Assembly: GCF_018598555.1 (NCBI RefSeq)
Contig: NZ_JAHEWN010000004.1
Span: 124,001 to 188,000, forward strand
DNA from: Curtobacterium aurantiacum
GTDB lineage: Bacteria > Actinomycetota > Actinomycetes > Actinomycetales > Microbacteriaceae
DNA length: 64,000 nt
Reading direction: 5' to 3'
A program made the position numbers and the translations under genes. This document shows, piece by piece, positions 1-64,000 of the stretch. Position 1 is the first letter of the stretch; every line of letters starts with the position of its first letter. The notes beneath the pieces are model-generated. The model had not been told where the DNA came from and made no database searches. It saw only the letters and a list, made by a program, of their open reading frames with translations.

Positions 1-303
1 GTCGGGCACACCTCGCCGGTCGCGGTCCTGGTGGCCGCTGGACTCTGGGGCATCGGCTTCGGTGGTTCGTCGACGCAGCTGCAGGCCGCCCTGACGACCG
101 CCGGGGGCGAGGATGCCGACGTCGCGAGCGCGTTCCTGCCGGTCGCGTTCAACATCGCGATCTTCGCCGCCGGCCTGTTCGGGGCCGCCCTGCTGACGGC
201 CTTCGACGGGCTGGTGCTCGCCGTGGTGATGATCGTGTTCGGGTCGGTCGCGGCGCTCCTCACCGTGATCGGCCGCCGGTCGGCGTTCCCGCCGACCCTC
301 TGA
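1..303 (+). CDS. MFS-type transporter, C-terminal fragment (5' end outside window)
   Basis: The frame is open from the first base of the window and stops with TGA at 301-303, so only the last 100 residues are seen. They hold three hydrophobic segments separated by short Gly/Ala-rich turns, including a GIGFGGSSTQLQ stretch typical of a C-half helix of major facilitator efflux permeases. A membrane transporter is clear; the substrate cannot be judged. The ATG at 31 is internal and is not the real start. The GrpB-like gene begins 5 bases downstream. Confidence 0.6.
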   Translation, partial: VGHTSPVAVLVAAGLWGIGFGGSSTQLQAALTTAGGEDADVASAFLPVAFNIAIFAAGLFGAALLTAFDGLVLAVVMIVFGSVAALLTVIGRRSAFPPTL

Positions 304-308
304 CACGC

Positions 309-911
309 ATGACCGCAGGCTGCCATCATGTCCGGGTGCACCACGACGCAGACCACCCCCGGCAGGACGTCACGACCGTCGAGATCATCGGCGGTCCGGA
401 ACCGGTCACCGTGACCCTCCACCCACCGGACGCCGGGTGGGCTGCGGTCTTCGCGGACCACCGGCGACGCATCCTGGAGGCCCTCCCCGGCTCCGGTACG
501 GACGCTCCGGTCGTCGAGCACATCGGCTCCACGGCCGTCCCCGGCCTGGCCGCGAAACCGATCGTCGACATCGTGGTGGTCGTCCCCGACATCACCGACG
601 AGGCCACGTACCTCGACCCGCTGCTCGCCGCCGGGTACGAGCTCCGCGTCCGTGAACCCGGCCACCGCCTGGTCCGGACGCCCGCCCGTGACGTCCACGT
701 GCACGTCTACGAGCGGGGTGCCACCGCGATCGACGAGTACCTGCTGCTCCGGGACCACCTGCGCGCTGACGCCTGTGACCGGGCGCTGTACGAGCGCACC
801 AAGCGGGAGTTGCTCGACCGGAGCTGGGGCGACATGAACGAGTACGCCGACGCGAAGACCGCGGTGATCGCCGCGATCAAGGAGCGGGCGCACCGGAGCC
901 GCGCGTCCTGA
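309..911 (+). CDS. GrpB/UPF0157 nucleotidyltransferase-fold protein
   Basis: The core motif VEHIGSTAVPGLAAKPIVDI identifies the GrpB (UPF0157) family, which has a nucleotidyltransferase-like fold with a G-S motif followed by an acidic D-I-V. Some family members are linked to dephospho-CoA kinase (fused CoaE-GrpB proteins), but the reaction of stand-alone copies is unknown. At 200 residues the protein is slightly long. The first ~25 residues are unlike the family, so the true start may be GTG 336, which has a CATCAT box exactly 6 bases upstream (324-329). It probably forms a short unit with the transporter before it. Confidence 0.8.
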   Translation: MTAGCHHVRVHHDADHPRQDVTTVEIIGGPEPVTVTLHPPDAGWAAVFADHRRRILEALPGSGTDAPVVEHIGSTAVPGLAAKPIVDIVVVVPDITDEATYLDPLLAAGYELRVREPGHRLVRTPARDVHVHVYERGATAIDEYLLLRDHLRADACDRALYERTKRELLDRSWGDMNEYADAKTAVIAAIKERAHRSRAS

Positions 912-935
912 GACGCGCGGCTCCGGTGTCGAGCC

Positions 936-1925
936 TCAGCTCGTCGGGACGACGTCCCAGTGCTCGCGGATCAGGTTGCCGTCGACGCGGAACAGGTCGG
1001 CGGCGCCGAACGGTGCGTCGGCCTTCGCCCCGACCTGCTTCGAGAACGTCCACACCAGGTCGCCGTCGGCGAGTGAGATGACGGACTCCTGCTTCGGCAG
1101 GCTCTGCGCGGCGCTGCCGGCGAAGAACTGCTCGAGCGCGGCGGTGCCGTTCGCCGCGACCGAGTTGTGCTGCAGGTACGCCGGGTCGAACCGCTCGTCC
1201 AGCACGGACACGTCGTGGTCGCGGAACAGTCGGTCGTACGCGGTCACCGCGAGCACCCGGTTGTGCTCCTCCTGCCGCTCGGTCAGGTGGCGGTCGCGCT
1301 TCGCGGCCGGGTACAGGTCGCTGAACATGCTGTTCGTGTTGCCGCTGGCCGGGGTGCCGGTCGGTACGGCCTGGCGGAGCGCCCACCACTCGCTGATGCG
1401 ACCGTTGCGCATGCGGAAGAGGTCGACGGCGGCGTCACCGGTGCGTTCGTCCTTCGGCTTCGCGGTGATCTGCCAGTGCACGGCCACCAGGTCGGCGTCC
1501 CCCGCGACGTGCTTGATCACCGCGTGGGCACCGGGCACCCGGGCGCGGTCGGCGGTGAACTCGGCGAGCAACGCGGACGGACCCGAGGCGCTCGTCGCAC
1601 CGTGGGCGACGGCACCGGTCGCGACGGCGGTCCGAGCAGTCGCACGGGCCTTCGCGGACCCGGGGGACCGGAACGCGCACCGGAACAGGTGCCGGACCGT
1701 GGCCTCGTTGCGCTGCTCGGCGCGACGGTCGAGCCGTGAGACGGACGTGCCGCCCGAGGTCGTCCGCGCTGCACGGTTGACCGTGTGGTGCGCGGAGGTC
1801 GTGGAGGTGGAGGTGTGGAGGGGTGCCGCCACGGCCGGACCGGCCACGAGCGACACGGCGATGGCGACCGGAGCTGCCACCGCACACGCCTTGGCGATGA
1901 TGGGGAGAAGTGATGTCGTCTGCAC
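936..1925 (-). CDS. Secreted protein with two tandem SnoaL/NTF2-like domains
   Basis: About 329 residues if translation starts at GTG 1925, which puts a Sec-type signal (hydrophobic run ending GPAVAAP, residues ~10-35) at the N-terminus. The upstream in-frame extension is Arg-rich and signal-less, so it was left out. The mature part contains two repeats of a SnoaL/NTF2-like domain. Each ends in the same signature: DLFRMRNGRISEWWAL near residue 180 and DLFRVDGNLIREHWDVV at the C-terminus. SnoaL folds are small barrels used by ester cyclases and many uncharacterised enzymes. No catalytic residues can be assigned. A secreted tandem arrangement is uncommon. Confidence 0.72.
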   Translation of the reverse strand: MQTTSLLPIIAKACAVAAPVAIAVSLVAGPAVAAPLHTSTSTTSAHHTVNRAARTTSGGTSVSRLDRRAEQRNEATVRHLFRCAFRSPGSAKARATARTAVATGAVAHGATSASGPSALLAEFTADRARVPGAHAVIKHVAGDADLVAVHWQITAKPKDERTGDAAVDLFRMRNGRISEWWALRQAVPTGTPASGNTNSMFSDLYPAAKRDRHLTERQEEHNRVLAVTAYDRLFRDHDVSVLDERFDPAYLQHNSVAANGTAALEQFFAGSAAQSLPKQESVISLADGDLVWTFSKQVGAKADAPFGAADLFRVDGNLIREHWDVVPTS

Positions 1926-2109
1926 GCCAGAACGATGGAACCGGACCCTGGAAGCCCGCTCGTGCCCTGGAGCCGCCACGCGCTGCGACCGTGACCGGCC
2001 TCTCAGTCGCCGTGCGCGCCTCCAGGCTGACCTGCGAGCGCGCTGCCAGCGTGACCCGTTCCCGCTGGTGATCGACGGCCCGGACCTGTGGGACGGCTCA
2101 CCCCGTCGC

Positions 2110-2505
2110 TCAGGCGATCGCAAGCCCGGAGAGCAGCTCCTGCACACGCGCCCGCACGTCGTCACGGATCGGCCGGACGGCGTCGAGGCCGAGCCCGGCG
2201 GGGTCGGTCAGCTCCCAGTCCTCGTAGCGCTTGCCGGGGAACACCGGGCACGCGTCGCCGCAGCCCATGGTGATCACGACGTCCGCGGCGCGCACCGCGT
2301 CGGTGCTGAGCAGCGCGGGCTGCTCGCTCCGGATGTCGATGCCCTCCTCGAGCATGGCCGCGACGACCACGGGGTTGAGCTGGTCGGCCGGTTCGGAGCC
2401 GGCGCTCCGGACGTCGACGCGGTCACCCGCCAGGTGCTGCAGGTAACCGGCGGCCATCTGGGAGCGACCGGCGTTGTGGACGCAGACGAACAGGACGGTG
2501 GGCAT
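2110..2505 (-). CDS. arsC: Arsenate reductase, LMW-PTP family
   Basis: 131 residues, standard length. The P-loop VCVHNAGRSQMA places the nucleophile at Cys8 with N11 and R14. WELTDPAG supplies the general-acid Asp near residue 101, and MGCGDACP holds Cys82 and Cys86. Members of this subgroup reduce arsenate to arsenite in the cytoplasm; Corynebacterium homologues use mycothiol/mycoredoxin, which suits an actinobacterium, but the electron donor is inferred. The start ATG 2505 lies 14 bases after the chrA stop, so the two genes are probably cotranscribed from the chrA promoter. Confidence 0.88.
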   Translation of the reverse strand: MPTVLFVCVHNAGRSQMAAGYLQHLAGDRVDVRSAGSEPADQLNPVVVAAMLEEGIDIRSEQPALLSTDAVRAADVVITMGCGDACPVFPGKRYEDWELTDPAGLGLDAVRPIRDDVRARVQELLSGLAIA

Positions 2506-2519
2506 GCGGGGTGCTCCGA

Positions 2520-3740
2520 TCAGAGGACGACGGCGCCGAGCAGGCCGGCTCCGATGACGACGGCCCACGGGGGAGCGGACCAGCGGGTGAGGGCGATGAA
2601 GGCCGCGACGGCGAGCGCCAGTGCCGGTGCCGAGCGGACCCCCTCGGTGATGACGGGGTCCCACAGGGCGGCGGCGAGCAGTCCGACGACCCCCGCGTTG
2701 ACGCCGGCCAGCACGCGGCGTGCCCACGGCAGGGCGCGCAGGGCGTGCCAGAACGGCAGCGCCCCGACGACCAGGAGCGCCGCCGGCAGGAAGATCGCGA
2801 CGAGTGCCACCGCCGCTCCGAGGAGTCCGCTCGGACTGCCGTCGGCGACGGCACCGAGGTACGCGGCGAAGGTGAACAAGGGCCCCGGTACGGCCTGTGC
2901 TGCACCGTACCCGGCCAGGAAGTCCGCGTGCCCCACCAGGTGTGTGGCCACGGTCTGGGACTCCAGCAGCGGCAGGACGACGTGCCCGCCGCCGAAGACC
3001 AGTGAGCCCGCCTGCGCGAAGACCCCGAACAGGCGGACGGCCCCGGTGCCGCTCGCGGCGATCGGCGCCACGACGAGCAGGACGGCGAACGCGGCGAGCG
3101 CCGACACCGCGACCCAGCGGGGGAGCCGCACGGCGAGCTGGGAGCCGGCGTCCTCGGTGCCTGCGACCTCGTCGACCGGGCCGACGACCCGACTCAGCCA
3201 CAGCACGCCGACCACGCCGCACACCGCGATCACCGCGACCTGCGGCCCCGGGCCGGGGACGAGCAGCACCGTGATCGCAGCGGCGGCCGCGATGGTCGCC
3301 CGACGGCGGTCCGGTGTGAGCGAGCGCGCCATGCCGAGCACCGCCTGCGCCACGACCGCGGCGGCGGCGGCCTGCAGTCCGAGCAGCCAGCCGGCTCCGG
3401 CCAGGTCGGGTGCTCCGGACACGAGGAGGGCGAAGGCCACGAGCAGGACCGCGGACGGCAGCGTGAACCCGCACCAGGCGGCGAGCAGCCCGAGCAGGCC
3501 GGCGCGCTGCAGTCCGAGCGCCATCCCGACCTGGCTCGACGCCGGCCCGGGCAGGAACTGGCACAGCGCGACGAGGTCGGCGTAGGCGTCGTCGCTCAGC
3601 CAGCGCCGCCGGACCACGAAGGCCTCGCGGAAGTACCCGAGGTGTGCGACCGGTCCGCCGAACGAGGTCAGTCCGAGCCGCAGGAACACCAGGAACACCG
3701 ACGTCACGGACGACCGCAGGGGCTCGGGGCTCGTCGTCAC
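2520..3740 (-). CDS. chrA: Chromate efflux transporter ChrA (CHR family)
   Basis: 406 residues with two homologous CHR half-domains. Each half starts with the pattern seen near the N-terminus, LRLGLTSFGGPVAHLG then LCQFLPGPASSQVGMALG, and the second half repeats it (SLVFGGGHVVLPLLE, GYGAAQAVPGPLFTFAAYLG). There are about ten to twelve predicted membrane helices. ChrA proteins export chromate. Its placement with arsC and an ArsR-type regulator, and without an arsenite pump, suggests either a mixed oxyanion locus or a changed substrate. It is divergent from the regulator, with only 45 bases between start codons. Confidence 0.9.
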   Translation of the reverse strand: MTTSPEPLRSSVTSVFLVFLRLGLTSFGGPVAHLGYFREAFVVRRRWLSDDAYADLVALCQFLPGPASSQVGMALGLQRAGLLGLLAAWCGFTLPSAVLLVAFALLVSGAPDLAGAGWLLGLQAAAAAVVAQAVLGMARSLTPDRRRATIAAAAAITVLLVPGPGPQVAVIAVCGVVGVLWLSRVVGPVDEVAGTEDAGSQLAVRLPRWVAVSALAAFAVLLVVAPIAASGTGAVRLFGVFAQAGSLVFGGGHVVLPLLESQTVATHLVGHADFLAGYGAAQAVPGPLFTFAAYLGAVADGSPSGLLGAAVALVAIFLPAALLVVGALPFWHALRALPWARRVLAGVNAGVVGLLAAALWDPVITEGVRSAPALALAVAAFIALTRWSAPPWAVVIGAGLLGAVVL

Positions 3741-3764
3741 CCGCTCATCTTGACGACGGCAGAT

Positions 3765-3784
3765 GGTTCAGTCAACATTGAACC
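3765..3784. promoter_or_regulatory. Palindromic operator between chrA and the arsR fusion gene
   Basis: GGTTCA-N8-TGAACC, perfect arms, lying in the 45-base gap between the divergent starts and ending one base before the fusion gene's ATG. It overlaps a CAACAT -10-like box (3773-3778). This is the position and style expected for autoregulation by an ArsR/SmtB repressor; the binding partner is inferred. Confidence 0.6.
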
Positions 3785-3785
3785 G

Positions 3786-4454
3786 ATGAACATCCGGCAG
3801 CAGGACATCGAGCGGCGCGCGGCGCAGCACGCGGCCCTCGGCGACGTCGCCCGCCTGGCGATCGTCGACCTGCTCGCCGCGTCCGACGCCAGCCCGAGCG
3901 AGGTGCGGGCCGCCCTCGGGCTCTCGGCGCCGCTGCTGGCACACCACCTGCGGGTCCTCGAACAGGCCGGACTCGTCAGCCGCCGACGCTCCGACGGCGA
4001 CGGCCGACGCAGCTACCTGCACCTCGAGCCGATCGGTGTCCCGCACGGGTCGGCGGCGGTGCCGGGGCCGGTGTCCCGCGTGCTGTTCGTCTGCACCGGC
4101 AACTCGTCGCGCTCCCCGCTGGCCGCGGGCGTCTGGGCGCAGGTCAGCGACGTCCGGTCCCTGTCCGGCGGGACGCGTCCGGCCGCGGCCATCGCGCCGG
4201 GGGCGGTCGCCGTCGGCGAGCGCCACGGTCTCGACCTCGGCCGTCACGTCCCGCGTGCCTTCCGCGACCTCGTCGCCGACGGGGACCTCGTCGTCACGGT
4301 CTGCGACCGCGCGCACGAGTCGATCGACGACGGCGACAGCCTGCACTGGTCGCTGCCGAACCCCTCGCGCGTCGGCACGCCGGGCGCGTACGAGGCCACC
4401 TACGCGGACCTCCGGTCCCGCGCCACGGCGCTCGCTGAGCGTCTCGCCGCCTGA
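3786..4454 (+). CDS. ArsR-family repressor fused to LMW-phosphatase/arsenate reductase-like domain
   Basis: 222 residues. Residues ~5-85 form an ArsR/SmtB winged helix (ALGDVARLAIVDLLAASDAS, then SAPLLAHHLRVLEQAGLVSRR). Residues ~98-222 are a low-molecular-weight phosphatase domain with P-loop VCTGNSSRS (nucleophile Cys103, Arg109). The expected general-acid DP motif is replaced by NP in HWSLPNPS, so catalysis may be weak or the domain may act as a sensor. ATG 3786 directly follows the operator-like palindrome, which points to a leaderless, autoregulated message. Upstream in-frame codons lie inside chrA and were rejected. Confidence 0.85.
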   Translation: MNIRQQDIERRAAQHAALGDVARLAIVDLLAASDASPSEVRAALGLSAPLLAHHLRVLEQAGLVSRRRSDGDGRRSYLHLEPIGVPHGSAAVPGPVSRVLFVCTGNSSRSPLAAGVWAQVSDVRSLSGGTRPAAAIAPGAVAVGERHGLDLGRHVPRAFRDLVADGDLVVTVCDRAHESIDDGDSLHWSLPNPSRVGTPGAYEATYADLRSRATALAERLAA

Positions 4455-4470
4455 CGCGGTCCCACGAACG

Positions 4471-4510
4471 GAACGCCCCGATGAGATCCCCCCTCCTCAT
4501 CGGGGCGTTC
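4471..4510. terminator. Bidirectional terminator hairpin
   Basis: Perfect 15-bp stem (arms GAACGCCCCGATGAG and its complement, 10-base loop) between the converging arsR-fusion and glycosyltransferase genes. Confidence 0.8.
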
Positions 4511-4527
4511 TCCTTGCTCGACCACCT

Positions 4528-4573
4528 ACGGACGGGAGGCACGGGGCGGGCCCGCACCGTGCCTCCCGTCCGT
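4528..4573. terminator. GGAGGC-family palindrome
   Basis: 17-bp stem with arms ACGGACGGGAGGCACGG and its complement around a 12-base loop, immediately after the previous hairpin. It is the first copy of a palindrome family found about a dozen times in the window. Confidence 0.7.
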
Positions 4574-4619
4574 CGCGTGGTGCGCCCAGGGCGGCGCGCG
4601 CTCGCGGGGGAGCCCGCAC

Positions 4620-5813
4620 TCAGGACCGGCGGCTGCCGGCGACCAGCCGGAGGACCTGATCGGTGTGCCGTTCCGACGTGCCGAGGCGGGCGTGCTCGAT
4701 CGCGGCGGCGGTGTGCGGAGCGAGCAGTGCCCGGTCGGAGGCGAGTTCGATGATGGTCGTGGCGAGTCCGAACGCGGTCTCGTCGTCGGTCAGGACGGCG
4801 GCGGAGCCGAACTCGCTCGCCAGGCGGATGTCGGAGACGATTACCGGACGGTGGTCCCGGAACGCCTCCAGCGCGGTCATCGGCTGGCCGTCGTGCTCGA
4901 GCGAGCAGACCACCGCAGCGTGCCCGCAGAGCAGCAGGTCGTGGACGCCCTGCAGCGGCAGGCGGCCGTGCACCCGGACCGAGACCGGCGTGCGGGTCGG
5001 GGGGACGGTCCCGCCGGCGACGTCGACCCGCACGGCGTGGGCCCCGAGCCGGATCTCGACCAGCCGGATCGCGTTGAAGAGGACGTCGAGGCGCTTGTCC
5101 GGGGTGAAGCGCGACGCCCAGACGAGGCGGAGCGGGCCGGTCTCGGGCGGGGGCGATGGGGTGACCGGTCGGTTGCCGAGGGCGTTGGGCACGACGTGTA
5201 CCTCTTGCAGGCCGGCGGCCCGCAGGACCGCGGCCTGTCGCGTCGTCGAGGTGACGACGACGTCGGCGGCCCGGGAGACGGCAATGGTCATGTTCCGGCG
5301 CGCGTCGTCCATGGCGCGCCCCGTGGTGCGGTGCCGTGTGGGCCGGAGCCCGGTCACGACGCGGTGGGTGTGCTGTGCGAGGGGGGCGAGCGCCGCCGCG
5401 GTCCGCCCCCGGAACGGTGCGGAACCGTGCACGGTGTGGATCGTCGGCAGACCGAGGGAGCGCGCTGTGGTCAGGGCAGCGGCGGCGAGACCGAAGTCCG
5501 AGTGCGTGACGACGAGACCGATCCGCTCCTCGAACATCAGCGTGCCGAGGGACCGGCGTACCCGGACGGAGTTGCGGACCACCGGCAGGTCCGCCCCCGG
5601 GACGGTGATCGACGGCTCGACCTCGGCCAGTCGGACGCCGGACTTCCGTAGATCGGCGGTGTCGCTCGTCGGGGGAGTCGCGACCCAGACGACGTGCCCG
5701 GACTCGGCGAAGGCCTTCGCCTGCTGGACCAGGGCGGCCCGTTCGCGACGCATCGCTGACAGGGGGAAGTCGCTGACCAGCAGGACCGTGATCTTCGCAG
5801 CCCCCACCGTCAA
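4620..5813 (-). CDS. Glycosyltransferase, GT4-like (GT-B fold)
   Basis: About 397 residues from TTG 5813, or two codons shorter from GTG 5807; no clear ribosome site separates them. The N-terminal Rossmann half starts KITVLLVSDFPLSAMRRERA. The C-terminal half has the GT4 donor-binding region (LVWASRFTPDKRLDVLFNAI, then HDGQPMTALEAFRDHRPVIVSD), where the last Glu is the usual nucleotide-sugar contact. No membrane segment or signal is seen, so it acts in the cytoplasm. No neighbouring sugar genes hint at the product. It is monocistronic, ending at the paired hairpins. Confidence 0.75.
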   Translation of the reverse strand: MTVGAAKITVLLVSDFPLSAMRRERAALVQQAKAFAESGHVVWVATPPTSDTADLRKSGVRLAEVEPSITVPGADLPVVRNSVRVRRSLGTLMFEERIGLVVTHSDFGLAAAALTTARSLGLPTIHTVHGSAPFRGRTAAALAPLAQHTHRVVTGLRPTRHRTTGRAMDDARRNMTIAVSRAADVVVTSTTRQAAVLRAAGLQEVHVVPNALGNRPVTPSPPPETGPLRLVWASRFTPDKRLDVLFNAIRLVEIRLGAHAVRVDVAGGTVPPTRTPVSVRVHGRLPLQGVHDLLLCGHAAVVCSLEHDGQPMTALEAFRDHRPVIVSDIRLASEFGSAAVLTDDETAFGLATTIIELASDRALLAPHTAAAIEHARLGTSERHTDQVLRLVAGSRRS

Positions 5814-6162
5814 CGGCCGGTCTGGGGGGAGGGGGTGGTCTGGCGCAGGGGACGCATGCGATCTCTCACGGGTCGGAGCAGGACGGGGTGCTGGGAACCG
5901 TAGGCGTTCAGAAGACGATCGTCTAGTGAAGCGCTCTGCTGCTGAGCGGGCCTTCACGACTCCCCAGGCGTACGTCCAGTCCGGGGTGCGCGACGGACGG
6001 GCGGAAGATGTCCGGTTCTTGCGGAACCTGTACAGGTCCGAGCCGTGGTCGTCGTACAGTCGCGGGAAGCTACCCCGTCGGACCCTACCGGCGGGTGCCC
6101 GACCCCCCGTTACCGGGCTGGCCTCGTCATGACCACCGCGTCGAACCCGACGGCGTCGTAGC
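5814..6162. other. Long gene-free upstream region
   Basis: About 350 bases upstream of the glycosyltransferase contain no convincing gene. The only structure seen is the perfect 12-bp palindrome ACCTGTACAGGT at 6026-6037, flanked on one side by GGTTCTTGCGGAACC. It could be a regulator site for the glycosyltransferase promoter, but a box at a fixed distance from the start is not visible. Confidence 0.35.
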
Positions 6163-6208
6163 GCGAGGACGTCTGCTCCTGACCCGAACTCGTGGCAGAC
6201 GTCCTCGC
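6163..6208. terminator. Isolated inverted repeat upstream of a lipoprotein gene
   Basis: Arms GCGAGGACGTCTGC and its perfect complement, 18-base loop. No gene ends just before it on either strand, so it may be a regulatory structure or a relic terminator. A TATCGT box (6219-6224) follows and could start the lipoprotein transcript. Confidence 0.45.
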
Positions 6209-6285
6209 ACCTTCCCGCTATCGTCGAGGAACGGCCGGTCCCCGATCTCGGGGCGGCCAGCGGCCAGGGGACCACGGGGGACACC

Positions 6286-6624
6286 ATGCAGCACCAGCGC
6301 GCCATCACCGCACTCACCACGACGATCGCCCTGGCGGCGACGCTCAGCGGGTGCACGGTGTCGGCATCGTCGTCGGCGTCCCGGACCGTCACACCGGACG
6401 CCTTCGAGCGGGTCGTCGTCGACGCGTTGGCGGACATCTCCGACGCGACCCCCGAGGTCGACTGCGGCGAGGACGACATCGCGATCGAGGACGGTGCCGA
6501 GGTGCACTGCGACGTGAACACCGCCGGCTACGACGTGGTCTACGACTCGGTGTCGACGATCAGCACCGACGGCGGCGACGACTACCACGTGGACGTGCAG
6601 GTGGCCGACCAGCCCAAGGGCTGA
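6286..6624 (+). CDS. DUF4333-type lipoprotein
   Basis: 112 residues. The N-terminal signal ends in a lipobox, LSGC with Cys23 as the lipidated residue, so the protein is anchored on the outer face of the membrane. The remaining ~80 residues are acidic and contain the DUF4333 pattern: a VDC...VHCDV cysteine pair (C60 and C74 region) and strands ending in VDVQVADQ. Function is unknown. A GGGGGAC ribosome site precedes ATG 6286. It converges with another lipoprotein gene. Confidence 0.72.
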   Translation: MQHQRAITALTTTIALAATLSGCTVSASSSASRTVTPDAFERVVVDALADISDATPEVDCGEDDIAIEDGAEVHCDVNTAGYDVVYDSVSTISTDGGDDYHVDVQVADQPKG

Positions 6625-6652
6625 TCGGCCACGGGACCATCCATCCCGACGA

Positions 6653-7150
6653 CTAGCGGTCGGACGCCTCGACGACGCAGCTCTCGACCTGCTCAGCGGC
6701 CTTCGAGTCGTCGGCGAACGGCGACGGCGCGTCCGAGGTGGTGGTCGTCTCGTCGGCGACGGCCTGCTTGGCGACGTCGTTCACGGCGTACAGCGGCCCG
6801 TCGAAGTCGTCGGCCGACGGGTCAGCGGTGGTCGCCCAGATCGTGACCTCGTCGTCGTTCGAGTCGTTGCTGTCGGCGGGGACGATCGCCGCACCGAGGT
6901 ACCAACCGCCGTCACCCTTCTGGGTGTTCGCGAACTCCGTGGTGTCGTGCGAGCCGACGGCCTCGTCGATCATGTCGACCACGGCGCTCGAGGCCACGTC
7001 GCACTGCGCCGACTGGGACTTCTCCTCGGAGCCCGGCACCTTGCCGACGGGGTTGATGTTCTGCGCTCCGCCCGGGTCGCAGGCGGTGAGCATGAGGGCA
7101 AGGGTGGCGGCACCGAACAGTGCCGTGACGGTCTTCGCTCGCGTGGACAT
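6653..7150 (-). CDS. Lipoprotein of unknown function
   Basis: 165 residues with a signal peptide and lipobox LTAC (Cys24). The mature region is rich in Asp, Ser and Thr and has two further Cys residues (AQCDVASSAV and ESCVVEASD) that could form a disulfide. No catalytic motif is visible. It faces the DUF4333 lipoprotein tail to tail with 28 bases between stops. The two may be functionally related surface proteins, but they are not clear paralogues. Confidence 0.65.
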   Translation of the reverse strand: MSTRAKTVTALFGAATLALMLTACDPGGAQNINPVGKVPGSEEKSQSAQCDVASSAVVDMIDEAVGSHDTTEFANTQKGDGGWYLGAAIVPADSNDSNDDEVTIWATTADPSADDFDGPLYAVNDVAKQAVADETTTTSDAPSPFADDSKAAEQVESCVVEASDR

Positions 7151-7207
7151 GGCCCTGAACGTAGGCCGCGGGCGGTGGGTGGGGATTCAGGAGCAGCGTC
7201 CCCCGAT

Positions 7208-7256
7208 GGCGGACGGGAGGCCCGGTGCACGACGTGCCCCGGGCCTCCCGTCCGCC
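7208..7256. terminator. GGAGGC-family palindrome downstream of SDR gene
   Basis: 18-bp arms (GGCGGACGGGAGGCCCGG and its complement) with a 13-base loop, 31 bases past the stop of the minus-strand SDR gene. Confidence 0.75.
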
Positions 7257-7286
7257 TCCTGGTCCCGTTGCCGGGCCGGCGGCCCG

Positions 7287-8120
7287 CTACAGGATCGGGG
7301 TGCCGCCGGTGACGGCGACCCGCGCTCCGGAGACGTAGCTGCCGTCGTCACTGGCGAGCAGCACGTAGACGGGCGCGAGCTCGGCCGGCTGGCCGGGACG
7401 GCCGAGCGGCGACTGCTTGCCGAACTGCTCGACCTGCTCCGGCGGCATCGTCGAGGGGATGAGCGGCGTCCAGATCGGACCGGGCGCGACGCTGTTCACG
7501 CGGATGCCACGTTCGCCGAGCAGCTGCGCGAGTGCGGCCGACAGGTTCGCGACGCCCGCCTTCGTGACGTCGTACGGGGCGAGGTTCGGCTTCGGGTTGT
7601 CGGAGTTCACCGAGCTCGAACCGATGATCGACGACCCCGGTCCGAGGTGCGGCAGCGCGGCCTTGACCAGGTGGAAGTAGGCGCTGAGGTTCGTCGCGAG
7701 GGTGTGGTCCCACTCCTCGTCGCTGATCTCCTCGATCGTCTCGTGGGTCATCTGGTAGGCGGCGTTGTTCACGAGGACGTCGAGCCCGCCGAGCTCCGAG
7801 ACAGCCTGGTCGATGACCGATCGGCAGTACGCGGGGTCGCTGACGTCGCCGGGGAAGAGCACGGCCTTCCGACCGGCCTCCTCGATCCAGCGTTTGGTGT
7901 CCTGCGCGTCGTCCTCTTCTTCCGGCAGGTAGCTGATCAGGACGTCAGCACCTTCGCGGGCGAACGCGATCGCGACGGCCTTGCCGATGCCGCTGTCCCC
8001 GCCCGTGATGACGGCGCGCTTGCCGGTGAGCTTGCCCGAGCCGCGGTACGACTCCTCGCCGTGGTCGGCCTGCGGTGTGAGCTCCTGGTCGCTCCCCGGG
8101 GGCTGCTGCTGCTCGGTCAT
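7287..8120 (-). CDS. Short-chain dehydrogenase/reductase, stress-protein type
   Basis: 277 residues from ATG 8120, which has a strong AGGGAGAG ribosome site. The NAD(P) motif is TGGDSGIG near residue 35, followed by the NNAAYQ motif and the catalytic YDVTK (Tyr-x3-Lys). The ~25-residue hydrophilic N-terminal extension and the YLPEEEDDAQDTKRWIEEAG insertion are typical of the group containing Bacillus general stress protein 39/YhxC. A soluble NAD(P)-dependent oxidoreductase; substrate unknown. It ends at a palindromic terminator. Confidence 0.85.
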   Translation of the reverse strand: MTEQQQPPGSDQELTPQADHGEESYRGSGKLTGKRAVITGGDSGIGKAVAIAFAREGADVLISYLPEEEDDAQDTKRWIEEAGRKAVLFPGDVSDPAYCRSVIDQAVSELGGLDVLVNNAAYQMTHETIEEISDEEWDHTLATNLSAYFHLVKAALPHLGPGSSIIGSSSVNSDNPKPNLAPYDVTKAGVANLSAALAQLLGERGIRVNSVAPGPIWTPLIPSTMPPEQVEQFGKQSPLGRPGQPAELAPVYVLLASDDGSYVSGARVAVTGGTPIL

Positions 8121-8309
8121 GTCTCTCCCTGTGGTCGGTTTCCCTGGACGCCCCCGATGGTGGGCGACCCTGACTGAGCACCGGTCCAGGGTCGAGGCGT
8201 ACCCCGTTTCGTCGGCGAAGATGTGTAGCGGGGACGACGACGGCCTACCGTGGCACCGGATCAGGGAGCCGTCACCGCGGCGGATGCTCCTCTTCGCCAG
8301 GGAGCAATT

Positions 8310-8624
8310 GTGAAGTACGTGAACTACGCGGGCACGGTCCGTGTCCTGACGAGCGATCCGATCGCGAACGCGGTGATCCGGTACGCGGCCGCGCTGCACC
8401 AGAGCCGGCTGAGCGACGTCGTGTCGATCCCGACCGCTGACGACTTCGGGGTGGCGAGCACCGTCGAGGTGTTGCTCGCGCAGGGGATCCCGGTCGCGAT
8501 CGAGCCTGCACCGGACGACGACCTGGAGCCCGAGGGCGCCGCGTTCCTGCTCGAGATCGGGCGACGCACCGAGGCCGTGCTCGCCGTCGACACCAGCGCG
8601 GAACCGCCGGACATCGGGCGCTGA
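8310..8624 (+). CDS. Small conserved protein, paralogue of the facing gene
   Basis: 104 residues from GTG 8310, with GGAG 5 bases upstream. No domain recognised. It aligns over its whole length with the protein on the opposite strand at 8640-8969: VRVLTSDPIANAVIRYAAAL against TILTSDDVADAVIEYAAAL, then DVVSIPTADDFG against DTVAIPAVAEDG, then an acidic region and a helix of aliphatic residues. It appears to be a compact alpha/beta protein with no signal or membrane segment. The two genes converge with 15 bases between stops. Confidence 0.6.
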   Translation: MKYVNYAGTVRVLTSDPIANAVIRYAAALHQSRLSDVVSIPTADDFGVASTVEVLLAQGIPVAIEPAPDDDLEPEGAAFLLEIGRRTEAVLAVDTSAEPPDIGR

Positions 8625-8639
8625 GCCCGCGCGCTGCCG

Positions 8640-8969
8640 CTACGCCATCGGCCCCTCGGTCAGGTCCGAGCGGGTGTCCGCGTGGATCACGTCGTCGTGC
8701 TCGAACGTCATCGCGGCGGCACGCAACCGTGCCACGAACACAGCGTCCTCGCGCTCGAGCTCGTCCTCGTCGGCGTCCTCGACGACGAGCTGGCTCGACG
8801 GGCCGATGAGCACCTTGGTGGTCGTCATGGTGCCGTCCTCGGCGACGGCCGGGATCGCCACCGTGTCGGCTCGGTTGCCGCCGGCGAGGGCGGCGGCGTA
8901 CTCGATCACGGCGTCGGCCACGTCGTCGCTCGTCAGGATCGTCGAGCGGTCGTACTGGATCTGCTTCAT
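8640..8969 (-). CDS. Small conserved protein, paralogue of 8310-8624
   Basis: 109 residues from ATG 8969, ribosome site GGAGG. Same fold pattern as its convergent partner, and more acidic in the second half (VVEDADEDELEREDAVFV). Function unknown. It may be the older copy, since it has ATG and the better ribosome site, but this cannot be decided here. Confidence 0.6.
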   Translation of the reverse strand: MKQIQYDRSTILTSDDVADAVIEYAAALAGGNRADTVAIPAVAEDGTMTTTKVLIGPSSQLVVEDADEDELEREDAVFVARLRAAAMTFEHDDVIHADTRSDLTEGPMA

Positions 8970-9032
8970 GTGGCGACCTCCTGCAGCACAGCCAACAGCC
9001 CGGTTGCTGGTCGCCGCACAGGTACGCGCGGC

Positions 9033-9078
9033 GCCGCTCGTTGCGCGGACGCGGCGCGCCGCTCGTTGCGCGGACGCG
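9033..9078. repeat. 25-bp-period direct repeat before AraC gene
   Basis: Two exact 21-base copies of GCCGCTCGTTGCGCGGACGCG (one base longer than can be shown as a single match to its neighbours) start at 9033 and 9058. They lie just upstream of the AraC regulator's ribosome site, so they could be paired regulator sites. Confidence 0.55.
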
Positions 9079-9100
9079 ACGATGCCGGGAGGATCATCAC

Positions 9101-10057
9101 GTGCCCGAGACGATGCACCGCCTGTTGCGGGAGATCCAGACCGCCGATCCGTCGGTCGCGGCCGAGGCGATGGCGCGCACGCACATCACCCACGGCCTGT
9201 CGGTCGAGCCGACGGACGCCGAGTTCGTGTTCGAGGAACGCGTGCGCGGGACGGGGCTGCTGTCCCTCGAGTCGACCCGCTGCACCGGGGTCCTGAGCGG
9301 CGCGATCGAGCCGGGCGACGCGATGATGATCTTCTGGATGAAGTCGGGTGTCGCACAGCTCGACGAGAACCCGGTGAAGATCGGCCGGCCCACACTCTTC
9401 CGGCAGGGGCCCCAGCGGTTCCGCTGGATCGACTGCAACAAGGACGTCCTGCGCATCGACCGCACGATCGTCGAGCAGGTCGCAGCCGAGCGCGGTGACT
9501 GGGCTCCTGGTCCCATCGAGTTCCGTCCGCGGCACGTCCCGGAGGGCGCACCGCTGGCCGCCTGGTGGCTGATGGTGCGGTCCGTCGCACAGGAGGTCCT
9601 GGCCGGGCCGGACGCCGTGCCGGTCGAGCGCGAGCGGGAACTCGCGCGGTTCGCCGCGGGCGGCCTGCTCACCGCCATCCCGCACTGGCCGGTCGGGCAG
9701 CACGAACCCGCTGTGGCAGCCACCGCGCGGTTCGCCCGCGCCGAGACCTTCCTGCTCGAGCACGCCACCGAGCCGATCACCGTCGACGACGTCGCCGAGG
9801 CCGCGGGCTTGAGCGTGCGCGGCGTGCAGGCGGCGTTCCAACGACACCACGGGATCACTCCGACGATGTACCTGCGCCGCATCCGGCTGCTGCTCGCGCG
9901 CGAACAGCTCGAGTCGGGGGACGGCCGGAGCGTCGCGGAGATCGCCCGGGCGACCGGGTTCGCCCACCTGGGCCGGTTCGCGGGCAGCTACCGCGAGGAG
10001 TTCGGCGAGCTGCCCCGGCAGACGGCGTCCTCCGCGCGGGACGGCGCGCGCGCCTAG
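9101..10057 (+). CDS. AraC-family transcriptional regulator
   Basis: 318 residues from GTG 9101, with GGGAGG 7 bases upstream. The C-terminal ~100 residues carry the two AraC helix-turn-helix units (ITVDDVAEAAGLSVRGVQAA and SVAEIARATGFAHLGRFAGS). The N-terminal ~200 residues look like the cupin-type AraC-binding-like domain. The same architecture occurs in the second AraC protein at 30337, with shared SVRG-QxAFQR and GFAHLGRF motifs. A ligand cannot be predicted. The acetyltransferase gene follows 91 bases later on the same strand. Confidence 0.85.
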   Translation: MPETMHRLLREIQTADPSVAAEAMARTHITHGLSVEPTDAEFVFEERVRGTGLLSLESTRCTGVLSGAIEPGDAMMIFWMKSGVAQLDENPVKIGRPTLFRQGPQRFRWIDCNKDVLRIDRTIVEQVAAERGDWAPGPIEFRPRHVPEGAPLAAWWLMVRSVAQEVLAGPDAVPVERERELARFAAGGLLTAIPHWPVGQHEPAVAATARFARAETFLLEHATEPITVDDVAEAAGLSVRGVQAAFQRHHGITPTMYLRRIRLLLAREQLESGDGRSVAEIARATGFAHLGRFAGSYREEFGELPRQTASSARDGARA

Positions 10058-10148
10058 CCGCGCAACCGCCCGTCGTCCGGCCGGTCGACGATGATCGTCG
10101 CCCTACGTTTGCGCTGCAGGACATGCAGCCACGACGACTGGAGACCCC

Positions 10149-10751
10149 GTGGCCGGCTCAGCCGCACCACCCCGCCCGACCTCGGCGCCCGTCCCCTCGA
10201 CGTTCGGCCGCCGGCTCGTCGAGGACGCCTCGCACGCGCGGGAGCACCTCGTGTTCACGGCGCTGCTCGGGTCGGTGTTGCTCCCCCGGATCGTCCGACG
10301 GTTCCTGCTGCGTGCCGCCGGGTCCCGCGCCGAGTCCGGCGTGGGTGCGGGCTTCTCGCTGACCGGCAACCCGAAGCACCTCACGATCGGCCGCGGCGTC
10401 TTCTGCAACCGGAACGTGACCGTCGAGGCCGTGGCCCCCGTGACCATCGGCGCGAACACCGCGATCGGGATGCAGGTGCTCATCATGACGAGTCACCACG
10501 AGATCGACGCCGAGGGCCGGTGGAGCGACGTCGCGACCGGCCGCCCCGTGGTCATCGAGGAGCACGTCTGGATCGGCGGTCGCGCCACGGTCCTGCCGGG
10601 GGCCCACATCGAGCACGACGTCGTGGTCGCCGCCGGGGCCGTGGTCGTCGGCCGCCTGACGGCGTACGGCGTCTACGCCGGCGTCCCCGCCAAGCGGATC
10701 CGCGAGCTGGCCCCGTCAGCGCGGCCGCCGGTCGTGGACGCCACCGTCTGA
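10149..10751 (+). CDS. Left-handed beta-helix acetyltransferase (LbH/maltose O-acetyltransferase-like)
   Basis: 200 residues from GTG 10149. Residues ~75-185 form hexapeptide repeats (LTIGRGVFCNRNVTVEA, VTIGANTAIGMQVLIMTS, VVIEEHVWIGGRATVLPG, VVVAAGAVVVGRL). The HHEID segment has the catalytic-type His, and VPAKRIRE matches the usual C-terminal GxPAKxIR ending. It probably O-acetylates a sugar or cell-surface glycan. The N-terminal ~60 residues hold one hydrophobic stretch that may sit at the membrane. A large palindrome follows the stop. Confidence 0.8.
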   Translation: MAGSAAPPRPTSAPVPSTFGRRLVEDASHAREHLVFTALLGSVLLPRIVRRFLLRAAGSRAESGVGAGFSLTGNPKHLTIGRGVFCNRNVTVEAVAPVTIGANTAIGMQVLIMTSHHEIDAEGRWSDVATGRPVVIEEHVWIGGRATVLPGAHIEHDVVVAAGAVVVGRLTAYGVYAGVPAKRIRELAPSARPPVVDATV

Positions 10752-10756
10752 GGGTC

Positions 10757-10790
10757 GGGAGGCCCGTGGCGGCGCCGCCACGGGCCTCCC
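10757..10790. terminator. GGAGGC-family palindrome
   Basis: Perfect 34-bp palindrome with no loop (arm GGGAGGCCCGTGGCGGC), five bases after the acetyltransferase stop. Confidence 0.7.
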
Positions 10791-10977
10791 GTCCGACGTC
10801 GGTGCCGTTCTCAACACGCCGGTGTGGTGCTGCGACGCCGCCCCGCCGTCGAGACGCCGCCGAATCCGGAGGCGTCTCGACGACCTGGCGGCGCCGGACG
10901 AAGACGACGGCGTGTTCTTCATGCCAGCATGATCACGACGCGGGCGACGGCGCCCGCGCAGGACGAGGGAGACCGTC

Positions 10978-11394
10978 ATGACCGTTCGCCTCAACCCCTA
11001 CCTCGGGTTCCGGAACGGCGCCCGCGAAGCGCTCGAGTTCTACCACTCCGTCTTCGGTGGCACGCTCACGATCGGCACGTTCGGTGAAGCCGGCATGAGC
11101 CAGGACCCCGCTGACGCCGACAAGGTGATGCACGGCCAGCTCGACGGCGACCAGGGACTGCTGCTGATGGCATCGGACGCACCGTCCGGCATGCCCACGC
11201 CGGCGGAGAGCAGCATCTCGTTGTCGCTCAGCGGCGACGACCACGAGGTGCTGACGCGCTGGTGGAACGGCCTCGCCGAGGGCGCGACGATCGTCGAACC
11301 GCTCACCGAGGCACCCTGGGGCGACACCTTCGGCATGCTCACCGATCGCCACGGGGTGTCGTGGCTCGTGAACATCAGCGGCGCGACGCGCTGA
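10978..11394 (+). CDS. PhnB-like VOC (glyoxalase-fold) protein
   Basis: 138 residues. The start NPYLGFRNGAREALEFYHSVFGG is the classic opening of PhnB/3-demethylubiquinone-methyltransferase-like VOC proteins, and APWGDTFGMLTDRHGVSWLVN is their classic ending. Such proteins form domain-swapped beta-alpha-beta dimers. They are often annotated as dioxygenase or methyltransferase relatives without a known reaction. GAGGGAGA precedes ATG 10978. The 3' end overlaps the converging methyltransferase gene by 20 bases. Confidence 0.88.
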   Translation: MTVRLNPYLGFRNGAREALEFYHSVFGGTLTIGTFGEAGMSQDPADADKVMHGQLDGDQGLLLMASDAPSGMPTPAESSISLSLSGDDHEVLTRWWNGLAEGATIVEPLTEAPWGDTFGMLTDRHGVSWLVNISGATR

Positions 11395-12321
11395 GCGGCA
11401 CCGAACCCACCCGCGCCGGCACCGGCCAGCGCGGCACCCAGCACCGGACCTCGTCGGCGTACCGGCGGAAGTGGTCGCCGAACCGTTCCTCGAGGTCGGA
11501 TTCCTCGAGCGGGCGGACGATGCAGTTCCAGACCACGGAACCGGCGACCGCGTAGACGACGACGAGCCAGGACGACAGCAGCAGGCCGACGGCGACACCC
11601 TGGGTGATGCCGGCCAGTGCCATCGGGTTCCGCACCGACCGGTACGGACCGGCGACCACCAGACGGTTCGCGGTCGCCGAGGGCAGCGGGGTGCCGTCGC
11701 CCTTCGTCGACATCGCAGCGGCCGACGCGATGCCGAGCGCACTCGCTGCCAGCAGGACGACCGCGCCGAGCACGGTCAGGCCGGTGACCAGGGGCGTGGG
11801 CAGCGCGGGGTGGAGACCCCACCGGTGCTCCGCGAACGCGATGACGAGGGGGAGCACCCCGAGGAACAGGCCCCAGAACACCACGATCTGCAGCACGTCG
11901 CTGCGACGTGCCGGGAACGCGGGGCGTCCGCATCGGCGGGACGGATCCGCAGCGGGCCCGTCGTCACCCACTCGGTCGGGACCCGTCCGAGCAGGACGAG
12001 TGCGAGGGCGAGGACGGAACCGACGGTCGCGGCCAGCATGACGAGCACGCCCCAGCCGGCCTCACCGGTGACGGTCGCCCAGACGGCCAGTCCGCCGAAC
12101 ACCAGGGCGGTCCACACCGTCGTGACCACCGCGGCCGCCCGGACACCGGCCGACGCCAGGGCTGAGCCGACGACGAACAGCGGCACGTCGAACACGGCGA
12201 CGAGCACCGGGTCGAGCGAGCCGAGCGTCGACGTCCGGACCCACGGCAGGGCCGCCACGGCGAGCCACCACGCCACTCCGCCGACGGCTTGCAGCGCGTA
12301 GTAGCGCCGGCCCCAGGACAT
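11375..12321 (-). pseudogene. Membrane methyltransferase (isoprenylcysteine carboxyl methyltransferase/PEMT-like) split by a frameshift
   Basis: The 5' part runs from ATG 12321 (TACCGT box 6 bases upstream) and encodes about 136 good residues with four membrane helices, ending ...RIRPADADAPRSRH. It then becomes Ser/Cys/Arg-rich nonsense until a stop at 11776. The real sequence resumes in another frame at about 11900 (LQIVVFWGLFLGVLPLVIAF) and contains the ICMT/PEMT core: VVAGPYRSVRNPMALAG, then EESDLEERFGDHFRRYADEV, which is the SAM-binding RxPxY and E-E pattern. Restoring one base near 11905-11915 would give a single ~310-residue protein. It may be a true pseudogene, a programmed shift or a sequencing error. 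Confidence 0.7.
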
Positions 12322-12327
12322 GGGTGC

Positions 12328-12333
12328 ACGGTA
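12328..12333 (-). promoter_or_regulatory. Leaderless -10 box of the split methyltransferase gene
   Basis: TACCGT on the minus strand, 6 bases before ATG 12321. Confidence 0.5.
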
Positions 12334-12396
12334 GCAGTGCTCGGCGACGGGACTGGCCGTCGGTGGGCCGTGCGGGCCGTCGCTCCCGCCGAAGGG

Positions 12397-12543
12397 TCAG
12401 TCGGTGTGGTTGATCTGCCCGAGCCAGCGGCCGAAGGACGGGGTGCGCTCGTCGTGCAGGCTGGGAAGCACGGGCTTCGGCAGGCAGGCGCGCTCGTCGG
12501 TGACGGTTCCGGTGCCGGTGCTCTTGTGGAGGTCGAGGCTCAT
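12397..12543 (-). CDS. Possible short peptide, 48 residues
   Basis: ATG 12543 is preceded by GGAG at a good distance. The peptide begins MSLDLHKSTG, has a single Cys, two Pro near the middle and a C-terminal GRWLGQINHTD. No family recognised and no signal peptide. It is supported only by the ribosome site and by a second, even shorter reading frame with a strong ribosome site just upstream. It might be a small protein or a peptide precursor. Confidence 0.35.
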   Translation of the reverse strand: MSLDLHKSTGTGTVTDERACLPKPVLPSLHDERTPSFGRWLGQINHTD

Positions 12544-12639
12544 GGTGGGCTCCTTCGTGGTCGGTGGAGAGTTCGACACCGGGCGGGGCCGATCCATTCC
12601 CACCCGGTGTCGTCGTGGTGCGGTCGCAGCGCGGTCCGG

Positions 12640-12693
12640 TCAGGCGGTGCCGATTTCGACCTTGATCCAGCCGTGCCACACGACTGCGCGCAT
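12640..12693 (-). CDS. Possible mini-peptide, 17 residues
   Basis: MRAVVWHGWIKVEIGTA, with an AGGAAGAGG ribosome site 6 bases before ATG 12693. It has two Trp and an amphipathic pattern. Too short for family assignment. It could be a leader peptide for the 48-residue frame 97 bases downstream or a peptide in its own right. Confidence 0.28.
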   Translation of the reverse strand: MRAVVWHGWIKVEIGTA

Positions 12694-12815
12694 GATGTGC
12701 CTCTTCCTGTTCAGGTGCGGGTCCGCCCGATCAGGAAACGCGCGACGGGCTGGGCGCCGTCGGAGCCGCGTCCGCCCTGCGCAGTCGTCCAGCAGCACCC
12801 GGTTGGCTCGACCCC

Positions 12816-13154
12816 ATGAGCGAGCACGACGACGAGCAGACCCGGGCCGACTTCGACGACGCGGTGAACATGACCGCCACCGAACTGCGGACGTGGCTCG
12901 ACACCGACGAGTCGAAGTCCGTCGGCCAGAAGCCCTCCGGCGGCGGTGAATCCACCGGACACGAGAGCGGTCGGCACATCATCCGGATCCTCGAGGAGCA
13001 CCGGGCCGACCGCACCGACGACGACCTGGCGCACATGCGGAAGGTCGTCGGCTACGTCGCCCGGCACTCGGAGCAGCGGCCCGACGGCGACGTGCACGAC
13101 ACACCCTGGCGGTACTCGCTCATGAACTGGGGCCACGACCCGGAGAAGCACTGA
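12816..13154 (+). CDS. DUF3140 protein
   Basis: 112 residues. The start DFDDAVNMTATELRTWLDTDESKSVG, the central RHIIRILEEHR and the ending PWRYSLMNWGHDPEKH are the DUF3140 hallmarks, so it is full length. The family is small, charged and largely actinobacterial; a DNA-associated role has been suggested but not shown. No signal or membrane segment. A two-helix membrane protein follows 14 bases later. Confidence 0.85.
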   Translation: MSEHDDEQTRADFDDAVNMTATELRTWLDTDESKSVGQKPSGGGESTGHESGRHIIRILEEHRADRTDDDLAHMRKVVGYVARHSEQRPDGDVHDTPWRYSLMNWGHDPEKH

Positions 13155-13168
13155 CCGCATCAGGCAGA

Positions 13169-13393
13169 ATGGGTGGCGTGAACGAGACGGGCATGCCGCG
13201 CTTCCGACGGATCTGGTCGACCGTGCAGGTCGGTGTCCTCGCCATCGCCGTCGTGTTCTGCGTCGTGATGCTCGTGATCGGGCAGGGCAAGCTCGACCGG
13301 GTCTACGCGGTGGCGGCCGTGTTCTTCGGGCTCGCGCTCGTCGGCCACAGCACGTACCTGTGGCTCGTCGCCCGGGCCAACCGCCGTCCCTGA
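13169..13393 (+). CDS. Small membrane protein, two helices
   Basis: 74 residues from ATG 13169, or 71 from GTG 13178. GTG is favoured because a CAGAAT box (13165-13170) sits 7 bases before it, matching the leaderless pattern used by many genes here. Two hydrophobic segments (TVQVGVLAIAVVFCVVMLVI and VYAVAAVFFGLALVGHSTYL) are joined by a short charged turn. No family assigned. Confidence 0.65.
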   Translation: MGGVNETGMPRFRRIWSTVQVGVLAIAVVFCVVMLVIGQGKLDRVYAVAAVFFGLALVGHSTYLWLVARANRRP

Positions 13394-13458
13394 CGAGCAG
13401 AACGGGCGGTCGAGCGGGTCGGCCGACTGAGCGGGTCGCCGGTGGAGCGGGGGGGCGA

Positions 13459-14313
13459 TCAGGCGTTCTGGTACACCCGCAGCCAGTCGACGGTCATCTG
13501 CTGCGGGAACGGCGTCGAGGCGTCGGGCGAACCGGGCCAGGTGCCGCCCACCGCGACGTTGAGGATCACGAAGAACGGCTTGTCGAACACCCACGGGTTC
13601 GCGCCGACGTCGGCACGGGTGACCGTCCGGTACGCGACACCGTCGACCGTCCAGGTGATCGAGCCGGGGCGCCAGTCGACCCCGTACACGTGGAAGTCGT
13701 CGGCGAACGGCGCTCCGGACGGGCTCGGGAAGGACGCCGAGACGCCCTGCGCGCCGGAGTACCCGGGTCCGTGCACCGTCCCGTGCACGATGCCGGGCTC
13801 GTACCCGACGTTCTCCATGACGTCGATCTCGCCGCACGCCGGCCAGCCGACCTGCCCGATGTCGGCGCCGAGCATCCAGAACGCCGGCCAGATGCCCTGG
13901 CCGCGAGGGATCCGGATGCGCGCCTCGATGCGGCCGTACTGCGCGGTGTAGGTGCCCTCGGACTTCAGGCGGGCCGACGAGTACGAGCCGTCGGCCTCGC
14001 GCCGCGCGGTGATGACGAGGTTGCCGGCACCGTCGAGCGCCGCGTTGCGCCGGGAGTCCGTGTAGGTCTGCAGCTCGGCGTTGCCCCAGCCGCCGGCGCC
14101 GAGGTCGTACCGCCAGATGCCGGGGTTCGGTGCGGTGCCGGCCGGGCCGTCGAACTCGTCGGCCGCGAGCAGCACCGGCTCCGTGGGGGTCGCGGCGGCC
14201 TCCGCGGCCTGCGCCGTCCCGCTCGAGCCGATCGCCGTCGTGCCGAGGGCGGTGGCTGCGGCCCCCGCGAGTCCGAGCGCCACGAAGCGCCGTCGATCGA
14301 TGTGCTGGTCCAA
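13459..14313 (-). CDS. Secreted GH16 endo-beta-glucanase (laminarinase-like)
   Basis: About 284 residues from TTG 14313, chosen because GGGAG sits 6 bases upstream and because it places a twin-arginine signal (RRRFVALGLAGAA) at the N-terminus; upstream ATGs give an unlikely leader. The GH16 catalytic motif EIDVMENVG (E-x-D-x-x-E) is intact near the middle, after the substrate-cleft sequence GIWPAFWMLG. The C-terminal strand TVDWLRVYQ is typical. Expected to cleave beta-1,3 or mixed-linkage glucans outside the cell after folded export through Tat, for example plant or fungal wall glucan. Confidence 0.9.
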   Translation of the reverse strand: MDQHIDRRRFVALGLAGAAATALGTTAIGSSGTAQAAEAAATPTEPVLLAADEFDGPAGTAPNPGIWRYDLGAGGWGNAELQTYTDSRRNAALDGAGNLVITARREADGSYSSARLKSEGTYTAQYGRIEARIRIPRGQGIWPAFWMLGADIGQVGWPACGEIDVMENVGYEPGIVHGTVHGPGYSGAQGVSASFPSPSGAPFADDFHVYGVDWRPGSITWTVDGVAYRTVTRADVGANPWVFDKPFFVILNVAVGGTWPGSPDASTPFPQQMTVDWLRVYQNA

Positions 14314-14478
14314 GCCGTGCTCCCTGCAGCGCGATGGTGGTGTGGTCGTCGGATCATGCACCATCAGGCCGCGTCTCACCAGGGTCGGCCCGTGGTTCGT
14401 CCGCGGGGCGCACGTGTCGACCCCGGGAACCGCCGGGAACAGCCGGGAGCAGCCGGGAACCGCCGACTGCCGCGACCG

Positions 14479-14739
14479 TCAGCCGAAGCGCAACGCCAGC
14501 GGCACGAGCAGCCCCGCGACCCAGACGAGCACCATCACGAGGGCCCCGACCGCGATGAAGCGCCGGCGGCGCCGCAGCTTCGGGCTCCGCTCCTCGCCCC
14601 ACACCTGCGCACGGACGAGCACCCGGTTCGCCTGCTCGACGACCTTCCGCACCTCGGGGTCGTCGACGTCGAGCGCACCCGAGCGGGCGTGCTCCGCGAT
14701 GACCGTGGCTTCGTCGACGGTCAGGTCGTCCTTGCGCAT
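14479..14739 (-). CDS. Small protein with C-terminal membrane helix
   Basis: 86 residues from ATG 14739. A charged N-terminal half (VDEATVIAEHARSGALDVDDPEVRKVVEQANRVL) is followed by an Arg cluster (KLRRRRR) and one membrane helix (FIAVGALVMVLVWVAGLLVPLAL). It is probably a tail-anchored cytoplasmic-side protein. Function unknown. It diverges from the SDR gene at 14815. Confidence 0.65.
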   Translation of the reverse strand: MRKDDLTVDEATVIAEHARSGALDVDDPEVRKVVEQANRVLVRAQVWGEERSPKLRRRRRFIAVGALVMVLVWVAGLLVPLALRFG

Positions 14740-14814
14740 GCTCCATCTTCGCACCGGGCACAGGGGTACGACCCGGCTGTGCGGGAACGGACCAGCGGCG
14801 GGTACCAAGGACGC

Positions 14815-15777
14815 ATGGGACATCGGTACCGCGGGAAGATCGTCGTCATCACCGGAGCATCGAGCGGCATCGGGAGGGCCGCCGCACACGAGTTCGCCCG
14901 GCAGGGCGCCACGCTCGTGCTCGCCGCACGAGGACGCGACAGCCTGGAGGCAGCAGCGGCGGAGTGCCGGAAGCTCGGCGCCGAGGCGATCGCCATCCCG
15001 ACCGACGTCGCGGACGAGCACCAGGTCAAGGACCTGATCGGCACCGTCACGAGCCGGTTCGGCCGCATCGACGTCTTCGTCGGCAACGCGGCGCTGTTCG
15101 TCTACGGCCTGTTCGAGCAGACCCCCACCGAGGCGTTCAAGCGTGTCGTCGACACGAACCTGTACGGGCACCTCAACGCGATCACGCACCTGCTGCCGCA
15201 CTGGAAGCAGCGTGGCACCGGCACGTACGTGCTCGTCGGCTCGATCCAGTCGCTGCTCTCCGCGCCGTACCAGTCGGCGTACGTGACGAGCAAGCACGCT
15301 GCGCTCGGCCTGGTCGACGTGCTCGGCGACGAGTTCGCGGGCACCGGCATCAAGTTCACCGCGCTGCTGCCGTCCACCATCGACACGCCGATCTACCAGA
15401 ACGGCGCCAACTACACCGGCAAGACCTCGCACCCGCTGCCGCCCACGGTCTCCGTCGAGCGGGCGGGCCGCGCGGTCGTCCAGGCCGCGACCCACCCGAA
15501 GCGCTACCGCTTCGTCGGCCGGATCCAGGCCTCGCTCGTGCCGCTGCAGTACGTGTTCCCGGGCCTGTTCCACAAGATCACGAAGCCCATGGTGGAGACG
15601 TTCGCGCTCCGTGGCAAGGGCGCCCCGACCGACGGCAACCTCTACGCCCCCGCCGACGCGGACAACGCCACGAACGGCGGCTGGGTCGCGAAGCGACGCC
15701 GCGTCACGCGCCCCCTCGTCTGGCTCGGCGTCGCCGCTGCCGGCGCGGCGGTCGTGCTCGGTCGCTCGCGTCGGTAG
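14815..15777 (+). CDS. Short-chain dehydrogenase with C-terminal membrane helix
   Basis: 320 residues. The cofactor motif is TGASSGIG near residue 14, with NAA at ~87 and active site YVTSKHAALG (Tyr-x3-Lys). After the ~270-residue SDR domain, a basic stretch leads to a hydrophobic tail (VWLGVAAAGAAVVLG), so the enzyme is probably membrane-tethered. This layout is common in actinobacterial SDRs of unknown substrate. The much longer frame extending upstream to 13360 is antisense to the GH16 gene and was rejected. Confidence 0.85.
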   Translation: MGHRYRGKIVVITGASSGIGRAAAHEFARQGATLVLAARGRDSLEAAAAECRKLGAEAIAIPTDVADEHQVKDLIGTVTSRFGRIDVFVGNAALFVYGLFEQTPTEAFKRVVDTNLYGHLNAITHLLPHWKQRGTGTYVLVGSIQSLLSAPYQSAYVTSKHAALGLVDVLGDEFAGTGIKFTALLPSTIDTPIYQNGANYTGKTSHPLPPTVSVERAGRAVVQAATHPKRYRFVGRIQASLVPLQYVFPGLFHKITKPMVETFALRGKGAPTDGNLYAPADADNATNGGWVAKRRRVTRPLVWLGVAAAGAAVVLGRSRR

Positions 15778-15789
15778 ACGCACTCGCTG

Positions 15790-15835
15790 ACGGACTGGAG
15801 GCCCGGTGCCAGCTGGCACCGGGCCTCCAGTCCGT
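15790..15835. terminator. GGAGGC-family palindrome
   Basis: Perfect 46-bp palindrome centred on AGCT; the half-arm contains GGAGGCCCGGTGCC. Directly downstream of the SDR gene. Confidence 0.75.
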
Positions 15836-15850
15836 CGCTGCGTACCCCCG

Positions 15851-15975
15851 CAACCGGGCGTACCTCCACGAACCGGGCGTACCTCCACGAACCGGGCGTA
15901 CCTCCACGAATCGGGCGTACCTCCACGAACCGGGCGTACCTGCCGTGTTCTTCGTGGCAGGTACGCCCGATTCGA
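15851..15975. repeat. 19-bp iteron array, locus 1
   Basis: Five GGGCGTACCT units start at 15856, 15875, 15894, 15913 and 15932, an exact 19-base period with spacer text of the type CCACGAACC. The last unit pairs with an inverted copy to form a 14-bp hairpin (15931-15944 with 15956-15969). It lies between converging genes, 3' of the minus-strand MetE-like gene. A TGGGAAGGAAC tail follows. Confidence 0.85.
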
Positions 15976-16011
15976 CCTGGGATCGCAGCCGTTCTGGGAA
16001 GGAACGGACTG

Positions 16012-17238
16012 CTAGAAGAGCTTCGCGCTCGCGCGCCGTGCACCCTCGCCGAGGGACTCGAGCTTCGCCGCGGCGATCTGCGGGTGGACCCGGCCGCCGA
16101 GGCCGCAGTCGGTGCCGGCGATGACGCGCTCGCGCCCGACGACCGAGGCGAAGCGCTCGATGCGCTGCGCGACGAGGTCGGGGTGCTCGACGACGTTCGT
16201 GGCGTGACCGACGACGCCGGGGACGATGACCTTCCCGTCGGGCAGGGAGACGTCCTGCCACACGGTCCACTCGTGCTCGTGGCGGGCGTTCGCGGCCTCG
16301 AACGAGTAGGCGCCGGCGTCGATCTCGAGCATGAGGTCGACGATGTGGCGGAGCTCGATGTCGGTGGTGTGCGGGCCGTGCCAGGAACCCCAGCACAGGT
16401 GGAAGCGGACGCGGCTGGTGTCGAGGCCCCTGAGTGCGTGGTTGAGCGCCTCGACCCGGATGCGCGTGAAGGCGCGGTAGTCCTCGATGCTCGGTTCGGG
16501 GTTGATCTGGTCCCAGTTCTCGGCGATCGAGGGGTCGTCGATCTGCAGCACGAGGCCGGCGTCGAGGATGGTGGTGTACTCCTCCCGCAGGGCGTCGGCC
16601 CAGGCCCAGATGTGCTCCTCGTCCGTTGCGTAGTACTCGTTCGCGATCCTGGCCGCGGAGCCGGGGGAGAGCGCGGTGATGAAGCCGTTGTCGGCGCCGG
16701 CAGCCTCGACCGCGTGCTTGAGGTTCGCGGCGTCGGTGGCCGCGGCCTCGTGGCCGGTGTAGGTGATCGGACCGGTGGTGGTCGGGAACGCGGTGGCGTT
16801 CTTGCCGGTGCCGATGCCCGACTCGGGGTCGGTGTAGGCGTCGCGGAAGATCGTCCAGTCGCGGCGGTCCGGGAAGCTCGTGAGGCGGATGTTGCCCGGG
16901 GCGGAGCGGACCGGCTGCTGCGAGAAGATGTTCTCGTCGGTCAGGCTCAGGCCACTGACGCGCTGGAACGAGTAGCCCCACCAGGCGCCGTAGTCGACGC
17001 TGTTGGACATCGCCTTGCCGAACTCGCCGTCACCGGGCTGCGTGATGCCGAGCGCGGTCTGCCGGGCGACGACGTCGTCGACGGCCGCGCTCGTCAGGGC
17101 ACGGACCTCGTCGGTGGTCACGAGCGTGAAGCCGTCGGCTGCGACGGGTCGCGCGGCGTTCGCGGCGATGAGTTCGGGGGTGCGGGGGAGCGATCCGGCC
17201 GTGGTGGCCTGGATGCGGTCGGTGTTCTCGAAGGGCAT
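16012..17238 (-). CDS. Cobalamin-independent methionine synthase-like protein (MetE C-terminal domain)
   Basis: 408 residues from ATG 17238, with AGGAAGG upstream. It is a stand-alone MetE catalytic barrel: the N-terminal duplicate domain of full MetE (~750 residues) is absent. Zinc-ligand motifs are visible in RFHLCWGSWHG (His, Cys) and GTDCGLGG (Cys), and GSLPRTPEL near the N-terminus is typical of this class. Such short proteins transfer methyl groups to homocysteine or a related thiol, with donors that differ between subfamilies. It diverges from the SLAC1 gene across a repeat-rich gap. Confidence 0.82.
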   Translation of the reverse strand: MPFENTDRIQATTAGSLPRTPELIAANAARPVAADGFTLVTTDEVRALTSAAVDDVVARQTALGITQPGDGEFGKAMSNSVDYGAWWGYSFQRVSGLSLTDENIFSQQPVRSAPGNIRLTSFPDRRDWTIFRDAYTDPESGIGTGKNATAFPTTTGPITYTGHEAAATDAANLKHAVEAAGADNGFITALSPGSAARIANEYYATDEEHIWAWADALREEYTTILDAGLVLQIDDPSIAENWDQINPEPSIEDYRAFTRIRVEALNHALRGLDTSRVRFHLCWGSWHGPHTTDIELRHIVDLMLEIDAGAYSFEAANARHEHEWTVWQDVSLPDGKVIVPGVVGHATNVVEHPDLVAQRIERFASVVGRERVIAGTDCGLGGRVHPQIAAAKLESLGEGARRASAKLF

Positions 17239-17377
17239 GCGCTGCCTTCCTCTCGATGGGGTCTGGACTGTCGGGAGTCGGGGGCCGCGCGCGAGGCTTC
17301 GCGGTGCGCTGCAGAGCCACTCTTCCACGAGGGGTCCGGCCCGTTACGTTCTGCGTCCACGGCTTCGTGCGGACGCC

Positions 17378-17492
17378 GAACGACAGGGTCGTCGTCGTAC
17401 GACACCGACTCGGTCGCCTGTTGCGTGCGCGGACGGTTGCACGCGCGTGTGAACGACAGGATCGATGTCGTACGACGTCGACGGTGTCGTTC
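17378..17492. promoter_or_regulatory. Repeated nested dyad between divergent genes
   Basis: The second copy (17451-17492) is exactly symmetric: GAACGACA, 8 bases, the palindrome GTCGTACGAC, 8 bases, TGTCGTTC. The first copy (17378-17403) keeps the left arm, the spacing and the core palindrome but has lost the right arm. The 335-base gap between the MetE-like and SLAC1 genes holds nothing else. Position and symmetry suggest operators for the divergent pair. Confidence 0.6.
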
Positions 17493-17573
17493 CCCGTCGA
17501 CCCTGCCACCGCCCTGACCCCCGGCCAGGGCACGCACGGGCGAAGCCCACACGTCCGGAAGAATGGTGCAGCC

Positions 17574-18596
17574 ATGCCACGCCCCACTTCCCGCATCCCG
17601 CTCAACACCCTCGCCGTCCCGTTCGGCCTCGCCGGCTTCGCCGAGACGTGGTCGTACGCCGCCCCCGTGCTGCACCTGCCCGCCGTCGTGCCGCAGGTGT
17701 TCTGGGCGATCGCCGCCGTCGCCTGGGTGTGGATGCTCGCCGCCCACACCGTCCGGGGGCTCCGCGTCGAGGAACGGCTCGTCGACCAGCTCCGCCACCC
17801 GGCGCAGGGTCCGATCGCGGCGCTCGTGCCCGCGACGGCGATGCTGCTCGGGGTCGACCTCGCGCGGTTCGCCCCCGTCGCTGGACAGGTCGTCGTGCTC
17901 GCCGCCGTGGCCACCGCGGCCGGGTTCGCCGCCTGGCTGCTGAGCACCTGGTTCGAGGGCCGGCTCGCCCTCGAGTCCGTGCACGGCGGCTACCTGCTGC
18001 CGACCGTCGCCGCGGCCCTGGTCGCCTCGGTCGCCACCCACGAGGTCGGCGTCGGCTGGCTGTCCTGGCCGGCCCTCGGCGTCGGCGTGTTCTTCTGGGG
18101 CGTCATGACCGGCCTGCTGCTCATCCGGCTCGCGTTCCGACCCGCTCTGCCCGGACCGCTCGTGCCGACGATGGCGATCCTCGTCGCGCCGCCGGCGGTC
18201 GCCACGGTGTCGGTCTTCGCCCTCACTGACGGTGCCGTGACCCTGCCGGTGCAGGCCATCGCGGGGCTGGGCGTCCTGATGGTCCTCGTGCAGCTCGCCC
18301 TGCTGCCGCGGTACGTCCGCCTGGCGTTCTCGCTCGGGTTCTGGTCGTTCGTGTTCCCGGCCGCCGCGGTCGCCACCGCCGCGGTGGAGTGGTTCCGCGC
18401 ACTCGCGCTGCCGTCCGCCTGGATCCCCACCACCGCGTTGCTGGTGCTGCTGAGCGTGCTCGTCGCGGTCGTCGGTGCCCGCTCGATCGGCCTCGCCGTG
18501 CACCACCTGCTCGGGCAGGCGGAGCGGGCGCTCCACGACGCCGACGACGAGGACGCCGCACCCGGCCCCGTGACGGGCGCGACGCGGGTGGTCTGA
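17574..18596 (+). CDS. SLAC1/TehA-family (TDT) transporter
   Basis: 340 residues from ATG 17574, with about ten membrane helices in tandem hairpins. The opening NTLAVPFGLAGFAETWSYAAP and the later GFWSFVFPAAAVATAAVEWF are family hallmarks of the tellurite-resistance/dicarboxylate transporter group. Members move malate, sulfite, tellurite or act as anion channels; substrate is unknown here. Its C-terminal tail is acidic (ALHDADDEDAAPG). It may be controlled by the dyads at 17378-17492. Confidence 0.85.
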   Translation: MPRPTSRIPLNTLAVPFGLAGFAETWSYAAPVLHLPAVVPQVFWAIAAVAWVWMLAAHTVRGLRVEERLVDQLRHPAQGPIAALVPATAMLLGVDLARFAPVAGQVVVLAAVATAAGFAAWLLSTWFEGRLALESVHGGYLLPTVAAALVASVATHEVGVGWLSWPALGVGVFFWGVMTGLLLIRLAFRPALPGPLVPTMAILVAPPAVATVSVFALTDGAVTLPVQAIAGLGVLMVLVQLALLPRYVRLAFSLGFWSFVFPAAAVATAAVEWFRALALPSAWIPTTALLVLLSVLVAVVGARSIGLAVHHLLGQAERALHDADDEDAAPGPVTGATRVV

Positions 18597-18626
18597 TGAG
18601 GGGGCGGTCGGGTCGCGCAGGCGGCG

Positions 18627-18666
18627 GACGGGAGGCCCGTGGCGGCCCCGCCCCGTGCCTCCCGTC
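18627..18666. terminator. GGAGGC-family palindrome, imperfect
   Basis: Arms GACGGGAGGC and GCCTCCCGTC with an irregular GC-rich interior, between the converging SLAC1 and histidine phosphatase genes. Confidence 0.65.
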
Positions 18667-19225
18667 AGGTCGCGGGGACGCGTCTCCAGCCGCTGGTCGC
18701 CCGCCAGGCGGGCACGTCGAAGTGGAAGACGCTGCCCATGCCGGGCTGGTCGAGGGCGCGCGTGACCGGGACACCGCGCAGGTGGGCGAGGAGGAGCGCG
18801 CCGACCGCGCCGTGCGACACGATCGTGACGTCGCCGGTCGCGCAGAGTCGGCGGACGGCCGCGATGATGCGCTCCTGTGCGTCGACCGCCCGTTCCCAGC
18901 CGCGGACCGACTGCTCGGGCTCGGCGAAGAACGCGTCGACGACGGCCTCGAACTCGGAGGGCGGCAGGTAGCCGGTCGCGCTCCGGTCGATCTCGCCGAG
19001 CAGCGGGTCCCGGTCGACCGGCAGTCCCACCGAGCGGGCAAGGAGGTCGGCGGTCTCGACGGCCTTGCGCTCGGCGCTCGAGACGATCCGCCGGGAGCCC
19101 GGGGTCCACGCGAGCCGGTGCGCAGCGGCGGCGCGGGCGCGGCCCTCGGGGGAGAGGCCCCACGACTCGATCGCGACCGCGGGGTCGACGACCACCTCGG
19201 CGTGGGTCAGGAAGGACGAGACCAT
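18665..19225 (-). CDS. Histidine phosphatase family protein with altered RHG motif
   Basis: 186 residues. It aligns with the phosphoglycerate mutase-like superfamily: LSPEGRARA, VSSAERKAVETADLL (second Arg/Glu region), the central IDRSATGYLPPSEFEA and VSHGAVGALLLAHL (second catalytic His). The first motif reads SFLTHAEVVVDP, so the nucleophile His is kept but the usual preceding Arg is Thr. Related actinobacterial proteins share a TH-EVVVDP variant, so this looks like a distinct subfamily rather than decay. Substrate unknown; cytoplasmic. Confidence 0.78.
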   Translation of the reverse strand: MVSSFLTHAEVVVDPAVAIESWGLSPEGRARAAAAHRLAWTPGSRRIVSSAERKAVETADLLARSVGLPVDRDPLLGEIDRSATGYLPPSEFEAVVDAFFAEPEQSVRGWERAVDAQERIIAAVRRLCATGDVTIVSHGAVGALLLAHLRGVPVTRALDQPGMGSVFHFDVPAWRATSGWRRVPAT

Positions 19226-19260
19226 CCGCCGATCCTCGCACCGAACGACGCCCCGAGCGC

Positions 19261-19266
19261 TAGCGT
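19261..19266 (+). promoter_or_regulatory. Leaderless -10 box of DUF4287 gene
   Basis: TAGCGT, 6 bases before ATG 19273. Confidence 0.55.
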
Positions 19267-19272
19267 TGCGCC

Positions 19273-19524
19273 ATGACAGCGCATCGTGTGACCGCCCCGG
19301 AGTCCCCGGCCGACGGGGCGAAGGCGAAGGGGCCGGCGTCGTACTTCCCGAGCATCGAGACGACGTACGGTCGCCCGGTGCAGGAGTGGCTCGACCTGGT
19401 CGCCGACCGGCTCGACGACCACCAGCACATGGAGGTCGTCGGCTGGCTCAAATCCGAGCACGGCCTCGGGCACGGGCACGCGAACGCCCTGGTCGCCTAC
19501 GTGAAGCACGCGCTGGCCTCCTGA
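19273..19524 (+). CDS. DUF4287 protein
   Basis: 83 residues. The core SIETTYGRPVQEWLDLV...HMEVVGWLKSEHGLGHGHANALVAYV matches DUF4287, a small helical domain often found in proteins tied to DUF5655. The ~25-residue N-terminus is flexible and Lys/Pro-rich. Full length. Cytoplasmic; function unknown. Confidence 0.85.
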   Translation: MTAHRVTAPESPADGAKAKGPASYFPSIETTYGRPVQEWLDLVADRLDDHQHMEVVGWLKSEHGLGHGHANALVAYVKHALAS

Positions 19525-19554
19525 GGCTTCGAGCGTGCCGCGGTGTCGCGGCGG

Positions 19555-19645
19555 GATCGGTCGCGCTGCGTGGGGCGACGGGTGGTGGTCGCGCTGCGTG
19601 GGGCGGCGGTGTCGGTTGTGCTGCGTGGGGCGGCGGGTGTCGGTG
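19555..19645. repeat. GC-rich tandem repeat, three units
   Basis: Three degenerate copies of GTCGCGCTGCGTGGGGCG fill the gap before the nuclease-fold gene; the units are about 30 bases apart and vary in their ends. They lie upstream of that gene's -10 box. Confidence 0.55.
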
Positions 19646-19653
19646 GTCGTTCC

Positions 19654-19659
19654 TAGCGT
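19654..19659 (+). promoter_or_regulatory. Leaderless -10 box
   Basis: TAGCGT, 6 bases before GTG 19666. Confidence 0.55.
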
Positions 19660-19665
19660 GGTGGC

Positions 19666-20646
19666 GTGGCCGAACCCGTCGATGCGTGGTGGCGCCGGCG
19701 ACAGTGGTCGCGCGGCGAAGCGGTGCCGTACGCCGTCGGACAGTTCCGCGCCGAGTGGGCGCCCTACCCGGTGCTCATCCGCCAGTACCACCCCGACTGG
19801 AACCACGGCGTCGTCCTGACCCAGGTCCCCCCGGCTGCCGAGGTCCTGCTCACGTGGGAGTGCGACGTCGGGCACGTCTTCGTCGCGACCCCGTCCGAAC
19901 AGCGGTCCCGCCCGGGCCGTGAACGTCGGCGATCCGTCTGGTGCCCCGAGTGCGCGGTGCAGGCGCAGCCGCAGCGGTGGCCGGAGCTGCCGTCGGACTG
20001 GCCCCAGGCGGTGCCCGTGCCGCAGCGGGTCGTCCGGAGTGCCGGACGACAGACGCTGCCTGCGGCTCCGGTGCGCGGGATCCCGGCCGGAGCCGTCGCG
20101 TCGAGCCGCTCCCGCCCCCGTCGGCCCGTCGCCGGGGCGGCCGGTGGGGCACCACGGCGGACCACCCAGTCCGCTCCCCGCACGATCTGCCCGAAGACCC
20201 CGCGGCTGCCGTCGGGTGAGTCGTTCACGAGCGTCTGCGCCCCGGCGACGGCCTCGGCAGTCGAGGCCGAGCTGCGGGCGATGCTGTCGGAGCGGTTCGC
20301 GTTCACGTACGACCACTCCGCGATCCGGCTCGACCGCCCGTTCTTCGACCACGTCGAGGCCTGGCCGGACATCATCCTGCCCGAGCTCCGCGTCGCCATC
20401 GAGTACGACTCCACCGGTCGGCACGGGCTCGAACACGTCGGACCCCGGCAGGAGACCGACCGGAAGAAGGACCGCGCCGTCCGGGCCGTGGGGTGGGAGG
20501 TCGTCCGCATCCGAACCGGACGGCTCCCGGCACTCGGCCCGTACGACCTCCAGGTCTCGGGCATCTCCAACCGGACGGTGGAGCGGCTGGTGGACACCCT
20601 GCGCGAGCTCCGGGGCGCGCTGTTCGTCGACGCGTACGCCCGGTGA
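19666..20646 (+). CDS. Zinc-ribbon protein with DUF559/Vsr-like nuclease domain
   Basis: 326 residues from GTG 19666. Residues ~60-105 carry a zinc-ribbon pattern (WECDVGHVF then WCPECA). A basic, Ala/Pro-rich linker follows. Residues ~205-320 look like a PD-(D/E)XK domain of the DUF559/Vsr type: WPDIILPELRVAIEYDSTG with Asp235, Glu246 and Asp248, a following His, then RKKDRAVRAVGWEVVRIR. The domain order suggests a DNA-binding endonuclease. No methylase or partner is adjacent, so a restriction role is not supported. Confidence 0.72.
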   Translation: MAEPVDAWWRRRQWSRGEAVPYAVGQFRAEWAPYPVLIRQYHPDWNHGVVLTQVPPAAEVLLTWECDVGHVFVATPSEQRSRPGRERRRSVWCPECAVQAQPQRWPELPSDWPQAVPVPQRVVRSAGRQTLPAAPVRGIPAGAVASSRSRPRRPVAGAAGGAPRRTTQSAPRTICPKTPRLPSGESFTSVCAPATASAVEAELRAMLSERFAFTYDHSAIRLDRPFFDHVEAWPDIILPELRVAIEYDSTGRHGLEHVGPRQETDRKKDRAVRAVGWEVVRIRTGRLPALGPYDLQVSGISNRTVERLVDTLRELRGALFVDAYAR

Positions 20647-20725
20647 CGCCGTCGATCGGGGTACGCGGACGACCCGACGGGGTACGACTCGGCTGGGAGC
20701 GGTCGCGAGCGACGGGTAGGTATAC

Positions 20726-22150
20726 ATGGTGACCACCGTCTTCTGTCTCCATGCCCTCGGCGCCAGTTCCGAGGAGTTCGCGCTGCTCCGCGCCGAACTC
20801 CTCGGCGACCTCGACCTGATCGGCATCGACCTGCCCGGCTTCGGTCGCAGCCCGGCGTCGTCCGGCACCACCGTCGAGGAGATGGCCGTCCTGGTGGAGC
20901 GCGCGATCGGGGCGAGCGGCTCGACGGAGTGGATGCTCCTCGGGCACTCGATGGGCGGCAAGGTCGCCACAGTGGTGGCCGACCGCACGATCTCCGGCGC
21001 GAACGGCCTGTTCGGGCTGCGAGCCGTGGTGCTCCTCGCCGCGTCCCCGCTCGCCCCGGAGCCGATGGACGACGACCGCCGCTGGACGATGCTGTCGTGG
21101 GCTGCCGGTGGCCCGATCTCCGCCGAGGACGCCGAGGAGTTCGTCGCCGCCAACACCGCCGCACCCCTGGCACCCGCGCGGCACAGCCGGGCGGTGCAGG
21201 ACGTCGAGCGGACCGACCCCGCGGCCTGGACGGACTGGCTGTCCCGCGGCAGCCGCGAGGACTGGTCGGACGTCGCACCGAACCCGGTGCCCGCCCTGGT
21301 GCTCGCCGGCGCCGAGGACGGCGACCTCGATGCCGACGCCCAGCGCCGCCTGACCCTGCCGCACTGGCCGAACAGCGAGCTGCACGTCGTCGACGGGGCT
21401 GCCCACCTGCTGCCCTGGGAACAGCCCGAGACCGTGGCCGAGCGCATCCGCGACTTCTGGCAGCGCCGCGTCACGGGATCGCCGGTCGTCCCGGTGGAGC
21501 ACGCACGCGTGATCGCCTCCCCGCGGGTCAGCGCCCGGACGCGGGGCCTGCTCGCCGAGCGGGCCCTGCCCGACGACCCGGCCGCAGCACCCCACGCACT
21601 GACGCCGACGCAGTTGGACACCCTGCGTGCCGTCGCGCGGATCGTCGTCCCGCAGCCCGGCACCGACCAGGTCGACCTCGCACTGCGGGTCGACGCGCAG
21701 CTGGCCGCGGGGCTCGGCGACGGCTGGCGGCCGGACGGCCTGCCGGTGGACAGCGAGGCCTACCGTGCCGCGCTCGACGTGCTCGCCGCACCCGCCCGCG
21801 ACGGGGTGCTCGACCAGGCCCTCGAGGCCGTGGCCGCCGGGCGGTACCGCGCCGATGGTGGTCTCGACGCCGAGCAGCTGCGCGCGTGGTTCGAGGACGC
21901 CAGCGTCGACCTCGTGAAGCACTGGCTCGCACACCCCGCGACGATGGCCGCCATCGACTTCGACGGCTACGCGAACGGCGGCGACGGTGTCCGCAAGCAG
22001 GGCTTCCAGCTCCTCGCGGCGGGCGAGCGCGAGGCCTGGGAACCGGACGCCCCGACGGGGGCCGGTGCCGCGACCCAGAAGGACGCACCCGCCGGTGTCC
22101 CCGCCGCCACCACGATCGACACCGCACCGACGACCGGAGCAACACGATGA
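20726..22150 (+). CDS. Alpha/beta hydrolase fused to gluconate 2-dehydrogenase subunit 3-like domain
   Basis: 474 residues. Residues 1-250 form an alpha/beta hydrolase: oxyanion region HALGAS, nucleophile Ser75 in GHSMGG, acid in AGAEDGDL and His227 in GAAHLLPWEQPE. Residues ~285-440 match the small (subunit 3) component of gluconate-type dehydrogenases: LTPTQLDTLRAVARIVVPQPG, then YRAALDVLAAPARDGVLDQALEAVA. The C-terminus is Ala/Thr-rich. The gene overlaps the GMC oxidoreductase by four bases (ATGA), so the fusion probably partners that flavoenzyme. GTG 20729 is an alternative start, with TAGGTA 6 bases upstream. Confidence 0.8.
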   Translation: MVTTVFCLHALGASSEEFALLRAELLGDLDLIGIDLPGFGRSPASSGTTVEEMAVLVERAIGASGSTEWMLLGHSMGGKVATVVADRTISGANGLFGLRAVVLLAASPLAPEPMDDDRRWTMLSWAAGGPISAEDAEEFVAANTAAPLAPARHSRAVQDVERTDPAAWTDWLSRGSREDWSDVAPNPVPALVLAGAEDGDLDADAQRRLTLPHWPNSELHVVDGAAHLLPWEQPETVAERIRDFWQRRVTGSPVVPVEHARVIASPRVSARTRGLLAERALPDDPAAAPHALTPTQLDTLRAVARIVVPQPGTDQVDLALRVDAQLAAGLGDGWRPDGLPVDSEAYRAALDVLAAPARDGVLDQALEAVAAGRYRADGGLDAEQLRAWFEDASVDLVKHWLAHPATMAAIDFDGYANGGDGVRKQGFQLLAAGEREAWEPDAPTGAGAATQKDAPAGVPAATTIDTAPTTGATR

Positions 22151-23700
22151 GACTCGACGGACAACGCACGTACGGTACGGACGACGTCGTCGACGTGGTG
22201 GTGGTCGGCACCGGGGCCGGGGGAGCACCGCTCCTCGCATCGCTGGCCCGCCGTGGCCTGTCGGTCGTCGCGCTCGAAGCCGGTCGCAACACCGAGCCGG
22301 GCGACCACGTGCCGGACGAGGTCGCCGCCCCCGGTGACATCAACTGGATGGACGAGCGGCTGAGCGGCGGTGGAGCCCCCACGGCCTTCGGCCCGAACAA
22401 CAGCGGCACCGGTGTCGGCGGCTCGACGCTGCACTGGGGAGCGTTCACCCCGCGACCGAGCGAGCACGACCTGCGACTCCGCACCGAGAGCGGCGCGGGG
22501 CAGGACTGGCCGATCAGCCACGCCGAGCTCACCGGCTGGATCGAGCAGGTCGAGCACGACGTCGGCGTCGCCGGCCCCGAGCACTACCCGTGGGACCCGT
22601 CCCGCCGCTACCGGATGCGTCCGCCGGCCCGGAACGCCTCGTCCGACATGATGATGCGCGGCACCGCAGCGGCAGGGATCATCGCGACCGATGCCCCGGT
22701 CGGCCTGACCACCGAGGACCGCCACCAGGACCACCACGGACTGCGTCAGGCCTGCGTCGCGTGCGGGTCGTGCCACCAGGGCTGTCGCAACGGCTCGAAG
22801 GTGTCGATGGACACGACCTACCTGCCCGCCGCCGTGGCGTTCGGTGCTGAGATCCGTCCGGAGTCCTTCGTGCACGGCATCGAGTTGGACGCCGCGGGTC
22901 GGGTCGAGGCGGTCCTGTACACCGCTGGCGGGCGCGAGCACCGTCAGCACTGCCGGTCCCTCGTTCTCGCCGCGGGCGGTGTCGAGACGCCGCGGCTGCT
23001 GCTGCACACCGGCGTCGGGAACGGCAGTGGGCAGGTCGGCCGGAACTTCACCGCGCACGGAGCCACCCAGGTGTGGGCACGGTTCGACGAGTCGATGCGG
23101 TCGTACCGCGGGTACCCGTCGTCGATCATCACCGAGGACTTCGTCCGACCGGCGGACGCGGACTTCGCGGGCGGCTACCTCATCCAGAGCCTGGGCGTGC
23201 AGCCGCAGACCTTCGCGACCTCGCTCGTCCGAGGTGGCGGACTCCGCGGCGCCGAGCTCGTCCGCGCGCTGCAGGACTACCCGTTCTCGGCCGGCGTCGG
23301 CATCAACGCCGAGTGCCTGCCCTACGACGACAACCGGCTCGAGCTGACCGACGAGCTCGACGAGCACGGTGTCCCGCGTGCCCGGGTCTCGTTCACGCCG
23401 GGCTCCAACGAGGAAGCGATCCGCCGCCACGCTGTCCGCACCATGACGACCATCGTCGAGGCAGCGGGTGGCACGGACGTCCGGGTCCTCGACCGCACCG
23501 CGCACACGATCGGCACGGCGCGGATGGGCACCGACCGTGAGTCCTCGGTGGTGGACCAGGACGGCCGCTCCTGGGACGTCCCGAACCTGTGGATCGCCGA
23601 CAACTCGGTGTTCCCGAGCGCGGTCATCGCGAACCCCGCCCTGACGATCATGGCGCTCTCACTCCGCACCGCCGACCGCATGCTGCAGGCCGCGGCCTGA
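22147..23700 (+). CDS. GMC-family oxidoreductase, gluconate 2-dehydrogenase large-subunit type
   Basis: 517 residues. The FAD-binding motif VVVGTGAGGAPLLASLARRG is near residue 18, and the second FAD region is GTGVGGSTLHWGAFTPRP. The C-terminal active-site region has HTIGTARMG then DNSVFPSAVIANPALTIMAL. A cysteine motif, C203-x2-C206-x2-C209-x3-C213, lies in the middle, as in several dehydrogenases that pass electrons to membrane partners; whether it binds an iron-sulfur cluster is unknown. No signal peptide is seen. Translationally coupled to the hydrolase/subunit-3 fusion. Confidence 0.85.
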   Translation: MRLDGQRTYGTDDVVDVVVVGTGAGGAPLLASLARRGLSVVALEAGRNTEPGDHVPDEVAAPGDINWMDERLSGGGAPTAFGPNNSGTGVGGSTLHWGAFTPRPSEHDLRLRTESGAGQDWPISHAELTGWIEQVEHDVGVAGPEHYPWDPSRRYRMRPPARNASSDMMMRGTAAAGIIATDAPVGLTTEDRHQDHHGLRQACVACGSCHQGCRNGSKVSMDTTYLPAAVAFGAEIRPESFVHGIELDAAGRVEAVLYTAGGREHRQHCRSLVLAAGGVETPRLLLHTGVGNGSGQVGRNFTAHGATQVWARFDESMRSYRGYPSSIITEDFVRPADADFAGGYLIQSLGVQPQTFATSLVRGGGLRGAELVRALQDYPFSAGVGINAECLPYDDNRLELTDELDEHGVPRARVSFTPGSNEEAIRRHAVRTMTTIVEAAGGTDVRVLDRTAHTIGTARMGTDRESSVVDQDGRSWDVPNLWIADNSVFPSAVIANPALTIMALSLRTADRMLQAAA

Positions 23701-23725
23701 GCGCCGTCGGTCCGACACTGGAGGG

Positions 23726-24292
23726 TCAGCCCCGCAGCGCGAGCGCCTCGCTCGTCCACCGGGCGTGCAGGTCCCACGGGTCGTCGACCCCGGCGGCGAC
23801 GGCGTCCACGTGGGCCAGGAGTTCCGGCGTCACCCGGAACCACTCGGTGCCCGGGTACCGGCTGGCGGCGAAGGTGGCGTGGCGGCGGCGTTCCAGCGTC
23901 CGGTCGCCCCGCTCGAAGGCCAGTAGGTCCTGGTGCGGGATCGCCGCGAGCCGCTGCCGCGGGTTCATCGTCGTGCCGATCTTGATGCGGTCGCCGAAGT
24001 CGTCCCGCATCCGCAGGTAGTAGACGACGTCGACCCGAGGGGGAGCGAGGTCCCCGTCGGGCACGTCACCCCAGCGCCACTCGCACCGGGCACACACCGC
24101 ACCGGAGGCGTACCGCACACCGATCCGCGACCCACACGCCGGGCACGGGCCGGGCAGGGCGTCCTCGATTCCCGGGTGCTCGGTGGCGAACTCGGTGACC
24201 AGCGCGACGTGCGCGCCGCAGAGCGGGAGGCCCGCGAGCCCATCAGCGGGCTCGCCCGCGCAACCCGGCACGCAGCACGAGGAGGTGACCAT
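23726..24292 (-). CDS. T5orf172/MUG113 GIY-YIG-type protein with zinc-binding N-terminus
   Basis: 188 residues from ATG 24292. The N-terminal ~75 residues contain Cys/His pairs (CCVPGC, LCGAH, PCPACG, CARC) that could bind one or two zinc ions. Residues ~90-165 form a T5orf172 domain (VYYLRMRDDFGDRIKIGTTM then RLAAIPHQDLLAFERG, with the late GTEWFRV), related to GIY-YIG nucleases. Nuclease activity is plausible but not shown. Confidence 0.75.
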   Translation of the reverse strand: MVTSSCCVPGCAGEPADGLAGLPLCGAHVALVTEFATEHPGIEDALPGPCPACGSRIGVRYASGAVCARCEWRWGDVPDGDLAPPRVDVVYYLRMRDDFGDRIKIGTTMNPRQRLAAIPHQDLLAFERGDRTLERRRHATFAASRYPGTEWFRVTPELLAHVDAVAAGVDDPWDLHARWTSEALALRG

Positions 24293-24299
24293 GCGCCGA

Positions 24300-24305
24300 A
24301 CGCTA
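24300..24305 (-). promoter_or_regulatory. Leaderless -10 box
   Basis: TAGCGT on the minus strand, 7 bases before ATG 24292. Confidence 0.55.
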
Positions 24306-24359
24306 GCCCGACCCACCGACGTGCCCCGGGCCTCCCGGCCGCTCGGCCGCCGCTGACGT

Positions 24360-24680
24360 ACCGGGCGTCCTTGGCGGAACCGGGCGTACCTGGTCGAATC
24401 GGGCGTACCTGGTCGAATCAGGCGTACCGGATCCGTTGTTCCGACCAGGTACGCCCGTTCCCACCAGCCATCGCGCCCGCTCTGGGAAGAACCGGGCATG
24501 CCTGCCAACACCGGGCGTACCTACCAAGAACGGGCGTACCTACCAAGAACGGGCGTACCTGATCCGTTGTTCCGACCAGGTACGCCCGTTCCCACCAGCC
24601 ATCGCACCCGCTCTGGGAAGAACCGGGCATGCCTACCAAGACCGGGCGTACCTGCCAAGACCGGGCGTACCTGCGAGAAC
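24360..24680. repeat. 19-bp iteron array, locus 2 (three sub-arrays)
   Basis: GGGCGTACCT-type units start at 24363, 24382, 24401 and 24420, then 24494, 24513, 24532 and 24551, then 24625, 24644 and 24663, all with a 19-base period. The first two sub-arrays end in an inverted copy (24445-24457 and 24576-24588). The segment with inverted copy and TGGGAAGAAC tail is duplicated at a 131-base offset. It fills most of the ~420-base gap 3' of the minus-strand siderophore-interacting gene. Confidence 0.85.
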
Positions 24681-24713
24681 CAAGCACCACCACCACCAGC
24701 CCGAACACCGCCG

Positions 24714-25559
24714 TCAGTCGGTGAAGATCACCCCGACGGGCTCGCGCTTCTCCTCCTGGAACTCGTCCTCACCACGACCGAGCGCCCAGTACGCCGACAA
24801 CGACATCTCACGCTTCTCCAGCCCCCAGTCGTCCTGCAGCAGCCGACGGATCGCCTTCATCGCGGTCCGCTCGCCGTGCGCGAAGACCTGCACCGGCCGG
24901 GAGGCACGTGGCAGTCCGCGGGCCGTCTCCAGCAGGAGCGTGCCCGGCTGGGCGCCGGTGGCGTCCCGGTGCAGCCACCGCAGGTCGACCCCGGCCGGGT
25001 GCCGGAGGTCCTGCTCGTCTGCGGGCCCGGCCACCTCGACCAGGGCGACGCCCGTGGCGGTGTCGGGCATCGACTCGAGTGCGGCGCCGATCGCGGGCAG
25101 GGCGCTGTCGTCACCGAGCAGCACGTGCGTGACCGTCGGGTCGGTGGTCGGCGCGTAGCCACCACCGGGTCCGGACAGGGCGAGTCGATCGCCCGGCTGC
25201 GCGGACGCTGCCCAGGGACCGGCGAGGCCCTCGTCGCCGTGCACGACGAAGTCGATCGCAATGGTGCGGGTGGTGTGGTCGACCGCGCGCACGGTGTAGG
25301 TGCGGCGGGCGGGGCGGTCCTGCTTCGGCAGGGTCTCGCGCAGGGCCTCGAGGTCGTAGGGCGGCACGAGTCCGAGCAACGGCTTCGCGAGCAGGAGCTT
25401 GACGTACTTGTCGGTCGCGGCGAGCCGGTCGGGGTCGGCCTGGGCGACGAAGTCCTCGAAGGCCGAGCCGCCCAGGTGCACGCGCACCATGTGGGGCGAG
25501 AGCCGTTCGGTGCGGTCGACGACGAAGACGTGCTGGGGGCGCTTGGGTTTCGAGCTCAT
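24714..25559 (-). CDS. Siderophore-interacting protein (FAD-dependent ferric reductase)
   Basis: 281 residues from ATG 25559. The FAD-binding beta-barrel contains RRTYTVRAVDHTTRTIAIDFVVHG and GPGGGYAP. The C-terminal NAD(P)-like domain has VLLGDDSALPAIGAALESMP, HGERTAMKAIRRLL and a late SLSAYWALGRGEDEF. This is the ViuB/SIP family, which releases iron from imported ferric siderophores in the cytoplasm. It diverges from heme oxygenase across a DtxR-type iron box, so it is probably iron-repressed. Confidence 0.9.
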   Translation of the reverse strand: MSSKPKRPQHVFVVDRTERLSPHMVRVHLGGSAFEDFVAQADPDRLAATDKYVKLLLAKPLLGLVPPYDLEALRETLPKQDRPARRTYTVRAVDHTTRTIAIDFVVHGDEGLAGPWAASAQPGDRLALSGPGGGYAPTTDPTVTHVLLGDDSALPAIGAALESMPDTATGVALVEVAGPADEQDLRHPAGVDLRWLHRDATGAQPGTLLLETARGLPRASRPVQVFAHGERTAMKAIRRLLQDDWGLEKREMSLSAYWALGRGEDEFQEEKREPVGVIFTD

Positions 25560-25625
25560 CGTGGGGGAGCTTCCTCTCGCAGGTTCGGCGTCACCTGGGT
25601 GATCCCTGCTTGACGCGCGCAGCAC

Positions 25626-25644
25626 TAAGGTTAGCCTTACCTCA
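25626..25644. promoter_or_regulatory. DtxR/IdeR iron box
   Basis: TAAGGTTAGCCTTACCTCA matches 16 of 19 positions of the DtxR consensus (TTAGGTTAGSCTAACCTWA). It abuts the heme oxygenase ATG at 25644 and lies 66 bases from the siderophore-interacting start, so it can repress both genes when iron is plentiful. Confidence 0.85.
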
Positions 25645-26336
25645 TGGACTCGACCGTCATCCCGTTCTCCGAGCTGCTGCGGCGACGCACGCGGCGCTCG
25701 CACGGTGCCTCGGCCACGAGCGGCTTCATGCAGGACCTGCTCGGCGGTGACTGCGACGTCGCCGACTACGCGGACCTGCTCGGTCAGTACGCCTTCGTGT
25801 ACGACGCGCTCGAACGGGCCGCGGAACGCATGGCGGACCACCCCGTGGCGGCACCGTTCGTCACCGCGCAGCTCACCCGGATGCCGGCGATCCGCGCCGA
25901 CCTCGAGTACCTCATCGGCCCGGACTGGTCCGAGCTGGTGTGCCCACTCCCCGCGACGACGGCGTACGTTCGCCGGCTCAACGAGGTCGCGGCCGAGTGG
26001 CCCGGCGGCTTCGTGGCGCACCACTACACGCGCTACCTCGGCGACGTGTCCGGCGGCCACGTGATCGGCCAGGTGCTGGCCGAGCGGTTCGGGTTCGACA
26101 CGAACGGTGTCCTCTTCTACATCTTCGACCAGGTCGCCGACCCGGGCGACTTCGAGCACACCTACCGGGCACAGCTGGATGTCGCGCCCTGGTCGGCCGA
26201 GGAGCAGGAGCAGGTCATCGCCGAGGTCGAGCTGGCCTACGAGCTGAACCGCGGGCTGCTCGCGGGACTCGATGCCCGGCGTGCTCCGTTCCGTCAGGAG
26301 CCCGGCGGCGCGTCGATCGGCGCCGTCACGGCCTGA
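25644..26336 (+). CDS. hmuO: Heme oxygenase (biliverdin-producing)
   Basis: 230 residues, normal length. The proximal heme ligand is His20 (RRSHGASA) and the distal-helix signature GDVSGGHVIG is at 133-142. It opens heme to biliverdin, CO and iron in the cytoplasm, using it as an iron source. The message is probably leaderless, because the iron box ends at the start codon. No heme transporter is adjacent. Confidence 0.92.
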   Translation: MDSTVIPFSELLRRRTRRSHGASATSGFMQDLLGGDCDVADYADLLGQYAFVYDALERAAERMADHPVAAPFVTAQLTRMPAIRADLEYLIGPDWSELVCPLPATTAYVRRLNEVAAEWPGGFVAHHYTRYLGDVSGGHVIGQVLAERFGFDTNGVLFYIFDQVADPGDFEHTYRAQLDVAPWSAEEQEQVIAEVELAYELNRGLLAGLDARRAPFRQEPGGASIGAVTA

Positions 26337-26506
26337 CCCCAGCGCCGGACCCGTCCGCGACGGCACCGTCACGGCCTGACCCGGCACCTGGACGGGTCCG
26401 CCTCGGTGCCGCGCGTCCGTCCGGACGGTCGACGTCATGCGCCCCCGCGTGCCGATACGCTGCTGGGACCCGGGACCAGCCTCCCGGACGACCCGGAAAG
26501 GACTCC

Positions 26507-29161
<2,655 letters not shown>

Positions 29162-29177
29162 CGCCCGGAACCGCCGG

Positions 29178-29215
29178 ACGGGAGGCCCGGTGCCAGCTGG
29201 CACCGGGCCTCCCGT
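29178..29215. terminator. GGAGGC-family palindrome
   Basis: Perfect 38-bp palindrome centred on AGCT with arm ACGGGAGGCCCGGTGCC, 17 bases after ppc. Confidence 0.8.
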
Positions 29216-29274
29216 TGCGTCCGTGCGCACGTCCGGGGCCGCTCCGCCGCGTGCTCGGGACATGCCGCGTGAGC

Positions 29275-29420
29275 GCTGGCGAGATGTCGCGAACCGTCGG
29301 ACGCGCGGTCGCCGAGCGAACAATCGTGACCTCTCGGCGGACGTGAGCGGGGTGTCGTGACCGCTCGCGGCGGCGTCAGTCATGGTCCAGGTGACGGCGA
29401 CTCGGCGACATCGTGACCAT
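29275..29420. repeat. Diverged copy of the TCGTGACC/GAGCGGGG repeat
   Basis: Contains CGCGAACCGTCGG, TGAGCGGGGTGTCGTGACCG and further CGTGACC motifs that match the tandem repeat units at 34784 and 34958. It occupies the gap before the STAS gene. Confidence 0.5.
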
Positions 29421-29484
29421 TCCGAGGCGTCGAGCCGGTAGGTTGCTGCTTGCAAGGCGCACCGATCTGAGGAGACCAACCGAG

Positions 29485-29820
29485 ATGGACATCGTCGTAC
29501 ACGAGGCGGAGACCGACACCGCCGTCCTGGAGTGCAGCGGCCGACTCAACATGGTCTCGGCGCCCACGTTCCGCGAAACGGTCGCGCAGATCGTCGGGAA
29601 CGGGCGTTCGCGGCTCGTCGTCGAGCTCTCCGGGGTCGAGTTCATGGACTCCTCCGGCCTCGGCGCACTGGTCGGCAGCCTGAAGACCGCCCGACAGGCC
29701 GGCGGAGACCTCCGTATCGCGGCACCGTCGGAGCAGGTCCAGATGGTCCTGAAGCTCTCGAACATCGACAAGATCCTGCGGACGTACCCCGACGGGGACG
29801 CCGCGGTGACCGACTGGTGA
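29485..29820 (+). CDS. STAS-domain anti-sigma factor antagonist
   Basis: 111 residues from ATG 29485 with GAGGAG 11 bases upstream. The STAS fold is clear, with the phosphorylatable serine motif FMDSSGLGAL (Ser56/Ser57). It is the partner-switching antagonist that frees a sigma factor when unphosphorylated. It overlaps the anti-sigma kinase gene by one base (TGATG), so the two are translationally coupled. No sigma factor of this class is in the window. Confidence 0.9.
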   Translation: MDIVVHEAETDTAVLECSGRLNMVSAPTFRETVAQIVGNGRSRLVVELSGVEFMDSSGLGALVGSLKTARQAGGDLRIAAPSEQVQMVLKLSNIDKILRTYPDGDAAVTDW

Positions 29821-30233
29821 TGACCGCCCCCGTCGCCGAGCACATGCTCGCACTGGCGTGCCCGCCGGACGACGTGTCGGCCGTGCACGACTTCCTCGCG
29901 GGCGTGTGGCAGCACGACCCCACCGTCTCCGCCGAGGACCGGATGGCCCTCGAACTCGCCCTCGTCGAGCTGACCTCGAACGTCATCGAGCACGGCGCCC
30001 GAGCCGACGGCGTGTCGTGCGAACTCCGTCTCGAGATCGGCATCGAGCGGTTCCAGGCCCTGCTGTCCGACGACGGGGTCGCTGCGACGGTCGACCCGGA
30101 CGCGGCCGAGCTGCCGGACGACTTCGCCGAGGGTGGTCGTGGTCTGGCCCTCGTCCGCATGGTCGTCGACGACCTGCGGTACGAGCGCATCGCCGACCGG
30201 AACCGGTGGACGGTCCTGCGCGAACGCCACTGA
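29820..30233 (+). CDS. Anti-sigma serine kinase (RsbW-like ATPase)
   Basis: 137 residues from ATG 29820. The GHKL ATPase N-box is visible in ALELALVELTSNVIEHGARA, and the G-boxes in LLSDDGVAA and FAEGGRGLALVRMVVDDLRY. It should phosphorylate the STAS partner and bind a sigma factor. Being encoded with its antagonist, it suggests an RsbV/RsbW-type stress switch whose sigma factor is elsewhere. Confidence 0.87.
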   Translation: MTAPVAEHMLALACPPDDVSAVHDFLAGVWQHDPTVSAEDRMALELALVELTSNVIEHGARADGVSCELRLEIGIERFQALLSDDGVAATVDPDAAELPDDFAEGGRGLALVRMVVDDLRYERIADRNRWTVLRERH

Positions 30234-30336
30234 TCGCTCCGGACGGTCATCCGCGCAGCGCACTCGACGGGCCGTAAACCGCAATGACGCGGTGGGGATT
30301 GCTGCGCATCCCGGACACCGTGTCACGATCTGCGCG

Positions 30337-31320
30337 ATGACTGTCGAACCCGATCCCCGGATCCGGTTCGAGACGTCCGGTTCCGGACTCGACGCCGCCG
30401 TGCAGCTGTACGAAGAGGCCTACGAGAGCAGCGGGTTCTCGGCGTCCCGGACCGATCGCCCGTTCGCGTACCGGTTCCAGGTCGTGGGCAACGACGCGAT
30501 GACCTTCCGCTCCACCCGGTTCGACGGGCGGATGCAGGGCGAGGTCGAGGTCCCCGACGAGTACGTCGTGATGTGGACCTCCGACGGCGGGGGACGGGTT
30601 GACGTCGGGCGTCAGGAGGTCGACTTCGCGCCAGGGACGCCCCGGGTCTTCCCCACCAGGCGCCCCTTCGTGTTCGACCTGCAGGACATCCGGCAGAGCC
30701 TGGTGCAGTTCGACCGTGCGTACCTCGAGGGTGTCGCCGCCGAGGTGCACGGCACCCGGCCCGGTCCCCTCTTCTTCGACCACACCGCCGTGCCGCGGCC
30801 CGAAGACCTCCGCGCCTGGAACGCGCGGGTCCAGCGCGCCGCCTCGGTCGTGCTCGGCCGGGCGCCGCTCACCGAACTCGCCCTCGCCGAGACCGTGCGC
30901 GAGACCGCGCTGTCCTTCCTCCAGACGTTCCCGCACGAGTCGATCGCCCCCGACGTCGCCCTGCCGCAGGGCGCCACCGGCCGGGTACGCCAGGCCCTGG
31001 AGTTCATGCACGCCTTCGCCCACACGCCCGTGACCACCACCGACGTCGCCGAGCATGTCGGACTGAGCGTCCGCGGGCTGCAGCAGGCCTTCCAACGGCA
31101 GGTGGGCACGGCGCCGAACGCGTTGCTCCGCGGTATCCGGCTGGACCGCGTGCACGAGGAGCTCCGTCGGGGGTCGGCGGGTGAGCTCACCGTGGCGAGC
31201 GTCGCGCTGCGCTGGGGCTTCGCGCACCTCGGCCGGTTCTCGGCGGCCTACGCGGCGCGCTTCGGTCAGTACCCGCGCGACACCCTGCAGCAGCCGCGCG
31301 GCGCGGTCCCGCAGCCCTGA
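30337..31320 (+). CDS. AraC-family transcriptional regulator
   Basis: 327 residues from ATG 30337. A CACGAT box lies 7 bases upstream, so it may be leaderless. The N-terminal ~200 residues form an AraC-binding-like domain (AYRFQVVGNDAMTFRSTRFD). The C-terminal ~100 residues have both helix-turn-helix units (VTTTDVAEHVGLSVRGLQQA and TVASVALRWGFAHLGRFSAA). It is a sister of the regulator at 9101. Target unknown. Confidence 0.85.
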   Translation: MTVEPDPRIRFETSGSGLDAAVQLYEEAYESSGFSASRTDRPFAYRFQVVGNDAMTFRSTRFDGRMQGEVEVPDEYVVMWTSDGGGRVDVGRQEVDFAPGTPRVFPTRRPFVFDLQDIRQSLVQFDRAYLEGVAAEVHGTRPGPLFFDHTAVPRPEDLRAWNARVQRAASVVLGRAPLTELALAETVRETALSFLQTFPHESIAPDVALPQGATGRVRQALEFMHAFAHTPVTTTDVAEHVGLSVRGLQQAFQRQVGTAPNALLRGIRLDRVHEELRRGSAGELTVASVALRWGFAHLGRFSAAYAARFGQYPRDTLQQPRGAVPQP

Positions 31321-31355
31321 CCCCGCGACACCGCGGTCCTCGCCGGCCCGTTCGC

Positions 31356-31361
31356 TACGCT
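31356..31361 (+). promoter_or_regulatory. Leaderless -10 box
   Basis: TACGCT, 6 bases before GTG 31368. Confidence 0.55.
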
Positions 31362-31367
31362 GCCGGG

Positions 31368-31946
31368 GTGAGCAGACCGCGACCGTGGGTGATCGTCCCC
31401 GGGATCTGGAACTCGGACCCGGACCACTGGCAGTCCGTCTGGCAGCGGGAGCATCATCAGCGGCGCGCCGTCGTCCGCATCGCTCCGGCCTCCTGGAGCG
31501 AACCCGACCCGGACGACTGGCGTGCCGCGATCTCGAGGGCAGTTGCCGCGTGTCCCGAACCCCCGGTGCTCATCGCCCACAGCCTCGGCGTGCTGGCCGT
31601 CGCCGACTGGCTCGCCAGCACCACCGATGCGCCGGACCGTGTCGCCGGGGCGTTCCTCGTTGCCCCGCCCGACCCGCTCGGTGGATCGTTCCCGGCCGAG
31701 GCGTCCGGCTTCGCGGCGCCACGGCCCGTGCCCGCGGGGCAGCAGGTCCCGACGCGCCTGGTCGTGAGCGATGACGACCCGTACTGCAGTGCGGATCGAG
31801 CCCTCGCCTTCGCGCAGGTCATGGGCGCGCAGAGCGTGCGCATCGGGGCCCTCGGACACGTCAACGTCGCGAGTGGTGTGGGGCCGTGGCCCGCCGGTCG
31901 AGCACTGCTGCGGACGTTCGAGGACGGCATCCGACCGCCACGGTGA
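31368..31946 (+). CDS. RBBP9/YdeN-family alpha/beta hydrolase
   Basis: 192 residues from GTG 31368. VIVPGIWNSDPDHWQSVWQ is the family opening, the nucleophile Ser lies in LIAHSLGVLAVADW, an acidic residue in VVSDDDPYCS, and the catalytic His in LGHVNVASG. RBBP9-like serine hydrolases have unknown bacterial substrates. Cytoplasmic. Confidence 0.85.
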   Translation: MSRPRPWVIVPGIWNSDPDHWQSVWQREHHQRRAVVRIAPASWSEPDPDDWRAAISRAVAACPEPPVLIAHSLGVLAVADWLASTTDAPDRVAGAFLVAPPDPLGGSFPAEASGFAAPRPVPAGQQVPTRLVVSDDDPYCSADRALAFAQVMGAQSVRIGALGHVNVASGVGPWPAGRALLRTFEDGIRPPR

Positions 31947-32041
31947 ACCATGCGCGCGACACGCCGTTCAGGTTCGGCCCGATATGGCAGGCCGTGCAGC
32001 GACACACCGCGGATGTCCGACGTTTCGGCGTCGGCGATATT

Positions 32042-32047
32042 TATCCT
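32042..32047 (+). promoter_or_regulatory. Leaderless -10 box in an AT-rich patch
   Basis: TATCCT, 6 bases before ATG 32054, inside GATATTTATCC, a striking AT-rich run for this genome. Confidence 0.55.
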
Positions 32048-32053
32048 TCGGAC

Positions 32054-33055
32054 ATGGAGACCCAGTCCGGCGCACGCACCCCGCTCGTGGACCCGTTCGG
32101 CCGCGAGCTCGAGGAGTGGCTCCGCGACGCCCCGGCGACCCGCGCCCCGTACGTACCGGACCTCGTCGTCCCACCAGTCACCGGGCCCGTGCAGCGCCCC
32201 GGCTTCACCGTGGCGCCCACGGCCGACGAGGCGGCCGCACCGGCACCGATCGGCGCTCCCGCCTTCCGTCGCGACCGTGCACGCCACGCCGCCGTGTGCG
32301 CCCCCTCGTTCCCGGAGCCACCCGAGCGCCTGGCGCTCCGCATCGAGGACCTGGCCGTCGAGGTCTCGTCGTCCACCGGCCGCAGCACCGTCGACCGCAT
32401 CGTCCTGCTCGAGGACGAGGTCCGCCGCCGCGACGAGGACCTCGCACGCCTCGCCGCGTGGGAAGCCACCGTCGCCGGCTCCGACGACCCCGAGGTGACG
32501 GCCGCCCGCGCCTTCGCCCACACCGTCTTCGCCGACCTGCTGGCCGACGCCGCCGCCGAGGCGGACCGCCGCGACCGCGCAGCAGCCCGTCGCGCCGCGA
32601 CGACCCCCGTCCCGCTCGTCACCCGGCGTGCAACGGCATCTGCACGGGCACAGGCACCCGCGCCGGCTGCCGCTTCCGCCGGGGCACCGATCGCGACCGT
32701 CGCGCCGGCCGTGGAACTCGTCACCCCGGAACGCGACGAACCCGTGCGACCGGTGCCGGGCCTCCCGGCCGTGTCCCCGGTGTCCGCGGCCACGCGACCC
32801 ACCCCGCTCGTCCTGCCCGCCACCGGGCCGACGGTCATCGACCGCGCGGCCTTCGCCGCAGCGCTCACCGCGCACCAGGGCGTCACCGCCAGCACGCCGG
32901 TTGTCCTGCCGGACGCCGTCGCGGCGCCGGTCCTCGACACGTCGGACACCCTGACCGAGGCTCCGGCCGAAGCCGCCGAAGCCGCCGAAGCCGCTCCCGC
33001 CGGCTGGTGGTCGCGACTCGTCGCCCGTCTGCTCGGCCTGCTCGGTCGCCGCTGA
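32054..33055 (+). CDS. Ala/Pro-rich protein of unknown function with C-terminal amphipathic tail
   Basis: 333 residues. The first ~60 residues are Pro-rich. A short helical region (LALRIEDLAVEVSSSTGRST then LLEDEVRRRDEDLARLAAWE) could form a coiled coil around 95-150. Next come long Ala/Pro/Val-rich low-complexity stretches. It ends in PAGWWSRLVARLLGLLGRR, an amphipathic or membrane-binding tail. No signal peptide and no recognised domain. The gene stands alone upstream of the Nif3 gene. Confidence 0.6.
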   Translation: METQSGARTPLVDPFGRELEEWLRDAPATRAPYVPDLVVPPVTGPVQRPGFTVAPTADEAAAPAPIGAPAFRRDRARHAAVCAPSFPEPPERLALRIEDLAVEVSSSTGRSTVDRIVLLEDEVRRRDEDLARLAAWEATVAGSDDPEVTAARAFAHTVFADLLADAAAEADRRDRAAARRAATTPVPLVTRRATASARAQAPAPAAASAGAPIATVAPAVELVTPERDEPVRPVPGLPAVSPVSAATRPTPLVLPATGPTVIDRAAFAAALTAHQGVTASTPVVLPDAVAAPVLDTSDTLTEAPAEAAEAAEAAPAGWWSRLVARLLGLLGRR

Positions 33056-33121
33056 CGGACTGCCTGGAGGCCCGGATCGCCCCACGCGGACCGGCTGCCC
33101 CTGCCGGGGCGGCCGCCTCGG

Positions 33122-33127
33122 TAGACT
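33122..33127 (+). promoter_or_regulatory. Leaderless -10 box of Nif3-family gene
   Basis: TAGACT, 6 bases before ATG 33134. Confidence 0.6.
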
Positions 33128-33133
33128 GACGGG

Positions 33134-33979
33134 ATGCCGACGCTCCGCGAACTCCAGGCCGTGATCGAGGACCTGTGGCCCGCCGCCGGTGCCGAGTCGT
33201 GGGACGCCGTCGGGCTCGTCGCGGGCGACCCGGACGCCACCGTCGAGCACGTGCACCTCGCCGTCGACGCGGTCCCGGCCACCGCCCGTGAAGCCGTCGA
33301 ACTCGGCGCCGGTCTCCTCCTGACGCACCACCCGCTGCTGCTCCGTGGTGTCACGACCATCGCCGAGTCGACGTACAAGGGCAGCGTCCTCGCGACCCTC
33401 GTGCGCGGCGGCAGCGGGCTGCTCGCGGCGCACACCAACGCCGACGTCGTGACGACCGGCACCTCGGCCGTCCTCGCCGACCGCCTCGGTTTGACGGAGC
33501 AGCACCCCCTCGACCCCGGGGCGGACCCCGCGACGGGGATCGGTCGCGTCGGCGTGCTGCCGGAGGGGACGACCCTCGGCGCCCTCGCCCGGAAGCTCGT
33601 CGACCTGCTGCCGCCCACGGCGACCGGCGTCCGCGTCTCCGGCGACTTCGACCAGCCCCTCCGCACCGTGGCGCTCTGCGCGGGCGCGGGTGACTCGCTC
33701 CTCGGGCACCCCGCCGTGCTCGACGCCGACGTCTACATCACGAGCGACCTGCGCCACCACCCGGCCTCCGAGTTCCGCGAACAGGCGCTCCTCGGCGGCG
33801 GGCCGGCGCTCATCGACACCTCGCACTGGGCCACCGAGTGGCTCTGGCTCGACGTCGCGGCGGAACAGCTGCGCAGCCGCGCCGGGGTCCGCGTCACCGT
33901 GAGCGACCTCCGCACCGACCCGTGGGACTTCGCCGTCCTGCCGGCCGCCGAACCCACCACCCCCACAGAAGGAGCCTGA
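33134..33979 (+). CDS. Nif3-like dinuclear metal centre protein
   Basis: 281 residues. Metal ligands appear in LLTHHPLLLRG (His pair), LLAAHTNAD and the late LIDTSHWATEWLW. The protein has the short form, without the PII-like insert of ~370-residue homologues. The YbgI/Nif3 family binds two metals and is often called a GTP cyclohydrolase I-like hydrolase; its role is unsettled. Followed after 2 bases by the coiled-coil gene, as is usual in actinobacteria. Confidence 0.9.
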   Translation: MPTLRELQAVIEDLWPAAGAESWDAVGLVAGDPDATVEHVHLAVDAVPATAREAVELGAGLLLTHHPLLLRGVTTIAESTYKGSVLATLVRGGSGLLAAHTNADVVTTGTSAVLADRLGLTEQHPLDPGADPATGIGRVGVLPEGTTLGALARKLVDLLPPTATGVRVSGDFDQPLRTVALCAGAGDSLLGHPAVLDADVYITSDLRHHPASEFREQALLGGGPALIDTSHWATEWLWLDVAAEQLRSRAGVRVTVSDLRTDPWDFAVLPAAEPTTPTEGA

Positions 33980-33981
33980 CC

Positions 33982-34716
33982 ATGAAGGCAGCACCCGAGG
34001 ACCAGGTCATCCTCCTCGACGTCCAGCGACTCGACAACGACGTCACCCGGATCACGCACCGCATCACCTCGTTGCAGAAGGGCGACCAGCTGACCGAGCT
34101 CGGCAAGCAGGCCGCGGCGCTCCGGAGCGAGCTCGTCGCCGCCACCGGAGAGGTCGAGGACGCCGAGCGTGAGCTCGCCCGGCTGGAGTCCGACACCGCG
34201 ATCGCGCAGGCCCGGGTCGAACGTGACACCACGATGCTGCAGAACGTCGGCAACGCGAAGGATGCCGCCGGGCTGCAGAGCGAGCTCGAATCGCTGCAGC
34301 GGCGCATCGGTGGTCTCGAGACCGCCGAGCTCGAGATCATGGAGAACCTCGACGGGCTCCGCGGCCGGGTCGGTGACATCGAGGCGAAGCTCGCCGACGT
34401 CGAGGCCGCCCGCGGTGGCCTGGTCGCCGAGCGTGACGCCGCGATCGCCCGGCTGACCGCCGACCGCGAGAGCGCCGAGCAGGCCCGCGCCGACGTCGCC
34501 GCCAAGGTGCCGGCCGAGCTGCTCGCGCTGTACGACCGGCAGCGTGCCCGCTACGGGTTCGGTGCCTCGCTGCTGCAGGGCGGCGTGTCGACGGCCTCGG
34601 GCGTGGCGCTCAACAACTCCGACCTGCAGACGATCCGTCGGGCCGCGCCCGACGACGTCGTGCTGTGCCCCGACAGCGACGCCATCCTGGTGCGGACGGC
34701 CGAGTCCGGGCTGTAG
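33982..34716 (+). CDS. Coiled-coil protein of the CT398/DUF164 zinc-ribbon family, ribbon degenerate
   Basis: 244 residues, AAGGAG ribosome site. Residues ~5-180 are a long coiled coil. The C-terminal region should be a C4 zinc ribbon (CxxC...CPxC), but here the pattern is GVSTASGVALNN...VVLCPDSDAILVR, with a single Cys, so zinc binding is lost. The family occurs next to Nif3 and RNase H-like genes and may scaffold flagellar, secretion or nucleic-acid factors; the role here is unknown. Confidence 0.82.
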   Translation: MKAAPEDQVILLDVQRLDNDVTRITHRITSLQKGDQLTELGKQAAALRSELVAATGEVEDAERELARLESDTAIAQARVERDTTMLQNVGNAKDAAGLQSELESLQRRIGGLETAELEIMENLDGLRGRVGDIEAKLADVEAARGGLVAERDAAIARLTADRESAEQARADVAAKVPAELLALYDRQRARYGFGASLLQGGVSTASGVALNNSDLQTIRRAAPDDVVLCPDSDAILVRTAESGL

Positions 34717-34728
34717 GCGCGCGACACA

Positions 34729-34776
34729 GACGGACGGGAGGCGCGGTGCCAGCTGGCACCGCGCCTCCCGTCCGTC
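34729..34776. terminator. GGAGGC-family palindrome
   Basis: Perfect 48-bp palindrome centred on AGCT, arm including GGAGGCGCGGTGCC, 12 bases after the coiled-coil gene. Confidence 0.75.
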
Positions 34777-34783
34777 GTGGGCC

Positions 34784-35076
34784 GGTCGCAACGCGTCGCT
34801 CGCCTGGCGCCGAGCGGTCACGAACCGTCGGTTGCGGTCGTGCCGGCCGACAGTTGGTGACCACTCGGCGAACCTGAGCGGGGAGTCGTGACCGCGCGCG
34901 CCGCCTGACGGGAGGCCCGTGGCGGCGCCGAACCGTGCCTCCCGTCCGTCGCGGGGTGGTCGCAACGCGTCGCTCGCCTGGCGCCGAGCGGTCACGAACC
35001 GTCGGCTGCGGTCGTGCCGGCCGCCAGTTGGTGACCACTCGGCGAACCTGAGCGGGGAGTCGTGACCGCGCGCGCC
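34784..35076. repeat. Tandem duplication, 174-base period
   Basis: Two 119-base copies (34784-34902 and 34958-35076) differ at about two positions and are separated by a GGAGGC palindrome. Each contains GAGCGGTCACGAACCGTCGG and GAGCGGGGAGTCGTGACCG. Together with the palindrome before each copy, the repeating unit is 174 bases. No gene is seen. Confidence 0.8.
34908..34946. terminator. GGAGGC-family palindrome inside the tandem repeat
   Basis: Arms GACGGGAGGC and GCCTCCCGTC around an imperfect interior. No gene ends nearby, so it was probably carried along by the duplication. Confidence 0.5.
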
Positions 35077-35120
35077 GCGCGCGCCGACCGATGCGGGCCA
35101 ACCCGGCACGGAGAAGGGGG

Positions 35121-35485
35121 CGAATGGGCCGGCCGTACGCCGGGTTCTGTCCCGCCGCTTGCACGGCGGTGACGGCCATCTCTCTCGGACCGACGTTGCC
35201 GTCGGCCTCCAGCGGTCTACCCGAGGACTCGGCGAGCAGCCTCAGCGTCCTCTGTCTGACCTTGCTCCGGGCGAGGTTTACCGAGCGGATCCGGTCACCC
35301 GGACCCCTGGTGGTCTCTTACACCACCGTTTCACCCTTACCGACGTCTCCGCCGGCGGTCTGCTTTCTGTGGCACTGTCTCGCGGATTGCTCCGGGTGGG
35401 TGTTACCCACCGCCCTGCTCTGTGGAGCCCGGACGTTCCTCGGCGCTCCCGGGGGAGCGACGCGACCGTCTCACCGACCCATTCG
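35121..35485 (-). ncRNA. rnpB: RNase P RNA, class A
   Basis: Read on the minus strand, the conserved parts appear in order: P1 arm CGAATGGG pairing with CCCATTCG at the other end, GAGGAACGTCCGGGCTCCACA, AGGGTGAAACGGTGG followed by GTAAGAGACCACC, and ACAGAACCCGGCGTACGG near the 3' end. The length (~365 bases) fits bacterial type A. It is the catalytic RNA that trims tRNA 5' leaders. Its promoter must lie in the short gap after array 3. Confidence 0.93.
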
Positions 35486-35493
35486 CTGGTGCG

Positions 35494-35499
35494 AGTCTA
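35494..35499 (-). promoter_or_regulatory. -10 box of rnpB
   Basis: TAGACT on the minus strand, 8 bases before the predicted 5' end of the RNA. Confidence 0.6.
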
Positions 35500-35523
35500 C
35501 CCGGCTCCACGGTGCCTGACGAG

Positions 35524-35645
35524 AACGGGCGTACCTGGAGAGAACGGGCGTACCTGGAGAGAACGGGCGTGCCTGGCGAGAACGGGCGTACCTGACGAGA
35601 ACGGGCGTACCTGGTCGGAAGTTCCGACCAGGTACGCCCGATTCG
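35524..35645. repeat. 19-bp iteron array, locus 3
   Basis: GGGCGTACCT-type units start at 35527, 35546, 35565, 35584 and 35603 (exact 19-base period, spacer GGAGAGAAC). The last unit forms a perfect 19-bp hairpin with one loop base (35602-35620 with 35622-35640). It sits 3' of minus-strand ppgK and just upstream of the rnpB promoter. Confidence 0.88.
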
Positions 35646-35650
35646 ACCAG

Positions 35651-36406
35651 CTATGCCGAGACGCTGCGCGCGGCCAGGGTCGCGGCGCCGATGATGCCCG
35701 CGTTGTTGCGGAGCGTCGCCGGGATGATCTCGGCCTGCAGGTCGAGCAGCGGGAGGAACTCCTCGTACTGCTTCGAGACCCCGCCGCCGACGACGAACAG
35801 CTCGGGGGAGAGCAGCGCCTCGAGCGTCGAGTAGTACTTCTGCAGGCGCTTCGCCCAGTGCTTCCACGACAGGTCGTCGCGCTCCTTGGCGGCGAACGAG
35901 GCGCGCGACTCGGCGTCGTGTCCCTCGATCTCCAGGTGCCCGAGCTCCGAGTTGACGATGAGCACGCCGTCGTTGATGAGCGCGGTGCCGATGCCGGTGC
36001 CGAGCGTCGTCACGATGACCAGCCCGTCCTTGCCCTTGGCCGCACCGAACTGCTGCTCGGCGAACCCGGCGGCGTCGGCATCGTTGACGAAGTGGATGGA
36101 GCGGCCGAGTTCCTTCTCGAACAGCGCCTCGGCCTCGAAGCCGATCCACTTCTTCGACACGTTCGCGGCGGACATCGTCTTGCCGTCCCGCACGATCGCC
36201 GGGAAGCAGACGCCCACGGGGACGTCGTCGGCCGGTGCGAGCTCGCCGATGATCTCCTTCACCACCGCCGTGATGTCCTGGGGCTTCCCGCCCTCGGGCG
36301 TGGCCTTCTTGATGCGGTCCGTGGTCAGGGCGCCGGACGCGACGTCGACGATCGCGCCCTTGATGCCCGTACCACCGATGTCGACGCCGACTGCGAGGGA
36401 GGTCAT
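35651..36406 (-). CDS. ppgK: Polyphosphate glucokinase
   Basis: 251 residues from ATG 36406. ROK-family kinase: phosphate motif VGVDIGGTGIKGAIVD, NDADAAG, the polyphosphate/ATP-type loop TTLGTGIGTALI and ELGHLEIEG. It phosphorylates glucose with polyphosphate or ATP, as in mycobacteria. Length fits. It ends right at the hairpin of iteron array 3. Confidence 0.92.
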   Translation of the reverse strand: MTSLAVGVDIGGTGIKGAIVDVASGALTTDRIKKATPEGGKPQDITAVVKEIIGELAPADDVPVGVCFPAIVRDGKTMSAANVSKKWIGFEAEALFEKELGRSIHFVNDADAAGFAEQQFGAAKGKDGLVIVTTLGTGIGTALINDGVLIVNSELGHLEIEGHDAESRASFAAKERDDLSWKHWAKRLQKYYSTLEALLSPELFVVGGGVSKQYEEFLPLLDLQAEIIPATLRNNAGIIGAATLAARSVSA

Positions 36407-36482
36407 GAGGTTGTCGTGCCTTTCGGTTGCCTGCCGGAGGTGCCCGGTCAGGAAGAGGGTCCCGGTCCGGGAGCGGTCCCGG

Positions 36483-37346
36483 TCAGGAGACGGTGAGGAG
36501 CTCCGCGCCGCGTTCGGTGACGACGAGGGTGTGCTCGAACTGCGCGGTCCACGACTTGTCACGGGTCGAGACCGTCCAGTCGTCGGACCAGATGTCGGCC
36601 TCGATGCCACCGAGCGTGAGCATGGGTTCGATGGTGAACACCATGCCGGGTTCGATCACCGTGTCGTACTGCGGTGCGTCGTAGTGGGGGATGATCAGGC
36701 CGGAGTGGAACGCCCGACCGACGCCATGTCCGGTGTAGTCGCGGACGACGCCATAGCCGAAGCGCTTCGCGTAGGCCTCGATCGCGCGGCCGATCACGTT
36801 GACCTGCCGGCCCGGGGCGACGGCCTTGATGCCGCGACGCAGTGCTTCTTCGGTCCGGTTCACCAGGTCGGCCACCTCGGGCGCGGCCTGACCGACGACG
36901 AACGTGCGGTTCGTGTCGCCGTGCATGCCGTCCCGGTAGGCGGTGATGTCGATGTTGACGAGGTCGCCCTCCTGCAGCACGGTGTCGTCGGGGATGCCGT
37001 GGCAGATGACCTCGTTGAGGCTCGAGCAGAGCGACTTCGGGTAGCCGCGGTAGCCGAGCGTGGAGGGGTAGGCGCCGTGCGCGACGACGAACTCGTGCCC
37101 GATGCGGTCCAGCTCGTCGGTGGTCACGCCGGGGCGGATGGCCTCGCCGACGGCGTCGATGGCCTGCGATGCGATGCGCCCGGCGGCCCGGATGCGCTCG
37201 ACCTCGTCCGGCGTGTAGGTGTCACCGAGACCGTGCTCGTGGGGCTCGACCTTCCCGACGTACTCCGGACGCTCGATGTCCTTCGGGACGGCGCGGTGCG
37301 GGGAGATGCGGCCGGCGGTCAGGTGTCCGTGTTCGTCCCGGGGCAT
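36483..37346 (-). CDS. map: Methionine aminopeptidase, type I with N-terminal extension
   Basis: 287 residues from ATG 37346. The pita-bread fold has its five metal ligands in NIDITAYRDGMHGDTNRTF (two Asp), GHGVG (His), FTIEPM (Glu) and FEHT (Glu, His). The ~40-residue N-terminal extension (PRDEHGHLTAGRISPHRAVP) resembles the mycobacterial MapB type. It removes initiator Met. The upstream ATG at 37385 was rejected because a TAGAGT box lies between the two. Confidence 0.93.
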   Translation of the reverse strand: MPRDEHGHLTAGRISPHRAVPKDIERPEYVGKVEPHEHGLGDTYTPDEVERIRAAGRIASQAIDAVGEAIRPGVTTDELDRIGHEFVVAHGAYPSTLGYRGYPKSLCSSLNEVICHGIPDDTVLQEGDLVNIDITAYRDGMHGDTNRTFVVGQAAPEVADLVNRTEEALRRGIKAVAPGRQVNVIGRAIEAYAKRFGYGVVRDYTGHGVGRAFHSGLIIPHYDAPQYDTVIEPGMVFTIEPMLTLGGIEADIWSDDWTVSTRDKSWTAQFEHTLVVTERGAELLTVS

Positions 37347-37353
37347 GCGGACC

Positions 37354-37359
37354 ACTCTA
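37354..37359 (-). promoter_or_regulatory. Leaderless -10 box of map
   Basis: TAGAGT on the minus strand, 7 bases before ATG 37346. Confidence 0.6.
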
Positions 37360-37424
37360 GCCGCGGCGCGACGCGCCGAGCGCAACCGCCCCAGGGTGCG
37401 GCCCGACGGGGTGGGCGCGACTGC

Positions 37425-37469
37425 CTGGAGGCCCGGTGCCGGTCCGCCGGACCGGCACCGGGCCTCCAG
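37425..37469. repeat. GGAGGC-family palindrome in a divergent gap
   Basis: 21-bp stem, 3-base loop, core GGAGGCCCGGTGCCGG. It lies between the 5' ends of map and the small SPOR-like gene, where no transcript is expected to end, so it is not a simple terminator. Confidence 0.7.
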
Positions 37470-37482
37470 ACGGTTGCGTGGG

Positions 37483-37488
37483 TACGGT
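37483..37488 (+). promoter_or_regulatory. Leaderless -10 box
   Basis: TACGGT, 7 bases before ATG 37496. Confidence 0.55.
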
Positions 37489-37495
37489 GGGCGGC

Positions 37496-37675
37496 ATGAG
37501 CGAAGACCGCATCGAGTCCCAGTGGTGGTTCAACGACAAGACCGGCCAGGTCGAGCAGGGCCCGCAGTCCCCGCAGCGCGACCGCATCGGCCCGTTCGCG
37601 ACGCGCGAAGAGGCGCAGCACGCGCTCGACCGCATCGCCGCGAACAACGAGAAGTGGGACGCCGAGGACCGCTGA
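37496..37675 (+). CDS. Small SPOR-like protein
   Basis: 59 residues: QWWFNDKTGQVEQGPQSP, then IGPFATREEAQHALDRIAANNEKWDAED. This compact sequence is widely conserved in actinobacteria and commonly sits near map; databases sometimes mislabel it methionine aminopeptidase. It resembles a minimal SPOR domain. Cytoplasmic by sequence, role unknown. Full length. Confidence 0.85.
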   Translation: MSEDRIESQWWFNDKTGQVEQGPQSPQRDRIGPFATREEAQHALDRIAANNEKWDAEDR

Positions 37676-37771
37676 GCACCGCGGCGCGTCGCACGGACCC
37701 GCGCACACCGCCGGACCACTAGCCTGGGACGAGGCCCGCCAGCGGCCACCCGATACACGGAAAGGTCGTGC

Positions 37772-39109
37772 ATGGACAAGCAGACGGACTTCGTGCTCCG
37801 CACCATCGAGGAGCGCGGGATCAAGTTCATCCGACTCTGGTTCACGGACGTCATCGGGACGCTGAAGTCGGTGGCGATCGCCCCGGCCGAGGTCGAGGGT
37901 GCGTTCGCCGAGGGCATCGGGTTCGACGGCTCCGCGATCGAGGGCCTCACCCGTTCGTACGAGGCCGACGTCCTGGCCCACCCGGACCCCTCGACCTTCC
38001 AGATCCTGCCGTGGCGTGGCGAGATCGACCCCACCGCTCGGATGTTCTGCGACATCACGACGCCGGACGGGCAGCCCGCCGTGGCCGACCCCCGCAACGT
38101 CCTGAAGCGCACCCTGGCGCGGGCGAGCGACCGTGGGTTCACGTTCTACACGCACCCCGAGATCGAGTTCTACCTGCTGAAGAGCCGCGAGTGGAAGGAC
38201 GGCGGGCCGCAGCCCGTCGACCAGGCCGGCTACTTCGACAACGTCCCCGGCGGCAGCGCGCACGACTTCCGCCGCCGTTCGGTCCGCATGCTCGAGGACC
38301 TCGGCATCTCGGTCGAGTTCTCGCACCACGAAGCCGGGCCCGGGCAGAACGAGATCGACCTCCGCTACGCCGACGCACTGACGATGGCGGACAACATCAT
38401 GACCTTCCGCACCGTGGTGAAGGAAGTCGCGATCGAGCAGGGCGTGTACGCCACGTTCATGCCGAAGCCGATCTCGGGCCAGCCCGGTTCGGGCATGCAC
38501 ACCCACGTCTCGCTGTTCGAGGGCGACCAGAACGCCTTCTACGAGGCCGGCGGCCAGTACCAGCTGTCGCAGACCGCCAAGCACTTCATCGCCGGTGTGC
38601 TCAAGCACGCGCCGGAGATCACCGCGGTGACGAACCAGTTCGTCAACTCGTACAAGCGACTCTGGGGCGGCGACGAGGCCCCGTCCTTCGTCACCTGGGG
38701 CCACAACAACCGTTCGGCCCTGGTCCGCGTCCCGCTGTACAAGCCGAACAAGGGCCAGTCCTCGCGCATCGAGTACCGCGGCATCGACTCGGCGGCGAAC
38801 CCGTACCTGGCGTACTCACTGCTGCTCGCTGCCGGGCTCAAGGGCATCGAGGAAGAGTACGAGCTCCCCGCAGAGGCCGAGGACAACGTCTGGAGCCTCA
38901 GCGACTCGGAGCGCCGGGCCCTGGGCTACAGCCAGCTGCCCGCGAGCCTCGACCACGCCCTGAGCCTCATGGAGGACTCCGAGCTGGTGGCCGAGACCCT
39001 CGGCGAGCAGGTCTTCAACTTCGTCCTGCTCAACAAGCGGCAGGAGTGGAAGCGCTACCGCGACCAGGTCACCCCCTTCGAGCTCGACACCAACCTCGGC
39101 GCGCTCTAG
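37772..39109 (+). CDS. glnA2: Glutamine synthetase type I, GlnA2 class
   Basis: 445 residues. Motifs: GFDGSAIEGLTRSYEAD, PEIEFYLL, the ATP site SGMHTHVSLF and NNRSALVRVP. The adenylylation region reads NVWSLSDSERRALG, with Trp where GlnA1-type enzymes have the modified Tyr, so it should not be controlled by GlnE. It forms glutamine or a gamma-glutamyl amide in the cytoplasm; Streptomyces relatives include polyamine-specific copies. GGAAAGG precedes the start. glnE follows 36 bases later. Confidence 0.92.
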   Translation: MDKQTDFVLRTIEERGIKFIRLWFTDVIGTLKSVAIAPAEVEGAFAEGIGFDGSAIEGLTRSYEADVLAHPDPSTFQILPWRGEIDPTARMFCDITTPDGQPAVADPRNVLKRTLARASDRGFTFYTHPEIEFYLLKSREWKDGGPQPVDQAGYFDNVPGGSAHDFRRRSVRMLEDLGISVEFSHHEAGPGQNEIDLRYADALTMADNIMTFRTVVKEVAIEQGVYATFMPKPISGQPGSGMHTHVSLFEGDQNAFYEAGGQYQLSQTAKHFIAGVLKHAPEITAVTNQFVNSYKRLWGGDEAPSFVTWGHNNRSALVRVPLYKPNKGQSSRIEYRGIDSAANPYLAYSLLLAAGLKGIEEEYELPAEAEDNVWSLSDSERRALGYSQLPASLDHALSLMEDSELVAETLGEQVFNFVLLNKRQEWKRYRDQVTPFELDTNLGAL

Positions 39110-39145
39110 AACCGAGCGCCCAGACCCCTCGGGAGCACGTTCCAC

Positions 39146-42097
39146 ATGACCGGTCGGACGACGACGTCACGTTCGGAGCTGGCCCGACTGGGGTTCGCCG
39201 AGCTGTCGGAGAGCCTCGCTCGGGCTGTCGATCTGGAGGCCCGGTTCGGCCCCGACGTGCCGCTGCCGGTGGGCGGGTCTGCCGTGCTCTGGGGCGGCAC
39301 CGCCGACCCGGACGGCGCCTTGCGGATGCTCGAGCGGTTGCTCGAGCGCGCGCCGGAGGAGCTCCGCCCCGTCCTGACGGACGACGTGGCCACCGAGCGC
39401 CTGATCCACCTGCTCGGGGCGTCGATCGGCCTCGGCGAGTTCCTGCACCGGCGTCCCGCCGAGCTCGCCCTCTTGCTGGACCCGGTCGGAGCACCGTGGT
39501 CGCAGGAGCGGTACACGGCCTCGCTGACCGAGGCCGTCGACGGCGCGACAGGTGAGGACGCCCGGATGCGCCTGCGGGTGCGCTACCGCCGGCACCTCGC
39601 CCAGATCGCCCTGTACGACGTGCTGCACCCGGTGCCGACGGAGGCCTTCCCGGCGGTCGCTGCCGGGCTCGCCGACCTCGCCGGCGCCACCCTCGACGTG
39701 GCGGTCGACATCGCCCGGCGCGAGGTCCCGTTCCCCGCGGCCGAGGTGGCGGCGACCCCGCTCGCGGTGATCGCGATGGGCAAGGCCGGCGCCCGCGAGC
39801 TGAACTACGTGAGCGACGTGGACGTCATCTTCGTCACCGAGTCGACCGACGAGGTGTCCACCGACCGTGCCGTGCTCGTCTCCACCAGGATCGCGATCGC
39901 CGCCATGCACGCGATCACCGACCTCGCCGCCGAGCCCGCGCTGTGGGAGGTCGACGCGAACCTCCGGCCGGAGGGCAAGGACGGCGCCCTCGTCCGGACG
40001 CTCGAGTCGCACGTGGCCTACTACGAGCGCTGGGCGAAGGGGTGGGAGTTCCAGGCACTGCTCAAGGCCCGTCCGATCGCCGGGTCGGCCGACCTGGGGG
40101 AGCGCTACGCCGAGGCGGTCGCGCCGTTCGTGTGGAACTCGTCCACGCGGCCGGGGTTCGTCGAGTCGGTGCAGCGGATGCGCGAGCGGGTCACCGAGCA
40201 CATCCCGGACGCCGACGTCGACCGGCAGCTCAAGCTCGGCCCAGGCGGGCTGCGCGACGTCGAGTTCACCGTGCAGCTCCTGCAGCTCGTCCACGGGCGT
40301 GACGACGTGTCCGTGCGGGTCCGCTCGACGTTGGAGGCGATGGACGCCCTGACCGACGCGGGGTACGTCGGGCGCGCCGAGGCCGCTCGGTTCGGGCCGG
40401 ACTACGCCCTGCTCCGCGTGCTCGAGCACCGCATCCAGCTCCGCCGTCTGCAGCGGACGCACCTGATGCCCTCCGACGAGGAGGAGCTGCGGGTCCTCGC
40501 CCGGTCGAGCGGCGTCGCGGCGTCGGCCCAGGCCCTCGACGCCCGGTGGCGTGCCGTGAAGCTCGAGGTCCGCGGCCTGCACGAGCGCCTGTTCTACCGC
40601 CCCCTCCTGTCCGCCGTCGCCTCCACCGAGGACGAGATCGTCCTGACGAACGACCAGGTCGTCGACCGGCTCGCCGGTGTCGGGTTCGTCGACCCCGCCG
40701 GCGCCGTCCGGCACATCCGTGCGCTCACGCAGGGCACGAGTCGGCGCGCGGCGATCCAGCGCAACCTGCTCCCGGTGCTCCTCCGCTGGATGGCCGAGGG
40801 GCCCGCTCCGGACCGTGCGTTGCTGGCCTTCCGACGGTTGAGTGACGGCCTGGGGGAGTCGAGCTGGTTCCTCCGCATGCTCCGAGACTCGTCCGGTGCC
40901 GCCCACTCGCTCACCACCGTGCTGTCGGAGTCGGCGTTCCTGTCCGGGCTGCTCGAGCGCTTCCCGGAGGCCGTCGCCTGGCTCGACGAGCCGGAGTCGT
41001 TGCTGCGTCCGCGGCCGATCGACTCCCTGCTCGCCGAGATGACCGCGACCACCGCCCGGCACGGCAACGACGTCGACGGATCGGCCGCGCTGCTGCGTTC
41101 GGCACGGCGGCGGGAGACCCTGCGGCTCGGCATGGCCGCGGTGCTCGGGTCGCTCGACGTCGACGGGCTCGGGCCGGCACTGAGCGACGTCACCGAGGCC
41201 ACGTTGGCCGGTGCCCTCGCGCTCGCCCGCCGTGACGCCCCGGAGGGCTTCGAGTTCGGGATCATCGCGATGGGTCGGTACGGCGGTCGTGAGCTCGGCT
41301 TCGGTTCGGACGCTGACGTGCTGTACGTGTACCGCGCACCCGACCTCGCCCCGGAGGTGGCGTCCCGCACCGCCCAGACGATCGTGCGGGAGCTCAACCG
41401 CCTCACCGAGGACACGATCCACCCGCTCGACCTCGACATCGACCTGCGCCCGGAGGGCAAGAACGGTCCCGTCGTGCGCACGCTCGAGTCGTACGGCGCG
41501 TACTACGCCCGCTGGTCGCTCACGTGGGAGGCGCAGGCGCTCCTCCGTGCCCGCGGCGCGGTGGGCGACGCGCAGCTCCTCCGCGACTTCGAGCACCTCG
41601 CCGACCGGACCCGGTACCCGGAGCAGATCGACGACCACCAGGTGCGCGAGGTCCGCCGCATCAAGGCCCGCGTCGAGTCGGAGCGGCTGCCCCGCGGCGC
41701 CGACCCCGCCCGGCACCTCAAGCTCGGCCGGGGATCGCTCAGCGACGTCGAGTGGTTCGTGCAGCTCCTGCAGCTGCAGCACGCGCTCGAGATCCCGTCG
41801 CTCCGGACCACGTCGACGCTGGAGGCGCTCGACGCCGCGGTCGACGCCGGACTGGTCGGCGCCGAGGACGGCGAGCGGCTCGGGGCCGCCTGGCGCTTCG
41901 CGTCGCGGACCCGCAGTGCGCTCGTGCTCTGGTCGGGCAAGACCACCGACGTCCTGCCCGTCGACCGGGTGCAGCTCGAGGGCGTGGCGCGGCTCATGGA
42001 GTACCCGCCCGGGTCCGCGAGCCGCCTCGAGGACGACTACCTCGGCGTCACCCGTCGTGCCCGTCAGGTGTTCGAACGCGAGTTCTACGGGGCCTGA
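39146..42097 (+). CDS. glnE: Glutamine synthetase adenylyltransferase/deadenylase
   Basis: 983 residues, full length. The two nucleotidyltransferase cores are GKAGARELNYVSDVDVIFV (from ~212) and GRYGGRELGFGSDADVLYVY (from ~710), each with the G-S/D-D-x-D metal pattern and each followed by a helical GlnE domain (KLGPGGLRDVEFTVQLLQL and KLGRGSLSDVEWFVQLLQL). It attaches and removes AMP from glutamine synthetase; the target here is the GlnA1 at 47671. Cotranscribed with glnA2. Confidence 0.95.
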   Translation: MTGRTTTSRSELARLGFAELSESLARAVDLEARFGPDVPLPVGGSAVLWGGTADPDGALRMLERLLERAPEELRPVLTDDVATERLIHLLGASIGLGEFLHRRPAELALLLDPVGAPWSQERYTASLTEAVDGATGEDARMRLRVRYRRHLAQIALYDVLHPVPTEAFPAVAAGLADLAGATLDVAVDIARREVPFPAAEVAATPLAVIAMGKAGARELNYVSDVDVIFVTESTDEVSTDRAVLVSTRIAIAAMHAITDLAAEPALWEVDANLRPEGKDGALVRTLESHVAYYERWAKGWEFQALLKARPIAGSADLGERYAEAVAPFVWNSSTRPGFVESVQRMRERVTEHIPDADVDRQLKLGPGGLRDVEFTVQLLQLVHGRDDVSVRVRSTLEAMDALTDAGYVGRAEAARFGPDYALLRVLEHRIQLRRLQRTHLMPSDEEELRVLARSSGVAASAQALDARWRAVKLEVRGLHERLFYRPLLSAVASTEDEIVLTNDQVVDRLAGVGFVDPAGAVRHIRALTQGTSRRAAIQRNLLPVLLRWMAEGPAPDRALLAFRRLSDGLGESSWFLRMLRDSSGAAHSLTTVLSESAFLSGLLERFPEAVAWLDEPESLLRPRPIDSLLAEMTATTARHGNDVDGSAALLRSARRRETLRLGMAAVLGSLDVDGLGPALSDVTEATLAGALALARRDAPEGFEFGIIAMGRYGGRELGFGSDADVLYVYRAPDLAPEVASRTAQTIVRELNRLTEDTIHPLDLDIDLRPEGKNGPVVRTLESYGAYYARWSLTWEAQALLRARGAVGDAQLLRDFEHLADRTRYPEQIDDHQVREVRRIKARVESERLPRGADPARHLKLGRGSLSDVEWFVQLLQLQHALEIPSLRTTSTLEALDAAVDAGLVGAEDGERLGAAWRFASRTRSALVLWSGKTTDVLPVDRVQLEGVARLMEYPPGSASRLEDDYLGVTRRARQVFEREFYGA

Positions 42098-42646
42098 CGG
42101 GGCGCCTGGCCGACGCCTTGACGGGGCGCCCGGCGGGCCCCTGACAGGGTGCGACACGCCCGGGCGTCCTCCGAGCGGCCCGAGATGAGCAGCCATCGAA
42201 GGTGAATTCTGCGCGTCGCGCCGCGTCCCCCGATGTGACGTCGTTCGTACCCCTGTTCGAAGCGGCCTCCATGCTGTTACCGCACCGTGACCGGACTCCC
42301 ACCGGACCGCCAGGGGACCTTTTCCGGTGCCCCCCGAACTACCCGGTGACCACCCGCTGACCGGGGCTTTCCGGCTGAGGGAACCCGCGCCTCCACACCG
42401 CACCTGTCGCCCATCCGGGCCGCCACCGACGCATGATCGGTCCGCAGGAGTGCTGTCAGCACGACGGGGGACCACTCTGACCCGCCGAGAGGGGGACCAG
42501 TGTGTACCCCGTAACGCGCCCGTAACGCCCCCGGACGGGGGTCGCGTTGCGCGGTCGTCCAGGTTCTGCATCAATTGCATCACCCGAACCGGCCCTGATT
42601 CCCCGATGAAGCGGAATCTCCACCTCGAACGTTGAAGCAGGGATCA
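42098..42646. other. 549-base leader region before the exopolysaccharide operon
   Basis: No gene seen. It contains a direct repeat TGACGGGGCGCC (near 42097 and 42119), two GGGGGACCA copies (near 42464 and 42491), two CCCGTAACGC copies (near 42508 and 42518) and TGCATCAATTGCATCA (near 42569). The size and repeats suggest a regulated promoter and long leader. No known riboswitch class could be recognised. Confidence 0.5.
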
Positions 42647-44260
42647 GTGTTCACCTTCATTCTGCAGATCAGGCAGATGGTCGAAGGGCACCCCGAGTTC
42701 TACCTGTTCGCCGTGTACTCCGCGGTGATCTGGTTGCTCTGGTTGCTCAAGGTCGTCATCTCCGCCCGCTACCGCCCCTTCACCGGCACCTTCGTCGGTA
42801 CCACCAGCGTCGTCGTCCCGGTCGTGGACGAACCGCTCGACCTGTTCCGCGACGTCATCGGCCGCATGGTCGAGCAGCGACCAGGCGAGATCATCGTCGT
42901 CATCAACGGCGCCCGCAACGAGGCGCTGGAGGAGGTCTGCGACGAGTTCGCCCCGCTCGTCCGCTGGACCCACACGCCCATCCCGGGCAAGCGCAACGCC
43001 GTCAAGGTCGGCACCGAGATGTCGAACGGCGACATCACCGTGCTCGTCGACTCCGACACCGTCTGGACCCCCGGCGCGCTCGAGGAGCTCCTCAGGCCGT
43101 TCGCCGACGAGTCCGTCGGTGGCGTGACCACCCGGCAGCGCATCCTCGAGCCGGAGCGCAGCTGGATCACCCGCTGGGCCGACTGGCTCGAGAACTCGCG
43201 GGCGCTGTACTCGATGCCGGCGCAGAGCGTCCTCGGGCAGATCGGCTGCCTGCCCGGGCGCACCATCGCGTTCCGTCGGAGCATCCTCATGCGGGTGATG
43301 GACCGGTTCATGCACGAGAAGTTCATGGGCGTCTTCCTCGAGGTCTCCGACGACCGCACCCTGACGAACCTCACGCTCAAGGAGGGGTACCGGACGGTCT
43401 ACCAGTACACGTCGCTGGTCTACACGGACGCCCCGCTGCAGGTGAAGAAGCTGTTCAAGCAGCAGCTCCGCTGGGCCCGCGGCTCGCAGTACAACACGCT
43501 GCGGATGCTGCCGTGGATGCTCGGCCACGCCCCGATCCTGGCGGTGTTCTTCGTCACCGACATCATCCTGCCGTTCATGCTCTTCGGCGTGATCGCCGGC
43601 TGGATCTACCGGGCCTTCACGGGTCAGGGCGAGAACCTCTACCAGGGCATCCTGTCCCAGTACGGCTTCTCGACCGGCTTCGTCTACGTCGCGGCGCTCA
43701 TGGTGATCTCGAGCGTGCTGAGCATGGCGATCCGCCAGATGCGGCACCTCTCCGAGAAGCCGAGTGACTTCTTCCGCCTGCCGATGTTCATCATCGTGTC
43801 GACGTTCTTCCTGATGCCGATCCGGCTCATCGGCTTCTTCCGCCTGGCGCACGCGTCCGGTTGGGGGACCCGAGCCGGTGCCTACGCCGGTGGGCCGATG
43901 CAGGAGGACCCCGCGGACGCCGCCCAGCCGCTGTCCTCGACCGCGCAGATCCCGGTCAGCCCGATCGACGCGGAACGGGCCCGGGCGACCGGGTCGGCGT
44001 CGGCGGCCCCGATCGACACCGTCGACCAGGTGGCCGTGGACCGAGCGTTCGACGAGCTCTTCGGTGCCGACGCGGCGACCAACTCCACCACGACCGTGCT
44101 CGCCACCCGCCGCGAGGCCGCAGCCGCGGTCGCCCAGCAGGAGGCCCAGCGAGCAGCCGCGCCGGCCCCCGCCCGAGCCCGTCGCTACAACCCGTACGCA
44201 GCGATCCCGTACGTGATCGGCATCGCGATCTTCGCCCTGGAGGCGTTCCTCATTGTCTGA
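42647..44260 (+). CDS. Processive family-2 glycosyltransferase (cellulose/hyaluronan synthase-like)
   Basis: 537 residues from GTG 42647 (AGGGA just upstream; TTG 42632 is possible). A membrane helix (~12-32) precedes the GT2 domain. The catalytic motifs are LVDSDTVW (Asp135/Asp137), the acceptor/ED region and QQLRWARG (272-278), the QxxRW of processive synthases. Four C-terminal helices form the export channel. A ~110-residue Ala/Thr-rich cytoplasmic linker and a last helix (IPYVIGIAIFALEAFLIV) follow. It polymerises and exports a polysaccharide. No PilZ domain is seen. Overlaps the GH26 gene by 8 bases. Confidence 0.88.
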   Translation: MFTFILQIRQMVEGHPEFYLFAVYSAVIWLLWLLKVVISARYRPFTGTFVGTTSVVVPVVDEPLDLFRDVIGRMVEQRPGEIIVVINGARNEALEEVCDEFAPLVRWTHTPIPGKRNAVKVGTEMSNGDITVLVDSDTVWTPGALEELLRPFADESVGGVTTRQRILEPERSWITRWADWLENSRALYSMPAQSVLGQIGCLPGRTIAFRRSILMRVMDRFMHEKFMGVFLEVSDDRTLTNLTLKEGYRTVYQYTSLVYTDAPLQVKKLFKQQLRWARGSQYNTLRMLPWMLGHAPILAVFFVTDIILPFMLFGVIAGWIYRAFTGQGENLYQGILSQYGFSTGFVYVAALMVISSVLSMAIRQMRHLSEKPSDFFRLPMFIIVSTFFLMPIRLIGFFRLAHASGWGTRAGAYAGGPMQEDPADAAQPLSSTAQIPVSPIDAERARATGSASAAPIDTVDQVAVDRAFDELFGADAATNSTTTVLATRREAAAAVAQQEAQRAAAPAPARARRYNPYAAIPYVIGIAIFALEAFLIV

Positions 44261-45815
44261 CATCATCCGTTCCTCGAGTGCGTGGTGGGCCCAGTCCAGC
44301 AAGCACGCCCGCCGGACGGCCATCGGCACGACGGCCATCGTGCTGGCCCTCGGGCTCATCACCTGGTCGGTCTGGATCTCGCCGACCGGCCCCGTCTCCA
44401 CCGCCGTGCACCACGCGCTCGGCGTCGAGGCGCCGAAGGCCAAGAAGGTCTCGGCTGCCCAGTTGCAGACGCAGCTCGACGCCGCCCAGGAGCGCATCTG
44501 GGCGCTCGAGGGCAAGCTCGACTCCCGCACGGCCCAGGCCGGGTCGCGTGGCGACCAGATCACGGAGCTCAAGGCGCAGATCGCGTCGCTCCAGTCCCAG
44601 CTCGGTGCCGCGAAGAGCTCGGGAGGCTCGTCCAGCGTCAACGCATCGGGCTCCGGTGACGGCGGCTCGGGCTCCGGCGGTGCCGGTGCCGGTTCCGGGA
44701 ACGGATCCGGTTCGTCGGACAACGGGTCCGGCAGCGGCTCGGGTTCGGGCAACGGCTCGGGCAACGGGTCCGGCTCCGGGTCGAAGCCGAACCCCGGCCC
44801 CTCCACCGACCCGGGTGCGACCCCGGTCGTGACGCCGACGAAGGCCGAGATCCTCGGGCAGCAGTCGCGCTGGTACGGGCTGTACACCGAGCAGTCCCCG
44901 TTCAACTGGGCCGAGTACGACGAGGTCTCCCGGCAGGTCGGCACCGCGTCGAACATGACCGGGTTCTTCCAGGGCTTCGACCAGGAGTTCAACGCCGCCG
45001 CGGTGCAGCGCTCCTGGGCCAACGGTCGCGTCCCGCTCATGACGTGGGAGACGGTGCCGGCGCAGACCGGCAACGACCAGAAGTACGTCCCCGGGTACAC
45101 CAACGAGGACATCTCCGGCGGGTCGTTCGACGCCTACCTGACCAAGTACGCCAAGGCGCTCAAGGCCAACGGGCAGCCGATGGTCATCCGGCTCGACCAC
45201 GAGATGAACGGCTCCTGGTACAACTGGTCCGAGGGTGAGGCCCAGAAGAACCCCGCCGGCTCCTACGTGAAGATGTGGCAGCACGTGCACGACGTCTTCC
45301 AGGCGAACGGTGCGAACCAGTACGTCATCTGGGACTGGTCCCCGAGTCGCATCGACAAGCTCGGCAACCCGAAGTACCAGACGCTCGACTACATGCGGCA
45401 GTACTACCCGGGCGCGGACTACGTCGACTGGGTCGGCATGAGTGGCTACTACCGCGACGCCACCGAGCAGCCGACCTTCGCCACGACGTTCGGTTCGACG
45501 CTCGCGCAGCTCCGGCAGATCGCGCCGGGCAAGGGCATCATGCTCAACGAGATCGGGGCGACCGAGACCGGCACCAGTGTCGCCAACCCGCAGAAGACGC
45601 AGTGGATCAACTCGCTCTTCGACGCCCTGGCGGACCCCGCCAACAGGGACATCGTCGGGTTCGCGTACTTCAGCGAGACGGCGACGACCATCGTCGACGG
45701 CAAGCGCACCACGAACGACTGGCGACTCAACTCCCGCGCCGACTCCCTGCAGGCATTCGCCCAGGGCATCAAGCGCAACGACATCGACTACGACCTGCAG
45801 GAGGTCAAGCAATGA
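44253..45815 (+). CDS. Membrane-anchored GH26 glycoside hydrolase
   Basis: 520 residues. A helix at ~23-45 anchors the protein. A coiled coil (~68-125) and a Gly/Ser/Asn repeat linker (~125-185) present the GH26 barrel outside the cell. Acid/base is Glu317 (RLDHEMNGSWYNW) and nucleophile Glu433 (MLNEIGATE). GH26 enzymes cut beta-mannans and some mixed beta-glucans or xylans. Coupled to the synthase and UDP-glucose dehydrogenase genes, it probably trims or releases the operon's own polymer. Confidence 0.88.
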   Translation: MSDIIRSSSAWWAQSSKHARRTAIGTTAIVLALGLITWSVWISPTGPVSTAVHHALGVEAPKAKKVSAAQLQTQLDAAQERIWALEGKLDSRTAQAGSRGDQITELKAQIASLQSQLGAAKSSGGSSSVNASGSGDGGSGSGGAGAGSGNGSGSSDNGSGSGSGSGNGSGNGSGSGSKPNPGPSTDPGATPVVTPTKAEILGQQSRWYGLYTEQSPFNWAEYDEVSRQVGTASNMTGFFQGFDQEFNAAAVQRSWANGRVPLMTWETVPAQTGNDQKYVPGYTNEDISGGSFDAYLTKYAKALKANGQPMVIRLDHEMNGSWYNWSEGEAQKNPAGSYVKMWQHVHDVFQANGANQYVIWDWSPSRIDKLGNPKYQTLDYMRQYYPGADYVDWVGMSGYYRDATEQPTFATTFGSTLAQLRQIAPGKGIMLNEIGATETGTSVANPQKTQWINSLFDALADPANRDIVGFAYFSETATTIVDGKRTTNDWRLNSRADSLQAFAQGIKRNDIDYDLQEVKQ

Positions 45816-47239
45816 CCGCGTCCAAGAAGTCGCCCGACCAGGCAGACACCCGTCCCGCTCCCGTCATCAGCGTCATCGGCACCGGCTACCTCGGTGCCAC
45901 CCACGCGGCCGCCATGGCCGAGATGGGCTTCGAGACCATCGGTGTCGACATCGACCCGTCGAAGCTCGCCGCACTGTCCGCCGGCGAGGTCCCGTTCTTC
46001 GAGCCCGGGCTGCCCGAGCTCATCACGAAGCACGTCGCGAGCGGCAAGCTCCGCTTCACGGCGGACATCGCCTCCGCGGTCGCCGCAGCGGACGTCCACT
46101 TCGTCTGCGTCGGCACCCCGCAGAAGGCCGGCTCGCACGCCGCGAACCTGGCGTACGTCGAGAGCGCCACCCGGGGCGTGGCCGAGAACCTCACCCACCC
46201 GGGCCTGATCGTCGGCAAGTCGACGGTCCCGGTCGGCACGGCAGCGCGGCTCCGCGGCATCGTCCGCGAGTTCACGCCCGCCGGCATCGACGCCGAGCTC
46301 ATCTGGAACCCCGAGTTCCTGCGTGAGGGCAAGGCCGTCGAGGACACCCTGCACCCGGACCGCCTGGTCTGGGGCGGTGCCTCCGAGGCCGCCGACGCCG
46401 TGATCCGCGAGGTCTACGCGGCACCCATCAGCGAGGGCACGCCGGTGATCACGACCGACCTCGCCACCGCCGAACTCGTCAAGGTGAGTGCCAACGCGTT
46501 CCTCGCCACGAAGATCTCGTTCATCAACGCGATCTCCGAGATGTGCGCGATCACCGGGGCCGACGTGACGACGCTCGCCGACGCCCTCGGGCACGACGCC
46601 CGCATCGGCCGGAAGTTCCTGAACGCCGGTCTCGGGTTCGGTGGCGGCTGCCTGCCGAAGGACATCCGGGCCCTCATGTACCGCGCCAACGAGATCGGCG
46701 CTGGCCAGGTCGTCGGCCTCATGCAGCAGGTCGACGAGATCAACATGGGCCAGCGCCAGCGGGTCATCGACATGGCGATCGACTCCGCCGGGGGATCGGT
46801 GCTCAACCGTCGCGTGGCCGTCATCGGCGCCGCGTTCAAGCCCCTCACCGACGACGTCCGGGACTCCCCGGCGCTCAACGTCGCCGCCGCGCTGCACCTC
46901 CGCGGCGCCCAGGTGACGCTCTGGGACCCCGAGGCGATGGAGCCGGCCAAGCGCTCGTTCCCCACCCTGAGCTACGCCGCCTCGATGACGGACGCGATCG
47001 AGGGCGCCGACGTCGTCCTCGTGCTCACCGAGTGGGACGACATCATCACCGCCGACCCGGTCGCCCTCGGTGACCTCGTCGGTCGCCGCGTCGTGATCGA
47101 CGCGCGCAACTGCCTCCCGGTCTCCGACTGGGTGAAAGCGGGGTGGACCGTCCGTTCCCTGGGACGTCCCACGCCGGTCACGGGTGCACCCGTGAGCGTC
47201 GCAGCGGGGACGAACGACGCGTTGGCCACGAGCCGCTAG
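45812..47239 (+). CDS. ugd: UDP-glucose 6-dehydrogenase
   Basis: 475 residues from ATG 45812, overlapping the GH26 stop by four bases. NAD site VIGTGYLGATHAA (~22), catalytic NPEFLREGKAVED, Lys in LVKVSANAFLATKISF and nucleophile Cys280 in GFGGGCLPKD; the C-terminal UDP-binding domain has GAAFKPLTDDVRDSPA. It makes UDP-glucuronate, so the operon's polymer probably contains glucuronic acid. Full length. Confidence 0.93.
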   Translation: MTASKKSPDQADTRPAPVISVIGTGYLGATHAAAMAEMGFETIGVDIDPSKLAALSAGEVPFFEPGLPELITKHVASGKLRFTADIASAVAAADVHFVCVGTPQKAGSHAANLAYVESATRGVAENLTHPGLIVGKSTVPVGTAARLRGIVREFTPAGIDAELIWNPEFLREGKAVEDTLHPDRLVWGGASEAADAVIREVYAAPISEGTPVITTDLATAELVKVSANAFLATKISFINAISEMCAITGADVTTLADALGHDARIGRKFLNAGLGFGGGCLPKDIRALMYRANEIGAGQVVGLMQQVDEINMGQRQRVIDMAIDSAGGSVLNRRVAVIGAAFKPLTDDVRDSPALNVAAALHLRGAQVTLWDPEAMEPAKRSFPTLSYAASMTDAIEGADVVLVLTEWDDIITADPVALGDLVGRRVVIDARNCLPVSDWVKAGWTVRSLGRPTPVTGAPVSVAAGTNDALATSR

Positions 47240-47309
47240 TCACCGTTCGCGAGACGGGGTCCGTGCCGGGCGGCGCGGGCCCCGTTCCCGTGTGCCCGGG
47301 GTCCGTGGT

Positions 47310-47415
47310 CGTTTCGGGCGTACCTGGTCGGTTCGGGCGTACCTGGTCGTTTCGGGCGTACCTGGTCGATTCGGGCGTACCTGGTCGGGAGTTCTGACCA
47401 GGTACGCCCGATTCC
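47310..47415. repeat. 19-bp iteron array, locus 4
   Basis: GGGCGTACCT units start at 47316, 47335, 47354 and 47373 (19-base period, spacer GGTCGTTTC). The last pairs with an inverted copy (15-bp stem, 47372-47386 with 47396-47410, 9-base loop). A TGGGAAGGAAC tail follows near 47436. It lies between converging ugd and glnA1. Confidence 0.87.
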
Positions 47416-47460
47416 GCTTTCCAGTCCACGTGCGATGGGAAGGAACGTGCGTCGCGACCG

Positions 47461-47507
47461 CCTGGAGGCCCGGCACCCGGCCGCCGGACCGGCACCGGGC
47501 CTCCAGG
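47461..47507. terminator. GGAGGC-family palindrome
   Basis: 13-bp outer stem (CCTGGAGGCCCGG and its complement) with a GC-rich, self-pairing interior, between ugd and glnA1. Confidence 0.65.
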
Positions 47508-47555
47508 CGGTCGCCTCCGCGCCCCGCGCTCACGGTGGCCGCGTCGGCACGCGCT

Positions 47556-47597
47556 GGGCGACACCTCACGGGCGGCGCAGCCCGTGAGGTGTCGCCC
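47556..47597. terminator. 18-bp inverted repeat
   Basis: Arms GGGCGACACCTCACGGGC and its exact complement, 6-base loop; unrelated in sequence to the other families. Confidence 0.6.
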
Positions 47598-47620
47598 ACC
47601 CCGAAACGTGGCCGGCACGG

Positions 47621-47656
47621 CGAAGGGCCCCGCACCTGACGGTGCGGGGCCCTTCG
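47621..47656. terminator. Terminator of glnA1
   Basis: 16-bp perfect stem (CGAAGGGCCCCGCACC and complement), tetraloop TGAC, 14 bases past the glnA1 stop. Confidence 0.85.
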
Positions 47657-47670
47657 TGCTGGCAGAGAAC

Positions 47671-49095
47671 TCAGACGCCGAAGTACAGCTCGTACTCGAA
47701 CGGGTGCGGGCGCTGGGCCAGCGGGAGGATCTCGTTCTCACGCTTGTAGTCGATCCAGGTCTGGATGAGGTCCTCGGTGAAGACGTTGCCCTTCGTGAGG
47801 AACTCGTGGTCCGCCTCGAGTGCGTCGAGTGCCTCGTCGAGGGAGCCGGGGACCTGGGGGATGCCCTTCGCTTCCTCCGGGGGGAGCTCGTAGAGGTCCT
47901 TGTCGACCGGCTCGTGCGGCTCGATGCGGTTCTGGATGCCGTCGAGGCCCGCCATCAGCTGCGCGGCGAAGGCGAGGTACGGGTTGCCGGAGGCGTCGGG
48001 CGCACGGAACTCGATGCGCTTGGCCTTCGGGTTCGTGCCGGTGATCGGGATGCGGATCGCCGCCGAGCGGTTGCCGGCCGAGTAGACCAGGTTGACCGGG
48101 GCCTCGAAGCCCTTGACCAGGCGGTGGTACGAGTTGATCGAGGGGTTGGTGAAGGCGAGCAGCGCCGGGGCGTGCTTGAGGATGCCACCGATGTACCAGC
48201 GGGCGAGGTCCGACAGTCCGCCGTAGCCGTTCTCGTCGTAGAAGAGCGGCTTGCCGTCCGACCAGAGCGACTGGTGGGTGTGCATGCCCGAGCCGTTGTC
48301 GCCGAACAGGGGCTTCGGCATGAACGTGGCGACCTTGCCCCACTGGTCAGCGGTGTTCTTGACGATGTACTTGAACTTCAGGATGTCGTCCGCGGCGTGG
48401 ACCATCGTGTCGAACTTGTAGTTGATCTCCTGCTGGCCGCCCGTGCCCACCTCGTGGTGCGAGCGCTCGAGCTCGAAGCCGGCGTCGATCAGCTTGAGGG
48501 TGATGTCGTCGCGCAGGTCGGCGGTCTTGTCGACCGGCGACACCGGGAAGTAGCCGCCCTTGTACGGGGTCTTGTTGGCGAGGTTGCCGCCCTCTTCGTC
48601 ACGACCGGTGTTCCACGCGCCCTCTTCCGAGTCGACCGCGTAGAAGGACTCGTTCTGCGTGACCGAGTAGCGGACGTCGTCGAAGATGTAGAACTCGGCC
48701 TCGGGGGCGAAGAACGCGGTGTCCGCGATGCCCGTCGACGCGAGGTACTTCTCGGCCTTCTTCGCCACCTGGCGCGGGTCGCGGCCGTAGATCTCGCCGT
48801 TCCGCGGGTTGTAGATGTCGAAGATCATGATGAGCGTGCGCTCGGCGCGGAACTGGTCGACGTACGCCGTGGTGACATCGGGGATCAGCTGCATGTCGGA
48901 CTCGTGGATCGACGCGAAGCCGCGGATGGAGGAGCCGTCGAACAGCTGGCCGACCGAGAAGAAGTCCTCGTCGACGGTGGATGCCGGGATGTTGAAGTGC
49001 TGCTGCACACCGGGCAGGTCCGTGAAGCGGATGTCGAGGAACTTGACGTCGGTGTCCTTGATGAAGGCCAGGACCTCGGAGGAATCGCTGAACAT
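47671..49095 (-). CDS. glnA: Glutamine synthetase type I, GlnA1
   Basis: 474 residues from ATG 49095 (GGAG upstream). Motifs: [42 protein letters not shown]. The adenylylation site is Tyr402 in [11 protein letters not shown], the form modified by GlnE, whose gene is 5.5 kb away beyond the exopolysaccharide operon. This is the main ammonia-assimilating enzyme, a dodecamer in the cytoplasm. The 39-base longer frame at 49134 has no ribosome site and was rejected. Confidence 0.95.
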
Positions 49096-49223
49096 GGGGC
49101 CGATCTCCAATGGGTTGGGTGATGTCGGAGGCACCGGTCAAGGCACCTCCGACGAGGCTATTGACACGGGGTTTCCCGGACATGACTGGATTGTTTCAGG
49201 CGTGTTACGCCCGGGCCGTCGCC

Positions 49224-49229
49224 TACGCT
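49224..49229 (+). promoter_or_regulatory. Leaderless -10 box
   Basis: TACGCT, 6 bases before ATG 49236. Confidence 0.6.
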
Positions 49230-49235
49230 GGGACC

Positions 49236-49691
49236 ATGGCCCGCAGCACCCCCAGTCCGTCCGCGTCCTCCGAACACCCGGACGGGTGGCCGGGCAAGGA
49301 CCTCGGACTGCCGGAAGAGGGGCCGCGGAGCGTCGGTCGCATCGGTCGGCGGGTCGTCGCACTGCTGATCGACGGGCTCCTGGCCGACCTCGTCGCGTAC
49401 GTCACCGGCGTGTGGTCGCCGATGAACGGCTCGGGTGACATCGCCCACACCTGGATCCAGCTCGCCATCTTCGCCGTGCTGCAGATCGTGTTCATCTGCC
49501 TGCTGTCCGGGTCGTTCGGGCACATCTGCGTCGGGCTGCGGGTCGTCCCGATGCGCGGCGGCTACGTCGGGGTGTGGCGGGCGATCGTCCGTACGGTGCT
49601 GCTCTGCCTGGTCGTGCCGGCGCTCATCATCGACCGCGACAGCCGGGGCGCGCACGATCGGATCGCCGGGACGGTGCTCGTCCGGCGCTGA
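49236..49691 (+). CDS. RDD-family membrane protein
   Basis: 151 residues from ATG 49236. The family motif (Arg...Asp-Asp) is seen as VGRIGRRVVALLIDGLLADL. Three membrane helices follow, with GHICVGLRVVPMRGG between helices 2 and 3 and DRDSRGAHDRIAGTVLV at the end. RDD proteins are small transporters or ion antiporters of unclear role. The gene sits head to head with glnA1, as in many actinobacteria. Confidence 0.88.
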   Translation: MARSTPSPSASSEHPDGWPGKDLGLPEEGPRSVGRIGRRVVALLIDGLLADLVAYVTGVWSPMNGSGDIAHTWIQLAIFAVLQIVFICLLSGSFGHICVGLRVVPMRGGYVGVWRAIVRTVLLCLVVPALIIDRDSRGAHDRIAGTVLVRR

Positions 49692-49735
49692 TCGCGTCGG
49701 CCGCGGGTGCGGCGCGCGGGCCATCCGCATCCGCA

Positions 49736-49945
49736 CGGTGCGAGGTTGGTCGTCTGGTGCGAGGTTGCGTACTCCGTGCGCGCTCCGTCCCCTCGCACCG
49801 AGTACGCAACCTCGCACCATGCAGGGCCTCCGCTGCTCGCCCTCGCACCGTGCGAGGTTGCTCATCGGATCCGAGCTTGCCCGCCCCGTGCGCGGTCGGA
49901 GTCCCGCACCGAACTGGGAACCTCGCACGGTTCAGCGAAGGTCGC
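49736..49945. repeat. GTGCGAGGTTG repeat cluster with 20-bp inverted pair
   Basis: Copies of GTGCGAGGTTG occur near 49738, 49757 and 49849, and inverted copies at 49808 and 49919. The pair 49755-49774 and 49800-49819 is a perfect 20-bp inverted repeat with a 25-base loop. It fills the gap between the RDD gene and the DUF4191 gene; no gene seen. Confidence 0.75.
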
Positions 49946-49994
49946 ACGGTGCGGGCGTCGCGAACATCGACGCCCCGCCGTCACCTCACCCACA

Positions 49995-50036
49995 CACGAG
50001 AACGCCCCCGACCATCTGGTCGGGGGCGTTCTCGTG
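49995..50036. terminator. Bidirectional terminator
   Basis: Perfect 20-bp stem (arm CACGAGAACGCCCCCGACCA), 2-base loop, next to the DUF4191 stop. Confidence 0.85.
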
Positions 50037-50051
50037 CATGTGGAGCTTGGG

Positions 50052-50768
50052 TCAGCGCGGCCGTCCGGCACGGGCGCGCATCGGGTCCATGCCCTTCGGG
50101 ATCGCTGCGGCGGGGCTCTGCGTCAGGGAGTCGAGGCGGTTCGCGACGGCCAGGACCTCGTTGCGGTTGAGCGACTTCTTCAGCTTGTTCATCGCGCGGG
50201 GGAGCTTGTGCAGCGTGAGGCTGTCACCCGTGCCGTCACCCACGTGCAGCACGTGCACGGCGACGTTCGGGACGATGCGCTGGACCTTGCGGCGCTCCTC
50301 GTCGACCTGGCGGTTCAGGTTGCCACGCTGGCCCTCGGTGATCAGGACGACACCGGGACGGCCGACTGCGCGGTAGACCGCCGCCTGCGACCGGCCGTGG
50401 ACCGCGACGGGCATCTCGCTCGAGCGCCACTGGCGACGGAGGGAGTTCGACAGCACAGCGCCGACGGCACCCGGCTGCCCTTCGATCTGCGAGTACGCGG
50501 CCCGTTCGGCGAGACGCCCCAGCACGATCAGGAAGAGCAGCACACCGAGCAGCACACCGGCGACGATCCACAGGATGATCGCGAGCCAGTTCTGCCCCGG
50601 CAGGAGCAGGGCCAGCAGGACACCGAGGACGACCGGGCCGACGAAGGCGAGGGCGAACCACCAGACCGACGACGGGTCGGCCTTTCGGGTCATCTGGAAG
50701 ACCTGGAACATCTGCTTGAGACGCCCCGGCTCCTTCGCCTTCTTGTCTGTGGAAGAGCTGCGTGCCAT
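50052..50768 (-). CDS. DUF4191 membrane protein
   Basis: 238 residues from ATG 50768. After a basic start (KKAKEPGRLKQMFQVFQMTRKADPS), two helices (WWFALAFVGPVVLGVLLALL and LAIILWIVAGVLLGVLLFLIVLG) are followed by a ~140-residue cytoplasmic domain ending in ...MDPMRARAGRPR. DUF4191 is almost confined to actinobacteria and has no known role. Neighbour of the lipoate-enzyme genes, as in related genomes. Confidence 0.88.
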   Translation of the reverse strand: MARSSSTDKKAKEPGRLKQMFQVFQMTRKADPSSVWWFALAFVGPVVLGVLLALLLPGQNWLAIILWIVAGVLLGVLLFLIVLGRLAERAAYSQIEGQPGAVGAVLSNSLRRQWRSSEMPVAVHGRSQAAVYRAVGRPGVVLITEGQRGNLNRQVDEERRKVQRIVPNVAVHVLHVGDGTGDSLTLHKLPRAMNKLKKSLNRNEVLAVANRLDSLTQSPAAAIPKGMDPMRARAGRPR

Positions 50769-50774
50769 GCGAAC

Positions 50775-50780
50775 AGGATA
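50775..50780 (-). promoter_or_regulatory. Leaderless -10 box of DUF4191 gene
   Basis: TATCCT on the minus strand, 6 bases before ATG 50768. Confidence 0.6.
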
Positions 50781-50896
50781 CGGCCTCCGTGCGCCGGGGG
50801 AGACCGTCGCGCGTCCGGCTGTGCGCGAACACGTCTTGTCCACAGGTGCTGCAGGACAGCCTGGAGGCCCGCCCCGCCTCCGCCACCCTGGTCACC

Positions 50897-51697
50897 ATGG
50901 AGACGAGCACCGACCACCACCCCGACCGCTGGATCGCCACCGGCGACGAGACCGATGTGCTCACGTGGGTCGCCGACCGCTCCGCGGCCGTCGAACGACA
51001 CCTCGTCCCGGTGGCCGCCGTCGGTCGGACCCCGACGGGGCATCTCGTGGTCGACCTCGACCGGCCGACCGGCACACCACTCGTGGCGGCCCTCGAGCGA
51101 CTGGGCACCCCCACCACCGGCGTCGCGGTGACCCTCGCGGTACCGCTCCTCGAGCTCCTCGTGGCGGCGCACGACGGCGCCGTCCTGCTCGGTACCGCCG
51201 GCATCGACGACGTGCTGGTGGACGACTCCGGCGCCGTCGTCCTCTGCGACCGCCCGAACAACGCGACGACCCCGACGACCCCGACGACCCTGACGCGCAT
51301 CACCCACCCGGCGGACGCGACCCGGACCCTCGTGCTGGCGGCCCGGACGGTGTGGGACCGCGTCGACTCGGCCGAGCCCACCCAGGTCCAGGTGCTCGAG
51401 GCGCTGCAGGACGCCCTCGACGGCGACGGTCCGAGCGCCAGAGCGGCACTCGACGTCGTCCGTGCGAGTGCCCCGCCCCGCCCGTTCCGGTGGACCCCGG
51501 TGCCGAGCGACCTCGTGTTCGCCGAGCCGCCGACACCGAACGGGCAGGACGGACTGCTCGAGCGCCTCCGCGACGTCGTCGAACACGGCGTCCCGCTCGG
51601 AGCCGACCGGACACTCCCGCTCCGCCGGGTGCTCGTGGGGCTCGTCGTCGCCGTCGGCTCGGTGGTCGCCGCCCTCACCCTGCTCAGCCGCGGTTGA
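50897..51697 (+). CDS. Tail-anchored protein of unknown function
   Basis: 266 residues from ATG 50897. The layout vaguely resembles a degenerate kinase-like lobe (HLVPVAAVGRTPTGHLVVDLDR, then a helical AVPLLELLVAAHDGAVLLG and VLVDDSGAVVLCDRPN), but no catalytic residues can be named. It ends with one membrane helix (VLVGLVVAVGSVVAALTLL). A small T-T-P repeat (TTPTTPTT) sits mid-protein. Confidence 0.6.
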   Translation: METSTDHHPDRWIATGDETDVLTWVADRSAAVERHLVPVAAVGRTPTGHLVVDLDRPTGTPLVAALERLGTPTTGVAVTLAVPLLELLVAAHDGAVLLGTAGIDDVLVDDSGAVVLCDRPNNATTPTTPTTLTRITHPADATRTLVLAARTVWDRVDSAEPTQVQVLEALQDALDGDGPSARAALDVVRASAPPRPFRWTPVPSDLVFAEPPTPNGQDGLLERLRDVVEHGVPLGADRTLPLRRVLVGLVVAVGSVVAALTLLSRG

Positions 51698-51719
51698 CGT
51701 CGAACGCCCGGCAACGGGG

Positions 51720-51754
51720 ACGGCCCCGGCCCCCACGAGGGGAACCGGGGCCGT
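51720..51754. terminator. Terminator between converging genes
   Basis: Stem ACGGCCCCGG with its complement, GC-rich loop, just past the sucB stop. Confidence 0.7.
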
Positions 51755-51771
51755 CGGCCGTGCTGCTGGGA

Positions 51772-53277
51772 TCAGTACCCGAGGTTCGGGGCGAAGTTGC
51801 CCTCTTCGAGGCGGTTCTTCACCGCGACGAGGTACCGCGAGGCGTCCGCCCCGTCGATGATCCGGTGGTCGTACGACAGCGCCAGGTAGACGAACGAGCG
51901 GATGGCGATGGCCTCCTGGCCGTCGACCTTCACGACCGCCGGACGCTTCGTGACGATGCCGGTGCCGAGGATCGCCGACTGCGGCAGGAACACCACGGGG
52001 GTGTCGAACAGCGCGCCGCGCGAACCGGTGTTGGTCAGCGTGAACGTGCCGCCGGCGAGCTCGTCGGGCTTGAGCTGGTTGTTCCGGGTGCGCTCGGCGA
52101 GGTCCGCGATGGACTTCGAGAACTGCGCCAGGTCCAGCGAGGCCGCGTCCTTGATGACCGGGGTCAGCAGGCCACGCTCGGTGTCCACCGCGATGGAGAC
52201 GTTCTCGGTCTCCGGGTAGACGATCTCGTCGCCCTCGACCGTGGAGTTGATCTTCGGGTGGGCCTTCAGCGCCTCGGACGCCGCGAGGGCGAAGAACGGC
52301 ATGAAGGAGAGCTTCGAGCCGGTCTTCTCGAGGAACTCCGCCTTGTGCGCGTCGCGGAACTGCGCCACCTTCGTGACGTCGACCTCGACGACGCTCGTGA
52401 GCTGTGCGGTCGAGGTCATCGACTGCACGGCACGCTCGGCGACCACCTTGCGCAGGCGGGTCATCTTCTCGCGGGTTCCGCGCAGCGGCGAGACCTCGGC
52501 GACGAACGGGCCGGACGCGGCGGCAGGTGCTGCTGCGGCCGAGGCGGCCGGAGCCTTCGCGGCGGCGGCGAGGACGTCCTCCTTGCGGATGCGCCCCCCG
52601 ACACCGGAACCCGTGACGGTCGAGAGGTCGACACCCTGCTCGTTGGCGAGCTTGCGCACCAGCGGGGTGACGTAGCCGGAGGCTGCGCCGTCCTGCGTGG
52701 GGTTCGGGACCGCGGCGGCGGCCGTGGCGTTCGGCGCGGACGCCGGAGCCGGTGCAGCTGCCGGAGCGGCCTGGGCCGGGACGGCTGCCGGGGGAGCGGC
52801 GGCGGGCGGCGGGACCGGCGCGGCGGCCGGGACCGGTGCCGCGGCGGGCGGAGCGGACGGAGCCTGCGGCGCAGCCGGCTGCGTCTGTCCGGCCGGGGCC
52901 GGCTCGGGCTCGGTGGGCTCGGGCGCGGGGGTCTCGGACTCCTGCTCCGTGCTCGGAGCGGCTTCGGGCTCCTCGGCGTCGGCCGCGGCGGCGTTCGCGT
53001 CGGAGTCGGACGAGTCCGAACCACCGTCGGACGAGCCGGAGCCGTCGCCGATCTTCACGAGGGCGGTGCCGACCTCGACGGTCTCGTCCTCTTGCACCAG
53101 GATCTCCTCGACGACGCCGGCGATCGGCGACGGGATCTCGGTGTCGACCTTGTCGGTCGAGACCTCGAGCAGCGGCTCGTCGACCTCGACCCGGTCACCG
53201 ACGTTCTTCAGCCATCGGGTCACCGTGCCCTCGGTGACGCTCTCGCCGAGCGCCGGGAGGTTGACGGATTCGCTCAT
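51772..53277 (-). CDS. sucB: Dihydrolipoamide acyltransferase (2-oxoacid dehydrogenase E2)
   Basis: 501 residues. One lipoyl domain (lipoyl-lysine Lys43 in [12 protein letters not shown]), an Ala/Pro/Glu-rich linker (~80-200), an E3-binding domain ([23 protein letters not shown]) and the catalytic domain with [12 protein letters not shown] (His471, Asp475). A succinyl- or acetyl-transferring E2; actinobacteria often use one such protein for both complexes, so the substrate is left open. It lies 73 bases downstream of lpd. Confidence 0.93.
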
Positions 53278-53350
53278 CGGGTGGACTCCTCTTCGCGGGG
53301 GATTGCAGTGGTTGGTGTTGTCATGGTCACAGTGCGCGGACCGGTGCCGG

Positions 53351-54724
53351 TCACAGCGCGTGCAGCGGCTTGCCCGCGAGGTGCAGGAAGGCTTCGCCGA
53401 GGGCTTCGTTCTGGGTCGGGTGACCGTGCACCAGGGGAGCGATGTCCTCCGGGTAGGCCTCCCAGTTCACGGCGAGCTGGGCTTCACCGATGAGCTCGCC
53501 GACGCGGGCACCGATCATGCTGACGCCGACGACGGGGCCGTCCACGACGCGCACGACCTTGACGGAGCCGGAGGTCCCGATGATGTGGCTCTTGCCGTTG
53601 CCGGCGAGGTTGTACTCGTACGAGTCCACCTTGTCGGCGCCGTACTGCTCCTCGGCCTTGGCCTGCGAGAGTCCGACCGACGCGACCTCGGGGTCGGAGT
53701 AGGTGATCTTCGGGATGTTCTTGTCCTCGATGACCACCGGGTTGAGGCCGGCGATCTCCTCGGCGACGAAGATGCCCTGCTGGAAGCCGCGGTGGGCGAG
53801 CTGCAGACCGGGGACGATGTCGCCGACGGCGTAGACGTTCGGGATGTTCGTGGCGAGACGCTCGTTCGTGGTGACGAACCCGCGGTCCATCGCCACGCCG
53901 ACCTCGTCGTAGCCGACGTTCTGCGTGACCGGGCCACGGCCGACGGCGACGAGCAGGACGTCCCCGTCGAAGGTCTTGCCGTCCTCCAGCGTGACGACGA
54001 CGCCGTTCTCGTGCTGCTCGACGCCCTGGAACCGGACACCGAGCGAGAACTCGATGCCGCGCTTGCGGAACGCACGCTCGAGCTGCTTCGACATCGACTC
54101 GTCCTCGGCGGGGACGAGGTGCGGCAGGCCCTCGACGATGGTGACCTCGGCGCCGAAGGACTTCCACACGCTGGCGAACTCGACGCCGATGACGCCGCCG
54201 CCCAGGATGACGACCTTGTTCGGGACGTAGTCCATGCGGAGCGCGGTCTCGGAGGTGATGACGCGGCCGCCGATCTCGAGCCCCGGCAGGGACTTCGAGT
54301 AGGAGCCGGTGGCGAGCACGATGTTCTTGCCGGTCACGGTCTGGTCGCCGACCTGCACGGTGTTCTGCGAGGTCAGGCGGCCCCAGCCCTCGACGACGGT
54401 GATGCCGCGAGCCTTGATCAGGCCCTGCAGGCCCTTGTACTTGGAGTTGATGACGCCCTGCTGGTAGTCGATGACCTTGGGCACGTCGACGCCGGCGAAC
54501 TCCGCGAGCACGCCGTACTTCTCGGCGTCACGCGCGCCGTCCGCGATCTCCGCGGCGTGCAGCAGCGCCTTCGTCGGGATGCAGCCGCGGTGCAGGCACG
54601 TCCCTCCGAGCTTGTCGCCTTCGATGAGCGCGACGCTCATGCCGAGTTCGGCGGCCCGGAGCGCTGCGGCGTACCCACCGCTCCCGCCACCGAGGACCAC
54701 GACGTCGTAAGTCTGTTCCGTCAC
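53351..54724 (-). CDS. lpd: Dihydrolipoyl dehydrogenase (E3)
   Basis: 457 residues from GTG 54724. FAD site [21 protein letters not shown], redox cysteines Cys43 and Cys48 in [15 protein letters not shown] site [16 protein letters not shown], and the C-terminal [13 protein letters not shown] with the catalytic His-Glu pair. It reoxidises the E2 lipoyl arm. Upstream of and cotranscribed with sucB. Confidence 0.95.
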
Positions 54725-54877
54725 CTGGTGCAACTCCCTCGTGCGTGTCGGGCCGATCGGGCCCACTGGACACCGCGGTGGCGGCGTCCGACGGTCGGAC
54801 CGCATGGTTCCGGTCCCGTCCCGTGCAGTACCGGTGGGAGGCGCGTCGGTGCGCCGTTCCCACCGGTACCAAACCTA

Positions 54878-56368
54878 CTACTCGGACTGGAGGTCTTCTG
54901 CGAGAGCGATGAGCGTCCGGACCATCACGCCCGTCGCACCCTTGCCCAACCAGGCGTACCCGCCGCCCTTGTTCTCCGACGGACCCGCGATGTCGAGGTG
55001 CGCCCAGGGGACACCCTCGCCGGCGAAGCGCTCGAGGAACTTGCCCGCGAGCAGCATGCCGCCAGCCGGGTTCCCGACCGTGGCGTTGACGATGTCGGCG
55101 ACGTCGCTGGACAGCCGGGCCTCGAGCTCCTCGGGCAGCGGCATCGGCCAGATCGGCTCCGCGACGCCCTCGGCGACGGCACGGACCTTCGCGACGAGGT
55201 CGTCACTGCCCATCAGGCCGGTGGTGCGGTCGCCGAGCGCGACGACCTGGGCACCGGTCAGCGTGGCGACGTCGACGAGGGCGTCGGGCTGCTCGAGCGA
55301 CGCGGCGGCCATCCCGTCGCCGAGCACCAGGCGGCCCTCGGCGTCGGTGTTCGTGACCTCGACCGTGGTGCCGTTCTTCAGCGTCAGGACGTCGCCCGGG
55401 CGGGTCGCGGTGCCGGAGGGCATGTTCTCGGCGAGGGCGAGCCACGCGGTCACGCGCACGTTCAGCCCCAGGCGGGCGGCTGCGACGGTCGCGGCGAGCA
55501 CCGTGGCGGCACCGGTCATGTCGGTCTTCATGCCGAGCATCGACGCCGCGGGCTTGAGCGAGAGGCCGCCCGAGTCGAAGGTGATGCCCTTGCCCACGAG
55601 GGCGAGGTGCTTCGTGGCGGACTCCGGCGCGTACCGGACGACGACCAGTCGCGGGGGACGCGCCGAACCGCGGCCGACGCCGAGGATGCCGCCGAACCCC
55701 TGCTCCTCGAGCGCCTGCTCGTCGAGGACCTCGACGGTGAGCGGCAGGTCCGAGGCGAACCCGGTCGCGACGTCGGCGACGTCCTGCGGCCCGAGGTCGC
55801 CCGCGGCGGTGTTCACCAGGTCGCGCACGAGCGACGCGGCGTCGGCGACGATCGCGGGGCGCACGGCGGCGTCGGCTGCGACGTCGGCCGGGGCGACGAC
55901 CTCGATGCGCTGGTCACCGCGGGCCGGGGCCTTGGTGCCGGTGCCCTTGTGCCGGGTGAAGGCGTACGCGCCGAGCGCCGCGCCCTCGAGGGCGGCGTCG
56001 ACGAGCTCGGCCGAGTCGGTGGGCAGGGCGAGCGTGATCGAGTCGACCCGGGGGAGCTGGCGCACCGCGCTGCCGGCGGCCGCACGGATCGCAGCGGCAC
56101 CCGTGGCGGAGCCGAGACCGATCAGCGCGACGGACTTGGCGCCGACGCCGGTGGCGGGCAGGCGGACGAGCTGGTCCTTCGCGCCGGTCACCCCGATCGC
56201 GGCGAGGTCGAGTCCGGCGAGGGCGTCGACCGTCCCCAGGGCGGTGGGGGCGAGCACAGCGGTGCTGTCGGCCTCACCGGACGAGCCCGGACGGACCCCG
56301 ACGACGAGCACGTCGGCGGTGGTGGTCTCGGGGGGTGAACTGGTGGTGGAGAGCGTCGGTCGGACCAT
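54878..56368 (-). CDS. pepA: Leucyl aminopeptidase, M17
   Basis: 496 residues. Two-metal site residues lie in VGKGITFDSGGLSLKPA (Lys, Asp), MKTDMTGAATVLA and NTDAEGRLVLGDG (the family signature). The N-terminal domain is more variable, Ala-rich and hydrophilic. A cytoplasmic aminopeptidase for peptide turnover. Divergent from the PAC2 gene. Confidence 0.95.
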   Translation of the reverse strand: MVRPTLSTTSSPPETTTADVLVVGVRPGSSGEADSTAVLAPTALGTVDALAGLDLAAIGVTGAKDQLVRLPATGVGAKSVALIGLGSATGAAAIRAAAGSAVRQLPRVDSITLALPTDSAELVDAALEGAALGAYAFTRHKGTGTKAPARGDQRIEVVAPADVAADAAVRPAIVADAASLVRDLVNTAAGDLGPQDVADVATGFASDLPLTVEVLDEQALEEQGFGGILGVGRGSARPPRLVVVRYAPESATKHLALVGKGITFDSGGLSLKPAASMLGMKTDMTGAATVLAATVAAARLGLNVRVTAWLALAENMPSGTATRPGDVLTLKNGTTVEVTNTDAEGRLVLGDGMAAASLEQPDALVDVATLTGAQVVALGDRTTGLMGSDDLVAKVRAVAEGVAEPIWPMPLPEELEARLSSDVADIVNATVGNPAGGMLLAGKFLERFAGEGVPWAHLDIAGPSENKGGGYAWLGKGATGVMVRTLIALAEDLQSE

Positions 56369-56374
56369 GCCCCA

Positions 56375-56380
56375 ACCCTA
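56375..56380 (-). promoter_or_regulatory. Leaderless -10 box of pepA
   Basis: TAGGGT on the minus strand, 6 bases before ATG 56368. Confidence 0.6.
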
Positions 56381-56440
56381 CCGACGGCCTGTTCGCTGTC
56401 GGCGTGGTCGTCGCGCACCGGGGACGTCGGACGCCCCGCC

Positions 56441-56446
56441 TAGCAT
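56441..56446 (+). promoter_or_regulatory. Leaderless -10 box of PAC2 gene
   Basis: TAGCAT, 7 bases before GTG 56454; it overlaps the ATG at 56445, arguing against that ATG as start. Confidence 0.6.
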
Positions 56447-56453
56447 GGGGACG

Positions 56454-57374
56454 GTGAACCACCCCGAGGAGCTCTACACGTTCGATGCGGACGCCCCGAC
56501 CGTGCCAGCAGGGTTGCACCTGATCGCCGGGCTGACCGGTTTCGCCGACGCTGGATCGGCCGTCGCGCAGGTGACGAACTCGATCCTCGAGGACCTCGAC
56601 ACCGAGCTCGTCGCGGAGTTCGACCCGGACGTGCTGCTCGACTGGCGTGCCCGTCGCCCCGTCATCACCTTCGAACACGACCACATCAGTGCCGTCGAAC
56701 CGCCCCGTCTGGCGCTGCACCTGGTCCGCGACGAGATCGGCCAGCCGTTCCTGTTCCTGTCGGGCTACGAGCCGGACTTCCAGTGGAACCGCTTCGTCCG
56801 TGCCGTCACCGGCCTCGCGGCCGACCTGCAGGTCGCCGACACCACGTGGGTGCAGTCCATCCCGATGCCGGTCCCGCACACCCGTCCGATCAGCCTCACC
56901 GTCTCCGGCACCCGGGCCGACCTCGTCGAGCAGATGAGCGTCTGGAAGCCCGAGACCCAGGCCCCGGCGAACGTCCTGCACCTGGTCGAGCACCGGCTCA
57001 GCGAGACGGGGAAGCAGGTCACCGGGCTCGTGCTGCTCGTGCCCCACTACCTGTCGGACACCGAGTACCCGGACGCCGCCGTCGCCGCACTGTCCGGCAT
57101 CGCGGCCGCCACTGGCCTGATCTTCCCGACCGACCCCCTGCGCGAAGCGGGCCGCGAGTTCCTCACCCGCGTCGACGAGCAGGTCGCCGGCAACGCCGAG
57201 CTGCAGCGGCTGGTCTCCGTGCTCGAGGAGCGGCACGACACGTACATGGAGGGAAACCCCGTCGCGTCGCCGCTCACGGGCGTCGACGGCGAGGTGCCCA
57301 CCGCCGACGCGATCGCAGCCGAGCTCGAGCGCTTCCTGGCCGACCGACGCACGCAGGGCGACACGACCGACTAG
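56454..57374 (+). CDS. PAC2 (proteasome assembly chaperone-like) protein
   Basis: 306 residues from GTG 56454. HLIAGLTGFADAGSAVAQV and FDPDVLLDWRARRPVITFE open the domain, LSGYEPDFQWNRFV is mid-domain, and VPHYLSDTEYPDAAVAALSG is near its end. The PAC2 family is conserved in actinobacteria, many of which encode proteasomes. The role is unproven. Soluble. A longer reading frame to 54741 is antisense to pepA and was rejected. Confidence 0.87.
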   Translation: MNHPEELYTFDADAPTVPAGLHLIAGLTGFADAGSAVAQVTNSILEDLDTELVAEFDPDVLLDWRARRPVITFEHDHISAVEPPRLALHLVRDEIGQPFLFLSGYEPDFQWNRFVRAVTGLAADLQVADTTWVQSIPMPVPHTRPISLTVSGTRADLVEQMSVWKPETQAPANVLHLVEHRLSETGKQVTGLVLLVPHYLSDTEYPDAAVAALSGIAAATGLIFPTDPLREAGREFLTRVDEQVAGNAELQRLVSVLEERHDTYMEGNPVASPLTGVDGEVPTADAIAAELERFLADRRTQGDTTD

Positions 57375-57405
57375 CGGTCGCGGGATCCGGACGTTCCGAC
57401 AGGAC

Positions 57406-57447
57406 GGCCTGGAGGCCCGTGGCGGGCCCGCACCGCGCCCCCAGGCC
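57406..57447. terminator. GGAGGC-family palindrome, imperfect
   Basis: Outer arms GGCCTGG and CCAGGCC with GGAGGC variant core, 32 bases after the PAC2 gene. Confidence 0.6.
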
Positions 57448-57519
57448 GACCCGTGGTCGCCTTCACGGCGTGACGCGCGTCGGCGACGGTCGTCGCGTAT
57501 CGACGCGGGGACGCGTCGG

Positions 57520-57525
57520 TAGCCT
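57520..57525 (+). promoter_or_regulatory. Leaderless -10 box
   Basis: TAGCCT, 6 bases before GTG 57532. Confidence 0.6.
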
Positions 57526-57531
57526 GGTCCG

Positions 57532-58851
57532 GTGAACTCCCGTCGTGCCTTCCTGATCTGGGGCGTCGCGGTCCTCGCGTACGTCCTCGCCGTCGTGCAG
57601 CGGTCCTCGCTCGGGGTGTCCGGTGTCGACGCGCAGGACCGGTTCGCCGTCTCCGCCGCCGTGCTGTCCACCCTCGCCGTGGTGCAGATCGCCGTCTACG
57701 CCGGTCTCCAGATCCCGGTGGGGATCGCACTCGACCGGGTGGGGCCGCGCAGGCTCGTGCTCCTCGGCGCCGCGCTGCTGGTCGTCGGGCAGGCGGTCGT
57801 CGCGGTCTCGCCGTCGATCGGGCCGGCCATCGTGGGGCGGGTGCTGGTCGGGGCCGGTGACGCGATGACCTTCATCTCGGTGATCCGCCTGGTACCGATG
57901 TGGTTCAGCGGTCGGATCCTGCCGCAGATCTCGCAGTGGACGGGCAACCTCGGGCAGATCGGCCAGATCCTCTCGGCGTTCCCGTTCGCGGTGCTCCTGC
58001 ACACCGTCGGCTGGACGCCGGCCTTCGGGGTCGCGGCCGCTGCCAGCGCGGTGGGTCTCGTCCTCGCCGTGGTCTTCGTGCGGAACGGTCCCGTCCCGGT
58101 GCGCACCGACACGATCCCGCTGCCGCACTCGTGGGGTGCCGCGTTCAGCACCTTCGGCCACGCGCTCCGGCGCCCGGGCACGCAGCTCGGGTTCTGGTCG
58201 CACTACGTCACCCAGTCCTCGGGCACGGTGTTCTCGCTGCTGTGGGGCGTGCCGATGCTCCGGGGGCTCGGGTACTCCCCGGGTGAGGCGGCGGGGTTCC
58301 TCACGATCATCGTGGTCGTCGGGTTCGTCGCCGGCCCGGTGCTCGGTGTGCTCTGCGCACGGTTCCCGATGCGTCGGTCGAACCTCGTGCTCGGCGTGGT
58401 CGTCCTGCTCGCGGTGCTCTGGACGGCGATCCTGCTCTGGCCCGGGCACCCGCCCACGTGGTTGCTCGTGCTGCTGGTCGTCGCGATGGGGATCGGCGGA
58501 CCCGGATCGCTCATCGGGTTCGACTTCGCCCGCACCTTCAACCCGGTCGGTTCGCTCGGGTCGGCGAACGGTGTCGTGAACGTCGGCGGGTTCCTCGCCG
58601 CCTTCGTGATGATGTACCTGATCGGCGTCGTGCTCGACGTCGCTGCGCGGGCTTCGGGCACCGAGGTGTTCGCCTGGGAGAACTTCCGGGTCGCCCTCAC
58701 CGTGCAGTACGTGGTGGTCGGTTTCGGTGTCGGGATGCTCCTGCACGCCCGTCGTCGGACCCGACGGGTGCTGCACTCGGAAGAGGGAATACGTGTCGGG
58801 CCACTCTGGGTTGCACTCGTTGCACGCCTGCGGAAGCGGCACGTGCAATAA
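57532..58851 (+). CDS. MFS transporter
   Basis: 439 residues from GTG 57532, twelve predicted helices. The helix 2-3 loop motif is seen as GIALDRVGPRRLVLLGA, and the first-half loop QRSSLGVSGVDAQDRFAVSA resembles glycerol-3-phosphate/hexuronate-type MFS members. Substrate unknown. The C-terminal tail is basic (ARRRTRRVLHSEEG). Confidence 0.85.
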   Translation: MNSRRAFLIWGVAVLAYVLAVVQRSSLGVSGVDAQDRFAVSAAVLSTLAVVQIAVYAGLQIPVGIALDRVGPRRLVLLGAALLVVGQAVVAVSPSIGPAIVGRVLVGAGDAMTFISVIRLVPMWFSGRILPQISQWTGNLGQIGQILSAFPFAVLLHTVGWTPAFGVAAAASAVGLVLAVVFVRNGPVPVRTDTIPLPHSWGAAFSTFGHALRRPGTQLGFWSHYVTQSSGTVFSLLWGVPMLRGLGYSPGEAAGFLTIIVVVGFVAGPVLGVLCARFPMRRSNLVLGVVVLLAVLWTAILLWPGHPPTWLLVLLVVAMGIGGPGSLIGFDFARTFNPVGSLGSANGVVNVGGFLAAFVMMYLIGVVLDVAARASGTEVFAWENFRVALTVQYVVVGFGVGMLLHARRRTRRVLHSEEGIRVGPLWVALVARLRKRHVQ

Positions 58852-59044
58852 TGTTCACGGACCCGTTCGGGACCCCTGTCTGTCGGAACACTTCGGTGCG
58901 CCGGTGAACTCGGGGGACTTGACATGGGTCCTAGTGCTGCCCTGAACGGTAGGACTCGTACGACGCGGGGGACTGCGGCGCGGGACCTGGGCGGCGAGGG
59001 AGGCCACGACCCCACGAACGTGGCACGACGAGAGAGGTGATCGC
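58852..59044. promoter_or_regulatory. Promoter/leader region of sigA
   Basis: 193 bases. Candidate promoter elements are TTGCAC direct copies near 58809-58825 with CAATAATG nearby, and TTGACA at 58919-58924, but no -35/-10 pair with ideal spacing stands out. GAGAGAGG precedes the sigA ATG. Confidence 0.4.
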
Positions 59045-60304
<1,260 letters not shown>

Positions 60305-60308
60305 GCCG

Positions 60309-61568
60309 GTGCGCTTCTTCATCCCGATCCTGATCGGGCGGATCCTCCGCGCCCTCGCCCGTGCGCGGGGCGGCGGGTCCGCGTACCCGGGGTTCATCGT
60401 CCTGAAGCTCGTGCCGGACTTCCTGCAGCACGTGACGAAGCAGTTCCCGAACGGCGTCGTCTTCGTGCTCGGCTCGAACGGCAAGTCGACGACGACGCAC
60501 ATGATCTCCGACATCGTGCGTGCCCACGGGCTCCGTGTCTTCACGAACCCGTCCGGCGCGAACCTCCCGCAGGGCATCGCGTCGGCACTGCTGTCCGAGG
60601 TCTCGCTGACCGGTCGCCTCAAGGCGGACATCGGCATCCTCGAGGTCGACGAGGCCTTCGCGGTCGAGCTCGCCGGCATCCTGTCGCCCTCGACGGTGAC
60701 GATGCTCAACGTGCAGGTCGACCAGCTGTACCGGTTCTTCGAGACCGAGCGCGTGGCCACGATGATGCTCGACACCGCCGCACTGTCGACGGCGAACGTC
60801 ATCACGAACCACGACGACCAGTTCCTCGACGGCTACACCGGCACCCCCGGGCAGCGCGTCCTGCGGTTCGGCGCGAGCGACGAGGTCATCGCGGCGGCAC
60901 CGAACGGCCTGCAGAACGCCGACTCGTTCGACGCCGGTGACCGTGCTCAGCACACCGTCGACGCCGAGGTCGTGGCCCACACGGGCGACGGCGCGACGAT
61001 CCGCTTCGACGGCACCGAGATCCCGGTCCGTCTGCCCGCCCGCGGCCTGCACTACGCGGTCGACGCGGCTGCGGCCACCGCGACGGCGAGTGCGGCCCTC
61101 GGAGCGCAGTTCCGCGCCGAGGCCGTGACGAAGGCGTTCGGCACGATGAAGCCGGCGTACGGCCGTGGCGAGCGACTGCCCATCGCGGGTGAGTCCGCCG
61201 AGTTCACGATGTTCAAGAACGCCGCGAGCCTGCAGCTCAACCTCGACGCCCTGCCGGACCAGCCCGAGCAGGTCCTCATGGCGATCGACGAGGGCACGCC
61301 GGACATCTCGTGGATCTACGACATCGACTTCTCGAAGCTCGACCACGTGGACGTCGTCTCCGGTGACAAGGCCTGGCAGATCGCGATCGCGCTCGAGCAC
61401 GCCGGTGTCCGCATCGGTCGGGTCGAACCCGACGTCGAGGCAGCCATCAAGCACATGGAGCAGCTCGGCTCGACGACGCGCGGGACGAAGAACTTCATCG
61501 TCAACTACGAGATCATGATGATCGCCCGCAAGGCCCTCGGCCACCCGGACATGGAGAAGACCGCATGA
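60309..61568 (+). CDS. murT: MurT-like Mur ligase (DUF1727), zinc-ribbon cysteines missing
   Basis: 419 residues from GTG 60309. P-loop VLGSNGKSTTTHMI, Mur-ligase motif ILEVDEAFA and VQVDQLYRFFE, and the C-terminal DUF1727 region with MAIDEGTPDISWIYDID. Normal MurT proteins carry a four-cysteine zinc ribbon inserted in the middle domain and join GatD to convert lipid II D-Glu to isoglutamine. Here the protein has no cysteine, and the stretch after VITNHDDQFLDGYTG is short and ribbon-free. Translationally coupled to the next gene. Confidence 0.85.
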   Translation: MRFFIPILIGRILRALARARGGGSAYPGFIVLKLVPDFLQHVTKQFPNGVVFVLGSNGKSTTTHMISDIVRAHGLRVFTNPSGANLPQGIASALLSEVSLTGRLKADIGILEVDEAFAVELAGILSPSTVTMLNVQVDQLYRFFETERVATMMLDTAALSTANVITNHDDQFLDGYTGTPGQRVLRFGASDEVIAAAPNGLQNADSFDAGDRAQHTVDAEVVAHTGDGATIRFDGTEIPVRLPARGLHYAVDAAAATATASAALGAQFRAEAVTKAFGTMKPAYGRGERLPIAGESAEFTMFKNAASLQLNLDALPDQPEQVLMAIDEGTPDISWIYDIDFSKLDHVDVVSGDKAWQIAIALEHAGVRIGRVEPDVEAAIKHMEQLGSTTRGTKNFIVNYEIMMIARKALGHPDMEKTA

Positions 61569-62338
61569 CGGCCGACCGGCTGACCATCCTGCACGTCTAC
61601 CCCCGGCAGATGGGCGTCTCGGGCGACCGCGGCAACGTCGCGGCCCTCGTGCGCCGTGCGGCCGCCGCGGACATCGACACACAGGTCCTCGAGTACGCGC
61701 CGGGTGACGAGCTGCCCACCGCGGCCGACGTCGTCGTGATCGGCAACGGTCCGCTCAGCGCGATGCGGTCCCTGGCTGACGACGTCACGCGCATCGGCGG
61801 CGCGCTCCGGGCGTTCGCGAACGACGGTGTGCCGGTCGTCGCCGTCGGCGGTGGTTTCGACCTCGCGACGAACGAGGTCGTGCCGACCGAGGGTGCTCCG
61901 GTCGCGGGGTTCGGGGTGTTCGACGCCCGTGCCGTCCGCGGCGCCGAGCGTCGGGTGAACTACTTCGTGCTCGAGACCCGGTACCCGCTGCTCCCCGGAG
62001 CACCGAAGCGTCTCGCCGGGTTCGAGGACCACGCCACCACGATCGAGCTCGCGCCCGGGGTCAGCCCGTTCGCCGACGTCGTGTCCGGTGGTGGCAACCA
62101 GGCGGGAGCCCCGGTCGAGGGTGCGATCGTCGGGACGTCGTTCGGCACGCACACGCAGGGCCCGATCCTGCCGCTCAACCCGCAGCTGACCGACGGCGTC
62201 CTCGCCGCGGCCACCGCACGGCTGGGCCGGGCGTACGCGCCGGACGCGGAGCAGACGGCGACCATCGACCGCTACGCACGTGAAGCGCGCGCCACGGTCG
62301 ACCGCTACGTCGACAAGGCGTTCAAGCGCATCGCCTGA
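61565..62338 (+). CDS. gatD: GatD-like class I amidotransferase without catalytic Cys/His
   Basis: 257 residues, overlapping murT by four bases (ATGA). The fold is recognisable: ILHVYPRQMGVSGDRGNVAAL, VVIGNGPLS, and the ending THTQGPILPLNPQLTDGVL. In active GatD the nucleophile lies in a (V/I)CGGYQ elbow and the His in a YLHGPLL motif. Here these read VVAVGGGFDLA and GTHTQGPIL: Gly replaces Cys, Gln replaces His, and the protein contains no cysteine at all. Glutaminase activity is therefore not expected. A strong terminator follows. Confidence 0.85.
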   Translation: MTADRLTILHVYPRQMGVSGDRGNVAALVRRAAAADIDTQVLEYAPGDELPTAADVVVIGNGPLSAMRSLADDVTRIGGALRAFANDGVPVVAVGGGFDLATNEVVPTEGAPVAGFGVFDARAVRGAERRVNYFVLETRYPLLPGAPKRLAGFEDHATTIELAPGVSPFADVVSGGGNQAGAPVEGAIVGTSFGTHTQGPILPLNPQLTDGVLAAATARLGRAYAPDAEQTATIDRYAREARATVDRYVDKAFKRIA

Positions 62339-62346
62339 CGCACGAA

Positions 62347-62383
62347 GCAGAAGGCCGGGTCCCGAGGGGGCCCGGCCTTCTGC
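62347..62383. terminator. Terminator of sigA-murT-gatD region
   Basis: 13-bp perfect stem (GCAGAAGGCCGGG and complement), 11-base loop, 8 bases past gatD. Confidence 0.85.
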
Positions 62384-62393
62384 ATGCGCAGAA

Positions 62394-62443
62394 TGGCAAC
62401 AGTTGCCAAGAGCGTCCACTCGGATTCAACATCTGACATGTTG
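62394..62443. promoter_or_regulatory. Two palindromes upstream of a secreted protein gene
   Basis: TGGCAACAGTTGCCA (62394-62408) and CAACATCTGACATGTTG (62427-62443), both perfect, lie in the 82-base promoter gap before ATG 62466. They look like operators for one or two dimeric regulators. Confidence 0.6.
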
Positions 62444-62465
62444 GAAGTCGACAAAGGAGGCTCCC

Positions 62466-62915
62466 ATGCACCACAACAAACTCGTCCTCGCCCTGGTCGG
62501 TGGACTCATCGTGACCCTGACCACTGCCGGCACGGTCGCCCAGACGGCTCCGGCTGAGGCCGCGACGACGCGGATCAGCTCCGCCTGCAGTTCGGTGCCG
62601 ACGACCACGACCGAGTCGGACGGCGTCCCGGGGCCGATCTTCTACAAGCGACTCCAGTGCATGGCCAGCAGGGCCGGGTACTCAGGTGATATCGATGGTC
62701 GTATGACGTCGCCCGCTTGGTTCTTCGTCGCGAAGCGCCTCGCGGTCGGCGGGTACTACCAGTCGGGGAACTTCTACGGAACTGAGCACCCCCTGACCAT
62801 CGCAGCGCTGCAGCGGTGGGCGGCCGCCCACGACCGCTACAGCGGTCCCATCGACGGGGTGTGGGGACCGAACAGCTATCGGGGCGCCGCCTGGGCGCTG
62901 AACCGCGAGTTCTAG
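62466..62915 (+). CDS. Secreted peptidoglycan-binding-like protein
   Basis: 149 residues with AAAGGAGG directly upstream. A Sec signal ends near APAEAAT (~residue 33). The mature part resembles two degenerate peptidoglycan-binding repeats: GYSGDIDGRMTSPAWFFVAKRLA and RYSGPIDGVWGPNSYRGAAWAL, each with the D/I-DG turn of PG_binding_1. It also has two Cys. No catalytic domain is present. Confidence 0.72.
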   Translation: MHHNKLVLALVGGLIVTLTTAGTVAQTAPAEAATTRISSACSSVPTTTTESDGVPGPIFYKRLQCMASRAGYSGDIDGRMTSPAWFFVAKRLAVGGYYQSGNFYGTEHPLTIAALQRWAAAHDRYSGPIDGVWGPNSYRGAAWALNREF

Positions 62916-62930
62916 GACGGGCTGCAGACA

Positions 62931-62970
62931 GACAGGAGGCGCGGTGCCAGCTGGCACCGCGCCTCCTGTC
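62931..62970. terminator. GGAGGC-family palindrome
   Basis: Perfect 40-bp palindrome centred on AGCT, arm with GGAGGCGCGGTGCC, 15 bases past the stop. Confidence 0.75.
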
Positions 62971-63063
62971 CGTTGCTCGTTTCGGATGCATGCGGTCCTC
63001 TGGCATTTCAGTCGCCGGCCGTGACAGGATGGGCCGGTCAGCACCATGGGGGGGGAATTGACG

Positions 63064-64000
63064 ATGGCGAAGATCCACGGGAACGATCCGACCGGCTACT
63101 CGTACAGCGCGGCGGACGCACTCAAATCGGCTTCGACGGCGCTCGCGTCGGCGATCGGCGGCCAGTCCGGGTCGCGGTCGTCGTCGGTGACGACCGCGAG
63201 TGCGGAGTTCCGGGGGTACTTCTCCGAGGTCTTCGCCGACAACGCCGACATCGGAGCGCGCAGCGCGACCAAGCTCGTCGAGTCGTTGCAGAGCCTGTCC
63301 GGGTTCGTGCAGGAGCTCCGCGACGCCGCGAAGGACGAGGACGACCGCCGGAAGCAGGCGAAGGCGTGGGACGCCCGCAAGCGTGAACGCGAGGAGAACC
63401 TCCTCGTCGCTGCCGGGCACGAGGTCTCGACGTGGTTCGGCGGGGGCGACGACCCGAAGCCGCCGGAGCCCGAGCCGGAGCCGCGACTGCAGGCGGAGGA
63501 GGTCAACGTCAAGGGGCGGGAGATCCCCGCGGGTGGAGGGACCAGCGGTGGGACGTCGTCGGCCGTCCCCGAAGACCTCCGCTCCTTCGAGGCGAACACT
63601 CGCACCTTCGACGCCGACCTGTCGGGTGCCGTCTCCACGTTCCGCAACGCCCTGAGCGACTACGAGGCCGAGTGCAACCCCTGCTGGGGCACGCTGAACG
63701 CCCAGTCGCTGCTCACCGCCGTGAACGACTGGCTCGCCGCGAACGGGCAGGACGCGGACTGGGCGGGCACCGTCGCCACGCAGTTCGAGGCCGCCGGTGG
63801 TGGTGCCGGGCCCGCGACACTGTCGGACGCTGCGATCGCGGCGGCCCTGTCCGCGGCGGGGATCGACGCCGGCCGTGACGACTTCACCATCGGGCCGTTC
63901 TCGGCGATGGGGACGCCCCCGACGAACGGGTTCGCCGACGATCCCGTCAACACCGCCACGGGCAACTTCCTGGAGCCCGAGACCGACCTGTCGTTCGCCG
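63064..64000 (+). CDS. RHS-type polymorphic toxin, N-terminal part (3' end outside window)
   Basis: Open frame of 312 codons from ATG 63064 (GGGGGG run upstream) to the window edge. The first ~115 residues are helical (SYSAADALKSASTALASAIGG, LRDAAKDEDDRRKQAKAWDA), reminiscent of secreted WXG/LXG-type N-termini. A Pro/Glu-rich hinge follows (PKPPEPEPEPR). A second helical domain leads into DPVNTATGNFLEPETDLSF, the typical entry into the RHS/YD-repeat region. No Sec signal. The toxin tip and immunity gene must lie to the right. Confidence 0.75.
   Translation, partial: MAKIHGNDPTGYSYSAADALKSASTALASAIGGQSGSRSSSVTTASAEFRGYFSEVFADNADIGARSATKLVESLQSLSGFVQELRDAAKDEDDRRKQAKAWDARKREREENLLVAAGHEVSTWFGGGDDPKPPEPEPEPRLQAEEVNVKGREIPAGGGTSGGTSSAVPEDLRSFEANTRTFDADLSGAVSTFRNALSDYEAECNPCWGTLNAQSLLTAVNDWLAANGQDADWAGTVATQFEAAGGGAGPATLSDAAIAAALSAAGIDAGRDDFTIGPFSAMGTPPTNGFADDPVNTATGNFLEPETDLSFA

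Follow-up and report, generated by a model that had tools for sequence, protein, structure and literature searches.

A glutaminase-dead MurT/GatD pair behind sigA in Microbacteriaceae as a candidate amino-acid ligase for the B-type peptidoglycan bridge

MurT and GatD are known as the lipid II isoglutaminyl synthase of Staphylococcus aureus, Streptococcus pneumoniae, Streptococcus pyogenes and Mycobacterium tuberculosis, in which MurT is thought to phosphorylate the α-carboxyl of the lipid II D-Glu. The Mur ligase fold and acyl-phosphate chemistry are shared by MurC-F and the pseudomurein ligases, and the fold is also that of folylpolyglutamate synthases. In B-type cell walls the D-Glu α-carboxyl is taken up by the bridge; this group B peptidoglycan is a long-used taxonomic marker, and Bacillota with such walls include Erysipelothrix and Eubacterium limosum. 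Work on the S. aureus enzyme reports that the GatD substitution C94G abolishes glutamine use, that MurT still works with external NH3 at pH 8.5 yet continues to require GatD, and that neither NH3 nor NH4Cl is used at pH 7.5 (PMC3266927). F420 glutamyl ligases also add an amino acid, and have been described with folylpolyglutamate synthases as non-homologous enzymes that add glutamate alike (PMC10861534). Microbacteriaceae are reported to have B-type walls (PMC10978784), several members containing Dab or D-Orn (PMC4156110; PMC10757982) and one of them Gly-D-Glu and D-Ala-D-Dab (PMC4156110). A literature search, covering the accessible parts of the sources, found no publication on a group B peptidoglycan bridge ligase.

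The pair analysed here lies in a 64,000-nt stretch of the Curtobacterium aurantiacum (Microbacteriaceae) genome (GCF_018598555.1, contig NZ_JAHEWN010000004.1, positions 124,001-188,000, forward strand), hereafter the window (Table 1). The gene upstream encodes a SigA/RpoD-like sigma factor that scored 767 against the NCBIfam sigma factor model (cut-off 582) and 371 against RpoD_Cterm (cut-off 354). The murT homolog starts with GTG 4 bases past the sigA stop, and the gatD homolog adjoins it directly with a 4-base overlap. Comparison with five Curtobacterium loci gave dN/dS values of 0.07-0.18 for both window genes, which are therefore kept by purifying selection; a pseudogene or chance loss was ruled out by dN/dS of 0.07-0.20 together with the same loss in 144/144 related loci described below. 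Plasmid carriage was also rejected, the only matches being 78-86 bases long; of the six records concerned, five had the match in a transposase gene and one was unannotated. A genome search with PF08353 (MurT_C) returned the window gene as the single match, so amidation by another MurT of the same genome was dismissed. Three further GATase_3 matches occur in this genome (L003-L005), two of them above the cut-off.

Table 1 Features of the sigA-linked murT/gatD locus, in window coordinates.
Feature	Position	Strand	Basis
sigA/rpoD-like sigma factor gene	59045..60304	+	ORF; NCBIfam sigma factor and RpoD_Cterm models above cut-off
murT homolog (MurT-like Mur ligase, 419 aa, 0 Cys, no CxxC zinc ribbon)	60309..61568	+	PF08245 and PF08353
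P-loop GSNGKSTT, MurT residues 55-62	60471..60494	+	K59 in 145/145 MurTs best fitting the D-type profile
Acidic motif EVDE, MurT residues 112-115	60642..60653	+	E112, D114 and E115 in 145/145
Changed adenine pocket, MurT Tyr249 and Asp252 (canonical MurT: two Asn)	61053..61064	+	Residue table
MurT Asp332, counterpart of S. aureus MurT Asp349 (third GatD-triad member there)	61302..61304	+	Residue table
gatD homolog (GatD-like class I glutaminase domain protein, 257 aa, 0 Cys)	61565..62338	+	PF07685
GatD Ser19, replacing the ammonia-passage-plugging Tyr (S. pneumoniae GatD Tyr30)	61619..61621	+	Residue table
GatD Gly95, replacing the nucleophile Cys (S. aureus Cys94)	61847..61849	+	Alignment with S. 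aureus GatD
GatD Gln198, replacing the catalytic His (S. aureus His189)	62156..62158	+	Alignment with S. aureus GatD

The window GatD matched GATase_3 (PF07685) above the cut-off, was related to S. aureus GatD (phmmer E 3e-15) and gave a confident structure model (pLDDT 94.2, pTM 0.92). Both the nucleophile and the catalytic His are replaced (Table 1; residue numbers counted by eye from the S. aureus GatD alignment), and glutamine-dependent lipid II amidation is predicted to be absent, given the missing Cys and the reported phenotype of S. aureus C94G, the very replacement found in the window (PMC3266927). The window MurT, in turn, matched Mur_ligase_M (PF08245) and MurT_C (PF08353) above their cut-offs. 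Its AlphaFold model (mean pLDDT 89.9, pTM 0.90) was closest by E-value to the MurT chains of MurT/GatD complexes, followed by pseudomurein ligases and MurF, with TM-scores of 0.39-0.67 among the 50 PDB chains listed (0.49-0.67 for MurT chains). K59, N85, E112, D114, E115, N134, R142 and R286 were invariant in the 145 MurTs best fitting the profile of this lineage; the P-loop, the Mg/acceptor residues and the hinge Arg expected of a Mur-type amino-acid ligase were thus present in 145/145. The counterpart of the EVDE site in known MurT is described as the Mg2+/acceptor-carboxylate site (PMC6085368). The gene extents, overlap and lack of Cys given in the initial annotation were reproduced, and its picture of a dead glutaminase beside an intact synthetase site, in a complex under selection, was borne out; no other MurT was found in the genome.

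To place the pair among its relatives, 263 loci with both genes were collected, of which 229 had distinct MurT stretches. The residue table comprised 144 loci of the lineage of the window pair (here D-type), 66 canonical loci and 16 of a THNA/TGNA lineage; three truncated GatDs were counted apart, two of these genomes reading Cys-less in longer loci and the third being L234/G114. The D-type loci came from Microbacteriaceae genomes (76) and named records (68), three of which are titled as other groups (two Auritidibacter MAGs and one Cellulomonadaceae) and are presumed mislabelled. GatD was read in 79 of the 80 named loci, and none was found in L154 (Naasia lichenicola). The nucleophile Cys of GatD was present in 66/66 canonical and 0/144 D-type loci, as were the gate Tyr (N in 108 D-type loci, S in 20, T in 10 and six others) and the MurT Arg facing the ammonia gate. 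Loss of the nucleophile Cys spans the whole D-type lineage. The catalytic-His position varied within it (His in 91/144, other residues in 50, a gap in 3). The adenine-pocket positions carried Y (123/144) and D (140/144) in D-type loci, versus N (56/66) and N (65/66) in canonical ones, and the Asp332 position was D in 144/144 D-type, 66/66 canonical and 0/16 THNA/TGNA loci. The N-terminal RGGGSAxPG stretch of MurT was common to D-type and canonical pairs. The initial annotation had also counted the missing zinc ribbon as part of the pattern, which the survey contradicts: since 55 of the 66 Cys-bearing, presumably active, pairs also lack CxxC in MurT, its absence is not diagnostic and the ribbon is not a defining trait in these actinobacteria, and 14 of the 16 Cys-less THNA/TGNA pairs keep two CxxC. 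A Cys tetrad in MurT is reported for only some Actinobacteria (PMC6085368).

D-type sequences (66 rows) formed one clade with an SH-aLRT support of 100, all from Microbacteriaceae, and the clade recurred in a smaller, careful tree (8 rows, 100/100). The window pair scored far below the NCBIfam equivalog cut-offs (MurT 91 versus 800 in two models; GatD 77 versus 450 and 58 versus 400); going by its Pfam domains alone, the pair would be taken for an isoglutaminyl synthase despite its missing glutaminase residues. Another class of the same phylum, which we guess to be Coriobacteriia, carries a second Cys-less lineage (8/296 genomes); the wall of Atopobium is listed as A4alpha rather than B-type in a table of PMC11382707.

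Loss of the Cys coincided with the position behind sigA. All 146 sigA-linked pairs were Cys-less and none was Cys-bearing, whereas the unlinked pairs comprised 36 Cys-bearing and 7 Cys-less ones (Fisher p 5e-32 for the judged pairs; linkage could not be judged for 30 Cys-bearing and 7 Cys-less pairs). A census of 149 family genomes, with classes assigned by hand from MurT scores and GatD read in many of them, gave 97 D-type, 8 THNA, 21 with a CofE-like protein and no MurT, 3 FGTS/FNNA, 14 canonical only (GatD Cys read in 13/14) and 6 with neither module. Both pair kinds occurred together in three genomes, two by GatD reading and one by MurT score. Retention of the full Cys/His site in B-type relatives, which the initial annotation had named as evidence against its reading, is thus borne out in part (14/149 canonical only, 3 with both kinds), but none of the canonical pairs read within Microbacteriaceae lies behind sigA. 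The six genomes with neither module indicate that the step, in this form, is not found throughout the family.

In genomes lacking the pair, its place is often filled by a CofE-like protein (Pfam F420_ligase, PF01996). Scores above 300 bits for this protein were obtained in 21 of the 27 genomes without MurT, against 0 of 105 carrying a D-type or THNA pair (p 3e-15), and its gene stood directly behind sigA in 13 of the 20 MurT-less genomes examined. An overlooked MurT in these genomes was rejected, as the canonical profile reached at most 61 bits (20/27 searched), taken for other Mur ligases. Six genera contained both states (g7, g9, g57, g58, g76 and g84), and four further genera switch between two Cys-less pair types (g37, g42, g48 and g67). 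The species tree, built from SigA alone, was weakly resolved, with bootstrap not settled and state labels hardly clustered; its well-supported branches force at least 7 changes for the D-type and at least 6 for the CofE-like state. A weaker CofE-like homolog (149 bits) lies elsewhere in the genome of one D-type carrier (G338). In two family genomes (G053 and G317) and one genome of the other class (L291), a Cys-less pair is accompanied, not replaced, by a neighboring CofE-like gene; pair and CofE-like gene are therefore not always alternatives. Because the sigA-linked protein reached 30 bits against an F420 CofE equivalog cut-off of 181 bits and no PDB match was found for it, its chemistry is only putative.

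Neighboring genes were consistent with amino-acid supply in some of these loci. Racemase-like genes followed the pair, or else the CofE-like gene, at a distance of up to ~3 kb; in a 9-kb scan they occurred in 26/96 D-type and 0/27 canonical loci, a scan limited to ORFs passing a codon-composition filter, so that misses are likely, and in which 54 loci include some genomes twice. In the genera concerned, these racemases might simply serve the usual provision of D-Ala. A diaminobutyrate transaminase above the ectB cut-off was present in two loci. The window's own locus contains neither a racemase nor a transaminase, and a split racemase was not found in its genome, which has two tandem full-length racemases elsewhere. 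Bridge formation of the FemX type in this genome was dismissed, as the FemAB-type transferase family (PF02388) gave no match at E 0.01.

Taken together, we consider it somewhat more probable than otherwise that the pair is a glutaminase-dead MurT/GatD complex working as an amino-acid ligase, likeliest for the B-type bridge. MurT would phosphorylate a carboxylate using a nucleoside triphosphate, as proposed for canonical MurT, and the acyl phosphate would be attacked by an amino-acid amine instead of ammonia. GatD would no longer cleave glutamine but would serve as an obligatory partner holding MurT in shape, and may assist in amino-acid entry or binding. The likeliest product would be a D-Glu(α)-amino acid bond carrying the interpeptide bridge (D-Orn, D-Dab, D-Lys or Gly, by genus). 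We infer the amine, the acceptor, the role of GatD and the ligase role of the CofE-like protein; amino-acid ligation is deduced from the locus exchange and the neighboring genes. An amino acid as the attacking amine, already suggested in the initial annotation, is favored because of the CofE-like exchange, the racemases and, twice, the DAB transaminase, plausibly for the B-type bridge; the canonical-only and module-less relatives and the Cys-less pairs in another class speak against it. If all family members are B-type, the canonical-only (14/149), both-kind (3) and neither (6) genomes mean that other solutions exist.

The amine could instead be free ammonia, with MurT making lipid II D-isoglutamine from NH3/NH4+ and the glutaminase site of GatD being dispensable. 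MurT catalytic residues and the N-terminal RGGGSAxPG are indeed the same as in canonical pairs, but the gate Tyr and the MurT gate Arg are lost in 144/144 and nothing points to a replacement path for ammonia, and both the CofE-like exchange and the racemase and DAB-transaminase neighbors would be left unexplained. The bridge, moreover, uses the α-carboxyl in B-type walls. Gly-D-Glu and D-Ala-D-Dab from one member point the same way (PMC4156110), and the S. aureus enzyme offers support only in the NH3-dependent amidation by C94G at pH 8.5, against its failure with NH3 or NH4Cl at pH 7.5 (PMC3266927). We therefore hold ammonia use to be unlikely.

Similarly improbable, in our estimate, is an amino-acid ligase acting on another carboxylate, whereby the pair and the CofE-like protein would add an amino acid to a cofactor or polymer unconnected with the peptidoglycan bridge, or to a different stem position. 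In its favor are the cofactor for which the CofE family is known, the lack of both modules in some relatives and the presence of the second Cys-less lineage in another class; against this, the acceptor-carboxylate Asn85 is kept in 145/145 along with the MurT-type N-terminus, and racemase and DAB transaminase suit wall amino acids. A non-catalytic or regulatory complex with a structural role beside sigA appears very unlikely. Glutaminase activity of the known type is precluded for GatD and the adenine-pocket Asn residues are replaced, S. aureus MurT N267Y being reported as inactive (PMC6113224), but the MurT phosphate, Mg and acceptor residues checked are invariant, dN/dS is low and an enzyme-family protein takes the place of the pair in other genomes.

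A broader extension of the amino-acid ligase reading, tentative and in our view falling a little short of an even chance, is that the site behind sigA in Microbacteriaceae is the missing B-type bridge-ligase locus. It would have recruited three ligases separately, which normally do not occupy it together: the D-type pair, the THNA pair and the CofE-like protein. The D-diamino acid would come from racemases, among them ones whose active site is split, and at some loci from a DAB transaminase; the D-type former glutaminase would be a subunit serving the amino-acid amine, and replacement of Asn by Asp in the adenine pocket may mark a nucleotide switch. If true, the locus would supply the bridge-forming enzyme of group B peptidoglycan, inactivation of one subunit would be a way to turn an ammonia-using complex into an amino-acid ligase, and unrelated ligases replacing each other in closely related species would provide a natural experiment.

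Compared with the MurT/GatD isoglutaminyl synthases, the window pair shares overlapping or adjacent genes, the MurT central and C-terminal domains, a GATase_3 GatD, the P-loop, the Mg and acceptor residues and the fold. It differs by the absence of the nucleophile Cys, catalytic His, gate Tyr and MurT gate Arg, by a changed adenine pocket and sigA linkage, and by equivalog scores below the NCBIfam cut-offs. For the amino-acid-adding Mur ligases (MurC-F, pMurC/pMurE), the best TM-scores to the window MurT are similar to those of MurT chains (maximum 0.67 in the 50 chains listed). An N-terminal UDP-binding domain is present in these ligases but missing from MurT (in part from PMC6085368), whereas the window enzyme comes with its partner GatD. 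From the CofE/FbiB-type F420 γ-glutamyl ligase family (PF01996), a distant member fills the same sigA-linked place in pair-less genomes; no sequence relation to MurT or GatD was seen, and the sigA-linked members lie far below the F420 CofE equivalog score. Pseudomurein archaea are reported to have MurT homologs, some of which (MurT-like) occur without GatD (PMC11915815), whereas in the D-type pair GatD is retained but disarmed.

The sigA-linked murT and gatD of the window (see table) were confirmed as a Cys-less pair with overlapping genes, both proteins containing 0 Cys. In an alignment with S. aureus GatD, Gly95 and Gln198 of the window protein faced the nucleophile Cys94 and His189, respectively, consistent with the dead glutaminase site proposed by the initial annotation. 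Both subunits were assigned to their families by Pfam, and the corresponding NCBIfam models gave scores far below cut-offs. Structure models were confident for MurT (pLDDT 89.9), which matched MurT and amino-acid-adding Mur ligases, and for GatD (pLDDT 94.2). Another MurT in the same genome had been named as counter-evidence; a second MurT_C match was not found there. The Curtobacterium loci L213-L217 carried the same motifs as the window pair, and dN/dS values of 0.07-0.20 within the genus indicated constrained evolution, as previously claimed.

Locations of the window genes and of related features and loci
Feature	Location	Strand	Remark
sigA	window 59045-60304	+	first gene of one run sigA-murT-gatD
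murT	window 60309-61568	+	4 bases after sigA
Purine-pocket site	window 61053-61064		Asn to Asp, as in D-type MurT generally
gatD	window 61565-62338	+	overlaps murT by 4 bases
Short secreted-looking protein	window 62470-62915		3' of gatD, by eye
Start of large protein	window 63046-64000		3' of gatD, N-terminus polymorphic/RHS-type-like by eye
Tandem racemase-like genes	L158 8079-9128 and 9128-10048	-	
Tandem racemase-like genes	L183 8010-9206 and 9097-9816	-	
Tandem racemase-like genes	L208 8052-8696 and 8618-9736	+	
Sugar-transfer associated ATP-grasp gene	L229 3271-3957	-	PF14397 tested in L229 only
ATP-grasp loci	L229, L220, L221, L223, L231, L232, L233, L237, L240; L115, L116, L118, L269; L101		
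Second Cys-less lineage, family	L113, L115-L118, L254, L269		THNA- or TGNA-like elbow
Second Cys-less lineage, other class	L288-L295		THNA- or TGNA-like elbow
MurT match in two pieces	L103 (G068 C1:2566819-2568225)		TGA flagged in one; possible frameshift or decaying copy

Residues were tabulated for 229 distinct loci, among them 66 canonical (Cys-bearing) pairs, 144 pairs of the main Cys-less lineage that includes the window (D-type), and 16 of the other Cys-less lineage. The nucleophile Cys was present in 66/66, 0/144 and 0/16, respectively. The ammonia passage of S. pneumoniae GatD is plugged by a Tyr (available part of PMC6085368); this gate Tyr and the MurT Arg beside it each occurred in all 66 canonical versus none of the 144 D-type pairs. 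The catalytic His of GatD was kept in 91 D-type pairs, and the Asp completing the triad in S. aureus in all 144. In keeping with the P-loop and acidic motif noted earlier, the MurT catalytic site was retained: K59, N85, E112, D114, E115, N134, R142 and R286 (window numbering) were invariant in 145/145, with roles in phosphate, Mg, acceptor carboxylate, adenine, loop and hinge according to the alignment and that part of PMC6085368. The D-type thus lost both its glutaminase nucleophile and its ammonia gate but preserved the synthetase. Two adenine-pocket Asn of MurT were replaced in the D-type, by Tyr in 123/144 and by Asp in 140/144; the latter substitution falls in the purine pocket and might alter which nucleotide is used. 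In S. aureus, MurT N267Y is described as inactive (PMC6113224, available part).

The Cys loss in GatD is not a local accident. The window GatD was matched in 89 of 120 Microbacteriaceae genomes. When pairs from the family and order were aligned, the nucleophile-less ones required two changes on the 133-row MurT tree, the D-type forming the larger Cys-less clade (66 rows, support 100), all within the family; Cys and His were kept in all 48 pairs inspected from the order's remaining families. Named genomes, when scanned, yielded 80 loci (including 3 MAG records titled as other groups) from Agromyces, Rathayibacter, Clavibacter, Cryobacterium, Herbiconiux, Pseudoclavibacter, Leifsonia, Agreia, Subtercola, Plantibacter, Microbacterium, Frigoribacterium, Curtobacterium and others; GatD was found in 79, with Cys in 0/79. 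D-type scores (549-634 bits) were confined to the family in a survey of 296 genomes of the class. The next best, at most 402 bits, came from loci in families f6 and f17, where the pairs had Cys in all 8 genomes read, out of 9. In 149 family genomes, MurT was matched in 122 and absent from 27. By MurT score and loci read, the 122 comprised 97 D-type (1 partial, 3 with an additional canonical copy), 14 canonical only, 8 of the second Cys-less lineage (THNA) and 3 others. B-type relatives retaining the full Cys/His site had earlier been named as evidence against the proposal; the 14 canonical-only genomes, with GatD Cys read in 13, partly answer to this. The second lineage has the elbow FTHNALEVLG, a zinc ribbon kept in MurT and a lost triad Asp. 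It occupies the equivalent position behind sigA in other species, in some cases congeners (g37, g42, g48, g67). Its relatives with an FTGNA-like elbow occurred in 8/296 genomes of another class of the phylum. Canonical pairs separated the two Cys-less lineages in a careful tree, which implies either two or more losses of Cys or a single loss that was later reversed.

Cys-less pairs lay directly behind sigA (146 linked, 7 unlinked; median gap 11 bases, 139 within 70) and all 36 Cys-bearing pairs judged were unlinked, judgement requiring enough upstream sequence, which left 30 Cys-bearing and 7 Cys-less pairs unjudged. In 13 of the 20 MurT-less genomes inspected, sigA was followed by a gene for an F420 glutamyl-ligase family protein of ~232 residues (CofE-like); in a 14th, G020, a diaminobutyrate transaminase above the ectB cut-off lay between the two. 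Genome-wide, CofE-like proteins above 300 bits were found in 21/27 MurT-less genomes versus 0/105 with a D-type or THNA pair (Fisher p 3e-15). One adjoined a third Cys-less pair type (FGTS) in 2 genomes, and a weaker homologue lay elsewhere in one D-type genome. Both states occur within six genera, and their labels were scattered on the weakly resolved SigA tree, where supported branches forced at least 6-7 changes. A ligase-family protein repeatedly in the pair's place argues that the replaced pair is likewise a ligase, and one for an amino acid. The same glutamate-adding reaction is known from two non-homologous enzymes, CofE and folylpolyglutamate synthase (PMC10861534, available part). The CofE-like protein scored low against true F420 ligases, and a literature search listed no work on CofE in peptidoglycan. 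At L110 and L260 (both FGTS pairs) and at L291, the CofE-like gene stood directly beside a Cys-less pair, not replacing it (sigA, CofE-like, MurT, GatD at L260 of genome G317), which suggests two ligation steps there. Among loci examined, ATP-grasp homologues lay near sigA in 9/13 with a CofE-like gene, 4 THNA loci and only one D-type genome.

One or two alanine-racemase-like genes lay behind the CofE-like gene or the pair, in most cases no more than 1-3 kb away. Over 9 kb they accompanied 26/96 D-type, 0/27 canonical and 0/6 other-lineage pairs; the 54 racemase loci in all include some from the same genome and 3 sigA loci without MurT. Tandem copies showed complementary decay, the long one having the PLP Lys (VKANAYGHG type) and the short one Arg there (RADAYGHG type). 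The short copy retained a VSYGYTY stretch, which we take to be the catalytic Tyr motif. The tandem proteins look like heterodimers with one composite active site. Besides G020, a diaminobutyrate transaminase above the ectB cut-off was found behind gatD in L187, with a racemase adjoining, and in no other locus examined. The cell-wall amino acids of Microbacteriaceae include diaminobutyrate and D-ornithine (PMC4156110 and PMC10757982, see also PMC10978784; available parts). The window locus had neither neighbour; its genome carried two tandem full-length racemases at another place and gave no FemAB match.

We lean, by a modest degree, towards MurT-GatD of the D-type being an amino-acid ligase on the D-Glu alpha-carboxyl, where it would join an amino acid for the B-type bridge. 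Canonical-only and module-less family genomes, relatives in another class, operons that carry both modules, and the weak scoring of the CofE-like protein against F420 ligases do not fit well with this bridge ligase. The same amino-acid chemistry, to which the exchange with the CofE-like protein points, might instead act on another carboxylate, which we consider unlikely. Ammonia-dependent amidation, the other main alternative, is also judged improbable. The S. aureus GatD mutant C94G lost glutamine use and kept NH3 use at pH 8.5, not at 7.5 (PMC3266927, available part). No publication joining MurT, GatD and Microbacteriaceae was found in a literature search, and PMC6085368 makes no mention of the family. 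In S. aureus, MurT requires GatD in any case (same part of PMC3266927). The Cys-to-Gly change of the window GatD is the same as that of the published C94G mutant, whose behaviour indicates that a natural Cys-to-Gly GatD can support a MurT taking its amine from outside.
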